41,627 nt of DNA, from NCBI RefSeq assembly GCF_947038635.1, contig NZ_CAMQXC010000005.1, forward strand, positions 1 through 41,627. Reading direction: 5' to 3'. Source of the DNA: an uncultured Cetobacterium sp. GTDB lineage: Bacteria > Fusobacteriota > Fusobacteriia > Fusobacteriales > Fusobacteriaceae. Shown piece after piece: positions 1 through 41,627 of the stretch; the first letter of the stretch is position 1; every line of letters starts with the position of its first letter. The position numbers and the translations under genes are program-made. A model generated the notes under the pieces. It searched no databases. It was not told the origin of the DNA and saw only the letters and a program-made list of their open reading frames with translations.

Positions 1-46
1 AGGAAGAACAGTAGCTTCTGGAGTTGTTGCAGAAATTACTAAGTAA
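1..46 (+). CDS. tuf: Elongation factor Tu, C-terminal end (partial)
   Basis: The window opens inside a reading frame whose last 14 residues read GRTVASGVVAEITK before TAA at 44-46. This matches the highly conserved C-terminus of EF-Tu (domain 3, GGRTVGxGVV...). EF-Tu delivers aminoacyl-tRNA to the ribosome as a GTP complex. Only the tail is visible, so copy number and upstream context (usually rpsL-rpsG-fusA-tuf) cannot be judged. A strong hairpin terminator follows directly, so this is the end of its transcription unit. Confidence 0.85.
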   Translation, partial: GRTVASGVVAEITK

Positions 47-65
47 TCTTACTTATTGAAATATT

Positions 66-100
66 GAGAGTTAAGTTTTAAACTTAACTCTCTTTTTTTT
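66..100 (+). terminator. Intrinsic terminator after tuf
   Basis: A perfect 10-bp stem (GAGAGTTAAG at 66-75 pairing with CTTAACTCTC at 83-92, loop TTTTAAA) is followed by eight T at 93-100. It lies 20 bp after the tuf stop codon. Confidence 0.9.
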
Positions 101-124
101 ATTTTTTCATTTAAAAAAATATGA

Positions 125-130
125 TATAAT
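125..130 (+). promoter_or_regulatory. Probable -10 box for the 155-763 gene
   Basis: An exact TATAAT lies 24 bp upstream of the ATG at 155, after the tuf terminator. The expected -35 position is only T-rich, so the promoter is tentative. Confidence 0.4.
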
Positions 131-154
131 ATGAAAAAATAGAAAGGATATTGC

Positions 155-763
155 ATGATAATAGATTTCACAAAAGTTATCGAAATTTTTGAATCTATGA
201 GTTTCATAGGATTAATATTAATTTGGATGTCTTTTTTAATAGGATTAAAATTTCCCGATTGGGATTTTAAATTGAAGATAAAGCATAGAAATATTTTAAC
301 TCATAGTCCAATAATGCTTTGGATAATGATATATTTTTACAATGCTCAAAAGGATGTTGAAGTTTTTAGATTTTCAATAATGGGCTTTGCATTAGCATTG
401 GGATTACATATGATTTTTGACTTTTTTCCAAAGGGATGGTCAAGAGGAGCATTGATATATTTTCCATACTGTAGAATATGTTTAGGTGTAAAAGGAAGTA
501 AAGGATTTATTTTTTTAACAGGAATATATTGTATTTTTTTATCTATAAAATATTCTCAAACTTATATTGAAGTTTTAATTTTGACTTTATTAGGAGTGTA
601 CACAATTGTAAAAAATATAAAAAAAGAAGAAAAATTTTTTAGACCATTTACCTTTTTTGCAGGAGTTTGTGTATTTTTAAGTGCAGTAAAATATGATGAA
701 ATAAGCAATTCTATCACTTTTATTGTACACTTAATATTTGAAAAAGTTAAAATCCTATTTTAG
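155..763 (+). CDS. YdjM-like integral membrane protein (putative metal-dependent hydrolase fold)
   Basis: A 202-residue protein with several hydrophobic segments (about 13-31, 50-64, 72-92, 115-130, 137-152, 162-178). Near the first segments it has a DWDF motif, then HRNILTHS, then GLHMIFDFF. This spaced D / HRxxTHS / H..D pattern is typical of the membrane-bound LexA-regulated hydrolase-like family (YdjM, PF04307), whose biochemical activity is not established. The start is ATG 155 with AAAGGA about 8 bp upstream. It is monocistronic: a terminator precedes it and a strong promoter for transketolase follows. Family assignment is by motif only and the substrate is unknown. Confidence 0.55.
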   Translation: MIIDFTKVIEIFESMSFIGLILIWMSFLIGLKFPDWDFKLKIKHRNILTHSPIMLWIMIYFYNAQKDVEVFRFSIMGFALALGLHMIFDFFPKGWSRGALIYFPYCRICLGVKGSKGFIFLTGIYCIFLSIKYSQTYIEVLILTLLGVYTIVKNIKKEEKFFRPFTFFAGVCVFLSAVKYDEISNSITFIVHLIFEKVKILF

Positions 764-797
764 TACATGAAAATTTATAGAAATCCTGGACCTTAAC

Positions 798-827
798 TTG
801 ACAAAAGAAGTTAATTTTTAATATAAT
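798..827 (+). promoter_or_regulatory. Sigma-70-type promoter for the transketolase operon
   Basis: TTGACA at 798-803 and TATAAT at 822-827 are both consensus, with an 18-bp spacer. They sit 33 bp upstream of the chosen ATG at 860. Confidence 0.8.
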
Positions 828-859
828 TTAACTAAATAAAAGGATTGAGAGGAGAAAAA

Positions 860-1687
860 ATGAGAGACATTAACTTTTTAGTAGAACAAGCTACTAAAAT
901 TAGAAAAGACATTGTTCAAATGATTTGTAAATCAAAATCAGGTCATCCAGGAGGATCACTATCAGCTGCAGATATAGTAACAGCACTATATTTTTCAGAA
1001 ATGAATATTGACCCTAAGAACCCAAAAATGGAGGGAAGAGACAGATTTGTTTTATCAAAAGGACATGCGGCTCCAGTACTTTACTCTGCTTTAGCTGAAA
1101 GAGGATATTTTGATAGAGAACTTTTAGGAACATTAAGAGCTTACGGATCACCTTTACAAGGTCATCCAGATATGAAAAAGCTTCCAGGTATAGAGATTTC
1201 AACAGGTTCTTTAGGACAAGGATTATCTGTAGCTAATGGAATGGCACTATCAGCTAGAATCTCAGGAGAAAATTATAGAACTTATGTTTTAATGGGAGAT
1301 GGAGAGTTACAAGAGGGACAAGTATGGGAAGCAGCAATGTCAGCAGCACACTTTAAACTTGATTCAATATGTGCTTTCGTTGACTCAAACAATCTTCAAA
1401 TAGATGGAAATGTAGATAAAATTATGGGTGTAGAACCTCTAGATAAAAAATGGGAAGCTTTTGGATGGAATGTAATTATAATTGATGGACATAACTTCCA
1501 AGAGATATTTGATGCTTTAGATAAAGCGAGAGAAACAAAAGGGCAACCGACAGTAATTATTGCTAAAACTGTAAAAGGAAAAGGAGTTTCATTTATGGAA
1601 AATGTTTGTGGATTCCATGGAGTAGCGCCAACTTGTGAAGAGACAGAAAGAGCGATAGCAGAGCTAGAGAAAGTATCAGAGATATAA
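860..1687 (+). CDS. tktA: Transketolase, N-terminal (ThDP-binding) subunit
   Basis: 275 residues equivalent to the N-terminal half of transketolase. GHPGGSLSAADIV near the start and the MGDGELQEGQVWEA segment form the thiamine-diphosphate/metal-binding region (GDG...N motif). The full enzyme transfers two-carbon ketol units between sugar phosphates in the non-oxidative pentose phosphate pathway. ATG 860 was chosen because GGAGA lies 5-8 bp upstream; an in-frame TTG at 845 would overlap that site. The catalytic C-terminal half is a separate gene 20 bp downstream. This two-gene form is normal in several anaerobes and archaea and is not a frameshift. The symbol is by analogy and numbering varies. 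Confidence 0.9.
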   Translation: MRDINFLVEQATKIRKDIVQMICKSKSGHPGGSLSAADIVTALYFSEMNIDPKNPKMEGRDRFVLSKGHAAPVLYSALAERGYFDRELLGTLRAYGSPLQGHPDMKKLPGIEISTGSLGQGLSVANGMALSARISGENYRTYVLMGDGELQEGQVWEAAMSAAHFKLDSICAFVDSNNLQIDGNVDKIMGVEPLDKKWEAFGWNVIIIDGHNFQEIFDALDKARETKGQPTVIIAKTVKGKGVSFMENVCGFHGVAPTCEETERAIAELEKVSEI

Positions 1688-1707
1688 TAAATTCGGAGGA
1701 TGAAATA

Positions 1708-2631
1708 ATGAAAAAATCTACAAGACAGGCTTACGGAGAAGCATTAGTAGAGCTTGGAAGACAAAATAATAATATAGTTGTTTTAGATGCAGACTTAACA
1801 AAATCAACAAAAACAAATTTATTTCAAGAGGCATTCCCAGAAAGACATATAAATGTTGGAATAGCTGAAGCAGATTTAATTGGAACAGCAGCAGGACTTG
1901 CTACATGTGGAAAAATACCATTTGCTTCTACATTTGCGATGTTTGCAGCAGGAAGAGCATTTGAACAAATAAGAAATACGGTAGCTTATCCAAAGTTAAA
2001 TGTAAAAATAGCTCCAACACATGCAGGAATTTCAGTAGGAGAAGACGGAGGATCTCACCAATCAGTTGAAGATATCTCTTTAATGAGAAGCATTCCAGGA
2101 ATGGTAGTATTATCACCAGCAGATGCTACAGAAACTAAAAAAATGATATTTGCAGCGGCAGAGTACAATGGACCAGTATATATAAGAATGGGAAGATTAG
2201 ATGTACCAGTATTATTTGATGATTCATATGACTTCCAAATAGGAGTGGCAAATACTATAAAAGAAGGAACTGATGTTACAATATTAGCAACAGGACTTAT
2301 GACAGCAAGAGCCTTAGAAGCAGCAGAAAAGTTACAAACTGAAGGAGTTTCAGTAAGAGTAGTAAACGTAGGAACAATAAAGCCTTTAGATGGAGAGACA
2401 GTTTTAAAAGCTGCTCAAGAAACGAAATTTATTGTAACAGCTGAAGAGCACTCTGTAATAGGAGGACTTGGATCAGCAGTATCAGAGTTCTTATCAGAAA
2501 CACATCCAACATTGGTTAAAAAAGTTGGAATCTACGACGTATTTGGACAAAGTGGAAAAGCTGAAGAGTTATTAGAAAAGTATGAATTAACGGCAACGAA
2601 ATTAATATCAGTAATAAAAGAAAACTTATAG
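1708..2631 (+). CDS. tktB: Transketolase, C-terminal subunit
   Basis: 307 residues covering the transketolase pyrimidine-binding and C-terminal domains. The GIAEADLIGTAAGLA segment near residue 50 carries the glutamate that activates the cofactor aminopyrimidine, followed by the PFASTFAMF region. It is expected to pair with the upstream subunit to make the active site at the interface. ATG 1708 follows CGGAGG with good spacing, 20 bp after the first subunit, so the two are co-transcribed. A similar arrangement occurs in DXP-synthase-like proteins, but the two-gene order and motifs favour transketolase. The symbol is by analogy. Confidence 0.9.
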   Translation: MKKSTRQAYGEALVELGRQNNNIVVLDADLTKSTKTNLFQEAFPERHINVGIAEADLIGTAAGLATCGKIPFASTFAMFAAGRAFEQIRNTVAYPKLNVKIAPTHAGISVGEDGGSHQSVEDISLMRSIPGMVVLSPADATETKKMIFAAAEYNGPVYIRMGRLDVPVLFDDSYDFQIGVANTIKEGTDVTILATGLMTARALEAAEKLQTEGVSVRVVNVGTIKPLDGETVLKAAQETKFIVTAEEHSVIGGLGSAVSEFLSETHPTLVKKVGIYDVFGQSGKAEELLEKYELTATKLISVIKENL

Positions 2632-2642
2632 AAAATATATAG

Positions 2643-2675
2643 TATAGAGGCGAGTTAAACTGGCCTCTATATTTT
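2643..2675 (+). terminator. Probable intrinsic terminator after transketolase
   Basis: A 9-bp stem TATAGAGGC (2643-2651) / GCCTCTATA (2663-2671) has an 11-nt loop and only four following T. It could be leaky. Confidence 0.6.
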
Positions 2676-2690
2676 AATTAGGGAGAAGAG

Positions 2691-3488
2691 ATGGAAAGAA
2701 GAAAAGGGGCAAGAACATTTATAGCATTGACATTAAGTTTTATTATATTTAATATATTTATTTCATTATCTTCTAATAGCTACTTTATTGGGAAAATATT
2801 AAAGAGTGATTATTTTTTTACTATTGAGTTACAAAATGATAACTCAAAAGAGAAACTACAAGAGTTTGAAAAATTTCTTATAGAAAATGAAAATGTTAAA
2901 GGAACAAGATTTTTATCAAAAGAGGAAGCTTTTAGAAACTTACAAAAAGAATTGGAAATAGTTATACCTAAAAGCGAAAACCCACTACCAAATTCAATAA
3001 TTGTATATTTTAAAGATGAAAAAAACCTTCATGCCATTCAAGAGTTACTAGATGTAAATCCAATGGTAAGAGAGATATATATAGATAGCCAATTTTTGCA
3101 AAACACTCAAAGAAAAATTAGTGCTGCAAATATGTCATTATTTATTTGTTTAGCGTTATCGCTAGGAATGTATTATCCAATAACAACTATTTTAAGAGGT
3201 GTTATAATTAGAGATTATATGATTTTTGCAATAAAAGCTCCTCAAAATAGGAAAAATTTTTCTGTAGCTAGAAATAAAAATTTAATACCATTTTTTGGAA
3301 GTGCTTTAGTTGGAGGTATGATATTTTTTAATATATATGTGATTCTTAGAGAGAAATATCAGCAAATTTTATCGACATTAATACTTCAAAGTTTTAAACA
3401 AATTATAGTAATTGAAATTTTATCAACATTAATACTTCTGTTTTTGGCTTGGAAATCAACAGGTAAGCTAAAAAAAGATGAGGTTTAA
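2691..3488 (+). CDS. ftsX: FtsX-like permease-fold protein
   Basis: 265 residues with the FtsX layout: a short cytoplasmic N-terminus, TM1 about 9-27, an extracytoplasmic domain about 35-145 containing FLSKEEAFRNLQKEL and the NPLPNSI signature, then three more TM segments (about 148-168, 199-219, 236-255). In the classical system FtsX pairs with the ATPase FtsE in the divisome and transmits ATP hydrolysis to EnvC or PcsB, which activate peptidoglycan amidases. The next gene, 2 bp away, encodes an EnvC-like protein, which supports the call. No ftsE is present in this window, so the ATPase must be elsewhere or absent. The sequence is divergent. ATG 2691 follows GGGAGAAG. Confidence 0.75.
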   Translation: MERRKGARTFIALTLSFIIFNIFISLSSNSYFIGKILKSDYFFTIELQNDNSKEKLQEFEKFLIENENVKGTRFLSKEEAFRNLQKELEIVIPKSENPLPNSIIVYFKDEKNLHAIQELLDVNPMVREIYIDSQFLQNTQRKISAANMSLFICLALSLGMYYPITTILRGVIIRDYMIFAIKAPQNRKNFSVARNKNLIPFFGSALVGGMIFFNIYVILREKYQQILSTLILQSFKQIIVIEILSTLILLFLAWKSTGKLKKDEV

Positions 3489-3490
3489 TT

Positions 3491-4579
3491 ATGAAAGGAA
3501 TAATGATTTTTTTTATTTGTTCAACTTTTATATTTGGGGATAGTGTTGATAATCTAAAAAATAAAATGAAAAAAATAGAGAGTGAAATAAAGCAAAAAAA
3601 TAGTAGAATTGAGCATATAGATTCTGAAAAAATAAGTATTGCAAAACAGATTGAAAATATAAACTCAGAAATTAAAGATATAGAAAAAGAAGCAGAAAAA
3701 CTTCAAGAAGAGATAAAGATAGTTAATAGAAATATTGAATATGGTGGATTAAATTTAAATGTGAGTAGCAAGGCACTAGATAGAAAAAAATCAGAGTATA
3801 AAGCTAAGATGATAGAGGTAACTAGAAAATCTAGTTTAGAAAGTAATACAAAGGATAGAAGTATTGCAAAAAGAAGTTTCTCAAGACTTTTATATGGGGA
3901 TTTAGAAAGTATGGAACATATAAAAAATGTTCAAACTTCAATAGAACAAGTAAAAAAGAATATTGAAAATGATAGGCAAAAATTAACAGTACTTAAAAGA
4001 AAATTAGATTCTAATAGAAGGTCGATTGAAGTAAAAAAACAGGAAAAAAATAGATTGATAACTAGATTGAATCAAGAAAAAACCACTCATGTAAAAACAA
4101 TAAGTAAATTAGAGGTTCAAAAGAAAAATATAGAAAAAGAGATAGAAAGAATTATAAAGGCAAGAAGTGTCACAGCTAAAAATGTAAAGCTAGATACTGC
4201 AGTACTTAAACTTGGAAAATTCCAGAGACCGATTTCAGGAACTATAGTTGTGAAATTTAGAGAAAAGAAAAATGGTGAAGTTGTTAGTAATGGTATTGAA
4301 ATAGCTGGAAAAATGGGAACTAGAGTTAAAGCTGCAACAAGCGGAAAAGTAATTTATGCAGATAAGTTTCAAGGGCTTAACAATGTGGTTATGGTAGATT
4401 ATGGATATAATACAATTGGTGTATATGGAAATTTAATTGCTGTTGGAGTAAAATTAAACCAGCAAGTTCAAAGAGGCCAAGATATTGGAGTTTTAGGTTT
4501 AAATACTGATAGTAAAGCAAATCTTTACTATGAGGTAAGATTTAACTTGAAACCAATAAATCCAGAAAATCTATTTTAA
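3491..4579 (+). CDS. envC: EnvC-like murein hydrolase activator (degenerate LytM domain)
   Basis: 362 residues: a signal peptide (first about 17 residues), a long charged coiled coil (about 20-240), then a C-terminal LytM/M23-like domain (about 246-362). The metal-binding residues of active LytM enzymes are missing. The HxxxD position reads NGIEIAG near 267 and the HxH position reads LYYEVR near 346. This is what EnvC- and NlpD-type activators show: they do not cut peptidoglycan but activate amidases at the septum. The gene is 2 bp after the ftsX-like gene, and FtsX is the known membrane partner of EnvC. Expected location is periplasmic, anchored through FtsX. Confidence 0.8.
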   Translation: MKGIMIFFICSTFIFGDSVDNLKNKMKKIESEIKQKNSRIEHIDSEKISIAKQIENINSEIKDIEKEAEKLQEEIKIVNRNIEYGGLNLNVSSKALDRKKSEYKAKMIEVTRKSSLESNTKDRSIAKRSFSRLLYGDLESMEHIKNVQTSIEQVKKNIENDRQKLTVLKRKLDSNRRSIEVKKQEKNRLITRLNQEKTTHVKTISKLEVQKKNIEKEIERIIKARSVTAKNVKLDTAVLKLGKFQRPISGTIVVKFREKKNGEVVSNGIEIAGKMGTRVKAATSGKVIYADKFQGLNNVVMVDYGYNTIGVYGNLIAVGVKLNQQVQRGQDIGVLGLNTDSKANLYYEVRFNLKPINPENLF

Positions 4580-4589
4580 GGGAGGAATA

Positions 4590-5387
4590 ATGAAAGGAAC
4601 TATAATTTACAATGAAGATAAAAAAGAAGCAGTAAAGCTATATCATCAATTAACAGAATTTTTTTTAAAAAGTGATATAGAAATAGTTCCTGAAACTCAT
4701 GTATTAGAAGCAAAGTTTGCTGTTGTTATAGGAGGAGATGGAACTCTACTTAGAGCTTCTAAAACGCTAATAAGAAATAAAAATATAGATATCTTTGCAA
4801 TTAATGCAGGATCTTTAGGCTTTTTGACAGAAATAAAAATAGAGGAGTTTGAACCTACTTTTATTAATTATTTAAAAGGAATAGTAAGAAAAGAGAGTAG
4901 ACAGCTTTTAGAGATAGTTGTAAAGGGAGAAAAAATAGATGTATTAAATGAGATTGTTATTTCTAAAAAAATGGCTAGCTCAAAAATTTTAAATATATCC
5001 ATGAACACAGAAAATACTAAAATATGTGATTATAAGGCAGATGGAATAATAGTTGCAACACCAACTGGATCTACGGCGTACTCTCTTTCAGCTGGAGGAC
5101 CAATAGTTATGCCGCAAATAAAGGCAATAGTTGTAACTCCTTTAGCTCCTCACAACTTGGTAACAAGACCTATAATAATAAGTGGTGATGAAAGATTAAT
5201 ATTAACCTTAAAACCTGGGCAAAAAGGTTGTATAATAGTAGATGGTGAAATAGAGAGAGAGATAGAAGATGAAGAGGAGATATTGGTATATTATTCTCAA
5301 GAAAAAATAAATCTTATTTTACCAGAAAATAGAGATTACTATGGGATTTTGAGAGATAAGTTAAAGTGGGGAGATAATCTATGTTAA
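4590..5387 (+). CDS. nadK: NAD kinase
   Basis: 265 residues with the diagnostic GGDGT loop (48-52), NAGSLGFLTE, and the TPTGSTAYSLSAGGPI segment of the NAD/ATP-binding fold. It phosphorylates NAD to NADP and is cytoplasmic. ATG 4590 follows GGGAGG. It overlaps recN by 7 bp, indicating translational coupling. The nadK-recN order is common in several bacterial phyla. Length is normal for the family. Confidence 0.95.
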   Translation: MKGTIIYNEDKKEAVKLYHQLTEFFLKSDIEIVPETHVLEAKFAVVIGGDGTLLRASKTLIRNKNIDIFAINAGSLGFLTEIKIEEFEPTFINYLKGIVRKESRQLLEIVVKGEKIDVLNEIVISKKMASSKILNISMNTENTKICDYKADGIIVATPTGSTAYSLSAGGPIVMPQIKAIVVTPLAPHNLVTRPIIISGDERLILTLKPGQKGCIIVDGEIEREIEDEEEILVYYSQEKINLILPENRDYYGILRDKLKWGDNLC

Positions 5388-7042
5388 AAGAGTTGAAAAT
5401 TGAAAATTTAGCTATAATAGAAAAAGTAGATTTAGAGTTTAAAAATGGATTGATTGTTTTAACTGGAGAAACTGGAGCAGGGAAATCAATAATTTTAAGT
5501 GGGATAAATCTTTTAATAGGAGAAAAGGCTAGTGCTGATATGGTAAGAGATGGAGAAGAATATCTTTTAGCACAAGGTGTATTTGCAGTTAATGAGGAGC
5601 AAGAAGCTGAATTAAAAGAGTTAGGCATAGAAGCTGAAGATAATGAAGTTATCGTAAGAAGACATATAGATAAGAATGGAAAAGGAAAAGCTTTTGTGAA
5701 TAACATAAGAGTACCAATGTCTAGTTTAAAAGAAATAATGGGAACTTTAGTTGATATTGTAGGGCAACATTCTCATCAAATGCTTTTAAATAAAAGTAAT
5801 CATCTAAGACTTTTAGATAGATTTTTAGGTGATGACGGAATTACTATAAAAAAACAGTTAGAAGTAATTTATAATGAATATTCAAGTTTAGAGAGAAGAA
5901 TTCAAGATGTTGAAAAAAATAAGAGGGAAACTCTTGAAAAAAAGGAGTTTTATGAATTTCAACTTCAAGAAATTGATAAGGTAAATTTGAAAGATGGAGA
6001 AGATGAAAAACTTGAAGAAGAGTATAAAAAACTTTTTCATGCGGGAAAAATAAAGGAAAAGCTATCATTAACAGAGAATATATTAAAAGATGGAGAAAAA
6101 AATGCTTTAAATATAATTTATAATAGTAGAAAAAATTTAGAGACAATCTCAAAGTACGGAAAAGAATTTCAAGAGAATCTGGAAAGATTAGAAAGAGTTT
6201 ATTATGATTTACAAGATTGTGTGGATTCCATTAGAGATTTAAATGATGATATAGAAGCAGATGATATGAGACTAGAGAAAGTTATATCAAGACTTGATGC
6301 AATAAATCGTTTGAAATCAAAATATGGAGATGATATTACAACAATATTACAATATAGAGAAAAAATTGATGAAAAACTTCAATTATTAGATGAGAATAGT
6401 TTTCAAGTAAAAAAATTAGAAAAAGATAGAGACGAAGCAAAAACAAAATACTATGCTCTAGCTAAAAAGTTAAGCGATATAAGAAAGTTAAAGGCTAAAA
6501 TTATAGAGGAAAATCTTCAAGATGAATTAAAAGGACTTAATATGGGAGATGCTAATTTTAAAATTGAATTTGAAGAATCTTCATCGATGACTTTAAGTGG
6601 AATAGATCAAGTTGAATTTATGATATCAACAAATGTTGGCCAAGGACTAAAGCCTTTATGGAAAGTAGCTTCAGGTGGAGAGGTTAGTAGAATAATGTTA
6701 GCTATAAAAGTTATCTTTTCTAAAGTAGATAATATTCCTATATTAATTTTTGATGAGATTGATACAGGTGTAGGTGGTGAAACTGTCAGAAAGATAGCAA
6801 ATAAACTCCAAGAGATAGGAGAAACAACACAAGTTATGAGTATAACTCACTCGCCTGCTATAGCTGCAAAGGCAACTCAACAATTTTATATAGAAAAAAA
6901 ACTTTTAGATAATAAAACTATAACACACGTAAAAGAGTTGGATGAAGATGAAAGAGTCAAAGAGATTGCTAGAATGTTAGCAGGAAAAAATATATCTGAA
7001 GCAGTAATAGAACATGCTAAAGAACTATTAGGTGATGCATAA
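5381..7042 (+). CDS. recN: DNA repair protein RecN
   Basis: 553 residues of the SMC-like ATPase family. Walker A GETGAGKS is at 29-36, a central coiled coil spans about 160-370, then come the ABC signature region (ASGGEVSRIMLAIK) and Walker B with the D-loop (ILIFDEIDTGVGGET). RecN acts early in double-strand break repair, bridging DNA ends for RecA-dependent recombination. ATG 5381 overlaps the nadK stop. It ends with a 1-bp overlap to the next gene. All ATPase motifs are intact. Confidence 0.95.
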   Translation: MLKELKIENLAIIEKVDLEFKNGLIVLTGETGAGKSIILSGINLLIGEKASADMVRDGEEYLLAQGVFAVNEEQEAELKELGIEAEDNEVIVRRHIDKNGKGKAFVNNIRVPMSSLKEIMGTLVDIVGQHSHQMLLNKSNHLRLLDRFLGDDGITIKKQLEVIYNEYSSLERRIQDVEKNKRETLEKKEFYEFQLQEIDKVNLKDGEDEKLEEEYKKLFHAGKIKEKLSLTENILKDGEKNALNIIYNSRKNLETISKYGKEFQENLERLERVYYDLQDCVDSIRDLNDDIEADDMRLEKVISRLDAINRLKSKYGDDITTILQYREKIDEKLQLLDENSFQVKKLEKDRDEAKTKYYALAKKLSDIRKLKAKIIEENLQDELKGLNMGDANFKIEFEESSSMTLSGIDQVEFMISTNVGQGLKPLWKVASGGEVSRIMLAIKVIFSKVDNIPILIFDEIDTGVGGETVRKIANKLQEIGETTQVMSITHSPAIAAKATQQFYIEKKLLDNKTITHVKELDEDERVKEIARMLAGKNISEAVIEHAKELLGDA

Positions 7043-7833
7043 TGAAGTTATTAGAAAATTTTATTAAATATAAAGGAGATTCAAAAAGTTTAAAAAAAGA
7101 AACTCTTGATTTATATCATGGTGATGTAAAAGATTTTGAAAACTTTATAGAAAAAGATCTTTTAGATATAAAAAAAGAAGATATTTTAAAGTATGTGGAG
7201 TTTTTAAAACATAATTATCAACCAAATTCTATAATAAGAAAGGTAAGCACAATTAAAACATTTTATAAATATCTTTTAGAAAAAAGATTTATAAATGATA
7301 ACCCTTCAGAAGGGATAATAATTGAAAAAGCTCCAGAAAAAGAGTTAGAAACTTTAGAGTTATGGGAGATTAATAATATTTTAGATGTTTGTGGAAAAGA
7401 TTACAAAGGTATAAGGGATAAATTACTTATAAAGCTTTTAGTAGAAACTAATTTATCCATTAACGATATTCTAAAAATAAAGGTATCAGATTTAGAATTA
7501 GTTTCATATAAAATTATATTTAATGATGAGAAAGGAGAGAGGGTAGGAATATCGGATGAACTTTCCAAAGAGCTTGAAAATTATATAAAAGATACTAGAA
7601 CATACTTAGTTGGTGGTAGTAGTAATCTTGTGTTTTATGGATTTAGTAGACAATCATTTAGAGCTAGATTTATCTCATTGGGAAAAAAGGGTGGTGTTGA
7701 GAGAGAGATAACTCCAAATATGTTGAGAAATACTTTGAAAACTATGGTAAAATGTAATGATGAAACTAATGAAGAACAGTTTTTTTTAGATTTAAAAGAG
7801 AAGTATTTTAAAATAGGAATAGGAGATGATTAA
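7042..7833 (+). CDS. Tyrosine-recombinase-fold protein lacking catalytic residues
   Basis: 263 residues. The N-terminal part (about 1-95) looks like the SAM-like core-binding domain of Xer-type integrases (NSIIRKVSTIKTFYKYL). The C-terminal part aligns by eye with the catalytic domain. The first catalytic arginine (XerD ATGLRVSEL) is replaced in ETNLSINDI (Ser139). The HxxRH box reads NMLRN (Asn226, Arg229, Asn230). No tyrosine sits in a recognisable nucleophile context near the C-terminus. It is therefore unlikely to be an active recombinase and may be a DNA-binding or structural relative. It overlaps recN by 1 bp and sits 2 bp before era, so it is a fixed operon member, not an integrase of a mobile element. 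Confidence 0.65.
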   Translation: MKLLENFIKYKGDSKSLKKETLDLYHGDVKDFENFIEKDLLDIKKEDILKYVEFLKHNYQPNSIIRKVSTIKTFYKYLLEKRFINDNPSEGIIIEKAPEKELETLELWEINNILDVCGKDYKGIRDKLLIKLLVETNLSINDILKIKVSDLELVSYKIIFNDEKGERVGISDELSKELENYIKDTRTYLVGGSSNLVFYGFSRQSFRARFISLGKKGGVEREITPNMLRNTLKTMVKCNDETNEEQFFLDLKEKYFKIGIGDD

Positions 7834-7835
7834 AA

Positions 7836-8729
7836 GTGAAAGCTGGATTTATAGCAGTTGTAGGTAGACCAAACGTAGGAAAATCTACATTAATAAATAA
7901 ACTTGTAAATGAAAAAGTTGCTATTGTTTCTGACAAGGCAGGAACAACAAGAGATACAATAAAAGGTATTTTAAATTTTAATGGAAATCAATATATATTT
8001 GTAGATACTCCAGGAATACATAAGCCAAAACATTTGTTAGGAGAACATATGACAAATAGTGCGCTAAGAGTATTGAGAGATGTAGATGTTATAGCTATGG
8101 TTATAGACGCTTCTCAAGAGATTAGTACTGGCGATTTATTTGTATGGGAAAAAGTAAAAGAAGCTAAAAAAACATCAAGAATATTAATAGTTAACAAAAT
8201 AGATAAAATAACTGATGAAGAGTTAGTTAAGAAAAGAGAGGAAATAGCAGAAAAATTAGGTGATTTTGATGCTATTGTAGAGATTGCAGGACAATATGCA
8301 ATAGGTGTTCCAAAATTACTAGACGCGCTAGATCCATTTTTAGAAGATGGAATAAAATATTATCCAGATGACATGTACACAGATATGCCTACATATAGAA
8401 TAATAACAGAAGTTGTTAGAGAAAAAATATTAGAAAGAACAAGAGATGAAATTCCTCACTCTGTAGCTATTGAAATCATAAATGTAACTAGAAGAGATAA
8501 TGGAAAAGATAAATTTGATATAAATATTTATGTAGAAAGAGATTCTCAAAAAGGTATTATAATTGGAAAACAAGGTAAAATGCTAAAAGAGATTGGAATT
8601 GAAGCTAGAAAAGAGATAGAAAGTCTATTAGGAATTCAAATATACTTAGAACTTTGGGTAAAAGTAAAAGATGACTGGAGAAAGAAAAAGCCATTCTTAA
8701 AAGAATTAGGATATGTAGATGAAAAATAG
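7836..8729 (+). CDS. era: GTPase Era
   Basis: 297 residues. The GTPase motifs are all visible: G1 GRPNVGKS (10-17), G2 GTTRDT, G3 DTPG, G4 NKID. The C-terminal KH domain contains GIIIGKQGKMLKEIG. Era binds the 3' end of 16S rRNA and assists 30S maturation. The start is GTG 7836, with AGGAGATGAT upstream and the previous stop overlapping that site. It is the last gene of the long unit beginning at the ftsX-like gene; a terminator follows. Confidence 0.96.
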   Translation: MKAGFIAVVGRPNVGKSTLINKLVNEKVAIVSDKAGTTRDTIKGILNFNGNQYIFVDTPGIHKPKHLLGEHMTNSALRVLRDVDVIAMVIDASQEISTGDLFVWEKVKEAKKTSRILIVNKIDKITDEELVKKREEIAEKLGDFDAIVEIAGQYAIGVPKLLDALDPFLEDGIKYYPDDMYTDMPTYRIITEVVREKILERTRDEIPHSVAIEIINVTRRDNGKDKFDINIYVERDSQKGIIIGKQGKMLKEIGIEARKEIESLLGIQIYLELWVKVKDDWRKKKPFLKELGYVDEK

Positions 8730-8736
8730 ATAAATT

Positions 8737-8764
8737 AAAAGTAGCTGTCATGGCTACTTTTTTA
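8737..8764 (+). terminator. Intrinsic terminator after era
   Basis: Stem AAAAGTAGC (8737-8745) / GCTACTTTT (8753-8761), 7-nt loop, followed by a short T run. Confidence 0.85.
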
Positions 8765-8784
8765 TTTTGAAGAGATTTATAGAT

Positions 8785-8813
8785 TTGTTTTGATGTGTTA
8801 ATTATGTTATAAT
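8785..8813 (+). promoter_or_regulatory. Promoter upstream of tdk (extended -10)
   Basis: TGTTATAAT (8805-8813) is an extended -10 with an exact TATAAT. TTGTTT at 8785-8790 is a weak -35 with a 17-bp spacer. Confidence 0.6.
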
Positions 8814-8856
8814 AGAAAATAGATAAAAAATAGTTGGTGATGGAGGAAAAAATACA

Positions 8857-9456
8857 ATGCATTTATTATTAACAGAAGGAATGGGTTGGATAGAAGTTGT
8901 AACTGGAAGTATGTTTTCAGGAAAAAGTGAAGAGTTAATTAGAAGAATGAGAAGATCAAAATATGCAAATCAGAAAATTTTAGTTTTTAAACATTCAAGT
9001 GATGATAGATATGATGATACGAAAGTAGCTTCTCATAGTCAGGCTTTTATCGAGGCTGTACCAGCTTCAACAGTAGAAGAGATGAGAGAGATAATAGAAA
9101 AAGAATATAAAGATGTAAAGGTTATAGGAATAGATGAGGTTCAATTTTTTGGTGAGGATGTAGCTGAATTTTGTGAAGAACTGGCAGATCAAGGAAAAAG
9201 AGTTGTTGTAGCTGGACTAGATCAAGATTTTAGGGGAGAACCATTTAAGCCAATGGATAGACTCATGGCAAAAGCAGAATATGTAGATAAATTTAATGCT
9301 ATTTGTGCTTGCTGTGGTAATCCGGCATCTAGAACTCAAAGACTAGTTGATGGAGAGCCAGCATATGAAGATGATCCTATTGTATTAGTAGGAGCAAGTG
9401 AAAGTTATGAAGCAAGATGTAGAAGATGCCATATTGTTAGAAAAAGAGGAGAGTAA
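8857..9456 (+). CDS. tdk: Thymidine kinase (type II)
   Basis: 199 residues with the P-loop GSMFSGKS (17-24), the DEVQFF Walker-B-like motif, the [11 protein letters not shown] lasso region and zinc-binding cysteines (CACCGN and CRRCH). It phosphorylates thymidine for nucleotide salvage. ATG 8857 was chosen because GGAGG lies 10 bp upstream. A second ATG at 8881 directly abuts a purine run and is less likely, although many homologues begin close to it. The stop overlaps the next start (TAATG). Confidence 0.95.
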
Positions 9457-10307
9457 TGAATTTTAGAGGTATTGAAAAAACTGATAAATGGGGATATATA
9501 TTTACAGTTTTTTATAATGGAGAAAAATTTCATTCTTTTGATGAAATGGCGGGAAAAATAACTGTAAAAGGCGAATTTAGAAGAGTAATGAATGAATTGG
9601 GATTTACTTGGGCAAAAGGAATTCAACAGGGTGGAAGAACAGATGCTAAAGTTTCTGCTGAAAGAAATCTTTTATACGTAAGTAGTAATTTTACTGGTGA
9701 TTTAAGTGAGATAATATTTAAATTTAACGAAAAAATGAAGGAGTCTATTTTTATAAGAAAAGTGCAAAAAACTTTTCCAAATTTATCTTTTCCAGAGTAT
9801 GTAGAAAAGAGAGAGTATATTTATAGATATCCTAAAAAAAGAGTAAAAAGACCAATAGAAGATATAGAAAAAACTCTTTTAGAAATAAGTGGTACTTACG
9901 ATGTAAGTAAATTTACAGATAAAAAAGGATTAGAACTGAAAGAACACGAAAGAACAGTTGAAGTTACTTTTCAAAAAGGAATATTAAAATTTATAGGAAA
10001 TTCATTTATGCCTAAACAAGTTAGAAATATGGCAGGATATATTTTAACTGGAGAAGTTGAAACTTTTCCAGGGAAATTTTTAACTTTAGAAAATGTATAT
10101 TTAAAAGATGAGTTAATGAAGAAAATGATATTATTGTGTGATAATCTTAAAATATCTGGAGTTGAAAAAATAGAGAAAACAGTTGATGGTGAAATTACAA
10201 TATTATATGTAAAAAAGGAAAGAAAAGGAGAAGTAATAGGGAAAAATGCTTCAAATATAAAGTCCTTAAGAAAAGAACTTGGAAATATAGTAATAAGGGA
10301 GATTTAA
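9456..10307 (+). CDS. TruA-like pseudouridine synthase with KH-like C-terminus
   Basis: 283 residues. The catalytic box reads GGRTDAKVSAE with the expected nucleophile Asp63 (TruA has GRTDAGVHA). Other TruA-like blocks are FYNGEKFHSF near the N-terminus, REYIYRYP, GTYDVSKFTDKKG, and FIGNSFMPKQVRNMAGYILTG near 190. TruA isomerises uridines 38-40 of tRNA. The last 30 or so residues read GEVIGKNASNIKSLRKELG, resembling a KH-type RNA-binding segment, which canonical TruA lacks. The Lys after RTDA (normally Gly) and the tail suggest a paralogue, possibly with a different RNA target. It overlaps tdk by one base and abuts the HD gene. Confidence 0.65.
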   Translation: MNFRGIEKTDKWGYIFTVFYNGEKFHSFDEMAGKITVKGEFRRVMNELGFTWAKGIQQGGRTDAKVSAERNLLYVSSNFTGDLSEIIFKFNEKMKESIFIRKVQKTFPNLSFPEYVEKREYIYRYPKKRVKRPIEDIEKTLLEISGTYDVSKFTDKKGLELKEHERTVEVTFQKGILKFIGNSFMPKQVRNMAGYILTGEVETFPGKFLTLENVYLKDELMKKMILLCDNLKISGVEKIEKTVDGEITILYVKKERKGEVIGKNASNIKSLRKELGNIVIREI

Positions 10308-10727
10308 ATGCTTTCTAGACTAAAGCAAGTATATAGATATATATTTTTAAAATTTAATAAAAGAAGTGAAGAAGAGGTAAAAAAGGTACTTTCTACAGAA
10401 GAATATGAGATTTTTAATAAGATGAGAGAGTATGATAAAGTGCACTCATTCTTAGTTTATAAAAAATGTAGTGAGAATAAAATTTTAAAAAATAATAAAA
10501 ATTATTTAAAATTAGCATTATTACATGACTGTGGAAAAGGTAATACAGGTCTTTTAAAAAGAATAAAAAAAGTTTTAATTGGAGATAAAAAGTTAGAAAA
10601 ACATTCTGATAATGCTTTTGAAATATTAAAAGATATCAATATAGATGTAGCAAGATTATGTAGAGATCATCATAAAGTTGATGTGGAAAATGAAATGAAA
10701 ATTTTCCAAAAAATTGATGATGAATAA
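10308..10727 (+). CDS. Small HD-domain protein
   Basis: 139 residues. The HD-superfamily metal pattern is visible: His in KVHSFLVYK near 45, the LLHDCGKGN doublet near 75, and later histidines (KHSDNAF and CRDHHKVD). HD proteins are usually metal-dependent phosphohydrolases acting on nucleotides or phosphodiesters; the substrate here is not predictable. It begins the base after the TruA-like stop and ends 10 bp before the radical SAM gene, so it belongs to the same unit. All core HD residues look present. Confidence 0.65.
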   Translation: MLSRLKQVYRYIFLKFNKRSEEEVKKVLSTEEYEIFNKMREYDKVHSFLVYKKCSENKILKNNKNYLKLALLHDCGKGNTGLLKRIKKVLIGDKKLEKHSDNAFEILKDINIDVARLCRDHHKVDVENEMKIFQKIDDE

Positions 10728-10737
10728 AAGGAGAGAT

Positions 10738-12510
10738 ATGAGAGTAGATATAGGTAAATATTTAATGTCAGTAGAAAAACCAGCTCAATATTTAGGAAAT
10801 GAAATAAATAGTTTTCATAAAGATTTAGATTCAATAAAGGCTAGAATGTGTTTATTCTTTCCAGATATTTATGAAGTGGGAATGTCTAATTTAGGAATAA
10901 AATTACTTTATGCAATTATGAATAAAGTTGATAATTTCTATCTAGAAAGAGGATTTGCTCCTATGGAAGATATGGAAATTTTAATGAGACAAAATAATAT
11001 TCCAATGTTTTCTTTAGAAACAAAAACAGAGTTAAAAGATTTTGATGTTATAGGATTCTCGTTATCATATGAAATGTGTTATCCAAATGTTCTAAATGCT
11101 TTAAATTTATCAAATATACCATTACACGCTGATGAAAGAGGAGAGGAGCATCCTCTTATAATGGCAGGTGGAACATGTATGATGAACCCAACTCCTATGG
11201 AGAAATTTTTAGATTTCTTTGTAATTGGTGATGGAGAAGAAACTATGACAAAGTTAGCTCAAACATTAGTTGCTTTTGCAGGAAAGACAAAAGCTGAAAA
11301 ACTTGAAGCTATAAAAGATTTTGAAGGAGTTTATATTCCTAAATTACATAAAGGTGTAAAGAGAATAAAAAGAGCGATAGTTCAAGATATAGATAATACA
11401 CCATCATACTCTGAGCAACTAGTACCATATATTCAAATAGTTCATGATAGAGCTTCGGTGGAGATTCAAAGAGGATGTACTAGAGGTTGTAGATTTTGTC
11501 AAGCTGGATATGTTTATAGACCTGTAAGAGAAAGAAGCCTTGAAAAAAATATGGAATTAATAGAGGATATGCTTTTCAATACAGGTTATTCTGAAATATC
11601 ATTATCATCTTTAAGTAGTAGTGATTATACAGGAATAAGCTCTTTAATAGATGGATTGCAAAAAAAATATGAAAATAAAAATTTAGCAATTTCATTACCA
11701 TCTCTTAGAATGAATACTCATTCAGTTGATGTGGCTGTAAATATTAGTGGTGGAAAAAGAACTGGATTTACATTCGCTCCAGAAGCTGGAAGCCAGAAAA
11801 TGAGAGATGTTATTAATAAAGGAGTAACAGAGGAACAAATTATAGAAACAGCAGAAGCAGCAGTAAAAGCTGGTTGGGATAATTTAAAGTTTTACTTTAT
11901 GATTGGATTACCATTTGAAACTGATGAAGATGTTATGGCAATATATGAACTAGTAAAAAGAGTTACATATAGATGCAGAACAATCAGAAGAAGAGTTAAT
12001 ATAACAGCAAGCGTTTCAAATTTTGTACCAAAACCTCATACACCTTATCAATGGCATGAGCAGATGAGCGTTGAAGAAACAGAAAGAAAGCAAGGGATGC
12101 TAAGAGATGCTTTTAGAGGGATGAAAGGAGCAACTTTAAGAATGCATCCACCTAAAAAATCTTATTTAGAAGGTTTCCTTTCAAGAGGAAATGAAAGAAC
12201 AGCTGATTTAATAGAAACAGCATTCAAAATTGGAGCAAAATTAGATGATTATAAAGATAATTTTTCTATTTGGAAAGAAGCAATGGAAGAGCTAGGTATA
12301 TCTGAAAAAGATTATTTAGGTGCAAGAGATTTAGATGCCATTCTTCCGTGGGATATTGTAGATACAGGAGTTAGTAAAGAATTTTACATAAGAGAATTAG
12401 AAAAAAGTGAAAAACAAGCATTAACAATTGATTGTAGAGAACAATGCTCAGCTTGTGGAATGAAAAAATATATTAAAGAGTGTGGATCATTAACTTTAGA
12501 TAAAAAGTAA
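10738..12510 (+). CDS. B12-binding-type radical SAM protein (TIGR03960-like)
   Basis: 590 residues. The N-terminal half has a cobalamin-binding-like region (LFFPDIYEVGMSNLG, then GFSLSYEMCYPNVL). The radical SAM cluster motif CTRGCRFC follows, with Cys247, Cys251 and Cys254 binding a 4Fe-4S cluster. A SLPSLRMNTHSVDVA segment and a cysteine-rich tail (CREQCSACGMKKYIKEC) that could bind metal come later. The arrangement resembles TIGR03960, a family of unknown function often linked to a TIGR03936 (DUF2344) domain or gene; that partner is not seen here. ATG 10738 follows AAAGGAGA. An in-frame ATG at 10714 lies within the HD gene and before that site. Confidence 0.75.
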   Translation: MRVDIGKYLMSVEKPAQYLGNEINSFHKDLDSIKARMCLFFPDIYEVGMSNLGIKLLYAIMNKVDNFYLERGFAPMEDMEILMRQNNIPMFSLETKTELKDFDVIGFSLSYEMCYPNVLNALNLSNIPLHADERGEEHPLIMAGGTCMMNPTPMEKFLDFFVIGDGEETMTKLAQTLVAFAGKTKAEKLEAIKDFEGVYIPKLHKGVKRIKRAIVQDIDNTPSYSEQLVPYIQIVHDRASVEIQRGCTRGCRFCQAGYVYRPVRERSLEKNMELIEDMLFNTGYSEISLSSLSSSDYTGISSLIDGLQKKYENKNLAISLPSLRMNTHSVDVAVNISGGKRTGFTFAPEAGSQKMRDVINKGVTEEQIIETAEAAVKAGWDNLKFYFMIGLPFETDEDVMAIYELVKRVTYRCRTIRRRVNITASVSNFVPKPHTPYQWHEQMSVEETERKQGMLRDAFRGMKGATLRMHPPKKSYLEGFLSRGNERTADLIETAFKIGAKLDDYKDNFSIWKEAMEELGISEKDYLGARDLDAILPWDIVDTGVSKEFYIRELEKSEKQALTIDCREQCSACGMKKYIKECGSLTLDKK

Positions 12511-12523
12511 TTGGGAGATTTGT

Positions 12524-13192
12524 ATGTTGAAAATAGGAAATGACTGGGATGAAATATTAAAAGATGAAGTTGAAAAAGAATATTTTGTAAAAATGAAAGA
12601 TTTTTTAAAACATGAATACTCAGAAAAAACAGTATATCCACCAAACAAAGAGATTTTTACAGCTTTTCAGTTAACACCCTATAAAGATGTAAAAATAGTT
12701 ATATTAGGACAAGATCCATATCACGGTGCAGGACAAGCTCATGGATTAGCATTTTCAGTAAAAAAAGGAATTCCATTACCTCCATCTTTGAGAAATATAT
12801 ATAAAGAGATAGTTAATGAAGGAGAGGGAGAGACCTTTAATAGTGGATGTTTAGAAAGTTGGGCTAAGCAAGGGATATTTCTTCTAAATGCTAGTTTAAC
12901 TGTAAGAGAAGGTGAGGCGAATTCTCATAGTAAAATAGGTTGGACTACATTTACAGACGAAGTTATAAAAAAAATTAATGAAAAAAAAGAGCAAGTAATA
13001 TTTGTTCTTTGGGGTAATAATGCAAAAGATAAAAAGAAATATATTACAAATCCAAATCATATAATTCTTGAAGGAGTTCATCCAAGTCCGTTGTCAGCTA
13101 GTAGAGGATTTTTTGGGTGTGGTCACTTTAAAACTATAAATAGTATATTAAAAGAAAAAGGTCACAAAGCTATAACATGGAATATTATTTGA
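12524..13192 (+). CDS. ung: Uracil-DNA glycosylase (family 1)
   Basis: 222 residues. The water-activating loop LGQDPYHGAGQAHGLAFSV carries the catalytic Asp near residue 64, and the HPSPLSASRGFFGCGHF loop carries the catalytic His. It removes uracil from DNA to start base-excision repair. ATG 12524 follows GGGAG, 13 bp after the radical SAM gene. Length is typical. No terminator hairpin is evident between this gene and the promoter at 13206. Confidence 0.96.
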   Translation: MLKIGNDWDEILKDEVEKEYFVKMKDFLKHEYSEKTVYPPNKEIFTAFQLTPYKDVKIVILGQDPYHGAGQAHGLAFSVKKGIPLPPSLRNIYKEIVNEGEGETFNSGCLESWAKQGIFLLNASLTVREGEANSHSKIGWTTFTDEVIKKINEKKEQVIFVLWGNNAKDKKKYITNPNHIILEGVHPSPLSASRGFFGCGHFKTINSILKEKGHKAITWNII

Positions 13193-13205
13193 TAGTCAAA
13201 ATTAA

Positions 13206-13235
13206 TTGACAAAATATACTTAAATAGTTTAAAAT
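13206..13235 (+). promoter_or_regulatory. Promoter for the 13263 exported protein
   Basis: TTGACA at 13206-13211 and TAAAAT at 13230-13235 with an 18-bp spacer, 28 bp before the ATG. Confidence 0.7.
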
Positions 13236-13262
13236 AGATTAAAAACGGGTTGAGGAGGGAAT

Positions 13263-13655
13263 ATGAAAAAAATTTTAATGTTATTAACAATAATTGGTGC
13301 AGTGGCTTATGGAGCAGAATATAGAAACGGAACTTATAGAGGAGTATTTGTTTCAGGACAAGAAACTCAAGTAGAAATTCAATTTGATTTAAAAGATGAT
13401 AAGATTGAAAATCCAAAATTTAGAACACTGTTCTATAAAGAGCAAAACTATTTAAAAAATAAAGATTTAACAAAAAATAAAGATCAATATGAGGCTTTAT
13501 TAAAAGCTATAACAGGAAAAAATGTTAACGAAGGAATAGAAACATTATACGCTCCAGGAGATATTGAAAGTGCGGGAGCCACAGTAAGAGCTACAAAAGT
13601 AAGAGCAGCAATAAAAAATGCTTTAAATTCAGGAGTTTATACTCCAGCTAAATAG
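13263..13655 (+). CDS. Small exported FMN_bind-like protein
   Basis: 130 residues with a clear signal peptide (cleavage likely after AYG-A near 19). The mature part has YRNGTYRGVFVSG and ends with DIESAGATVRATKVRAAIKNAL. The second segment resembles the flavinylation region of FMN_bind domains, where FMN is attached to Thr in a D..[ST]GA[TS] motif followed by AxxxAxxxA helices. Covalent FMN attachment is therefore possible but the motif is not perfect. It stands alone with its own promoter and terminator. Function is unknown; such domains often serve extracytoplasmic electron transfer. Confidence 0.55.
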   Translation: MKKILMLLTIIGAVAYGAEYRNGTYRGVFVSGQETQVEIQFDLKDDKIENPKFRTLFYKEQNYLKNKDLTKNKDQYEALLKAITGKNVNEGIETLYAPGDIESAGATVRATKVRAAIKNALNSGVYTPAK

Positions 13656-13663
13656 GAAATAAA

Positions 13664-13691
13664 AAAACAGAGGATTTTTTTCCTCTGTTTT
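13664..13691 (+). terminator. Intrinsic terminator after 13263 gene
   Basis: 11-bp stem AAAACAGAGGA (13664-13674) / TCCTCTGTTTT (13681-13691) with a six-T loop, running into further T. Confidence 0.85.
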
Positions 13692-13725
13692 TTACTTTAA
13701 GTATATATTGTTTTTTTTTGAAAAG

Positions 13726-13734
13726 TGTTATAAT
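13726..13734 (+). promoter_or_regulatory. Extended -10 element upstream of murE
   Basis: TGTTATAAT, an exact extended -10, 30 bp before the chosen start. The upstream region is T-rich with TTGTTT at 13708 (15-bp spacer), so the -35 is weak. Confidence 0.5.
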
Positions 13735-13764
13735 AAGTTGAATAATATATAGCGAGGGATGAAT

Positions 13765-15165
13765 ATGGAAAGATTATTTAAAGGTGTAGATTATAAAGTA
13801 TTAAAATCTACAGAAAAAGATATATATAATGGAAACTTGGAATATGATTCGAGAAAGATAAAGCAAGGAGATATATTTATTGCGTTAAAAGGAGCTTTAG
13901 TAGATGGACATAAATTTATTGATAAAGCTATTGAAAATGGAGCGGTAGCAGTAATTATATCTGAAAAATTAATAGAACTAAAAGAGGGAATAGGATATTT
14001 TTTAGTTGAAAATTTAAGAGGAAAATTAGGAAGAATTGCATCTAATTTTTATAAAAATCCAGAAAAAGAATTAAAAATAATCGGTGTAACAGGAACAAAT
14101 GGGAAAACAACAACAACCTATTTAATAGAGCAAATTTTAGGAGAAAATAAAGTTGCTAGAATAGGAACTGTAGAGTATAAAATTGGAGATGAGATAATAG
14201 AAGCTCCCAATACAACTCCAGAGTCTTTAGATATTATAAAAATGTGTAAAAAATCAGTGGATAAAGGATTAGAGTATTTAGTGATGGAAGTTAGTTCTCA
14301 TGGACTGACAAGTGGAAGAGTAGATATGTTAAATTTTGATGTAGCTGTTTTTACTAATTTAACACCAGAACATTTAGATTATCATAAAGATATGGAAGAT
14401 TATTTTAATGCTAAAAAAATACTTTTTGAAAAATTAAAAGATTCAAAAAATGGTGTAATTAATATAGATGACGAATATGGTAGAAGAATATATAAGGAGT
14501 TTGGAGGAATGACATACTCTTTAAAAGAAAAAGCTGATTTAGATCTTAGGTTGATAAAAGAGATAAATCCATCACTACTAGGAAAGTTTAATATGTATAA
14601 TTTATTAGCAGCAATTGGAGTTGGGAAAATATTAAATATAAATCTAGATGTAATAAAAGAAAGAGCTCGAGAAATAAAAGGAGCGCCAGGTAGATTTGAA
14701 CCAGTTTTAGCAGGGCAAGAATTTAAAATAGTTGTAGATTATGCTCACACAGGAGATGCATTAGAAAATATTTTACAAGGAGTTACTGATTTAAAAACTA
14801 GTGGTAAAATAATAACTGTATTTGGCTGTGGTGGAGATAGAGATAGAATAAAAAGACCTGTAATGGCAGAGATAAGTGAGAGATATAGTGATTTAGTAAT
14901 AGTAACTTCAGATAATCCTAGAACAGAGGATCCTAATAAGATAATAGATGATATAATAAAAGGATTTAAAAATAAAAATTATATAGTGGAACTTGATAGG
15001 AAAGAGGCAATAAAAAAAGCAGTTTTAAAAGCTGAAAAAGATGATATAATACTGATAGCAGGTAAAGGGCATGAGACTTATCAAATTTTAGGAACGACAA
15101 AGATACACTTTGACGATAGAGAGATTGCCATAGAAGCAATAAAAGAATTAGAAGAGGTGAAATAA
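13765..15165 (+). CDS. murE: UDP-MurNAc-tripeptide synthetase MurE
   Basis: 466 residues of the Mur ligase family. The ATP loop is GVTGTNGKTTTT. The MEVSSHGL and FTNLTPEHLDYHKDMEDYF motifs are present. DNPRTEDP near residue 383 is the motif that recognises meso-diaminopimelate-type diamino acids. MurE adds the third residue to the cell-wall stem peptide in the cytoplasm. Some fusobacteria use meso-lanthionine in place of diaminopimelate, so either could be the substrate. ATG 13765 gives a 6-bp spacing from GAGGG; ATG 13759 abuts that site. kdsA follows with no gap. Confidence 0.95.
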   Translation: MERLFKGVDYKVLKSTEKDIYNGNLEYDSRKIKQGDIFIALKGALVDGHKFIDKAIENGAVAVIISEKLIELKEGIGYFLVENLRGKLGRIASNFYKNPEKELKIIGVTGTNGKTTTTYLIEQILGENKVARIGTVEYKIGDEIIEAPNTTPESLDIIKMCKKSVDKGLEYLVMEVSSHGLTSGRVDMLNFDVAVFTNLTPEHLDYHKDMEDYFNAKKILFEKLKDSKNGVINIDDEYGRRIYKEFGGMTYSLKEKADLDLRLIKEINPSLLGKFNMYNLLAAIGVGKILNINLDVIKERAREIKGAPGRFEPVLAGQEFKIVVDYAHTGDALENILQGVTDLKTSGKIITVFGCGGDRDRIKRPVMAEISERYSDLVIVTSDNPRTEDPNKIIDDIIKGFKNKNYIVELDRKEAIKKAVLKAEKDDIILIAGKGHETYQILGTTKIHFDDREIAIEAIKELEEVK

Positions 15166-16008
15166 TTGAAAATAGTTCAAGAAGTAAAAAAAGTTAAAAT
15201 AGCGAATAAATTTGAAATTGGTGGAGACAATAGATTTACTTTAATAGCTGGTCCATGTGTAATAGAATCAGAAGAGTTAGTTATGGAAGTAGCTGAAAAA
15301 GTAAAGGATATTTGTGATAGATTAGGAATTAATTATGTATTTAAAGCATCTTTTGATAAGGCAAATAGATCTTCTATACATTCATATAGAGGACCAGGAA
15401 TTGAAAAAGGATTAGAGATACTAAAAAAAGTAAAAGAAAGATTTAATATACCGGTAGTAACAGATGTACACGAAGCTTGGCAATGTAAAGAGGTTGCTAA
15501 AGTTGTAGACATAATTCAAATTCCAGCATTTTTATGTAGACAAACAGATTTACTTATAGCAGCAGCAGAAACAGGATTACCAGTAAATATTAAAAAAGGA
15601 CAATTTTTAGCTCCTTGGGACATGAAAAATGTAGTTGTAAAAATGGAAGAGATGAATAATCCAAATATAATGCTTTGTGAGAGAGGATCAACTTTTGGAT
15701 ATAACAATATGGTTGTAGACATGAGAGGCTTTGGAGAGATGAGAAAGTTTGGATACCCAGTTGTATTTGACGTAACTCATGCAGTTCAAAAGCCAGGTGG
15801 ATTAGGAACTGCAACATCAGGAGATAGAGAGTTTGTATTTCCTTTAATGAGAGCAGGATTAGCAATTGGTATAGATGCAATATTTGCAGAAGTTCATCCA
15901 GATCCAACAAATGCTAAATCAGATGGTCCAAATATGTTATTCTTATCAGATTTAGAGGAGATATTAAAAGTAGCTGTAAAAATAGATGATTTAGTAAAAG
16001 GAAGATAG
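15166..16008 (+). CDS. kdsA: KDO-8-phosphate synthase
   Basis: 280 residues. The pattern LIAGPCVIESEE, FKASFDKANRSS, then the GPGIEKGLEIL region identifies 3-deoxy-D-manno-octulosonate-8-phosphate synthase, which condenses phosphoenolpyruvate with arabinose 5-phosphate. Cys31 in AGPC is the residue characteristic of the metal-dependent class (as in Aquifex), unlike the Asn of the E. coli metal-free class. The start is TTG 15166, immediately after the murE stop, with GAGGTGAAA upstream. It supplies Kdo for lipopolysaccharide, indicating an outer membrane. Confidence 0.95.
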   Translation: MKIVQEVKKVKIANKFEIGGDNRFTLIAGPCVIESEELVMEVAEKVKDICDRLGINYVFKASFDKANRSSIHSYRGPGIEKGLEILKKVKERFNIPVVTDVHEAWQCKEVAKVVDIIQIPAFLCRQTDLLIAAAETGLPVNIKKGQFLAPWDMKNVVVKMEEMNNPNIMLCERGSTFGYNNMVVDMRGFGEMRKFGYPVVFDVTHAVQKPGGLGTATSGDREFVFPLMRAGLAIGIDAIFAEVHPDPTNAKSDGPNMLFLSDLEEILKVAVKIDDLVKGR

Positions 16009-16009
16009 T

Positions 16010-16966
16010 ATGGACATAAAAAAAATAGCACAAGATTTATTTGATAAAGAGATTTGTGAACTAGAAAAAGTAAAAGATAAAATATCAGACTCATTAGAAA
16101 TTGTTGTAAACTTAATACTAAATTCCAAAGGAAAAGTTGTAATAACAGGTATTGGAAAATCTGGAATTATAGGAAAAAAAATAGCAGCAACATTAGCATC
16201 TACAGGAACATTAGCTGTTTTTATGAACTCGGCAGAGGGGCTTCATGGGGACTTAGGAATGATAAATAAAAATGATATAGTAATAGCAATATCTAATAGT
16301 GGAAATAGTGATGAAGTTATTTCAATTATTCCATCAATAAAAAAAATTGGTGCAACATTGATAGCTATGACTGGTAACTCTAATTCAAGACTTGGAAAAG
16401 AAGCGGATGCTGTATTAGATATAGGTGTTGAAAAAGAGGGATGCCCATTGAATTTAGCTCCGATGTCTTCTACAACAAGTACTTTAGTTATGGGAGATGC
16501 ATTAGCAACAGTATTAATAACTGCAAGAAACTTTAAGCCTGAAAATTTTGCCGTTTATCATCCAGGAGGAAGTTTAGGAAGAAGATTACTTATGAAAGTA
16601 AAGGATGTAATGCATAAGGATTTACCGATAGCTCAACTAACAAGTGATATGGATACAGTAATAATGACAATGACTAAAAAAAGACTAGGAGTAGTTTGTA
16701 TTGTTGAAAATGATGAACTTTTAGGAATTATAACAGAAGGGGATATTAGAAGAGCCCTAAAGATGAAAGATAAATTTTTTACTTTAAAAGCTGAGGATAT
16801 AATGACTAGAAATTATACTTATGCCACTGAAAATATAATGGCATTGGATGCTTTAGATCTTATGGAAAATAGAGAGAGTCAAATATCTGTATTACCTGTT
16901 TTGTCAGATAAGCAGATTGTTGGAGTTGTTAGAATTCATGACTTATTAAATGTAATAGGAAAATAG
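16010..16966 (+). CDS. kdsD: Arabinose-5-phosphate isomerase
   Basis: 318 residues: a SIS sugar-isomerase domain (GIGKSGIIGKKIAATLASTG, then SNSGNSDEV) followed by two CBS domains from about residue 205. This is the KdsD/KpsF architecture. It converts ribulose 5-phosphate to arabinose 5-phosphate, the substrate of KdsA encoded just upstream. The start is ATG 16010, 1 bp after kdsA. The perfect promoter of the next gene begins at the base after its stop. The KpsF or GutQ paralogues cannot be excluded, but the adjacency to kdsA favours KdsD. Confidence 0.93.
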   Translation: MDIKKIAQDLFDKEICELEKVKDKISDSLEIVVNLILNSKGKVVITGIGKSGIIGKKIAATLASTGTLAVFMNSAEGLHGDLGMINKNDIVIAISNSGNSDEVISIIPSIKKIGATLIAMTGNSNSRLGKEADAVLDIGVEKEGCPLNLAPMSSTTSTLVMGDALATVLITARNFKPENFAVYHPGGSLGRRLLMKVKDVMHKDLPIAQLTSDMDTVIMTMTKKRLGVVCIVENDELLGIITEGDIRRALKMKDKFFTLKAEDIMTRNYTYATENIMALDALDLMENRESQISVLPVLSDKQIVGVVRIHDLLNVIGK

Positions 16967-16995
16967 TTGACAAAAAAAGTAAAGTTTTATATAAT
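16967..16995 (+). promoter_or_regulatory. Consensus sigma-70 promoter for the DUF1858 gene
   Basis: TTGACA (16967-16972), 17-bp spacer, TATAAT (16990-16995): every consensus base and the optimal spacing. Strong constitutive expression is expected. Confidence 0.9.
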
Positions 16996-17032
16996 AAAAA
17001 AGTAATATAAAGAAAAAGTAGGAGGAGTAAAA

Positions 17033-17239
17033 ATGGTAACTAAAGATATGAATATTTTAGAAGCAGTTCAAAAGCATCCAGTAATTTCAATGGTATTTAA
17101 AAAGCATGGATTAGGGTGTGTAGGATGTATGGTAGCAGCTGGAGAAACTTTAGGAGAAGGAATTGCTGCTCATGGATTAGATGCAGATGCATTAATCGAA
17201 GAGATGAACATCTTAATAAAAGAATCAGAAGCTAAGTAA
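17033..17239 (+). CDS. DUF1858 small protein with CxxC
   Basis: 68 residues matching DUF1858 (hybrid-cluster-protein-associated disulfide domain). It has VTKDMNILEAVQKHP, then KKHGLGCVGCMVA, where the CVGC pair is the hallmark, and a C-terminal helix. Members occur alone or fused to redox and nitrosative-stress proteins; the specific role is unknown. The start follows GTAGGAGGAG. The unit is monocistronic, with an exceptionally strong promoter and a strong terminator, so the product is probably abundant. Confidence 0.85.
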   Translation: MVTKDMNILEAVQKHPVISMVFKKHGLGCVGCMVAAGETLGEGIAAHGLDADALIEEMNILIKESEAK

Positions 17240-17250
17240 GAATTAAGTAA

Positions 17251-17280
17251 AAGGACTCTAATTAATAGAGTCCTTTTTTT
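17251..17280 (+). terminator. Intrinsic terminator after the DUF1858 gene
   Basis: 10-bp stem AAGGACTCTA (17251-17260) / TAGAGTCCTT (17266-17275), loop ATTAA, then a T run. Confidence 0.92.
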
Positions 17281-17286
17281 AATTTC

Positions 17287-17315
17287 TTGCTAACCCTTAG
17301 AAAATTTGATATAAT
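17287..17315 (+). promoter_or_regulatory. Promoter for the SNF2 operon
   Basis: TTGCTA (17287-17292) and TATAAT (17310-17315), 17-bp spacer. Its position rules out translation starts before about 17320. Confidence 0.7.
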
Positions 17316-17352
17316 ATATTTCAGAAAAAATTTATATATGAGGGAAAAGGGT

Positions 17353-20085
17353 ATGGAATCTAATTTAAAAAAAATAAATGAGTCACTATTTTTTACTTTA
17401 ACTTGTGACGAAGTAGGAACATATGTTTCTTTAGTAGACAGTAATGGGGATATAGTAGAAAATACAGTAGAATATGAGATTAGTGATGAAAATGATTTGA
17501 AAATTATTGATTTAATTCAAGAGATAAAAGAAGATAGCTTTTTCTCTGGGTGGGATAATGAAAAAAATGAACTATATATAGATGAAAATATAGAGATTTT
17601 AGATTATCTAAAAAGTAGTAAAAAAGTAGTTACAGGGGATATGAATCCAATTAAATGGGTTTTGAGTGGAAATAAAATAGTATTGAAAATTAATTTTGTA
17701 GAAGATGATTTTGATTTATGTGAAGGAAAGCTTCTTCTAAATGGTGAGAAAGACTTTAAAATAGTTTCAGATAACTATGTTTTAAGTGAAGACACACTTT
17801 ATTGGATAGATCTTCCAAAAGATACTATACATATTTTAAAAGAGATGGAGTCGAAGTTTTCAAAACCAGAATTAGAAAAATATTTAACATTAGCATCATC
17901 TTTTGGTAGTGGAATAGAGATTGAATGTTTAGATTATGAAATTGTAGAAGATGGTAATTTAAAACCAGTTCAAGAATTAATAATAGAAAAAATATCTCAA
18001 GATAACAGTTTATATTTAAAAATAGGAGCATCAATTTCAACAATTGATTATGAATTTTTAAAAGCGCATAATCTAGATAAAGCTTTAGTTATAAAAGATG
18101 ATTTAAAAAGAGTTGAAATAACAAGGGTTGAAGCAGCTTATTTAGATGAAACAGTGGAAGAGATTGTTAAAAATATTGTAAAACATCAAAAGAATTTAAA
18201 AATAAAATCGAGTTTTTATGTAGATGGAAACTTTATTATTTTACAAGAAAAATTAGCTAGAGAATTTGTTACACAAGAGCTTCTACAATTAGCGGGTAAG
18301 TATAAAGTTGTAGGAACAGATAATCTGAAAAAATATAGTGTAAAAGCTGTAAAACCAAAAGTAGTAGGAAACTTTAAACATGGAATAGACTTTTTAGAAG
18401 GTGATGTTCATTTAGAGATTGAAGGAGAAAAGTTCTCAATAGTTGATGTTTTAAATAGCTTTAAAAAAGATTCGTATATTGTTTTAAGTGATGGAACAAA
18501 TGCACTTATTAATAGAAAATATATGGAAAAATTAGAGAGAGTATTTAAAGATAATGGAAAATCAAATGTAAAAATTTCTTTCTTTGATTTACCGATTATA
18601 GATGATTTAATTGAAGATAAAGTATTAGCAAATGAGATTAAAAAGACTAAGAGTTTTTATAGAGGTATTAATCAAATAGAAAATTATAATGCACCAACAC
18701 CAATAATAAATGCTACACTTAGAGAATACCAAGAGTATGGTTATAAATGGTTAAGATATTTAATGGATAATAGTTTAGGTGGATGTTTAGCAGACGATAT
18801 GGGTCTTGGAAAAACATTACAAGCAATAACATTAATAACAAGTTTACATTTAACACCTAAAAGAAAAACATTAATAATTATGCCGAAAAGTTTGATATAT
18901 AACTGGGAAAGCGAAATAAGAAAATTTAGTCCAGATTTAAAATGTGGTATATATTACGGAAACTTTAGAGATAAAACAATTTTTAATAATGTAGAAGTAA
19001 TTATAACAACTTATGGTACTGTAAGAAATGATATTGAATATTTAAAAGAGATGAAATTTGATTTAATAGTTTTAGATGAATCTCAAAATATAAAAAATGT
19101 AAATGCTCAAACAACAAAAGCAGTTATGTTATTAGATTCAAAATACAGACTAGCTTTAAGTGGTACTCCTATTGAAAATAATTTGGGAGAGTTATACTCT
19201 TTATTTAGATTTTTAAATCCATCGATGTTTGGAACTTTAGATGAATTTAATTATCACTATGCTAATCCAATTCAAAAAGAGAATGATAAGGAAGCAATAG
19301 AGGAATTAAAAAAGAAAATATATCCATTTATATTAAGAAGAGTCAAAAAAGAAGTTTTAAAAGATCTTCCTGATAAAATTGAAAAAACACTATTTATAGG
19401 AATGAATCCAGAGCAAAAAAGATTATACGAAGAAAGAAGAGCATATTATTATGGCATGATAAATAGCCAAATAAAAACTCAAGGATTAGGGAAAACACAG
19501 TTTTACATACTTCAAGCTTTAAATGAACTTAGACAATTAACAAGTTGTCCAGAGATGAAAAATCCTAACGTACTTTCTAGTAAAAGAGAGGTACTTATAA
19601 ATAACGTTCAAGATGCAGTAGAAAATGGGCATAAGGTTCTTATATTTACAAATTATATAAAAAGTATTGAAAGTATAACATCTGATTTAAGAAAAAGAGG
19701 AATAAAATACTTAGAGATGACAGGAGCAACTAAAGATAGACAAGGTCTAGTAAATTTATTTCAAAAAGATAAAAAATATAAAGTTTTTGTAATGACATTA
19801 AAAACTGGTGGAGTAGGACTTAATTTAACAGCAGCGGATACTATATTTATTTATGATCCTTGGTGGAACAAAACTGTAGAGAATCAAGCTGTAGATAGAG
19901 CTTATAGACTAGGGCAAGATAGAACAGTATTCTCTTACAAACTAATATTAAAAGATACAATCGAAGAAAAAATATTAAAATTACAAGAAAGTAAAAGTCA
20001 GCTATTAGATAATTTAATTTCTGATGAGGGAGCGACTTTAAAAACTTTAACTGAGAAAGATATAGAGTTTATTCTTGGAGAATAG
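17353..20085 (+). CDS. SNF2-family DNA-dependent ATPase / helicase
   Basis: 910 residues. The first 470 or so are a long N-terminal region without a zinc-finger SWIM pattern that I can see. The ATPase core follows: motif I GLGKT near 484-488, DESQ in place of DEAH near 574, ALSGTPIENN (motif III), and the C-terminal lobe with LKTGGVGLNLTAAD and NQAVDRAYRLGQ. Such proteins translocate on duplex DNA and remodel bound proteins. Start ATG 17353 was chosen because AGGG lies 8 bp upstream and the promoter occupies 17287-17315; ATG 17338 is an alternative. The next gene is 8 bp downstream and probably encodes a partner. The cellular role (chromatin remodelling, transcription recycling or repair) is not resolved. 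Confidence 0.88.
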   Translation: MESNLKKINESLFFTLTCDEVGTYVSLVDSNGDIVENTVEYEISDENDLKIIDLIQEIKEDSFFSGWDNEKNELYIDENIEILDYLKSSKKVVTGDMNPIKWVLSGNKIVLKINFVEDDFDLCEGKLLLNGEKDFKIVSDNYVLSEDTLYWIDLPKDTIHILKEMESKFSKPELEKYLTLASSFGSGIEIECLDYEIVEDGNLKPVQELIIEKISQDNSLYLKIGASISTIDYEFLKAHNLDKALVIKDDLKRVEITRVEAAYLDETVEEIVKNIVKHQKNLKIKSSFYVDGNFIILQEKLAREFVTQELLQLAGKYKVVGTDNLKKYSVKAVKPKVVGNFKHGIDFLEGDVHLEIEGEKFSIVDVLNSFKKDSYIVLSDGTNALINRKYMEKLERVFKDNGKSNVKISFFDLPIIDDLIEDKVLANEIKKTKSFYRGINQIENYNAPTPIINATLREYQEYGYKWLRYLMDNSLGGCLADDMGLGKTLQAITLITSLHLTPKRKTLIIMPKSLIYNWESEIRKFSPDLKCGIYYGNFRDKTIFNNVEVIITTYGTVRNDIEYLKEMKFDLIVLDESQNIKNVNAQTTKAVMLLDSKYRLALSGTPIENNLGELYSLFRFLNPSMFGTLDEFNYHYANPIQKENDKEAIEELKKKIYPFILRRVKKEVLKDLPDKIEKTLFIGMNPEQKRLYEERRAYYYGMINSQIKTQGLGKTQFYILQALNELRQLTSCPEMKNPNVLSSKREVLINNVQDAVENGHKVLIFTNYIKSIESITSDLRKRGIKYLEMTGATKDRQGLVNLFQKDKKYKVFVMTLKTGGVGLNLTAADTIFIYDPWWNKTVENQAVDRAYRLGQDRTVFSYKLILKDTIEEKILKLQESKSQLLDNLISDEGATLKTLTEKDIEFILGE

Positions 20086-20093
20086 GAGATGGT

Positions 20094-21854
20094 ATGGGAA
20101 TAAGTAGAGATAGATTTAGAAAGGCTTTAAATGAAAGTTATTCAAAAGAGATTCTTTTTAAAATCTTTAAAAGATATTTCTTAGATTGGATAGCTGAAGG
20201 GTACATTGGAAGTAATTTAGGATTATTTGAAATTTCTTTAATATCAGAATCTACAAATAAGCAAACTTTTTTAGAACTGATGGAGCAAATGTACTCAAAA
20301 GAAGAGGTGTTTAAAGGTATTTTTTCTTCATTACCAAAAGAGGTTCAAGAGATATTTGAAAGTATAGCTTGGAAAGGTAAATTCAAAATAAAAGATAGAG
20401 ATATTTATTTAAAAGATGAAGAAGGATACAATATAAAATCAGAATTAAAAGATGAATTCTTATTTTTTACTAAAAATGGAGATACCAAAAGAGGAGAATA
20501 CTTAACACTAAACAATGATATAGTAAGAGTTATGAGACAATTTATGAATAAGCCAAAAGAGTACTATATTTATAAAGTTGGAAATTGTGATTGTGAGTTT
20601 AGAGAAAACAATGAAGAAAAAATACAAGAAAATTTAAGAAAATATTATTCTTTTTTTAAAGATGGAAAAATGCAACTTTCAAGTAGTGGAAAACTATTAA
20701 AGGAATCAAAGAATAATATGAAGAAGTACTGTAATATTCATGAGTACTATGAAGGGATAAAAGATTTAGAGTTTTTAAAAACAGAAACAATGGGACTATT
20801 TTTATTTCTTTTTAAAGATGAATATTTAAATGATGAATTTATAAGATCAAGTAACTTAAAAGCTATAGTAAAAGGGTTTTTAGATGGAAGTATTATAAAA
20901 AGTGAAGATAATACGTATATAAGTCTTTATTTAAATTATTTAAAGGGTATAAAAAATGTAGGCAAATCAAATGATGAAATAAAAAGAGGATTAGCAACAA
21001 TAAGTAAAGTTTTATCAGAATTTCCAGATGATGGATTTGTATCTATTGATAATATAATAAAGAGTATACTTTATAGAGATGAGTTTATAGAAATAATTGA
21101 TTTAGAATCAGCATTTGCAACATTATATATTAATGAAGCAAATTATGAGAGAACAAAAATAGTAGGATATGATAAATACTTAGCTTATGTGGTTGAGCCA
21201 TTTGTAAAATCAGTATTTTTTATTTTAGCATCATTAGGAGTTTTAGAGATTTGTTATGAAAAACCTTCGTCAGCGAATTCACTATACTTAAAAAATGGGT
21301 ATTTAAGCAAATATGATGGAATAAAGTATGTTAAATTTACAGAACTAGGTAGATATATATTTGATAGAGTATTAACATATGATTTTAAAGTTTTAGAGGA
21401 TGAAGGAAAAATCGTTTTAGATGAAGATAGATTAATTGTTACTGTTATAGGAGAAAGTCCACTTAGAATGATGACTTTAGAAAAATTAGGTAATAAAATA
21501 GCACCAAATAAATTTAAAATATCTGAAGAAACTTTAACGAAAGGCTTGGAAAATTTAAATGAAGTACATGGTAAGATACAAGAGTTTAAAGAAAAAATAA
21601 CCAATGATTTACCGATGAATTGGAATAGGTTCTTTGGAGACGTTATTGAAAAAACAGAGCTAATTACACATGTTCCTGATTATAAAGTTTTAAAATTAAA
21701 AAATGATAAAGAATTATTATCAGCAATAACAAAAGACAAAAGATTTAAGCCATTAATCTTAAAGGGTGAAGATCTTCACATAATGGTAAAAAAGGAAAAT
21801 TTAGACGAAGTATCAGGTTTATTTAAAGAATACGGATACTTTGTGAACTTATAA
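20094..21854 (+). CDS. Uncharacterised SNF2-operon partner protein
   Basis: 586 residues, soluble, highly charged, no signal peptide or TM segment. I do not recognise a family with certainty. The C-terminal third (from about 440) has a strand-rich, then helical pattern: IVLDEDRLIVTVIG, a helix with KISEETLTKGLENL, a LPMNWNRFFGDVI segment, and a final VPDYKVLKLKN ... EYGYFV block. By eye this resembles the helicase-associated Helicase_C_3-type domain found next to XPB-like helicases. It is 8 bp after the SNF2 gene and shares its promoter and terminator. The inference is an accessory DNA-binding or regulatory subunit; no catalytic motif is visible. Confidence 0.6.
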   Translation: MGISRDRFRKALNESYSKEILFKIFKRYFLDWIAEGYIGSNLGLFEISLISESTNKQTFLELMEQMYSKEEVFKGIFSSLPKEVQEIFESIAWKGKFKIKDRDIYLKDEEGYNIKSELKDEFLFFTKNGDTKRGEYLTLNNDIVRVMRQFMNKPKEYYIYKVGNCDCEFRENNEEKIQENLRKYYSFFKDGKMQLSSSGKLLKESKNNMKKYCNIHEYYEGIKDLEFLKTETMGLFLFLFKDEYLNDEFIRSSNLKAIVKGFLDGSIIKSEDNTYISLYLNYLKGIKNVGKSNDEIKRGLATISKVLSEFPDDGFVSIDNIIKSILYRDEFIEIIDLESAFATLYINEANYERTKIVGYDKYLAYVVEPFVKSVFFILASLGVLEICYEKPSSANSLYLKNGYLSKYDGIKYVKFTELGRYIFDRVLTYDFKVLEDEGKIVLDEDRLIVTVIGESPLRMMTLEKLGNKIAPNKFKISEETLTKGLENLNEVHGKIQEFKEKITNDLPMNWNRFFGDVIEKTELITHVPDYKVLKLKNDKELLSAITKDKRFKPLILKGEDLHIMVKKENLDEVSGLFKEYGYFVNL

Positions 21855-21895
21855 AAATAGGATAAAGCTAAAAATAGCTTTATCCTATTTTATTT
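21854..21895 (+). terminator. Intrinsic terminator after the SNF2 operon
   Basis: A perfect 17-bp stem (21854-21870 with 21875-21891) around an AAAA loop; AT-rich and nearly palindromic, so it may work in both directions. Confidence 0.88.
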
Positions 21896-21924
21896 AAAAA
21901 CAGATGTAAAGAGTTGTAAAAATG

Positions 21925-21933
21925 TGGTAAAAT
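21925..21933 (+). promoter_or_regulatory. Extended -10 upstream of ogg
   Basis: TGGTAAAAT, an extended -10 with one mismatch in the hexamer, 32 bp before the start. No clear -35. Confidence 0.4.
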
Positions 21934-21965
21934 TAAAGTACGAATAATTTTAGGAGGTATATTTT

Positions 21966-22619
21966 ATGAAGAATGCCTATTTTTATGAAGTACAAAAAAT
22001 ATATGAAAATATAAAAAGTAGAATAGAAGAAAGATTAGAAGAGTATAGAAAAATATGGAGAGATGGAGATAACAAAGATATCTTTTGTGAATTAGCTTTT
22101 TGTATTTTAACTCCTCAATCTAAAGCTAGAAATGCATGGAAAGCAATAAGTGAATTAAGAGATAATAATCTTTTATTTACAGGAAGTGAAGAGGAGATAC
22201 TTCCATTTTTAAATATCGTTCGTTTTAATAGAACTAAAGCTAAGAATTTGTATATACTTAGAAAGCAAATGACAGATGAGAATGGGAAATTTATAACAAA
22301 AGATTTCTTTTCAACATTTAATTCAGCATTTGAGATGAGAGAGTGGATTGTAAAAAATATAAGAGGAATGTCATATAAAGAAGCTAGTCATTTTTTAAGA
22401 AATGTTGGTTTTGGTCAAGAGTTAGCAATTTTAGATAGACATATTTTAAAAAATTTAGCAGCTTTAGATGTGATAAAAGAGGTTCCTAAAACAGTGACTC
22501 CTAAATTATATAAAGAGATAGAGGAGAAATTAAAAAAATATTGTAAAGAGATAGATATTCCTATGGAGAATATAGATTTATTGTTATGGTATTTAGAAGC
22601 TAAAGATATATTTAAATAA
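21966..22619 (+). CDS. ogg: 8-oxoguanine DNA glycosylase/AP lyase (Ogg2-type)
   Basis: 217 residues of the helix-hairpin-helix glycosylase superfamily. The diagnostic block is RGMSYKEASHFLRNVGFG, with the catalytic Lys in YKEAS, followed by LAILDRHIL with the catalytic Asp. The upstream CILTPQSKARNAW segment is also typical. The short length and missing N-terminal domain match the archaeal-type Ogg2 (N-glycosylase/DNA lyase) found in some anaerobes. It removes 8-oxoguanine. There is no Fe-S cysteine cluster, unlike endonuclease III. ATG 21966 follows TTAGGAGGT. It is flanked by a terminator and by the miaB promoter. Confidence 0.88.
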   Translation: MKNAYFYEVQKIYENIKSRIEERLEEYRKIWRDGDNKDIFCELAFCILTPQSKARNAWKAISELRDNNLLFTGSEEEILPFLNIVRFNRTKAKNLYILRKQMTDENGKFITKDFFSTFNSAFEMREWIVKNIRGMSYKEASHFLRNVGFGQELAILDRHILKNLAALDVIKEVPKTVTPKLYKEIEEKLKKYCKEIDIPMENIDLLLWYLEAKDIFK

Positions 22620-22637
22620 TGTTTAGTTAAAGAATTA

Positions 22638-22667
22638 TTGATAAAAGTTGTACTACTATGGTATAAT
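22638..22667 (+). promoter_or_regulatory. Promoter for miaB-rho-M23
   Basis: TTGATA (22638-22643), 18-bp spacer, TATAAT (22662-22667), with an extended TGG before the -10. Confidence 0.75.
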
Positions 22668-22715
22668 TTTTAACATGTTTAGGCAGTAATTTGTTAAAAA
22701 TTTGGAGGAAAAAAA

Positions 22716-24026
22716 TTGAAAAATGCAGTAATAATAACATACGGTTGTCAAATGAATGTCAACGAAAGTGCAAAAATAAAGAGTATCTTACAAAATATGG
22801 GATATAATGTAATCGAAGATGTATCAGAAGCAGATGCAGTATTTTTAAATACTTGTACAGTAAGAGAAGGAGCAGCTACTCAAATCTATGGAAAGCTTGG
22901 AGAGTTAATGGCTGTTAAAGAGGAGAGAGGAACAATCATAGGAATAACAGGTTGTTTTGCTCAAGAGCAAGGAGAGGAGTTAGCTAAAAAATTCCCAGTG
23001 ATAGATATCGTAATGGGAAATCAAAATATTGGAAAAATTCCAACGGCAATTGAGAAAATAGAATCAGGAGATTTTAAACATGTTATTTATACAGGTGATG
23101 AGGACGACTTACCACCAAGATTAGATGCAGAGTTTGATTCTAAAAAAACAGCTTCAATTCCAATAACATATGGATGTAATAATTTCTGTACTTATTGTAT
23201 AGTTCCTTATGTGAGAGGAAGAGAAAGATCTGTTCCAATGCCTCAAATATTAGATGAAGTTAAGGTTTTTGTAGAAAAAGGATATAAAGAGATTATGTTA
23301 CTAGGTCAAAATGTAAATTCATATGGAAATGACTTAGAAACTGGTGAGAACTTTGCAGTATTATTAGAGGAAATCTGTAAGATAGAAGGAGAGTTTTTAG
23401 TTAGATTCGTTTCGCCACATCCAAAAGATTTTGGGGATGATGTAATTGATGTTATAGCTAGAAATGAAAAAGTTGCAAGATGTTTACATTTACCGTTACA
23501 GTCAGGATCATCAAGAATACTTAAGCTAATGAATAGAAAATACACTAAAGAGCAATATATAGAGTTAGCTGAAAAAATAAAGTCAAGAATTCCAGGTGTA
23601 GCATTAACAGCAGATATAATAGTAGGATTTCCACACGAAACAGAGGAAGACTTCTTAGATACTTTAGATGTTGTAGACAAAATTGGATTTGAAACTTCAT
23701 TTATGTTTATGTATTCACCTAGAAAAGGTACAGCTGCAGCAAAAATGGATGGGCAATTAGATCAAGAAGTGAAGAAAGAGAGACTTCAAAGACTAATAGA
23801 TTTACAAAATAGAAAATCAAAAGAAGCTAGCGATAGCTACAAGGGAAAAGTAGAAAGAGTTTTAGTTGAAGGGCCAAGCAGAAAAAATGAAGAAGTTCTG
23901 ACAGGAAGAACATCAACTAATAAAGTTGTTTTGTTTGCAGGAGATAAAGAGTTAGAAGGAACATTTGTTAATGTAAAAATAAATGAGTGTAAAACATGGT
24001 CGCTATACGGAGAGATAGTAGACTAG
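22716..24026 (+). CDS. miaB: tRNA-2-methylthio-N6-dimethylallyladenosine synthase MiaB
   Basis: 436 residues. The N-terminal UPF0004 domain has [11 protein letters not shown] and further cysteines ([18 protein letters not shown]) that bind the auxiliary 4Fe-4S cluster. The radical SAM motif CNNFCTYC has Cys154, Cys158 and Cys161. [18 protein letters not shown] is typical of MiaB, and a TRAM domain ends the protein. It methylthiolates A37 of tRNAs reading UNN codons. The start is TTG 22716, 7 bp after GGAGG. rho follows after 16 bp. Confidence 0.95.
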
Positions 24027-24042
24027 TAACCTTGGAGGTACA

Positions 24043-25290
24043 ATGGAGAAGTTAGAAAATTTTTTGCTAAAAGAGTTACAAGAGATTGCTAGACAAATGG
24101 ATATTGATTATTCAAGTAGAACTAAAAAAGCAGAAATTGTAGAATTGATAAATGAAGCAATTGATGTTAAAGAGGGAATGCATTTGGCTTGGGGAAATCT
24201 TGAGGTAATGGCTGATGGATATGGTTTTTTAAGAAATACAAATGTTGAAAAAGATGTCTATGTATCAGCTTCACAAATAAGAAAATTTAAATTAAGAACA
24301 GAAGATTTTGTATTAGGTGAAGTAAGAGAGGCTGTTCAAGGTGAAAATAACTATGGACTTAGAAAAGTTCTTTTAATAAATAATGGAAGTATTCAAGAGG
24401 CTGAATCAAGAATACCATTTGATGAATTAATACCGGCTTATCCAACAGAACAGTTAAAATTAGAAACAGATGCAAAAAATATCTCTGGTAGAATAATAGA
24501 TTTAATTGCACCGATAGGATTAGGACAAAGAGGACTAATAGTAGCACCACCAAAAGCTGGTAAAACAGTACTGATTAGTAATATTGCAAACTCTATAATA
24601 GAAAATAATAAAGATATAGAAGTTTGGATTCTTTTAATAGATGAAAGACCAGAGGAAGTTACAGATATAAAGGAAACTGTAAAAGGAGCACAAGTTTATG
24701 CTTCTACTTTTGATGATGATCCAAGAAATCATATAAAAGTTACTGAATCTCTTTTAGAAAGAGCGAAAAGAAAAATTGAAAATGGTGAGAACATAGTTAT
24801 ATTGATGGACTCTTTAACAAGATTGGCTAGAGCGTATAACATAGTAATACCATCAAGTGGAAAGTTAATTTCAGGTGGAATTGATCCAACAGCTCTATAC
24901 TATCCGAAGAAATTCTTTGGATCAGCAAGAAATATAAGAAACGGTGGAAGTTTAACTATTTTAGCAACTGCTTTAGTTGATACAGGAAGTAAAATGGATG
25001 ATGTTATATATGAGGAATTTAAAGGAACAGGTAACTTAGATATACATTTAGATAGAAATTTAGCAGAACTTAGAATATATCCATCTATAGATATTCAAAA
25101 ATCTGGAACTAGAAAAGAAGAGCTTTTAATAGGGAAAAAGAAATTAGATTCTATTTGGAATATAAGAAGATATCTATCATCTCTAGATAAAGCTACTGCA
25201 ACAAAAAAGTTAATTGATACTATTTCATCAACTGAAAGCAATGATAAACTTATAGAAATGTATGAGAAGTCTTTTGCAAGGGGGAAATAG
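24043..25290 (+). CDS. rho: Transcription termination factor Rho
   Basis: 415 residues. The cold-shock-like RNA-binding domain carries [14 protein letters not shown]. The ATPase core has Walker A APPKAGKT (near 169-176), [19 protein letters not shown], and the secondary RNA-binding Q/R-loop regions ([38 protein letters not shown]). It is a hexameric RNA translocase that ends transcription. ATG 24043 follows TTGGAGG. Its stop TAG shares a base with the GTG start of the next gene. Confidence 0.97.
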
Positions 25291-26303
25291 TGAAAGAGAT
25301 ATTTAAAATATTTGCTATAATAATAGCAGCATTTATAGCTATGTTAATATTAGTTTTTAAACCTTATAAATCAGAAGTAGTAGATTTAAAAAAGTTTACG
25401 GAATATTATTCAGAGACAACTACTGTTGAAGATGGTGGTGGATTTGAACTTGTTGATGGCAATTTTTATACAATAGAGAAAGAGTATAAAATAGGTGAAG
25501 ATGAATCGATAGAAGGAGTTCCTCTTGAAGATTTAGACTTAAAGCAAGCATATGAAATCCCAAAGCTAGAAAGTTATGTAGTCGCTAGTGGAGATACTTT
25601 AGGTGGAATAGCAGATAAAAATGGAATATCTTTAGAGGTTTTAAAGGCTAATAATCCAGGAATTTCCAATAATTTAAGAGCAGGACAAAAAATAAAAATC
25701 GTAAAATCTAATGGTGTTTTTTATAAAGTTAGAAGAGGAGATTCCCTTTTTAAAATAGCACTGGCTTATAAAATAGATGTGGATGATTTAAGAAAATATA
25801 ATAATTTAAGAAATGATAATATAAGAGTTGGAGAAGAACTGTTTATATATAATCCAAGTGAAGAGAGTTTAAAAAGACTTACTCGTAGCGGAAGTGTAAA
25901 CAGAACAACCGTACAGAAAAATTTTACAATGCCAGTAAAATGGGCAGGAGTGACAAGTCCTTTTGGTAAAAGATTTCATCCTGTTTTAAAAAGATATATT
26001 CAACACGCAGGAGTTGATATGAGAGCAAGGTATGTTCCTTTAATGGCGTCAAAGGATGGAACAGTGGTTTTTGCAGGATATATGACAGGTTATGGAAAAA
26101 TAATTAAAATAAATCATGGCAATGGTTTTGAAACAAGATCAGCTCACCTAGATAAAATGTATGTAAAAACAGGTGATAGAGTTAAAGCTGGTCAAGTTAT
26201 AGGGAAAACTGGAATGTCAGGAAGAGTAACAGGACCACACTTACATTTTGAAATTAGAAAGAACGGAAAAGCTAATAATCCAATGAATTATTTAGTTAGA
26301 TAG
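25290..26303 (+). CDS. LysM-M23 peptidoglycan endopeptidase
   Basis: 337 residues: one N-terminal TM anchor (about 5-22), two LysM peptidoglycan-binding repeats (YVVASGDTLGGIADKNG from about 95, YKVRRGDSLFKIALAYK from about 147), then an M23 metallopeptidase domain (about 220-335). All metal ligands are present: HAGVDMR (HxxxD) and HLHFEIR (HxH), so it should be an active endopeptidase cutting peptide cross-links in the periplasm. The start is GTG 25290 with a 1-bp overlap to rho. It contrasts with the inactive LytM domain of the EnvC-like protein at 3491. Confidence 0.9.
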   Translation: MKEIFKIFAIIIAAFIAMLILVFKPYKSEVVDLKKFTEYYSETTTVEDGGGFELVDGNFYTIEKEYKIGEDESIEGVPLEDLDLKQAYEIPKLESYVVASGDTLGGIADKNGISLEVLKANNPGISNNLRAGQKIKIVKSNGVFYKVRRGDSLFKIALAYKIDVDDLRKYNNLRNDNIRVGEELFIYNPSEESLKRLTRSGSVNRTTVQKNFTMPVKWAGVTSPFGKRFHPVLKRYIQHAGVDMRARYVPLMASKDGTVVFAGYMTGYGKIIKINHGNGFETRSAHLDKMYVKTGDRVKAGQVIGKTGMSGRVTGPHLHFEIRKNGKANNPMNYLVR

Positions 26304-26329
26304 CCCTAGGATTATACTAGGGCTTTTTT
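26302..26329 (+). terminator. Intrinsic terminator after the M23 gene
   Basis: 8-bp GC-rich stem AGCCCTAG / CTAGGGCT (26302-26309, 26317-26324), then five T. It starts inside the TAG stop codon. Confidence 0.85.
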
Positions 26330-26350
26330 AAATTTTGCGAGAGGTGAAAA

Positions 26351-27400
26351 ATGAGAGATTCTAAAGTTGTAAAAGTTGGAAATATATTGATTGGTGGTGG
26401 AAATGATGTTATTATTCAATCGATGACAAATACTCCAACAACAGATGTAGAAAAAACAGTTAATCAAATAAAAAAGCTTCAAGAAGAAGGATGTCAATTA
26501 GTTAGAGTTACAGTAAATACAGAAGAAGCTGCGAAAAAAATAAAGGAAATAAAAGAGAAAATAGATATACCATTAGTAGCTGATATACATTTTGATTATA
26601 GACTAGCTTTATTAGCTATAGAAAATGGAATTGATAAGTTAAGAATTAATCCAGGAAATATAGGTAGTGATGAAAAGGTCGAAATCGTGGTTAAAAAAGC
26701 TATGGAAAAAAGTATACCGATTAGAATAGGTGTAAATTCAGGATCATTAGAAAAAACAATATTAGAAAAATATGGAAAACCAACATCAGATGCCATGGTA
26801 GAGAGTGCTTTATATCATATGAGACTTTTAGAGAAATTTAATTTTACAAATATAATAATTTCTTTGAAATCGAGTAATGTAAAGATGATGGTTGAAGCCT
26901 ATAGAAAACTAGCTAAGTTGTGTAATTATCCTCTACATTTAGGTGTTACAGAAGCAGGCACAGCATTTCAAGGGACTGTAAAATCAGCTATTGGAATAGG
27001 TTCTTTGCTAGTTGATGGAATTGGCGACACAATTAGAGTTTCTTTAACAGAAGACCCTGTAGAGGAGATTAAAGTTGCAAAAGAGATATTAAAGGTTTTA
27101 GGATTAAAAGAGGTTGGTGTAGAGATTGTATCTTGTCCAACTTGTGGAAGAACTGAGATAGATTTGATAGGACTTGCACATCAAGTGGAAAAAGAGTTTG
27201 AAAAAGTGGATAAAAAAATAAAAATAGCCGTTATGGGGTGTGTTGTAAATGGACCTGGAGAAGCTAAAGAAGCTGACTATGGAGTAGCGGGTGGAAAAGG
27301 AGTTGGAGTTTTATTTAAAAAAGGTGAGATAATTAAAAAGGTTGATGAAGGGGATATTCTAAAAGAGTTAAAAAAATTAATCGAAGATGATTTTAATTAA
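26351..27400 (+). CDS. ispG: 4-hydroxy-3-methylbut-2-enyl diphosphate synthase IspG
   Basis: 349 residues. The N-terminal TIM barrel has [30 protein letters not shown]. The C-terminal Fe-S domain has [12 protein letters not shown] and [11 protein letters not shown], whose cysteines hold the 4Fe-4S cluster. It makes HMBPP from methylerythritol cyclodiphosphate in the MEP isoprenoid pathway. ATG 26351 follows GAGAGGTG. No promoter is obvious between the preceding terminator and this gene, so it may rely on read-through or on an upstream promoter not recognised here. Confidence 0.96.
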
Positions 27401-27436
27401 AACTTTTTTAAGAATTTTGTAGTCTAAAATTATAAA
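27399..27436 (+). promoter_or_regulatory. Candidate promoter(s) for the ECF sigma module
   Basis: Two overlapping readings. One is an ECF-like pair: AAAACTT (27399-27405, containing the AAC core) and GTCTAAA (27422-27428) about 16-17 bp apart. The other is a weak sigma-70 pair: TTAAGA (27408-27413) and TATAAA (27431-27436), 17-bp spacer. The first would imply autoregulation. Neither is strong enough to choose. Confidence 0.3.
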
Positions 27437-27458
27437 GCTAAAATAATGAGGTATTTAA

Positions 27459-27911
27459 ATGGATTTTGATCAGATATATAATGAGTATTTTGATAGAATA
27501 TACTATAAAATACTATCAACAGTAAAAAATGCCGAAGATGCCGAAGACATAGCTCAAGAAGTATTCATTAGTGTTTATAAAAATCTTAAAGGCTTTAGAG
27601 AAGAGAGTAATATTTATACTTGGATTTATAGAATTGCTATAAATAAAACGTATGATTTTTTTAGAAAGAAAAAGCTAAATCTAGAGTTAAATGATGAGAT
27701 TTTAAGTGTTGAAAGTAATGAAGACTTTAATATTCCAATCCTTTTAGAGGAGAAGTTAAAAGAACTACCTTTCCAGGAGAGAGAGATAGTTGTTTTAAAA
27801 GATATATATGGCTATAAACTGAGGGAGATTGCAGATATGAAAGAAATGAATATATCAACAGTAAAAACGATATACTACAAGGCAATTAAAGACATGGGAG
27901 GTGTGATATAA
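27459..27911 (+). CDS. ECF-type RNA polymerase sigma factor
   Basis: 150 residues. Region 2 is clear (VKNAEDAEDIAQEVFISVYKNL, then TWIYRIAINKTYDFFRKKK), as is region 4 (LPFQEREIVVLKDIYGYKLREIADMKEMNISTVKTIYYKAIK), with no region 1 or 3. This is the minimal extracytoplasmic-function layout. Such factors redirect RNA polymerase in response to envelope or metal stress. ATG 27459 follows AATGAGG. The next gene starts the base after its stop, and encodes a single-TM protein in the position usual for an anti-sigma factor. Confidence 0.88.
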   Translation: MDFDQIYNEYFDRIYYKILSTVKNAEDAEDIAQEVFISVYKNLKGFREESNIYTWIYRIAINKTYDFFRKKKLNLELNDEILSVESNEDFNIPILLEEKLKELPFQEREIVVLKDIYGYKLREIADMKEMNISTVKTIYYKAIKDMGGVI

Positions 27912-28238
27912 ATGGTATCTCCAAAAGAGAGAGTAAGAGCGAATATTTATAAATCATTACTAGAAGAGGAGAAAAAAAGAAATAAAAAAATCTCATTTTT
28001 TTCTTTGTCTCTTTTTGTAGTTGGAGTCTTTACAGGGACATCTTATGATTTAGTTAAAAGAAATATTTCTCCTACAGAGAAGTTGGTAGCTTTAGAAAGT
28101 GGAGAGCTACAAAGAAAAGTTTCAGATAAAAAAGAGATTGGTTTTACAATCGATGATTTATTTCAAGCTGATGAAATAAAAATAAACAAAAGAGATTTTA
28201 ATACTGAAAATCTTTTTGTAACAGATCTACAAATTTAG
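27912..28238 (+). CDS. Single-TM protein, probable anti-sigma factor
   Basis: 108 residues: a charged cytoplasmic N-terminus (1-26), one hydrophobic segment (about 27-43, ISFFSLSLFVVGVFTG) and an extracytoplasmic tail ending DLQI. No zinc anti-sigma (HxxxCxxC) motif. The position directly after an ECF sigma gene, with a strong GGAGGTGATA ribosome site overlapping the sigma stop, is the reason for the call; sequence alone does not prove it. Everything from residue 37 to the stop lies in a 253-bp segment that is repeated immediately downstream, but this copy is complete. Confidence 0.5.
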   Translation: MVSPKERVRANIYKSLLEEEKKRNKKISFFSLSLFVVGVFTGTSYDLVKRNISPTEKLVALESGELQRKVSDKKEIGFTIDDLFQADEIKINKRDFNTENLFVTDLQI

Positions 28239-28249
28239 TGGAGGATTTT

Positions 28250-28306
28250 ATGAAAAAAATAGTGATGGGACTGTTGGAGTCTTTACAGGGACATCTTATG
28301 ATTTAG
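28250..28306 (+). other. 18-codon hybrid ORF created by the duplication
   Basis: The first copy of GTGGAGGATTTT-ATG and the first eight codons of the Spy-like gene (MKKIVMGL) run across the junction into the duplicated TM-protein sequence in a different frame and stop at TAG 28304-28306. It has the same ribosome site as the intact gene at 28503, so it is probably translated. It would give a truncated, non-functional peptide and may act as a decoy start. Confidence 0.6.
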
Positions 28307-28491
28307 TTAAAAGAAATATTTCTCCTACAGAGAAGTTGGTAGCTTTAGAAAGTGGAGAGCTACAAAGAAAAGTTTCAGATAAAAAAGAGATTGGTTTTAC
28401 AATCGATGATTTATTTCAAGCTGATGAAATAAAAATAAACAAAAGAGATTTTAATACTGAAAATCTTTTTGTAACAGATCTACAAATTTAG
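28274..28491 (+). pseudogene. Orphan second copy of the TM-protein C-terminal part
   Basis: It encodes the same sequence as residues 38-108 of the protein at 27912 (GVFTGTSYDLV to DLQI, stop at 28489-28491) but lacks the start and N-terminal cytoplasmic part. There is no ATG in this frame. It is thus a non-coding by-product of the duplication unless a non-ATG start is used. Confidence 0.8.
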
Positions 28492-28502
28492 TGGAGGATT
28501 TT

Positions 28503-28913
28503 ATGAAAAAAATAGTGATGGGACTGTTGATACTTGTATTTAGTGTATCAGCCTATGCAACATCGGGAATAGGGATAGTTAAAGATGACGATTTCAAAGC
28601 TGTAGGGGTAAGTCAAGATAATATCGATAGAGTTAAGGTTATAATTGAGCAAGCTAGTATTCAATATAAATTAAAAACATTGGATAAAAAAGCATTAGAG
28701 ATTGAAATTAATAAATACATTTTGGATGGCACAGAAAAAAATCTTGAAAAATTAAATGAATTAGTAGAGAAGGTTGGACTTTTAGATGCAGAAATTATAA
28801 AGGACAGATTGAAGTATCAAATAGAAGTTCAAAAATATATAACAACAGATCAGTACTTGAAAGCTAGAGAGTTATCGTTAAAAAGAATATCACAATCAAG
28901 AGAAAAACAATAG
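28503..28913 (+). CDS. Exported Spy/CpxP-like helical protein
   Basis: 136 residues: a signal peptide (MKKIVMGLLILVFSVSAYA), then an almost entirely helical mature part. The pattern VGVSQDNIDRVKVIIEQA ... LEIEINKYILD ... TTDQYLKARELSLKRI resembles the heavy-metal/LTxxQ family (Spy, CpxP, CnrX), with the second Q-containing turn at TTDQ. Such periplasmic proteins act as chaperones or as stress sensors feeding an anti-sigma factor. It follows the sigma and TM genes, which fits a CnrHYX-like module. ATG 28503 was chosen over GTG 28491 because GTGGAGG is its ribosome site. Confidence 0.55.
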   Translation: MKKIVMGLLILVFSVSAYATSGIGIVKDDDFKAVGVSQDNIDRVKVIIEQASIQYKLKTLDKKALEIEINKYILDGTEKNLEKLNELVEKVGLLDAEIIKDRLKYQIEVQKYITTDQYLKARELSLKRISQSREKQ

Positions 28914-28915
28914 TT

Positions 28916-28956
28916 AAAAATCTTCTTCCTTAATAATAATGGAAGAAGATTTTTTA
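28916..28956 (+). terminator. Intrinsic terminator after the sigma module
   Basis: 14-bp stem AAAAATCTTCTTCC (28916-28929) / GGAAGAAGATTTTT (28941-28954), 11-nt loop. Confidence 0.88.
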
Positions 28957-28976
28957 TTTTATTTTTAAAGTAAGTA

Positions 28977-28985
28977 TGGTATAAT
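28977..28985 (+). promoter_or_regulatory. Extended -10 for the prfA operon
   Basis: TGGTATAAT, an exact extended -10, 39 bp before the GTG start of prfA. No good -35. Confidence 0.55.
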
Positions 28986-29024
28986 TTATAAGTTAAAGTA
29001 TAGATATAAAAAGGAGTGAAGATA

Positions 29025-30098
29025 GTGTTTACTAAATTAGAAGAAGTTGTAGTAAGGTTTAATGAGTTAACAGAAGCTTTAGGTTCTCCAGAAGTTTTAA
29101 GTAATCCCAAAAAAATGATGGAGTGTAATAAAGCATTAAATGATATAACACCTATCGTTGAAAAGTACAAAGAGTATAAAAGATATCAAGAAGATTTAGA
29201 GTTTATAAAAGAAAATATCAGAGGAGAAAAAGACTCTGATATGAGAGAAATGATGCAAGAGGAATTAAAAGAGATTGAGGAAATAATTCCTAATCTAGAG
29301 CAAGATATGAAAGTATTATTACTTCCAAAAGACCCTAACGATGATAGAAACGTTATAATAGAGATTAGAGGTGGAGCAGGAGGAGACGAAGCTGCTTTAT
29401 TTGCTGGAAACTTATTTAGAATGTATATGAGATATGCTGAGAGACACAAATGGAAAGTTGAAATAATAGAGAAACAAGAAATTGGTGTTGGAGGAATAAA
29501 AGAAGCTGTATTCTCAATAAATGGTCAAGGAGCATACTCAAGACTTAAGTTTGAATCAGGAGTTCATAGAGTGCAAAGAGTACCTGAAACTGAATCATCA
29601 GGAAGAATACACACATCTACAGCAACAGTTGCAGTTTTACCAGAGGTTGATGAAGTTCAAGACGTAAAAATAAACTCATCAGATTTAAAGATTGATACAT
29701 TTAGAGCCTCAGGAGCGGGAGGACAGCACGTTAACATGACTGACTCTGCAGTTAGAATAACACATCTACCAACAGGAGTAATTGTTCAGTGTCAAGATGA
29801 GAGATCACAGTTAAAAAATAGAGAAAAGGCTATGAAACACTTAGCTTCAAAACTTTATGAGATGGAGTTAGAAAAGCAAAGATCAGCTGTTGAAAGTGAA
29901 AGAAGACTTCAAGTTGGATCAGGAGATAGATCAGAAAAAATAAGAACATACAACTATCCACAAGGAAGAATAACAGATCATAGAATCAAGTATACAGCAC
30001 ATCAATTAGAAGCTTTCTTAGATGGAGATATAGATGATATGATAGATGCTCTAACTACATTTGCTCAAGCAGAAATGCTTTCAAGTTCAGCGGAGTAA
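29025..30098 (+). CDS. prfA: Peptide chain release factor 1
   Basis: 357 residues. The GGQ motif ([10 protein letters not shown], near 232-234) triggers peptidyl-tRNA hydrolysis. The tripeptide anticodon region reads PET within [14 protein letters not shown], fitting the PxT type of RF1 (UAA/UAG) and not the SPF of RF2. The start is GTG 29025, 8 bp after AAGGAG; a GTG at 29016 overlaps that site. prmC, which encodes the enzyme that methylates the GGQ glutamine, follows after 2 bp. Confidence 0.96.
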
Positions 30099-30100
30099 TT

Positions 30101-31240
30101 ATGAAATTATTAGATATATTAAAATTTTCTGAGGAGTATTTGAAAAAATACTCCTTTTCAAAACCCAGATTAGAAAGTGAAAAGATAATATCTCATGTAT
30201 TAAATTTAGAAAGAATAACTCTTTACGCTTATTTTGACATGGAACTTAATTTAGAGCAAAAAGATAAAATAAAAAATTATTTGAAAGCTATGGCTAGAAA
30301 TAGATTAACTTTTGATGAACTTCCAAAAGAAGAGATAAGTCTAGTTGAAGAGAAAGATTGTAGTTCTGAGAATAGAGAACTATTACAAAAGAGTATAGAA
30401 TATCTGAATAAAAATGATGTAAAAGATAGCAAGTTAGATGCAGAGTATATATTTGCTCATGTTTTAAAAGTCAAGAGAACAATGCTATTTATGAATTTGA
30501 GAAAAGAGATTGCTTTAAAAGAAAAAGAAGAGATAAAAGATTTGCTTTATAAAAGAGCAAAGGAAAAAAAGCCTCTACAATACCTTTTAGGAGAGTGGGA
30601 GTTCTATGGATTACCTTTTAAAGTTGACGAGAGAGTTTTAATACCAAGGGCAGATACAGAAATTTTAGTAGAGCAGTGTAAATTTATTTTAAGTGAGATA
30701 GAGAATCCAAAAGTATTAGATATAGGAACTGGAAGTGGAGCAATATCTGTAACTATAGCTAAAGAGGTTCCAAGTGCTATAGTTTTAGGAGCAGATATAA
30801 GTACAGATGCTTTAGAAGTTGCTGTGGAAAATAGAAAGATTAATAATGTAGAGAGTAATTTAAAATTTATTAAGTCAGATGTTTTCTCAAATATAAAAGA
30901 GAATGATTACGATATGATTATCTCAAATCCCCCATATATACGTAAAGAAGAATATGAGGAGTTAATGCCAGAAGTTAGACAGCACGAACCACAAGGTGCT
31001 TTAACAGACAATGGAGATGGTTATTATTTCTATAAAAAAATATCAGAAGAATCTCCAAAATATCTTAAAGATAAAGGTTACTTAGCTTTTGAAGTGGGAT
31101 ATAACCAAGCACACGAAGTAAGTCAATTTATGAAAAAAGCTGGATTTGAAATAATAGCAATTGTAAATGATTATAGTGGAATAGAGAGAGTAGTAATAGG
31201 AAGAAAGAGTGGTGAAGAGGATGTCAACAAAGTTAGTTGA
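30101..31240 (+). CDS. prmC: Release-factor glutamine methyltransferase PrmC with doubled N-terminal domain
   Basis: 379 residues, about 100 longer than usual. The methyltransferase part has VLDIGTGSGAISVTIA and the NPPY catalytic motif near 276. The N-terminal helical domain appears twice. Residues about 1-66 (LLDILKFSEEYL ... LESEKIISHVLNLERITLY) and about 93-160 (LLQKSIEYLNKN ... LDAEYIFAHVLKVKRTMLF) align closely by eye, with matching positions for the acidic, IxxHVL and LERxTLY-like elements. PrmC methylates the glutamine of GGQ in RF1 and RF2. It overlaps queA by 20 bp. Whether the extra copy is clade-wide is unknown to me. Confidence 0.9.
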   Translation: MKLLDILKFSEEYLKKYSFSKPRLESEKIISHVLNLERITLYAYFDMELNLEQKDKIKNYLKAMARNRLTFDELPKEEISLVEEKDCSSENRELLQKSIEYLNKNDVKDSKLDAEYIFAHVLKVKRTMLFMNLRKEIALKEKEEIKDLLYKRAKEKKPLQYLLGEWEFYGLPFKVDERVLIPRADTEILVEQCKFILSEIENPKVLDIGTGSGAISVTIAKEVPSAIVLGADISTDALEVAVENRKINNVESNLKFIKSDVFSNIKENDYDMIISNPPYIRKEEYEELMPEVRQHEPQGALTDNGDGYYFYKKISEESPKYLKDKGYLAFEVGYNQAHEVSQFMKKAGFEIIAIVNDYSGIERVVIGRKSGEEDVNKVS

Positions 31241-32252
31241 TTATGATTATCATTTACCAGATGAGCTTATAGGTCAAAAACCTAGAGAGCCTAGAGATCA
31301 CTCTAAATTAATGGTAGTAGATAAAGAAAATCAAACATTAGAACATAAAACTTTTTTTAATATAATAGACTATTTAAAACCAGGAGATGTTTTAGTAAGA
31401 AATTCAACAAAAGTTATACCAGCTAGACTTTTTGGAAAAAAAGAAACTGGTGGAGTTTTAGAAATACTTTTAATAAAGAGAGTAAGCTTAGATACTTGGG
31501 AGTGTTTACTAAAGCCTGCTAAAAAATTGAAAGTAGGACAAAAACTTGAAATAGGTGAAAATAAAGAGTTAGTGGCTGAGTTATTAGAGATAAAAGAAGA
31601 TGGAAATAGAGTTTTAAAATTTGAATATGAGGGTGCATTTGAAGAAGTATTAGATAAGCTTGGAAAAATGCCATTACCTCCATATATTGTAGAAGCTTTA
31701 GAAACGAAAGAGAGATATCAAACAGTTTACGCAATAAAGGGAGAATCAGTTGCGGCACCTACAGCGGGGTTACATTTTACAAAAGAACTTTTAGAAAAAA
31801 TAAAAGAAAAAGGTGTTGAAATATTAGATGTATTCTTAGAAGTTGGTTTAGGAACGTTTAGGCCAGTTCAAACTGAAGATGTTTTAGACCACAAAATGCA
31901 TGAGGAAATTTTTGAAATTCCTTCGTATACTGTTGAGAGAATAAAAAAGGCAAAAGAAGAGAATAGAAGAATAATAGCTGTAGGAACAACAACTGTTAGA
32001 GCATTAGAGTCATCTGTGGATACAGATGGAAATTTAATTTCAAAAACAGGAAGCACAGAGATATTTATATATCCAGGATATAAATTTAACGTTATAGATG
32101 CATTAATAACTAACTTTCATTTGCCAAAATCAACACTTCTTATGTTAGTATCAGCTCTTTCAAATAGAGAGTTTATGTTAGATGTATATAAAGAAGCTGT
32201 AAAAGAGGAGTATCATTTCTTTAGTTTTGGAGATGCAATGTTTATTTATTAA
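31221..32252 (+). CDS. queA: S-adenosylmethionine:tRNA ribosyltransferase-isomerase QueA
   Basis: 343 residues. QueA signatures are present throughout: DYHLPDELIGQKP at the N-terminus, RDHSKLMV, VRNSTKVIPARLFGKK, AAPTAGLHFT, VGLGTFRPV, and the C-terminal NFHLPKSTLLMLVSA. It transfers the ribosyl part of SAM to preQ1 in tRNA to form epoxyqueuosine. ATG 31221 follows GAAGAGG inside the end of prmC; an earlier in-frame GTG at 31209 would precede that site. Confidence 0.96.
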   Translation: MSTKLVDYDYHLPDELIGQKPREPRDHSKLMVVDKENQTLEHKTFFNIIDYLKPGDVLVRNSTKVIPARLFGKKETGGVLEILLIKRVSLDTWECLLKPAKKLKVGQKLEIGENKELVAELLEIKEDGNRVLKFEYEGAFEEVLDKLGKMPLPPYIVEALETKERYQTVYAIKGESVAAPTAGLHFTKELLEKIKEKGVEILDVFLEVGLGTFRPVQTEDVLDHKMHEEIFEIPSYTVERIKKAKEENRRIIAVGTTTVRALESSVDTDGNLISKTGSTEIFIYPGYKFNVIDALITNFHLPKSTLLMLVSALSNREFMLDVYKEAVKEEYHFFSFGDAMFIY

Positions 32253-32270
32253 TAAAAAAGAGGTGAAAAG

Positions 32271-32819
32271 ATGAGAATAATAGCAGGAGAAGCAAAGGGA
32301 AAGAGATTGGAGTGTAGAAAAGGAACAGATACAAGACCTACTCAAGATAGTATAAAAGAATCTCTATTTTCAATAATTGCTCCATATATAACTGATGCTA
32401 GATTCTTAGATCTTTTTAGTGGTACAGGAAATATAGCTTTAGAAGCTTTGAGTAGAGGAGCAAAAAGAGCTGTAATGATAGAAAAAGATCAAGAAGCATT
32501 AAAATATATAATAAAAAATATTAATAATTTAGGATATGAGAATAAATCAAGAGCTTATAAAAATGAAACTTTAAGAGCTGTTGAGATTTTAGGAAGAAAA
32601 GGTGAAAAATTTGATATAATTTTTATGGATCCTCCTTATAAAGATGAGGTTTGTGAAAGAGTTATGAGAGCTATATCAAAAGCTGGATTATTAGCAGAAA
32701 ATGGATTAATAATTTGTGAGCATCATATGTATGAAGATATGTCTGAAGAGGTTGGAGAATTTAAAAAAACTGATGAAAGAAAATATGGAAAAAAAGTTGT
32801 GACATTCTATACAAGATAA
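32271..32819 (+). CDS. rsmD: 16S rRNA (guanine966-N2)-methyltransferase RsmD
   Basis: 182 residues. MRIIAGEAKGKRLECRKGTDTRPTQDSIKESLFSII is the family-specific N-terminus. Motif I is FLDLFSGTGNIALEALSRGA and the catalytic motif is FMDPPYKD. It methylates G966 of 16S rRNA. The start follows GAGGTGAAAAG, 18 bp after queA, and xseB follows 15 bp later. Normal length. Confidence 0.94.
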   Translation: MRIIAGEAKGKRLECRKGTDTRPTQDSIKESLFSIIAPYITDARFLDLFSGTGNIALEALSRGAKRAVMIEKDQEALKYIIKNINNLGYENKSRAYKNETLRAVEILGRKGEKFDIIFMDPPYKDEVCERVMRAISKAGLLAENGLIICEHHMYEDMSEEVGEFKKTDERKYGKKVVTFYTR

Positions 32820-32834
32820 AAAGAGGGAGGATCC

Positions 32835-33056
32835 ATGAAAAAAGATAGTTTTGAGTATAATATTAATGAAATTGATATAATAATTGAAAAATTAGATAAA
32901 GGTGAGTTATCTTTAGACGAGTCAATTAAAGAGTATGAAAAAGCTATGAAGTTGTTAAAAAAATCCTCAGATATTTTGAATAAAGCAGAGGGTAAAATAA
33001 TAAAAGTAACTTCAGAAGATAATAACATTCAACTAGAGGTTGATGAAAATGCTTAA
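32835..33056 (+). CDS. xseB: Exodeoxyribonuclease VII small subunit
   Basis: 73 residues. The helical hairpin with LDKGELSLDESIKEYEKAMKLLKK is diagnostic of XseB. Together with XseA (not in this window) it degrades single-stranded DNA. ATG 32835 follows GAGGGAGG. It overlaps ispA by 8 bp. The xseB-ispA adjacency is widespread. Confidence 0.93.
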   Translation: MKKDSFEYNINEIDIIIEKLDKGELSLDESIKEYEKAMKLLKKSSDILNKAEGKIIKVTSEDNNIQLEVDENA

Positions 33057-33930
33057 AAATTACTTAAAAACTAAAAGAGAACTAGTGGATTCAAATATAG
33101 AATATCATTTAAATAAATTAGAATACCCAAATGTAATAGCAGAAGGTATGAGATATTCTGTTTTAAATGGTGGGAAAAGATTAAGACCAATTTTATTGTT
33201 GATGGTTTTAGAACTTTTCAATAAAAAAATAGATTTAGGATTACCAATAGCTGTTGCAATAGAGATGATTCACTCTTATTCTTTAGTTCACGATGATTTA
33301 CCAGCTCTTGATAACGATGAGTATAGGAGAGGAAAATTAACAACTCATAAAAAATTTGGAGAAGCTGAAGCTATACTGATAGGAGATGCACTATTAACAC
33401 ACTCGTTTTCTGTTGTAGCAGATGAAACAAAGGGAATAACTCCAGATAAACTTATAAAAATAATAGGTATGATATCAAGATATGCTGGAATAAATGGTAT
33501 GATTGGTGGACAAACAGTAGATATAGAAAGTGAAAAAAAGAGAGTATCTTTAGAAACTTTAAAATATATTCATGAAAATAAAACGGGAAAATTAATAAAA
33601 TTACCAATAGAAATAGGTGCGATAATTTCAGATGCTACTGAAGAGGAGTATAAAGCTTTAGAGAAATATGCTAATGGAATAGGGTTAGCTTTTCAAATTA
33701 AGGATGATATATTAGATATAGAAGGAGATTTTGAAAAGATTGGAAAACCTATTGGTAGTGATTTGGAATTAGAAAAAACAACTTACCCAAGTATATTTGG
33801 AATAAAAAAGAGTAAAGAGATATTAAATGAAGTTATTTTAGAGGCTAAGAAAAGTTTAAATATTTTTTCAGAAGAAAAAGTTCGAATCTTTTTAGAATTA
33901 GCAGATTATATAGGAATTAGAGAGAATTAA
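33049..33930 (+). CDS. ispA: Polyprenyl (farnesyl/geranylgeranyl) diphosphate synthase
   Basis: 293 residues. GGKRLRP near the N-terminus, a first aspartate-rich motif HDDLPALDND (DDx4D, the bacterial FPP synthase type), GQTVD, and a second motif QIKDDILD. It condenses IPP with allylic diphosphates, continuing the pathway fed by IspG at 26351. ATG 33049 was chosen for the 9-bp spacing from AGAGG; the nearer ATG at 33043 is too close. Product chain length cannot be fixed by eye. Confidence 0.93.
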   Translation: MLKNYLKTKRELVDSNIEYHLNKLEYPNVIAEGMRYSVLNGGKRLRPILLLMVLELFNKKIDLGLPIAVAIEMIHSYSLVHDDLPALDNDEYRRGKLTTHKKFGEAEAILIGDALLTHSFSVVADETKGITPDKLIKIIGMISRYAGINGMIGGQTVDIESEKKRVSLETLKYIHENKTGKLIKLPIEIGAIISDATEEEYKALEKYANGIGLAFQIKDDILDIEGDFEKIGKPIGSDLELEKTTYPSIFGIKKSKEILNEVILEAKKSLNIFSEEKVRIFLELADYIGIREN

Positions 33931-33956
33931 AAAGGGAACCATTATTGGTTCCCTTT
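33931..33956. terminator. Bidirectional terminator between ispA and phoU
   Basis: 10-bp stem AAAGGGAACC / GGTTCCCTTT (33931-33940, 33947-33956). It overlaps the phoU stop codon. The T-rich flank exists on the minus side (and weaker on the plus side), so it probably serves both converging units. Confidence 0.8.
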
Positions 33957-34634
33957 GCTTTTATTTTGTAACTCAGCTTTTCTAGTATTTTCACCATTTA
34001 AAATATAGATTAAATCACTTGCTAAATGTATTATATGATCTGATAATCTTTCAAATTTTTTATCTAGAAGCATAAGTTCAGATCCTCCAACAACATTATC
34101 TGGAGTTTCCTTCATTTTAGTAAGAAAATAATCAGTATTAGCATTAATTAAATCATCAATCTCTTCATCTAAATAAAGAACATTATATAGTAAACGTACA
34201 TCTTCATTTAAAAAAGCATCTACGTACATTTGGAAAAGACCTCTAATTTTTTTTGCTATTGGTAAAACTTTTTCACTCAAAGCATAAGCTAAATTTGGAG
34301 ATTTTTTTTCAATATCTTTTATTAAAGATAGATTTGCTTTTAAAAGATCTCCCATTCTTTCAAGTACCCTTACACTATTGATAATCATTACTAATTTTCT
34401 AAGATTTTTGGCAGCAGGTTGAAATCTAGCCATTGTAATAATAGAATCTTCTTTTAGTTTTACTTCGAAAGAGTTAATAAAATCTTCTATCATTTTAGCC
34501 TCTCCATAAAGAGTAGGATCAAAGCTATTATTTTGTAACATTTCTAAGTTTACATCGAAATTTCTACCAACATATTTTAATGTTTCTAAATAGTGTTCAT
34601 CTAAAGCTTTTAAAGATTCGTTTAAAGTTCTCAT
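33942..34634 (-). CDS. phoU: Phosphate transport regulator PhoU
   Basis: 230 residues, two repeats of the three-helix PhoU domain with the E/DxxxD-type metal-binding segments (VRVLERMGDLLKANLSLIKD, then FERLSDHIIHLASDLIYI). PhoU relays the state of the Pst transporter to the PhoR kinase and restrains uptake when phosphate is plentiful. Last gene of the minus-strand pst operon, 12 bp after pstB. Starts at ATG 34634 with AAAGGAGA upstream. Confidence 0.93.
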   Translation of the reverse strand: MRTLNESLKALDEHYLETLKYVGRNFDVNLEMLQNNSFDPTLYGEAKMIEDFINSFEVKLKEDSIITMARFQPAAKNLRKLVMIINSVRVLERMGDLLKANLSLIKDIEKKSPNLAYALSEKVLPIAKKIRGLFQMYVDAFLNEDVRLLYNVLYLDEEIDDLINANTDYFLTKMKETPDNVVGGSELMLLDKKFERLSDHIIHLASDLIYILNGENTRKAELQNKSKGNQ

Positions 34635-34646
34635 AAAATCTCCTTT

Positions 34647-35408
34647 TTATCCAAATTTTCCTGTTATATAATCTTCGGTTTTCTTAACGCTAGGTGTTGT
34701 AAAGATTTTTGAAGTTTCATCAAATTCTTCTAAAACACCTTGGTAAAAAAATCCAGTATAGTCAGATATTCTTGATGCTTGTTGCATATTATGAGTAACA
34801 ATAACTATACTATAATTTTTTGCAAGTTCAACAATTAACTCTTCAATTTTAGCAGTTGAAATCGGATCAAGAGCTGAAGTAGGCTCATCCATAAGTAGTA
34901 TTTCAGGGTTAATAGAGATAGCTCTAGCTATACAAAGTCTTTGTTGCTGTCCTCCTGATAGACCAAGAGCAGATTGATGAAGTTTATCTTTTACCTCATC
35001 CCAAAGAGCAACTGCTTTAAGAGATGATTCTACAATTTCATCTAATTTTTTCTTATTAGTTTCTCCATGTAATTTTGGAGCATAAACTAAATTTTCATAA
35101 ATAGATTTAGGGAATGGATTTGGTTTTTGGAAAACCATTCCCACTTTTTTTCTAAGTTCAACAATATCAAACTGTTTATCAAAAATATTTTGATCATCAA
35201 GTAAGATTTCACCTTCATACTTAACACTTGATATAAGATCATTCATTCTATTTAAAGATCTTAAAAATGTTGATTTACCACATCCAGATGGACCAATAAG
35301 TGCTGTAACTTTATTCTTCATTATATCCATATTTATATCTTTTAAAGCTTTGAAATCACCATAATAAAAGTTAAAGTTTTTAACAGATATTCTAACGTCT
35401 TGTTTCAT
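34647..35408 (-). CDS. pstB: Phosphate ABC transporter ATP-binding protein PstB
   Basis: 253 residues. Walker [10 protein letters not shown] (39-47), Q-loop [11 protein letters not shown] typical of PstB, signature [14 protein letters not shown], Walker [13 protein letters not shown], and the switch His in VTHNMQQA. It powers phosphate import by PstC/PstA. Start follows TGGAGGAATAT. Length is typical. Confidence 0.97.
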
Positions 35409-35440
35409 ACTATATATTCCTCCAAAATTATACGAGATTA

Positions 35441-36280
35441 TTATTTTTCAAACTTGTTTCTAATATACGCCCCAATCAGGTTAAATCCTACAGTTATAAA
35501 TACAAGAACAAATAGAGTTCCATGCATGTTGCTTTGAGGCATGTTTGGTACTTGTGTTGATATAACGTAAAGATGATAAGGTAATGCCATAACTTGATCA
35601 AATATTGATTGTGGCAAGAATGGCAAATAGAATGCTGCAGCTGTAAATAAAATAGGTGCAGTCTCTCCAGCAGCTCTTGAAATACTTAAAATAACTCCAG
35701 TTGAGATTCCAGGTAACGCAGCAGGAATAACAACTTTAGAAATTGTTTCCCATTTTGTAGCCCCAAGAGCAAGGGATGCTTCTCTTAAACTATTTGGAAC
35801 AGCTAAAAGTGCTTCTCTTGTAGCTGTTATTATAACAGGTAAGCACATAATACCTAAAGTCAAAGATCCAGATAATATTGAAACACCTAATTTGAAATAG
35901 ATAACGAATAATGCCATCCCAAAAAGACCATAGATGATACTAGGTATTCCAGCTAAATTAATAATAGTTAAGTTAATCAATCTTGTTAATATGTTATCTT
36001 TAGAATACTCAACAAGATATACTCCAGTAAAAATTCCAAATGGAACTGAAACAGCTATAGTTCCAAGAGTAAGGTAAATTGTACCTACAATAGCAGGAAA
36101 GATTCCCCCTGCTCTCATTCCTCTTTTAGGAATTTCAGTTAAAAATTCCCAAGAAATTGAAGGAACACCTTTGTATATAATATATCCTAAGATTAAAAAG
36201 ATAGGTACTACTGCTAATAAAGCAACTGCTTTAATAAAGAGTTCAATAGCTACTCCACTTTTTCCTTTTAAAATTTTCAT
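35441..36280 (-). CDS. pstA: Phosphate ABC transporter permease PstA
   Basis: 279 residues with about six TM segments. The EAA cytoplasmic loop reads [37 protein letters not shown] near the C-terminus is typical of PstA. It pairs with PstC to form the inner-membrane channel. 13 bp after pstC. Start is preceded by TAGGAGG. Confidence 0.95.
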
Positions 36281-36293
36281 CTTAATATTCCTC

Positions 36294-37175
36294 CTATTTA
36301 CCCATCAGTTTTCTTGATTTTCTAATATACTTATCTGCAATACTATTTGTTAAGAAGCTTATTGCAAATAATACTAAACCAATAGCGAATAAAGCATGAT
36401 AGTGTTGACTGCCTTGAACAACTTCTCCCATTTCAGCTGCAATGGTAGCTGTTAAAGTTCTAACAGGAGATAGTGGAGATGTTGCCATAATTGGAGCATT
36501 TCCAGTTATCATAAGTACAGCCATAGTTTCACCAATAATTCTTCCAAATCCTAACATAATACCTGCAAAAATTCCAGGAAATGCAGCAGGTAAAAGAACT
36601 TTGAAAACTGTCTCAAGTTTATTAGCTCCAAGAGCTAGAGAAGCTTCACGGTAAGATTTATCAAGAGCATTTAATGCATCGTCAGATAAACTTACTATAG
36701 TAGGAATAGCCATGAAAGAAAGCATAATTCCTCCAGTTAAAGCATTTAGTCCACTAGGTAAATGGAAAGAATCTTTTATAAAACCAGATAAAACATATAG
36801 TCCTAAATAACCTAGTACAACTGAAGGTAAAGCTGACATTGTTTCTATAATAATTTTAATAATTTTTTTAGTTTTCTTATTAGCAAACTCAGACAAATAT
36901 ATTGTAGTTATAATACCAATAGGAACAGAGATACAAAGTGCAACTAATGTAACCCAAAATGATCCAACTAACAGCGGTAAAAGCCCATATTTACCCGAAA
37001 GAGATATCCATTCTGTTCCAAAGAAAAATTTTGAAAGAGGATAATCTTTAAAAAAAGATAAACTATTAACTAAAATGAAAATAAATATAAGTATAACAAT
37101 TAGAATGTTAAAAATTCCAACAACAGAGTGAACTCCATTCATAAAAGAATCTTTAACTTTTCTTATATTATGCAT
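36294..37175 (-). CDS. pstC: Phosphate ABC transporter permease PstC
   Basis: 293 residues with six predicted TM segments. The EAA loop is [29 protein letters not shown] and the GRIIGETMAVLMITGN segment is PstC-specific. First gene of the minus-strand operon. ATG 37175 follows TAGGAGG. It is divergent from pstS across the Pho-box region at 37254-37367. Confidence 0.95.
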   Translation of the reverse strand: MHNIRKVKDSFMNGVHSVVGIFNILIVILIFIFILVNSLSFFKDYPLSKFFFGTEWISLSGKYGLLPLLVGSFWVTLVALCISVPIGIITTIYLSEFANKKTKKIIKIIIETMSALPSVVLGYLGLYVLSGFIKDSFHLPSGLNALTGGIMLSFMAIPTIVSLSDDALNALDKSYREASLALGANKLETVFKVLLPAAFPGIFAGIMLGFGRIIGETMAVLMITGNAPIMATSPLSPVRTLTATIAAEMGEVVQGSQHYHALFAIGLVLFAISFLTNSIADKYIRKSRKLMGK

Positions 37176-37202
37176 GATAACCTCCTAAATCTATGTTAAA
37201 AA

Positions 37203-37242
37203 ATTAAAAAAAATTTAAACTAATTTTAAACTTAAATTAAAC
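37203..37242. promoter_or_regulatory. Possible additional 11-bp-pitch repeat array near pstC
   Basis: 7-mers ATTAAAA (37203), TTTAAAC (37214), TTTAAAC (37225) and ATTAAAC (37236) recur at exactly 11 bp. They end 10 bp before a plus-strand TATAAT (37253-37258). The motif is near-palindromic and very AT-rich, so chance or a second weak binding region are both possible. Confidence 0.35.
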
Positions 37243-37253
37243 TATATACAGAT

Positions 37254-37307
37254 ATAATATATGCTACTTGTTAAAATAAGATTAATTGTATGTAAAAAAA
37301 CTGTAAA
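37254..37307 (-). promoter_or_regulatory. Pho-box array and -10 for pstC (minus strand)
   Basis: Read on the minus strand: TTTACAG (37307-37301), TTTACAT (37296-37290), TTAATCT (37285-37279), TTAACAA (37274-37268), each 11 bp apart, then 8 bp, then TATTAT (37259-37254) as -10. PhoP/PhoB-type regulators bind direct repeats of such 7-mers (TTAACA-like in Bacillus) at 11-bp spacing in place of a -35. The third box is the weakest. Geometry mirrors the plus-strand array exactly. Confidence 0.65.
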
Positions 37308-37331
37308 ATTTTTTTTACAGTTTTTTTACAT
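37290..37331. repeat. Perfect 42-bp palindrome between the divergent Pho arrays
   Basis: 37290-37308 is the exact reverse complement of 37313-37331, around a TTTT centre (axis 37310.5). Each arm carries two Pho-like 7-mers at 11-bp pitch. As RNA it would also form a 19-bp hairpin, but it has the wrong place for a terminator of any gene. Confidence 0.95.
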
Positions 37332-37367
37332 TAAATTTAAATTAGATTAACATTAATGTTCTATACT
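37314..37367 (+). promoter_or_regulatory. Pho-box array and -10 for pstS (plus strand)
   Basis: TTTACAG (37314), TTTACAT (37325), TTTAAAT (37336), TTAACAT (37347): four 7-mers at exactly 11 bp. They are followed after 8 bp by TATACT (37362-37367) as -10, with no separate -35. This is the arrangement of PhoB/PhoP-activated promoters. The regulator is presumably the PhoB encoded at 38347. Confidence 0.72.
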
Positions 37368-37428
37368 ATTTTCAAGAATAAAAAATTAAGAATGAAAATA
37401 AAGATAAAATTATAGGAGGAGTTTAAGA

Positions 37429-38265
37429 ATGAAAATGAAAAGGTTTTTTCTAATGGGGTTAATGGCTATGATGGGAGTATGTTCAACAACAGCAATGGCA
37501 TCAAAAGTTGTTCAAGTAAAAGGATCAGATACAATAGTAAATGTTTCTCAATATATTGCTGAAGAGTATATGGGTAAAAATAAAGATGCTAGAATTGCTG
37601 TTACAGGTGGAGGATCTGGAGTGGGAATTTCATCTTTAATAAATGGAACTGCAGATATAGGAATGGCATCTAGAAATATTAAAGATAAAGAGATGAAAGC
37701 AGCAGAAGAGAAAGGGTTAAAATTAAAAGAAGTTGTTTTAGGATATGATGGTATAACAGTAATAGTAAATGATTCAAATAAAGTAAATGATTTAACACAC
37801 CAAGATTTAGCTAAAATCTTTAGAGGAGAGATTACTAATTGGAAAGAGCTTGGTGGAGATGATGCTACAATAGTTGTTTTATCAAGAGATTCATCATCTG
37901 GAACACATGAATTTTTTAAAGAACACATTATAAGAGAAGAAAATACAAAAAAAGATGCAGAATATGGAAAGAATACTCTATATATGCCTTCAAATGAAGC
38001 TATAAAACAAGAAGCAAAGAATAATAAATATGCAATTGGATATATAGGAATGGGATACATGGACAAATCTGTAAAGAGCTTAAAAGTGGATTCAATAGAG
38101 CCTAGTGTACAAAATGTAGCGGATAAAAAATACCCAATAGCAAGAGAAATCTATTGGTATGTTATAGATACAGATAATAAAGATGTAAATGGATTAGTTG
38201 ACTTTGCATTATCAGCAGATGGACAAAGAGTAGTTGCTGATGAGGGATTCGTTCCAGCAAAATAG
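37429..38265 (+). CDS. pstS: Phosphate-binding protein PstS
   Basis: 278 residues. Signal peptide (cleavage likely at AMA-SK, about residue 24-25); the Cys in MGVCS is not in a good lipobox. The mature protein opens with VQVKGSDTIVNVSQYIAEEY, then GGGSGVGISSLINGTADIGMASR and SRDSSSGTHEFF, the phosphate-binding segments of the PstS family. It captures phosphate in the periplasm for PstCAB. ATG 37429 follows TAGGAGGAG. It is divergent from pstC and ends in a terminator before phoB. Confidence 0.95.
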   Translation: MKMKRFFLMGLMAMMGVCSTTAMASKVVQVKGSDTIVNVSQYIAEEYMGKNKDARIAVTGGGSGVGISSLINGTADIGMASRNIKDKEMKAAEEKGLKLKEVVLGYDGITVIVNDSNKVNDLTHQDLAKIFRGEITNWKELGGDDATIVVLSRDSSSGTHEFFKEHIIREENTKKDAEYGKNTLYMPSNEAIKQEAKNNKYAIGYIGMGYMDKSVKSLKVDSIEPSVQNVADKKYPIAREIYWYVIDTDNKDVNGLVDFALSADGQRVVADEGFVPAK

Positions 38266-38272
38266 TAGATAT

Positions 38273-38304
38273 AGGTGTCCTAATGAAAAAAGGACACCTT
38301 TTTT
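38273..38304 (+). terminator. Intrinsic terminator after pstS
   Basis: 8-bp stem AGGTGTCC (38273-38280) / GGACACCT (38292-38299), 11-nt loop, then T5. It separates pstS from phoBR. Confidence 0.88.
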
Positions 38305-38311
38305 ATATTTA

Positions 38312-38320
38312 TGATATAAT
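38312..38320 (+). promoter_or_regulatory. Extended -10 for phoBR
   Basis: TGATATAAT, an exact extended -10 placed 26 bp before phoB. The -35 position lies inside the terminator and is not recognisable. No Pho-like repeats are seen here, so phoBR may be basal. Confidence 0.5.
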
Positions 38321-38346
38321 AAAAAGAAAAAATAAGGAGAGATGAT

Positions 38347-39024
38347 ATGAAGGTACTAGTAGTTGAAGATGATTTAGAGATACAGGCGTTAATAAACTAT
38401 TATTTCACAAAAGAGGGCTATAAAGTAACTGTGGCTTCTGATGGATTAGAAGGTTTGAAGTATTTAAAAAAAGACAAACATGAATTAATCATCTTAGATT
38501 TAATGTTACCTAATTTAGATGGAATAAATTTTACGAAGATTGTAAAAGAGATGGAAGATGAGTATGGGACTCCGTATATAGTTATGTTAACTGCTAAGAC
38601 AGAGGTTGAAGATGTATTAAAAGGTTTAGAGATTGGAGCAGATGACTATATGAAAAAACCATTTGATCCAAGAGAGCTTTTACTGAGAGGAAAAAAACTT
38701 CTTAATCAACAGGAAAAAAATAAAAAAATAAGAAATAGATTTTTAGATTTAGAGATAGATGAAGATAAACATTTGGTTACAAATAATGGTGAAGAAGTAG
38801 AGTTATCTAAGAAAGAGTATGATTTACTTTTACTTTTAGTTAAAAATAAAGGGATTGTAGTAAGTAGAGAGAAAATTTTAGATAAAGTTTGGGGAAGTAA
38901 TTATTATTCAGGAGATAGAACTGTAGATGTGTACATATCTAAATTGAGAGAAAAGATACCATTTTTAACAGAGTGTATAAAAACAGTGAAAGGAGTAGGA
39001 TACAGATTAGAAGAAAAGAGATAA
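38347..39024 (+). CDS. phoB: PhoB-type response regulator
   Basis: 225 residues. Receiver domain: acidic pocket VVEDD, phosphoacceptor Asp51 in LILDLMLPNLDG, MLTAK, and KKPFDP. Then an OmpR/PhoB winged-helix domain (LSKKEYDLLLLLVKNKG, WGSNYYSGDRTVDVYISKLREKI, VKGVGYRLE). It is read as the phosphate regulator because it sits between pstS and a PhoR-like kinase. Start follows AAGGAGAGA. The reading frame of the kinase overlaps its end. Confidence 0.9.
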   Translation: MKVLVVEDDLEIQALINYYFTKEGYKVTVASDGLEGLKYLKKDKHELIILDLMLPNLDGINFTKIVKEMEDEYGTPYIVMLTAKTEVEDVLKGLEIGADDYMKKPFDPRELLLRGKKLLNQQEKNKKIRNRFLDLEIDEDKHLVTNNGEEVELSKKEYDLLLLLVKNKGIVVSREKILDKVWGSNYYSGDRTVDVYISKLREKIPFLTECIKTVKGVGYRLEEKR

Positions 39025-40697
39025 TTGCTTTATTCTTTATAGTTATGATTGAGATAATTTTTGTAATAACTAATATATCATTTTTATCTCACTTATATAA
39101 AGATGGAGTGAAAAATAGCTTAAAAGAAAATGTTTTTATCATATCTAATTTAATAAAGGAGTATGACAAAAAAGATTATCAACAAATATTTGAAAATTCT
39201 GATATGAGATTTAATATAATCGGCTTAAATGGAAGAGTTATATATGATTCAAGAAAATATAATGAAGAAGGAAAGTTAGAGAATCATAGCAATAGAAGAG
39301 AAGTTTTAGAAGTTAAAAATACTGGAATAGGATTTGATATAAGAAAAAGTAGTATTTCAGATGAGACTATGGCATATTATGCAGTTGAAAGAACTAATAA
39401 AGAGGGAGAAAAAGTAGTTGTAAGAGTTTCTAAAAATTATGGAGATACTTTAAAAATGCTAAAGATAATTCTGGTTGCAGAACTTTTATTTTTTACATTT
39501 TTGAATTTTATAATACATGCTTTTTATAAAAAATATTTAAAAAGAGATTTGTATAGAAAGATAGAAGTTATTGAAGATTTTTTAAAAGAAAAAGGAGATG
39601 GAGAAAATTTATATTTTGAAAAAGATCCGTGGATTCTAAATTTATGGGATATTGTTCAAAAGTGGCAAAAACAAAATTTAGAAAATATAGTTAGCCTTAA
39701 TAGAGAGAAAAGAATTTTGCATCAAATAATAACTTCGATAGATTCTTCTATATGTCTTTTTGATGAAAATTTACAATTGATAATTAAAAACAGTAGATTT
39801 AATTATCTTTATGAAAAGGACAAAATGAGCTATTTGAATTTGATAAAAGATATCGAAATTATAGATATAGTAAAAAGAAGTGTAAGAGAGAAGCAAAATC
39901 AAAAATCAGAAGTTTATATACTGAGATTAAAAAGATATTTTAGTGTGAGTGTTAAATTTTTAGATCAAGACCAAAGATATTTGTTATCTATAAAAGATAT
40001 AACTCAAACTAAAGGAATGATAGAAGTTCAGAAAACATTTATAAGTAATGTAAGTCATGAGTTGAAAACACCTTTAACAAATATAAAAGGTTATGTAATT
40101 GCATTAGAAGATGCACCTGAACCATTGAAAGTTCAGTTTATAAAAACTATAAAAAATAATATAGACAAATTAGAAAATATAATTGCAGATTTTTTGAATA
40201 TAAGCAAAATAGAAAGCTCAAATATTGTTAATATCGAAAAAGTTCCAGTAGCAAGATTAAAAACTGAGTTACATGCAATATTAAATGAAAGAATAAAAAC
40301 AAGTGATGCTAATATAACTTATAGTCTAAACCTTTTAAATAAAGAAGGAGAGTTAAAAATTGATTTTGAGAAAGTCTTAACTATTTTAAAAAACTTAGTT
40401 GAAAATGCTATTATATATAGAGGAGATTTAAGACCTGAAATAGAGATTTCAATAATAGAAACGAAAAGTATGTATAAAATAGGTGTAAAAGATAATGGAG
40501 TAGGAATTTCTCCAGAAGATGTGGAGAAAATATTTGAAAGATTTTATAGAGTAGATAAAGCTAGAACAAGTAATAAGGCTGGAACCGGACTGGGGCTTTC
40601 TATTGTAAAAGAACTTGTAGAAAGATGTGGAGGAAAAATAGATGTTATTTCTAAAGAAGGAAAGGGAACTATTTTTATATTTACAATCTTGAAATAA
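38973..40697 (+). CDS. phoR: PhoR-type sensor histidine kinase
   Basis: Up to 574 residues: TM1 near 16-40, an extracytoplasmic loop (about 45-160), TM2 near 163-185, a linker with a PAS-like region (near 250-330), HisKA with the phosphorylated His in SNVSHELKTPLTN near 362, and the HATPase domain with NLVENAI (N box), DNGVGISPEDVEKIFERFYRVDKA and GTGLGLSIVKELV. It phosphorylates PhoB in low phosphate. The start is uncertain. The frame opens at GTG 38973 inside phoB. The only good ribosome site, AAAGGAG at 38989-38995, points to non-standard codons around 39006. The first ATG, 39045, would cut into TM1. Confidence 0.88.
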   Translation: MYKNSERSRIQIRRKEIIALFFIVMIEIIFVITNISFLSHLYKDGVKNSLKENVFIISNLIKEYDKKDYQQIFENSDMRFNIIGLNGRVIYDSRKYNEEGKLENHSNRREVLEVKNTGIGFDIRKSSISDETMAYYAVERTNKEGEKVVVRVSKNYGDTLKMLKIILVAELLFFTFLNFIIHAFYKKYLKRDLYRKIEVIEDFLKEKGDGENLYFEKDPWILNLWDIVQKWQKQNLENIVSLNREKRILHQIITSIDSSICLFDENLQLIIKNSRFNYLYEKDKMSYLNLIKDIEIIDIVKRSVREKQNQKSEVYILRLKRYFSVSVKFLDQDQRYLLSIKDITQTKGMIEVQKTFISNVSHELKTPLTNIKGYVIALEDAPEPLKVQFIKTIKNNIDKLENIIADFLNISKIESSNIVNIEKVPVARLKTELHAILNERIKTSDANITYSLNLLNKEGELKIDFEKVLTILKNLVENAIIYRGDLRPEIEISIIETKSMYKIGVKDNGVGISPEDVEKIFERFYRVDKARTSNKAGTGLGLSIVKELVERCGGKIDVISKEGKGTIFIFTILK

Positions 40698-40700
40698 GAA

Positions 40701-40729
40701 TTTACAAATTAAAATAGGTATGCTATAGT
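40701..40729 (+). promoter_or_regulatory. Promoter for the 40764 gene
   Basis: TTTACA (40701-40706), 17-bp spacer, TATAGT (40724-40729) preceded by TGC as an extended -10. Confidence 0.6.
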
Positions 40730-40763
40730 AAATTAGAACAAAACAACCAAAAAGGGGGATAAG

Positions 40764-41465
40764 ATGGCTAAGATAAAAAATATAGTAGTTGCACATGCAG
40801 CTCAAATGAGTCAACAAGTAGGAGGAGCTGTAGATATATTTGGCTCTTTTGATAATATAATTCAACCAATATTTCCTCATCCTATGATGAGATTATCAAT
40901 TGTTTTAACTTTTGAGGAGATTACAAAACCAACAGTTTTTGAAGTTAGATTGAATGGACCTGATGATGATTTAATATCAAGAGGAGAGTTAACACCAATG
41001 GTAGATCCTTTAGGTGTTGGAAAAAAGATTGTAGATATTGATAGATTTTTAGTTAAAACAAGAGGAAGATACACAATAGATATATTTGAAAAAGAGGGAG
41101 AAGAGCTAAAGTTTTTAAAAACAGAAACTTTATTTATAGCAGAGTATCCACCACAAAGAAAATTTAGTCCAGAACAAGTAGAAGAGATTTCTAAAAATGA
41201 TGAGTTAATTAGAAGTGTAAAAACAGAATTTAAACCGTTTGGATTTGAGAATGCTATAAAAATTCAACATAATTTATTAAAAGATGCTCCTATAGAAGAT
41301 GGATTCTTAGCTATTCCTGAAAATGACAGATTAGAGTTTGATGGTCAAGTAGTAGAATTAACTGGAGTTAGAAGACAAATTGAGTGGATGTTTGGAAATC
41401 CTATTCCAAAAGAGGAAGAAAATAAAGAGGAAGTAACTGAAACAACAGGTACTGAAGAAAAATAG
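40764..41465 (+). CDS. Conserved hypothetical protein (DUF6941-like N-terminal part)
   Basis: 233 residues, no signal peptide or TM. The N-terminal half (AHAAQMSQQVGGAVDIFGSFDNI, PHPMMRLSIVLTF, then FEVRLNGPDDDL) looks like the beta-rich DUF6941-type domain, a family of unknown function. The C-terminal part is acidic and ends in a Glu/Thr-rich tail (EEENKEEVTETTGTEEK). It stands alone, with its own promoter, an AAGGGGGA ribosome site and a strong terminator, directly before a tRNA gene. I cannot assign a role. Confidence 0.5.
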   Translation: MAKIKNIVVAHAAQMSQQVGGAVDIFGSFDNIIQPIFPHPMMRLSIVLTFEEITKPTVFEVRLNGPDDDLISRGELTPMVDPLGVGKKIVDIDRFLVKTRGRYTIDIFEKEGEELKFLKTETLFIAEYPPQRKFSPEQVEEISKNDELIRSVKTEFKPFGFENAIKIQHNLLKDAPIEDGFLAIPENDRLEFDGQVVELTGVRRQIEWMFGNPIPKEEENKEEVTETTGTEEK

Positions 41466-41471
41466 TTAATT

Positions 41472-41501
41472 AAAGCTGCTTTTAAAGCAGCTTTTTTTTT
41501 G
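41472..41501 (+). terminator. Intrinsic terminator after the 40764 gene
   Basis: Perfect 11-bp stem AAAGCTGCTTT (41472-41482) / AAAGCAGCTTT (41484-41494), or 8 bp with a 7-nt loop, followed by T. Confidence 0.92.
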
Positions 41502-41517
41502 AAAATAAAAAAAGTAT

Positions 41518-41546
41518 TTGACAATTAATAAAAAAAATGATACTAT
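41518..41546 (+). promoter_or_regulatory. tRNA-Ser promoter
   Basis: TTGACA (41518-41523), 17-bp spacer, TACTAT (41541-41546), 10 bp before the tRNA 5' end. Confidence 0.85.
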
Positions 41547-41556
41547 CTTTGTGTAC

Positions 41557-41627
41557 GGAAGGTTATCCTAATTGGTAAGGAACCGGTCTTGAAAACCGGC
41601 GTCGCAAGACTTCAGAGTTCGAGTCTC
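41557..41627 (+). tRNA. tRNA-Ser(UGA), 3' end cut by the window
   Basis: Acceptor GGAAGGT, a D arm, and an anticodon arm CCGGT / CTTGAAA / ACCGG. The anticodon TGA at 41590-41592 reads UCA serine codons. A long variable arm (CGTCGCAAGACTTCAG), typical of class II serine tRNAs, and the T-loop start GTTCGAGTC follow. The last bases including the acceptor 3' strand fall beyond the window. Confidence 0.95.

Follow-up and report, generated by a model that had tools for sequence, protein, structure and literature searches.

The window, the whole stretch of 41,627 nucleotides that we analysed, is contig 5 in a draft genome of Cetobacterium (Fusobacteriaceae) of 2.33 Mb, and the region of interest within it is the intergenic DNA between pstC and pstS, two genes that are transcribed away from each other (Table 1). 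The response regulator encoded behind pstS scored 190.7 bits against the PhoB equivalog model, the cut-off of which is 296.2 bits, and the real start of the adjoining histidine kinase gene is likely to lie slightly downstream of the position given. From the sequence we also read a terminator-like hairpin with a long loop and a T run 3′ of pstS (approximately 38271-38305) and a promoter-like TATAAT at 38315-38320, ahead of the response regulator gene. Because the hairpin and the TATAAT intervene, control of the regulator gene by the pstS promoter would need read-through, and this gene may be only partly under that promoter. The next gene after the histidine kinase (40764-41465) matched DUF6941 slightly below the Pfam cut-off.

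Table 1. Genes and predicted promoter elements of the pstC–pstS region (positions within the window).
Feature	Position	Strand	Remarks
phoU	33942-34634	-	leftward pst operon
pstB	34647-35408	-	leftward pst operon
pstA	35441-36280	-	leftward pst operon
pstC	36294-37175	-	leading gene of leftward operon, followed by pstA, pstB, phoU
candidate -10 of pstC promoter, TATTAT	37254-37259	-	8 bp past box 4
minus box 4, TTAACAA	37268-37274	-	
minus box 3, TTAATCT	37279-37285	-	
minus box 2, TTTACAT	37290-37296	-	conserved
minus box 1, TTTACAG	37301-37307	-	conserved
imperfect palindrome	37290-37331		19-bp perfect arms, TTTT centre
centre between inner boxes	37308-37313		6 bp, A/T only, axis 37310.5
plus box 1, TTTACAG	37314-37320	+	conserved
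plus box 2, TTTACAT	37325-37331	+	conserved
plus box 3, TTTAAAT	37336-37342	+	box 3 has a separate, TTAATA-like consensus
plus box 4, TTAACAT	37347-37353	+	
candidate -10 of pstS promoter, TATACT	37362-37367	+	8 bp past box 4
pstS	37429-38265	+	leading gene of rightward unit, followed by regulator and kinase
OmpR/PhoB-family response regulator	38347-39024	+	top family model PhoB, under equivalog cut-off
histidine kinase	38973-40697	+	top family models PnpS and PhoR, under cut-off

A sequence-only reading of this region had proposed four 7-mers running in each direction at an 11-bp pitch about a common axis at 37310.5, with a -10 hexamer 8 bp beyond the last 7-mer on either side, each matching TATAAT at five of six positions; all of these elements were confirmed on the sequence. 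Pho boxes are defined as 7-mers separated by 4-bp spacers, which gives the 11-bp pitch (PMC4415409), and both arms of the region consist of such tandem motifs, each array standing immediately 5′ of a -10 in the place of a -35 element. The inner two boxes of both sides had additionally been described as a perfect 42-bp palindrome (37290-37331). That description was too strong, as 38 of the 42 positions are symmetric and the TTTT centre is not. With its 19-bp arms the palindrome exceeds every other inverted repeat in the 41.6-kb window when loops are limited to 8, the runner-up having arms of 17, and in a sister species (L002, PstS 98% identical) the corresponding 42-mer is a perfect palindrome.

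We compared the DNA between pstC and pstS in 33 divergent loci, of which 10 belong to Cetobacterium and the others to five further genera of the Fusobacteriaceae. A four-box matrix built from nine Cetobacterium loci was run along each strand separately with the distance between the two arrays left free. Opposite arrays about one axis were found with a gap of 6 bp in 31 of the 33 loci (30 of 32 if one member of the near-identical pair L013/L131 is removed); the two exceptions were G001, with 3 bp, and G012, with 5 bp. One arm was weak (L143, plus strand, z 3.1). A fit of the axis with a fixed template failed at L010 and L014, for which the free-gap fit gave 3 and 5 bp. The motif TAnnnT stood exactly 8 bp beyond box 4 in 64/64 arms, and the second-best offset was seen in 14/64; the array fit had made no use of the -10. 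An adjacent regulator-kinase pair was present in nearly all divergent loci, directly behind pstS.

Overall, the 11-bp pitch, the mirror placement and the -10 spacing postulated for the relatives were retained in six genera, whereas the perfection of the palindrome was mostly not conserved, several other species being nowhere near it. Across the relatives the complementarity of the arms, counted over the inner 21 bp, ranged from 21/21 down to 9/21. The two values at the bottom of this range come from the loci that the rigid template misfitted and for which the free-gap fit gave 3 and 5 bp. The conserved feature is the geometry and not the palindromic sequence. Given its composition, the palindrome strand has a very stable fold (z -6.4; -17.9 kcal/mol as DNA), as would suit a nucleic-acid hairpin that works as a terminator, attenuator or cruciform and in which the boxes are incidental. 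The palindrome, however, sits 5′ of both -10s, hence it is absent from either predicted transcript, and many relatives lose the arm complementarity yet keep the boxes and their spacing. Because of this location upstream of both -10s and the loss of arm pairing in relatives, the hairpin or terminator reading was dropped, and we attach next to no probability to it.

The single consensus TTWAMAT derived earlier for all boxes turned out to be too loose, and the 63 arms examined call for forms specific to each box, namely TTTACA for box 1, TTTACAT for box 2, a distinct TTAATA-like form for box 3 and TTWACA for box 4. The Pho core of B. subtilis consists of four TTWACA-type repeats.

We searched genomes for the ordered four-box array followed by TAnnnT. 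In the 2.33-Mb genome studied here, four matches were obtained at up to three mismatches and none with the reversed-pattern control; they precede pstS, pstC, the gene of a pyrophosphatase that probably carries a signal peptide, and a gene for a solute-binding protein at a contig end. Among 61 Fusobacteriales genomes, 84 matches in 33 genomes were found at up to two mismatches, again with none in the reversed control; both yields are far above chance. In sixteen further stretches, the genes behind the motif encode alkaline phosphatase, PhnG, a phosphonate-binding protein, a UgpA-like permease, GDPD, a PHP-domain protein, a Na/Pi cotransporter, PstS and PstB. The motif is common to phosphate-acquisition genes genome-wide, and the scan retrieved an unmistakable phosphate-starvation gene set; at the level of predicted gene content, we regard the Pho reading as secure. 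Because a loose pattern of two boxes hardly rises above background in DNA as AT-rich as this (545 matches vs 474 ± 30 in shuffles), the signal lies in the ordered four-box array together with the -10. A loose three-box pattern, with 78 matches vs 53 in the control, was dropped. The outcome provides a Pho-box consensus and a working predictor of the regulon for Fusobacteriaceae.

In a Cetobacterium relative (L197, G009:C1:1029000-1047400), four predicted Pho arrays lie in one cluster, where they precede the genes for alkaline phosphatase, PhnG, a phosphonate-binding protein and a second solute-binding protein; judging by its predicted genes, this cluster is a phosphonate/phosphate scavenging island. 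At L100 (801-1457, G000:C157), an inorganic pyrophosphatase with a probable signal peptide is encoded under a one-way Pho array. It was found in just two of the 61 genomes of the family, the second (L160) having a partial array.

In genera with co-directional pst genes, the same four-box array stands before these genes at the same distance from the -10 in one direction only. The one-way array is therefore the standard Pho promoter of the family. Most of the one-way arrays lack an inverted box at gap 6, and a search upstream of them recovered none that was consistent; the mirror thus belongs to the divergent arrangement. Individual promoters have features of their own. At the pstC promoters of L154 (approximately 2370-2420) and L146 (approximately 2390-2420), a far-side inverted box occurs at gap 4 or 2, and the divergent gene at L154 resembles a pseudopilin gene. 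One genus (L136, L139, L141 and L155) has one-way pstS arrays with two extra TTTACA boxes upstream, which face the same direction and are out of register with the array.

In other genera, one-way arrays built in the same manner do without a mirror, which speaks for the alternative that the divergent loci contain two independent, abutting Pho promoters, each array working alone. The short centre would then reflect a compact intergenic region, and its A/T content would be a matter of composition or of an A/T tract used by the alpha subunits of both polymerases. We consider this quite possible. Arrays that act independently and share an A/T tract compete seriously with any step across the axis, although not with the reading as Pho promoters. 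The tolerance of 3- and 5-bp gaps also speaks for independent arrays. So does a parsimony count of length changes in the leaders, by which 2.8 changes would be expected in 6 bp and two were seen; this count gave no signal of constraint, and it is non-significant because the leader lengths saturate the method. On the other side, the flanking leaders vary at almost every species and the centre does not, with 25 and 23 length values for the leaders of 32 loci vs three for the centre, and the G+C content of the centre is 2% vs 20% in the other spacers. An indel rate calibrated on eleven close pairs likewise argues against independence, since approximately 12 indels would be expected in 6 bp of neutral DNA and two were seen (P ~6 × 10−4). 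As this rate is sensitive to the tree used and to the way gaps are scored in A/T-rich sequence, we take it as moderate support for selection on the length of the axis.

The explanation that we favour, and hold to be very likely, is that of a bidirectional phosphate-starvation promoter, on which a PhoB-type regulator occupies the mirrored arrays and drives both pst units. Upon phosphate limitation, the phosphorylated regulator would bind the two outward-pointing, head-to-tail four-box arrays, and each array would stand in for the -35 element and bring RNA polymerase to the -10 located 8 bp beyond. The leftward output would be pstC-pstA-pstB-phoU and the rightward output pstS, from which transcription may read through into the genes of the regulator and the kinase. 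One regulator thus probably switches on both sets of phosphate-uptake genes together. That this would occur in a fixed ratio, as had been proposed, does not follow from the sequence because the two arms are unlike in their -10 hexamers, their leaders and their box 3. Points that weigh against the favoured explanation are the gaps of 3 and 5 bp that accompany intact arrays, the variable gaps of mirrored cores in clostridia (described below), the parsimony count with its lack of signal for a constrained axis length, and the score of the regulator, which is under the PhoB equivalog cut-off.

The binding protein would most likely be the product of 38347-39024. Binding of the boxes by an OmpR/PhoB-family regulator other than the adjacent one would fit that shortfall in score, and co-directional genera keep the boxes with no close phoB-like gene in the stretch examined. 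We nevertheless judge it improbable, given that the regulator-kinase pair immediately follows pstS at all but a few of the divergent loci and that PhoB is the top model of the adjacent regulator and PnpS and PhoR are those of its kinase.

Because the arrays point outwards, the two inner subunits would meet at the axis with their upstream faces. The 6-bp A/T centre would then most likely hold these two subunits head-to-head, and the arrays would fill cooperatively as an eight-subunit complex. Contact across the axis between the inner subunits is a step that we propose tentatively. Pho-type 7-mer repeats are occupied by dimers in tandem, the spacing of which is strict, and in the structures of OmpR/PhoB-family proteins the subunits stack head-to-tail, with a strict spacer of 4 bp and with the wing reaching the downstream minor groove (PMC4832192). 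In this family, two-fold dimers can be formed by the receiver domains (PMC4415409), whereas those in the M. tuberculosis PhoP complex have a tandem arrangement (PMC4832192), and two-fold receiver dimers vs tandem DNA-binding domains constitute a long-noted symmetry mismatch (PMC4415409, PMC4832192). Given this capacity of the receiver domains, they could plausibly make a two-fold contact at the dyad of the DNA, which would entail a fixed gap. The axis could accordingly be imagined as a docking site, at which the innermost PhoB receivers pair two-fold across the dyad and the resulting eight-subunit complex switches both units, the shorter clostridial cores being an independent version; this more specific picture is doubtful. 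A mirrored site would be a place where the symmetries of the receiver and DNA-binding domains could both be met. The divergent loci offer a family-wide natural test of whether PhoB-type regulators, which are known tandem binders, also join head-to-head.

A pattern scan of 84,980 genomes with the axis gap left free returned 64 loci. A gap of 6 was not globally enriched (five of the 64 loci, four of these being Fusobacteriaceae pst loci), and the other gaps were scattered or belonged to a clostridial Na/Pi group. That group comprises thirteen mirrored loci upstream of Na/Pi cotransporter-like genes (L043, L045, L047, L061, L062, L066, L077, L079, L085, L087, L089, L092 and L094), and all ten that we checked by Pfam were confirmed. 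Like the Cetobacterium region, the clostridial cores have two TTTACA boxes at an 11-bp pitch on each side of the axis and stand before a phosphate transport gene. They differ in that the axis gap is 3 or 8-11 instead of 6, the far arm is mostly without boxes 3-4 and a -10, and there is no close divergent gene. Because the clostridial loci carry them, mirrored Pho-type cores are not unique to Fusobacteriaceae; the full four-plus-four form with two promoters and a near-constant axis was seen only in this family. A literature search, the reach of which left out most subscription papers, turned up neither the mirrored form nor divergent Pho boxes, nor any study of Pho regulation or Pho boxes in Fusobacterium, Cetobacterium or Fusobacteriaceae.

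The Pho boxes recognized by PhoB in E. coli and by PhoP in B. subtilis resemble those of Cetobacterium in the 7-bp motif with a 4-bp spacer, the 11-bp pitch (PMC4415409) and the location just 5′ of the -10. In contrast to these systems, Cetobacterium, a member of another phylum, has two full mirrored arrays with a shared centre and its own box 3 consensus. The bidirectional phoRP-phoU region of Streptomyces shares with Cetobacterium the Pho-regulated divergent promoters and the four 11-nt repeat units, but all of its repeats face phoU and there is no mirror (PMC6283541). Pho boxes and bidirectional Pho promoters are thus already known, and because the sites of OmpR/PhoB-family regulators are described as direct repeats, the unusual part of the Fusobacteriaceae arrangement is the head-to-head axis with its near-fixed spacing.
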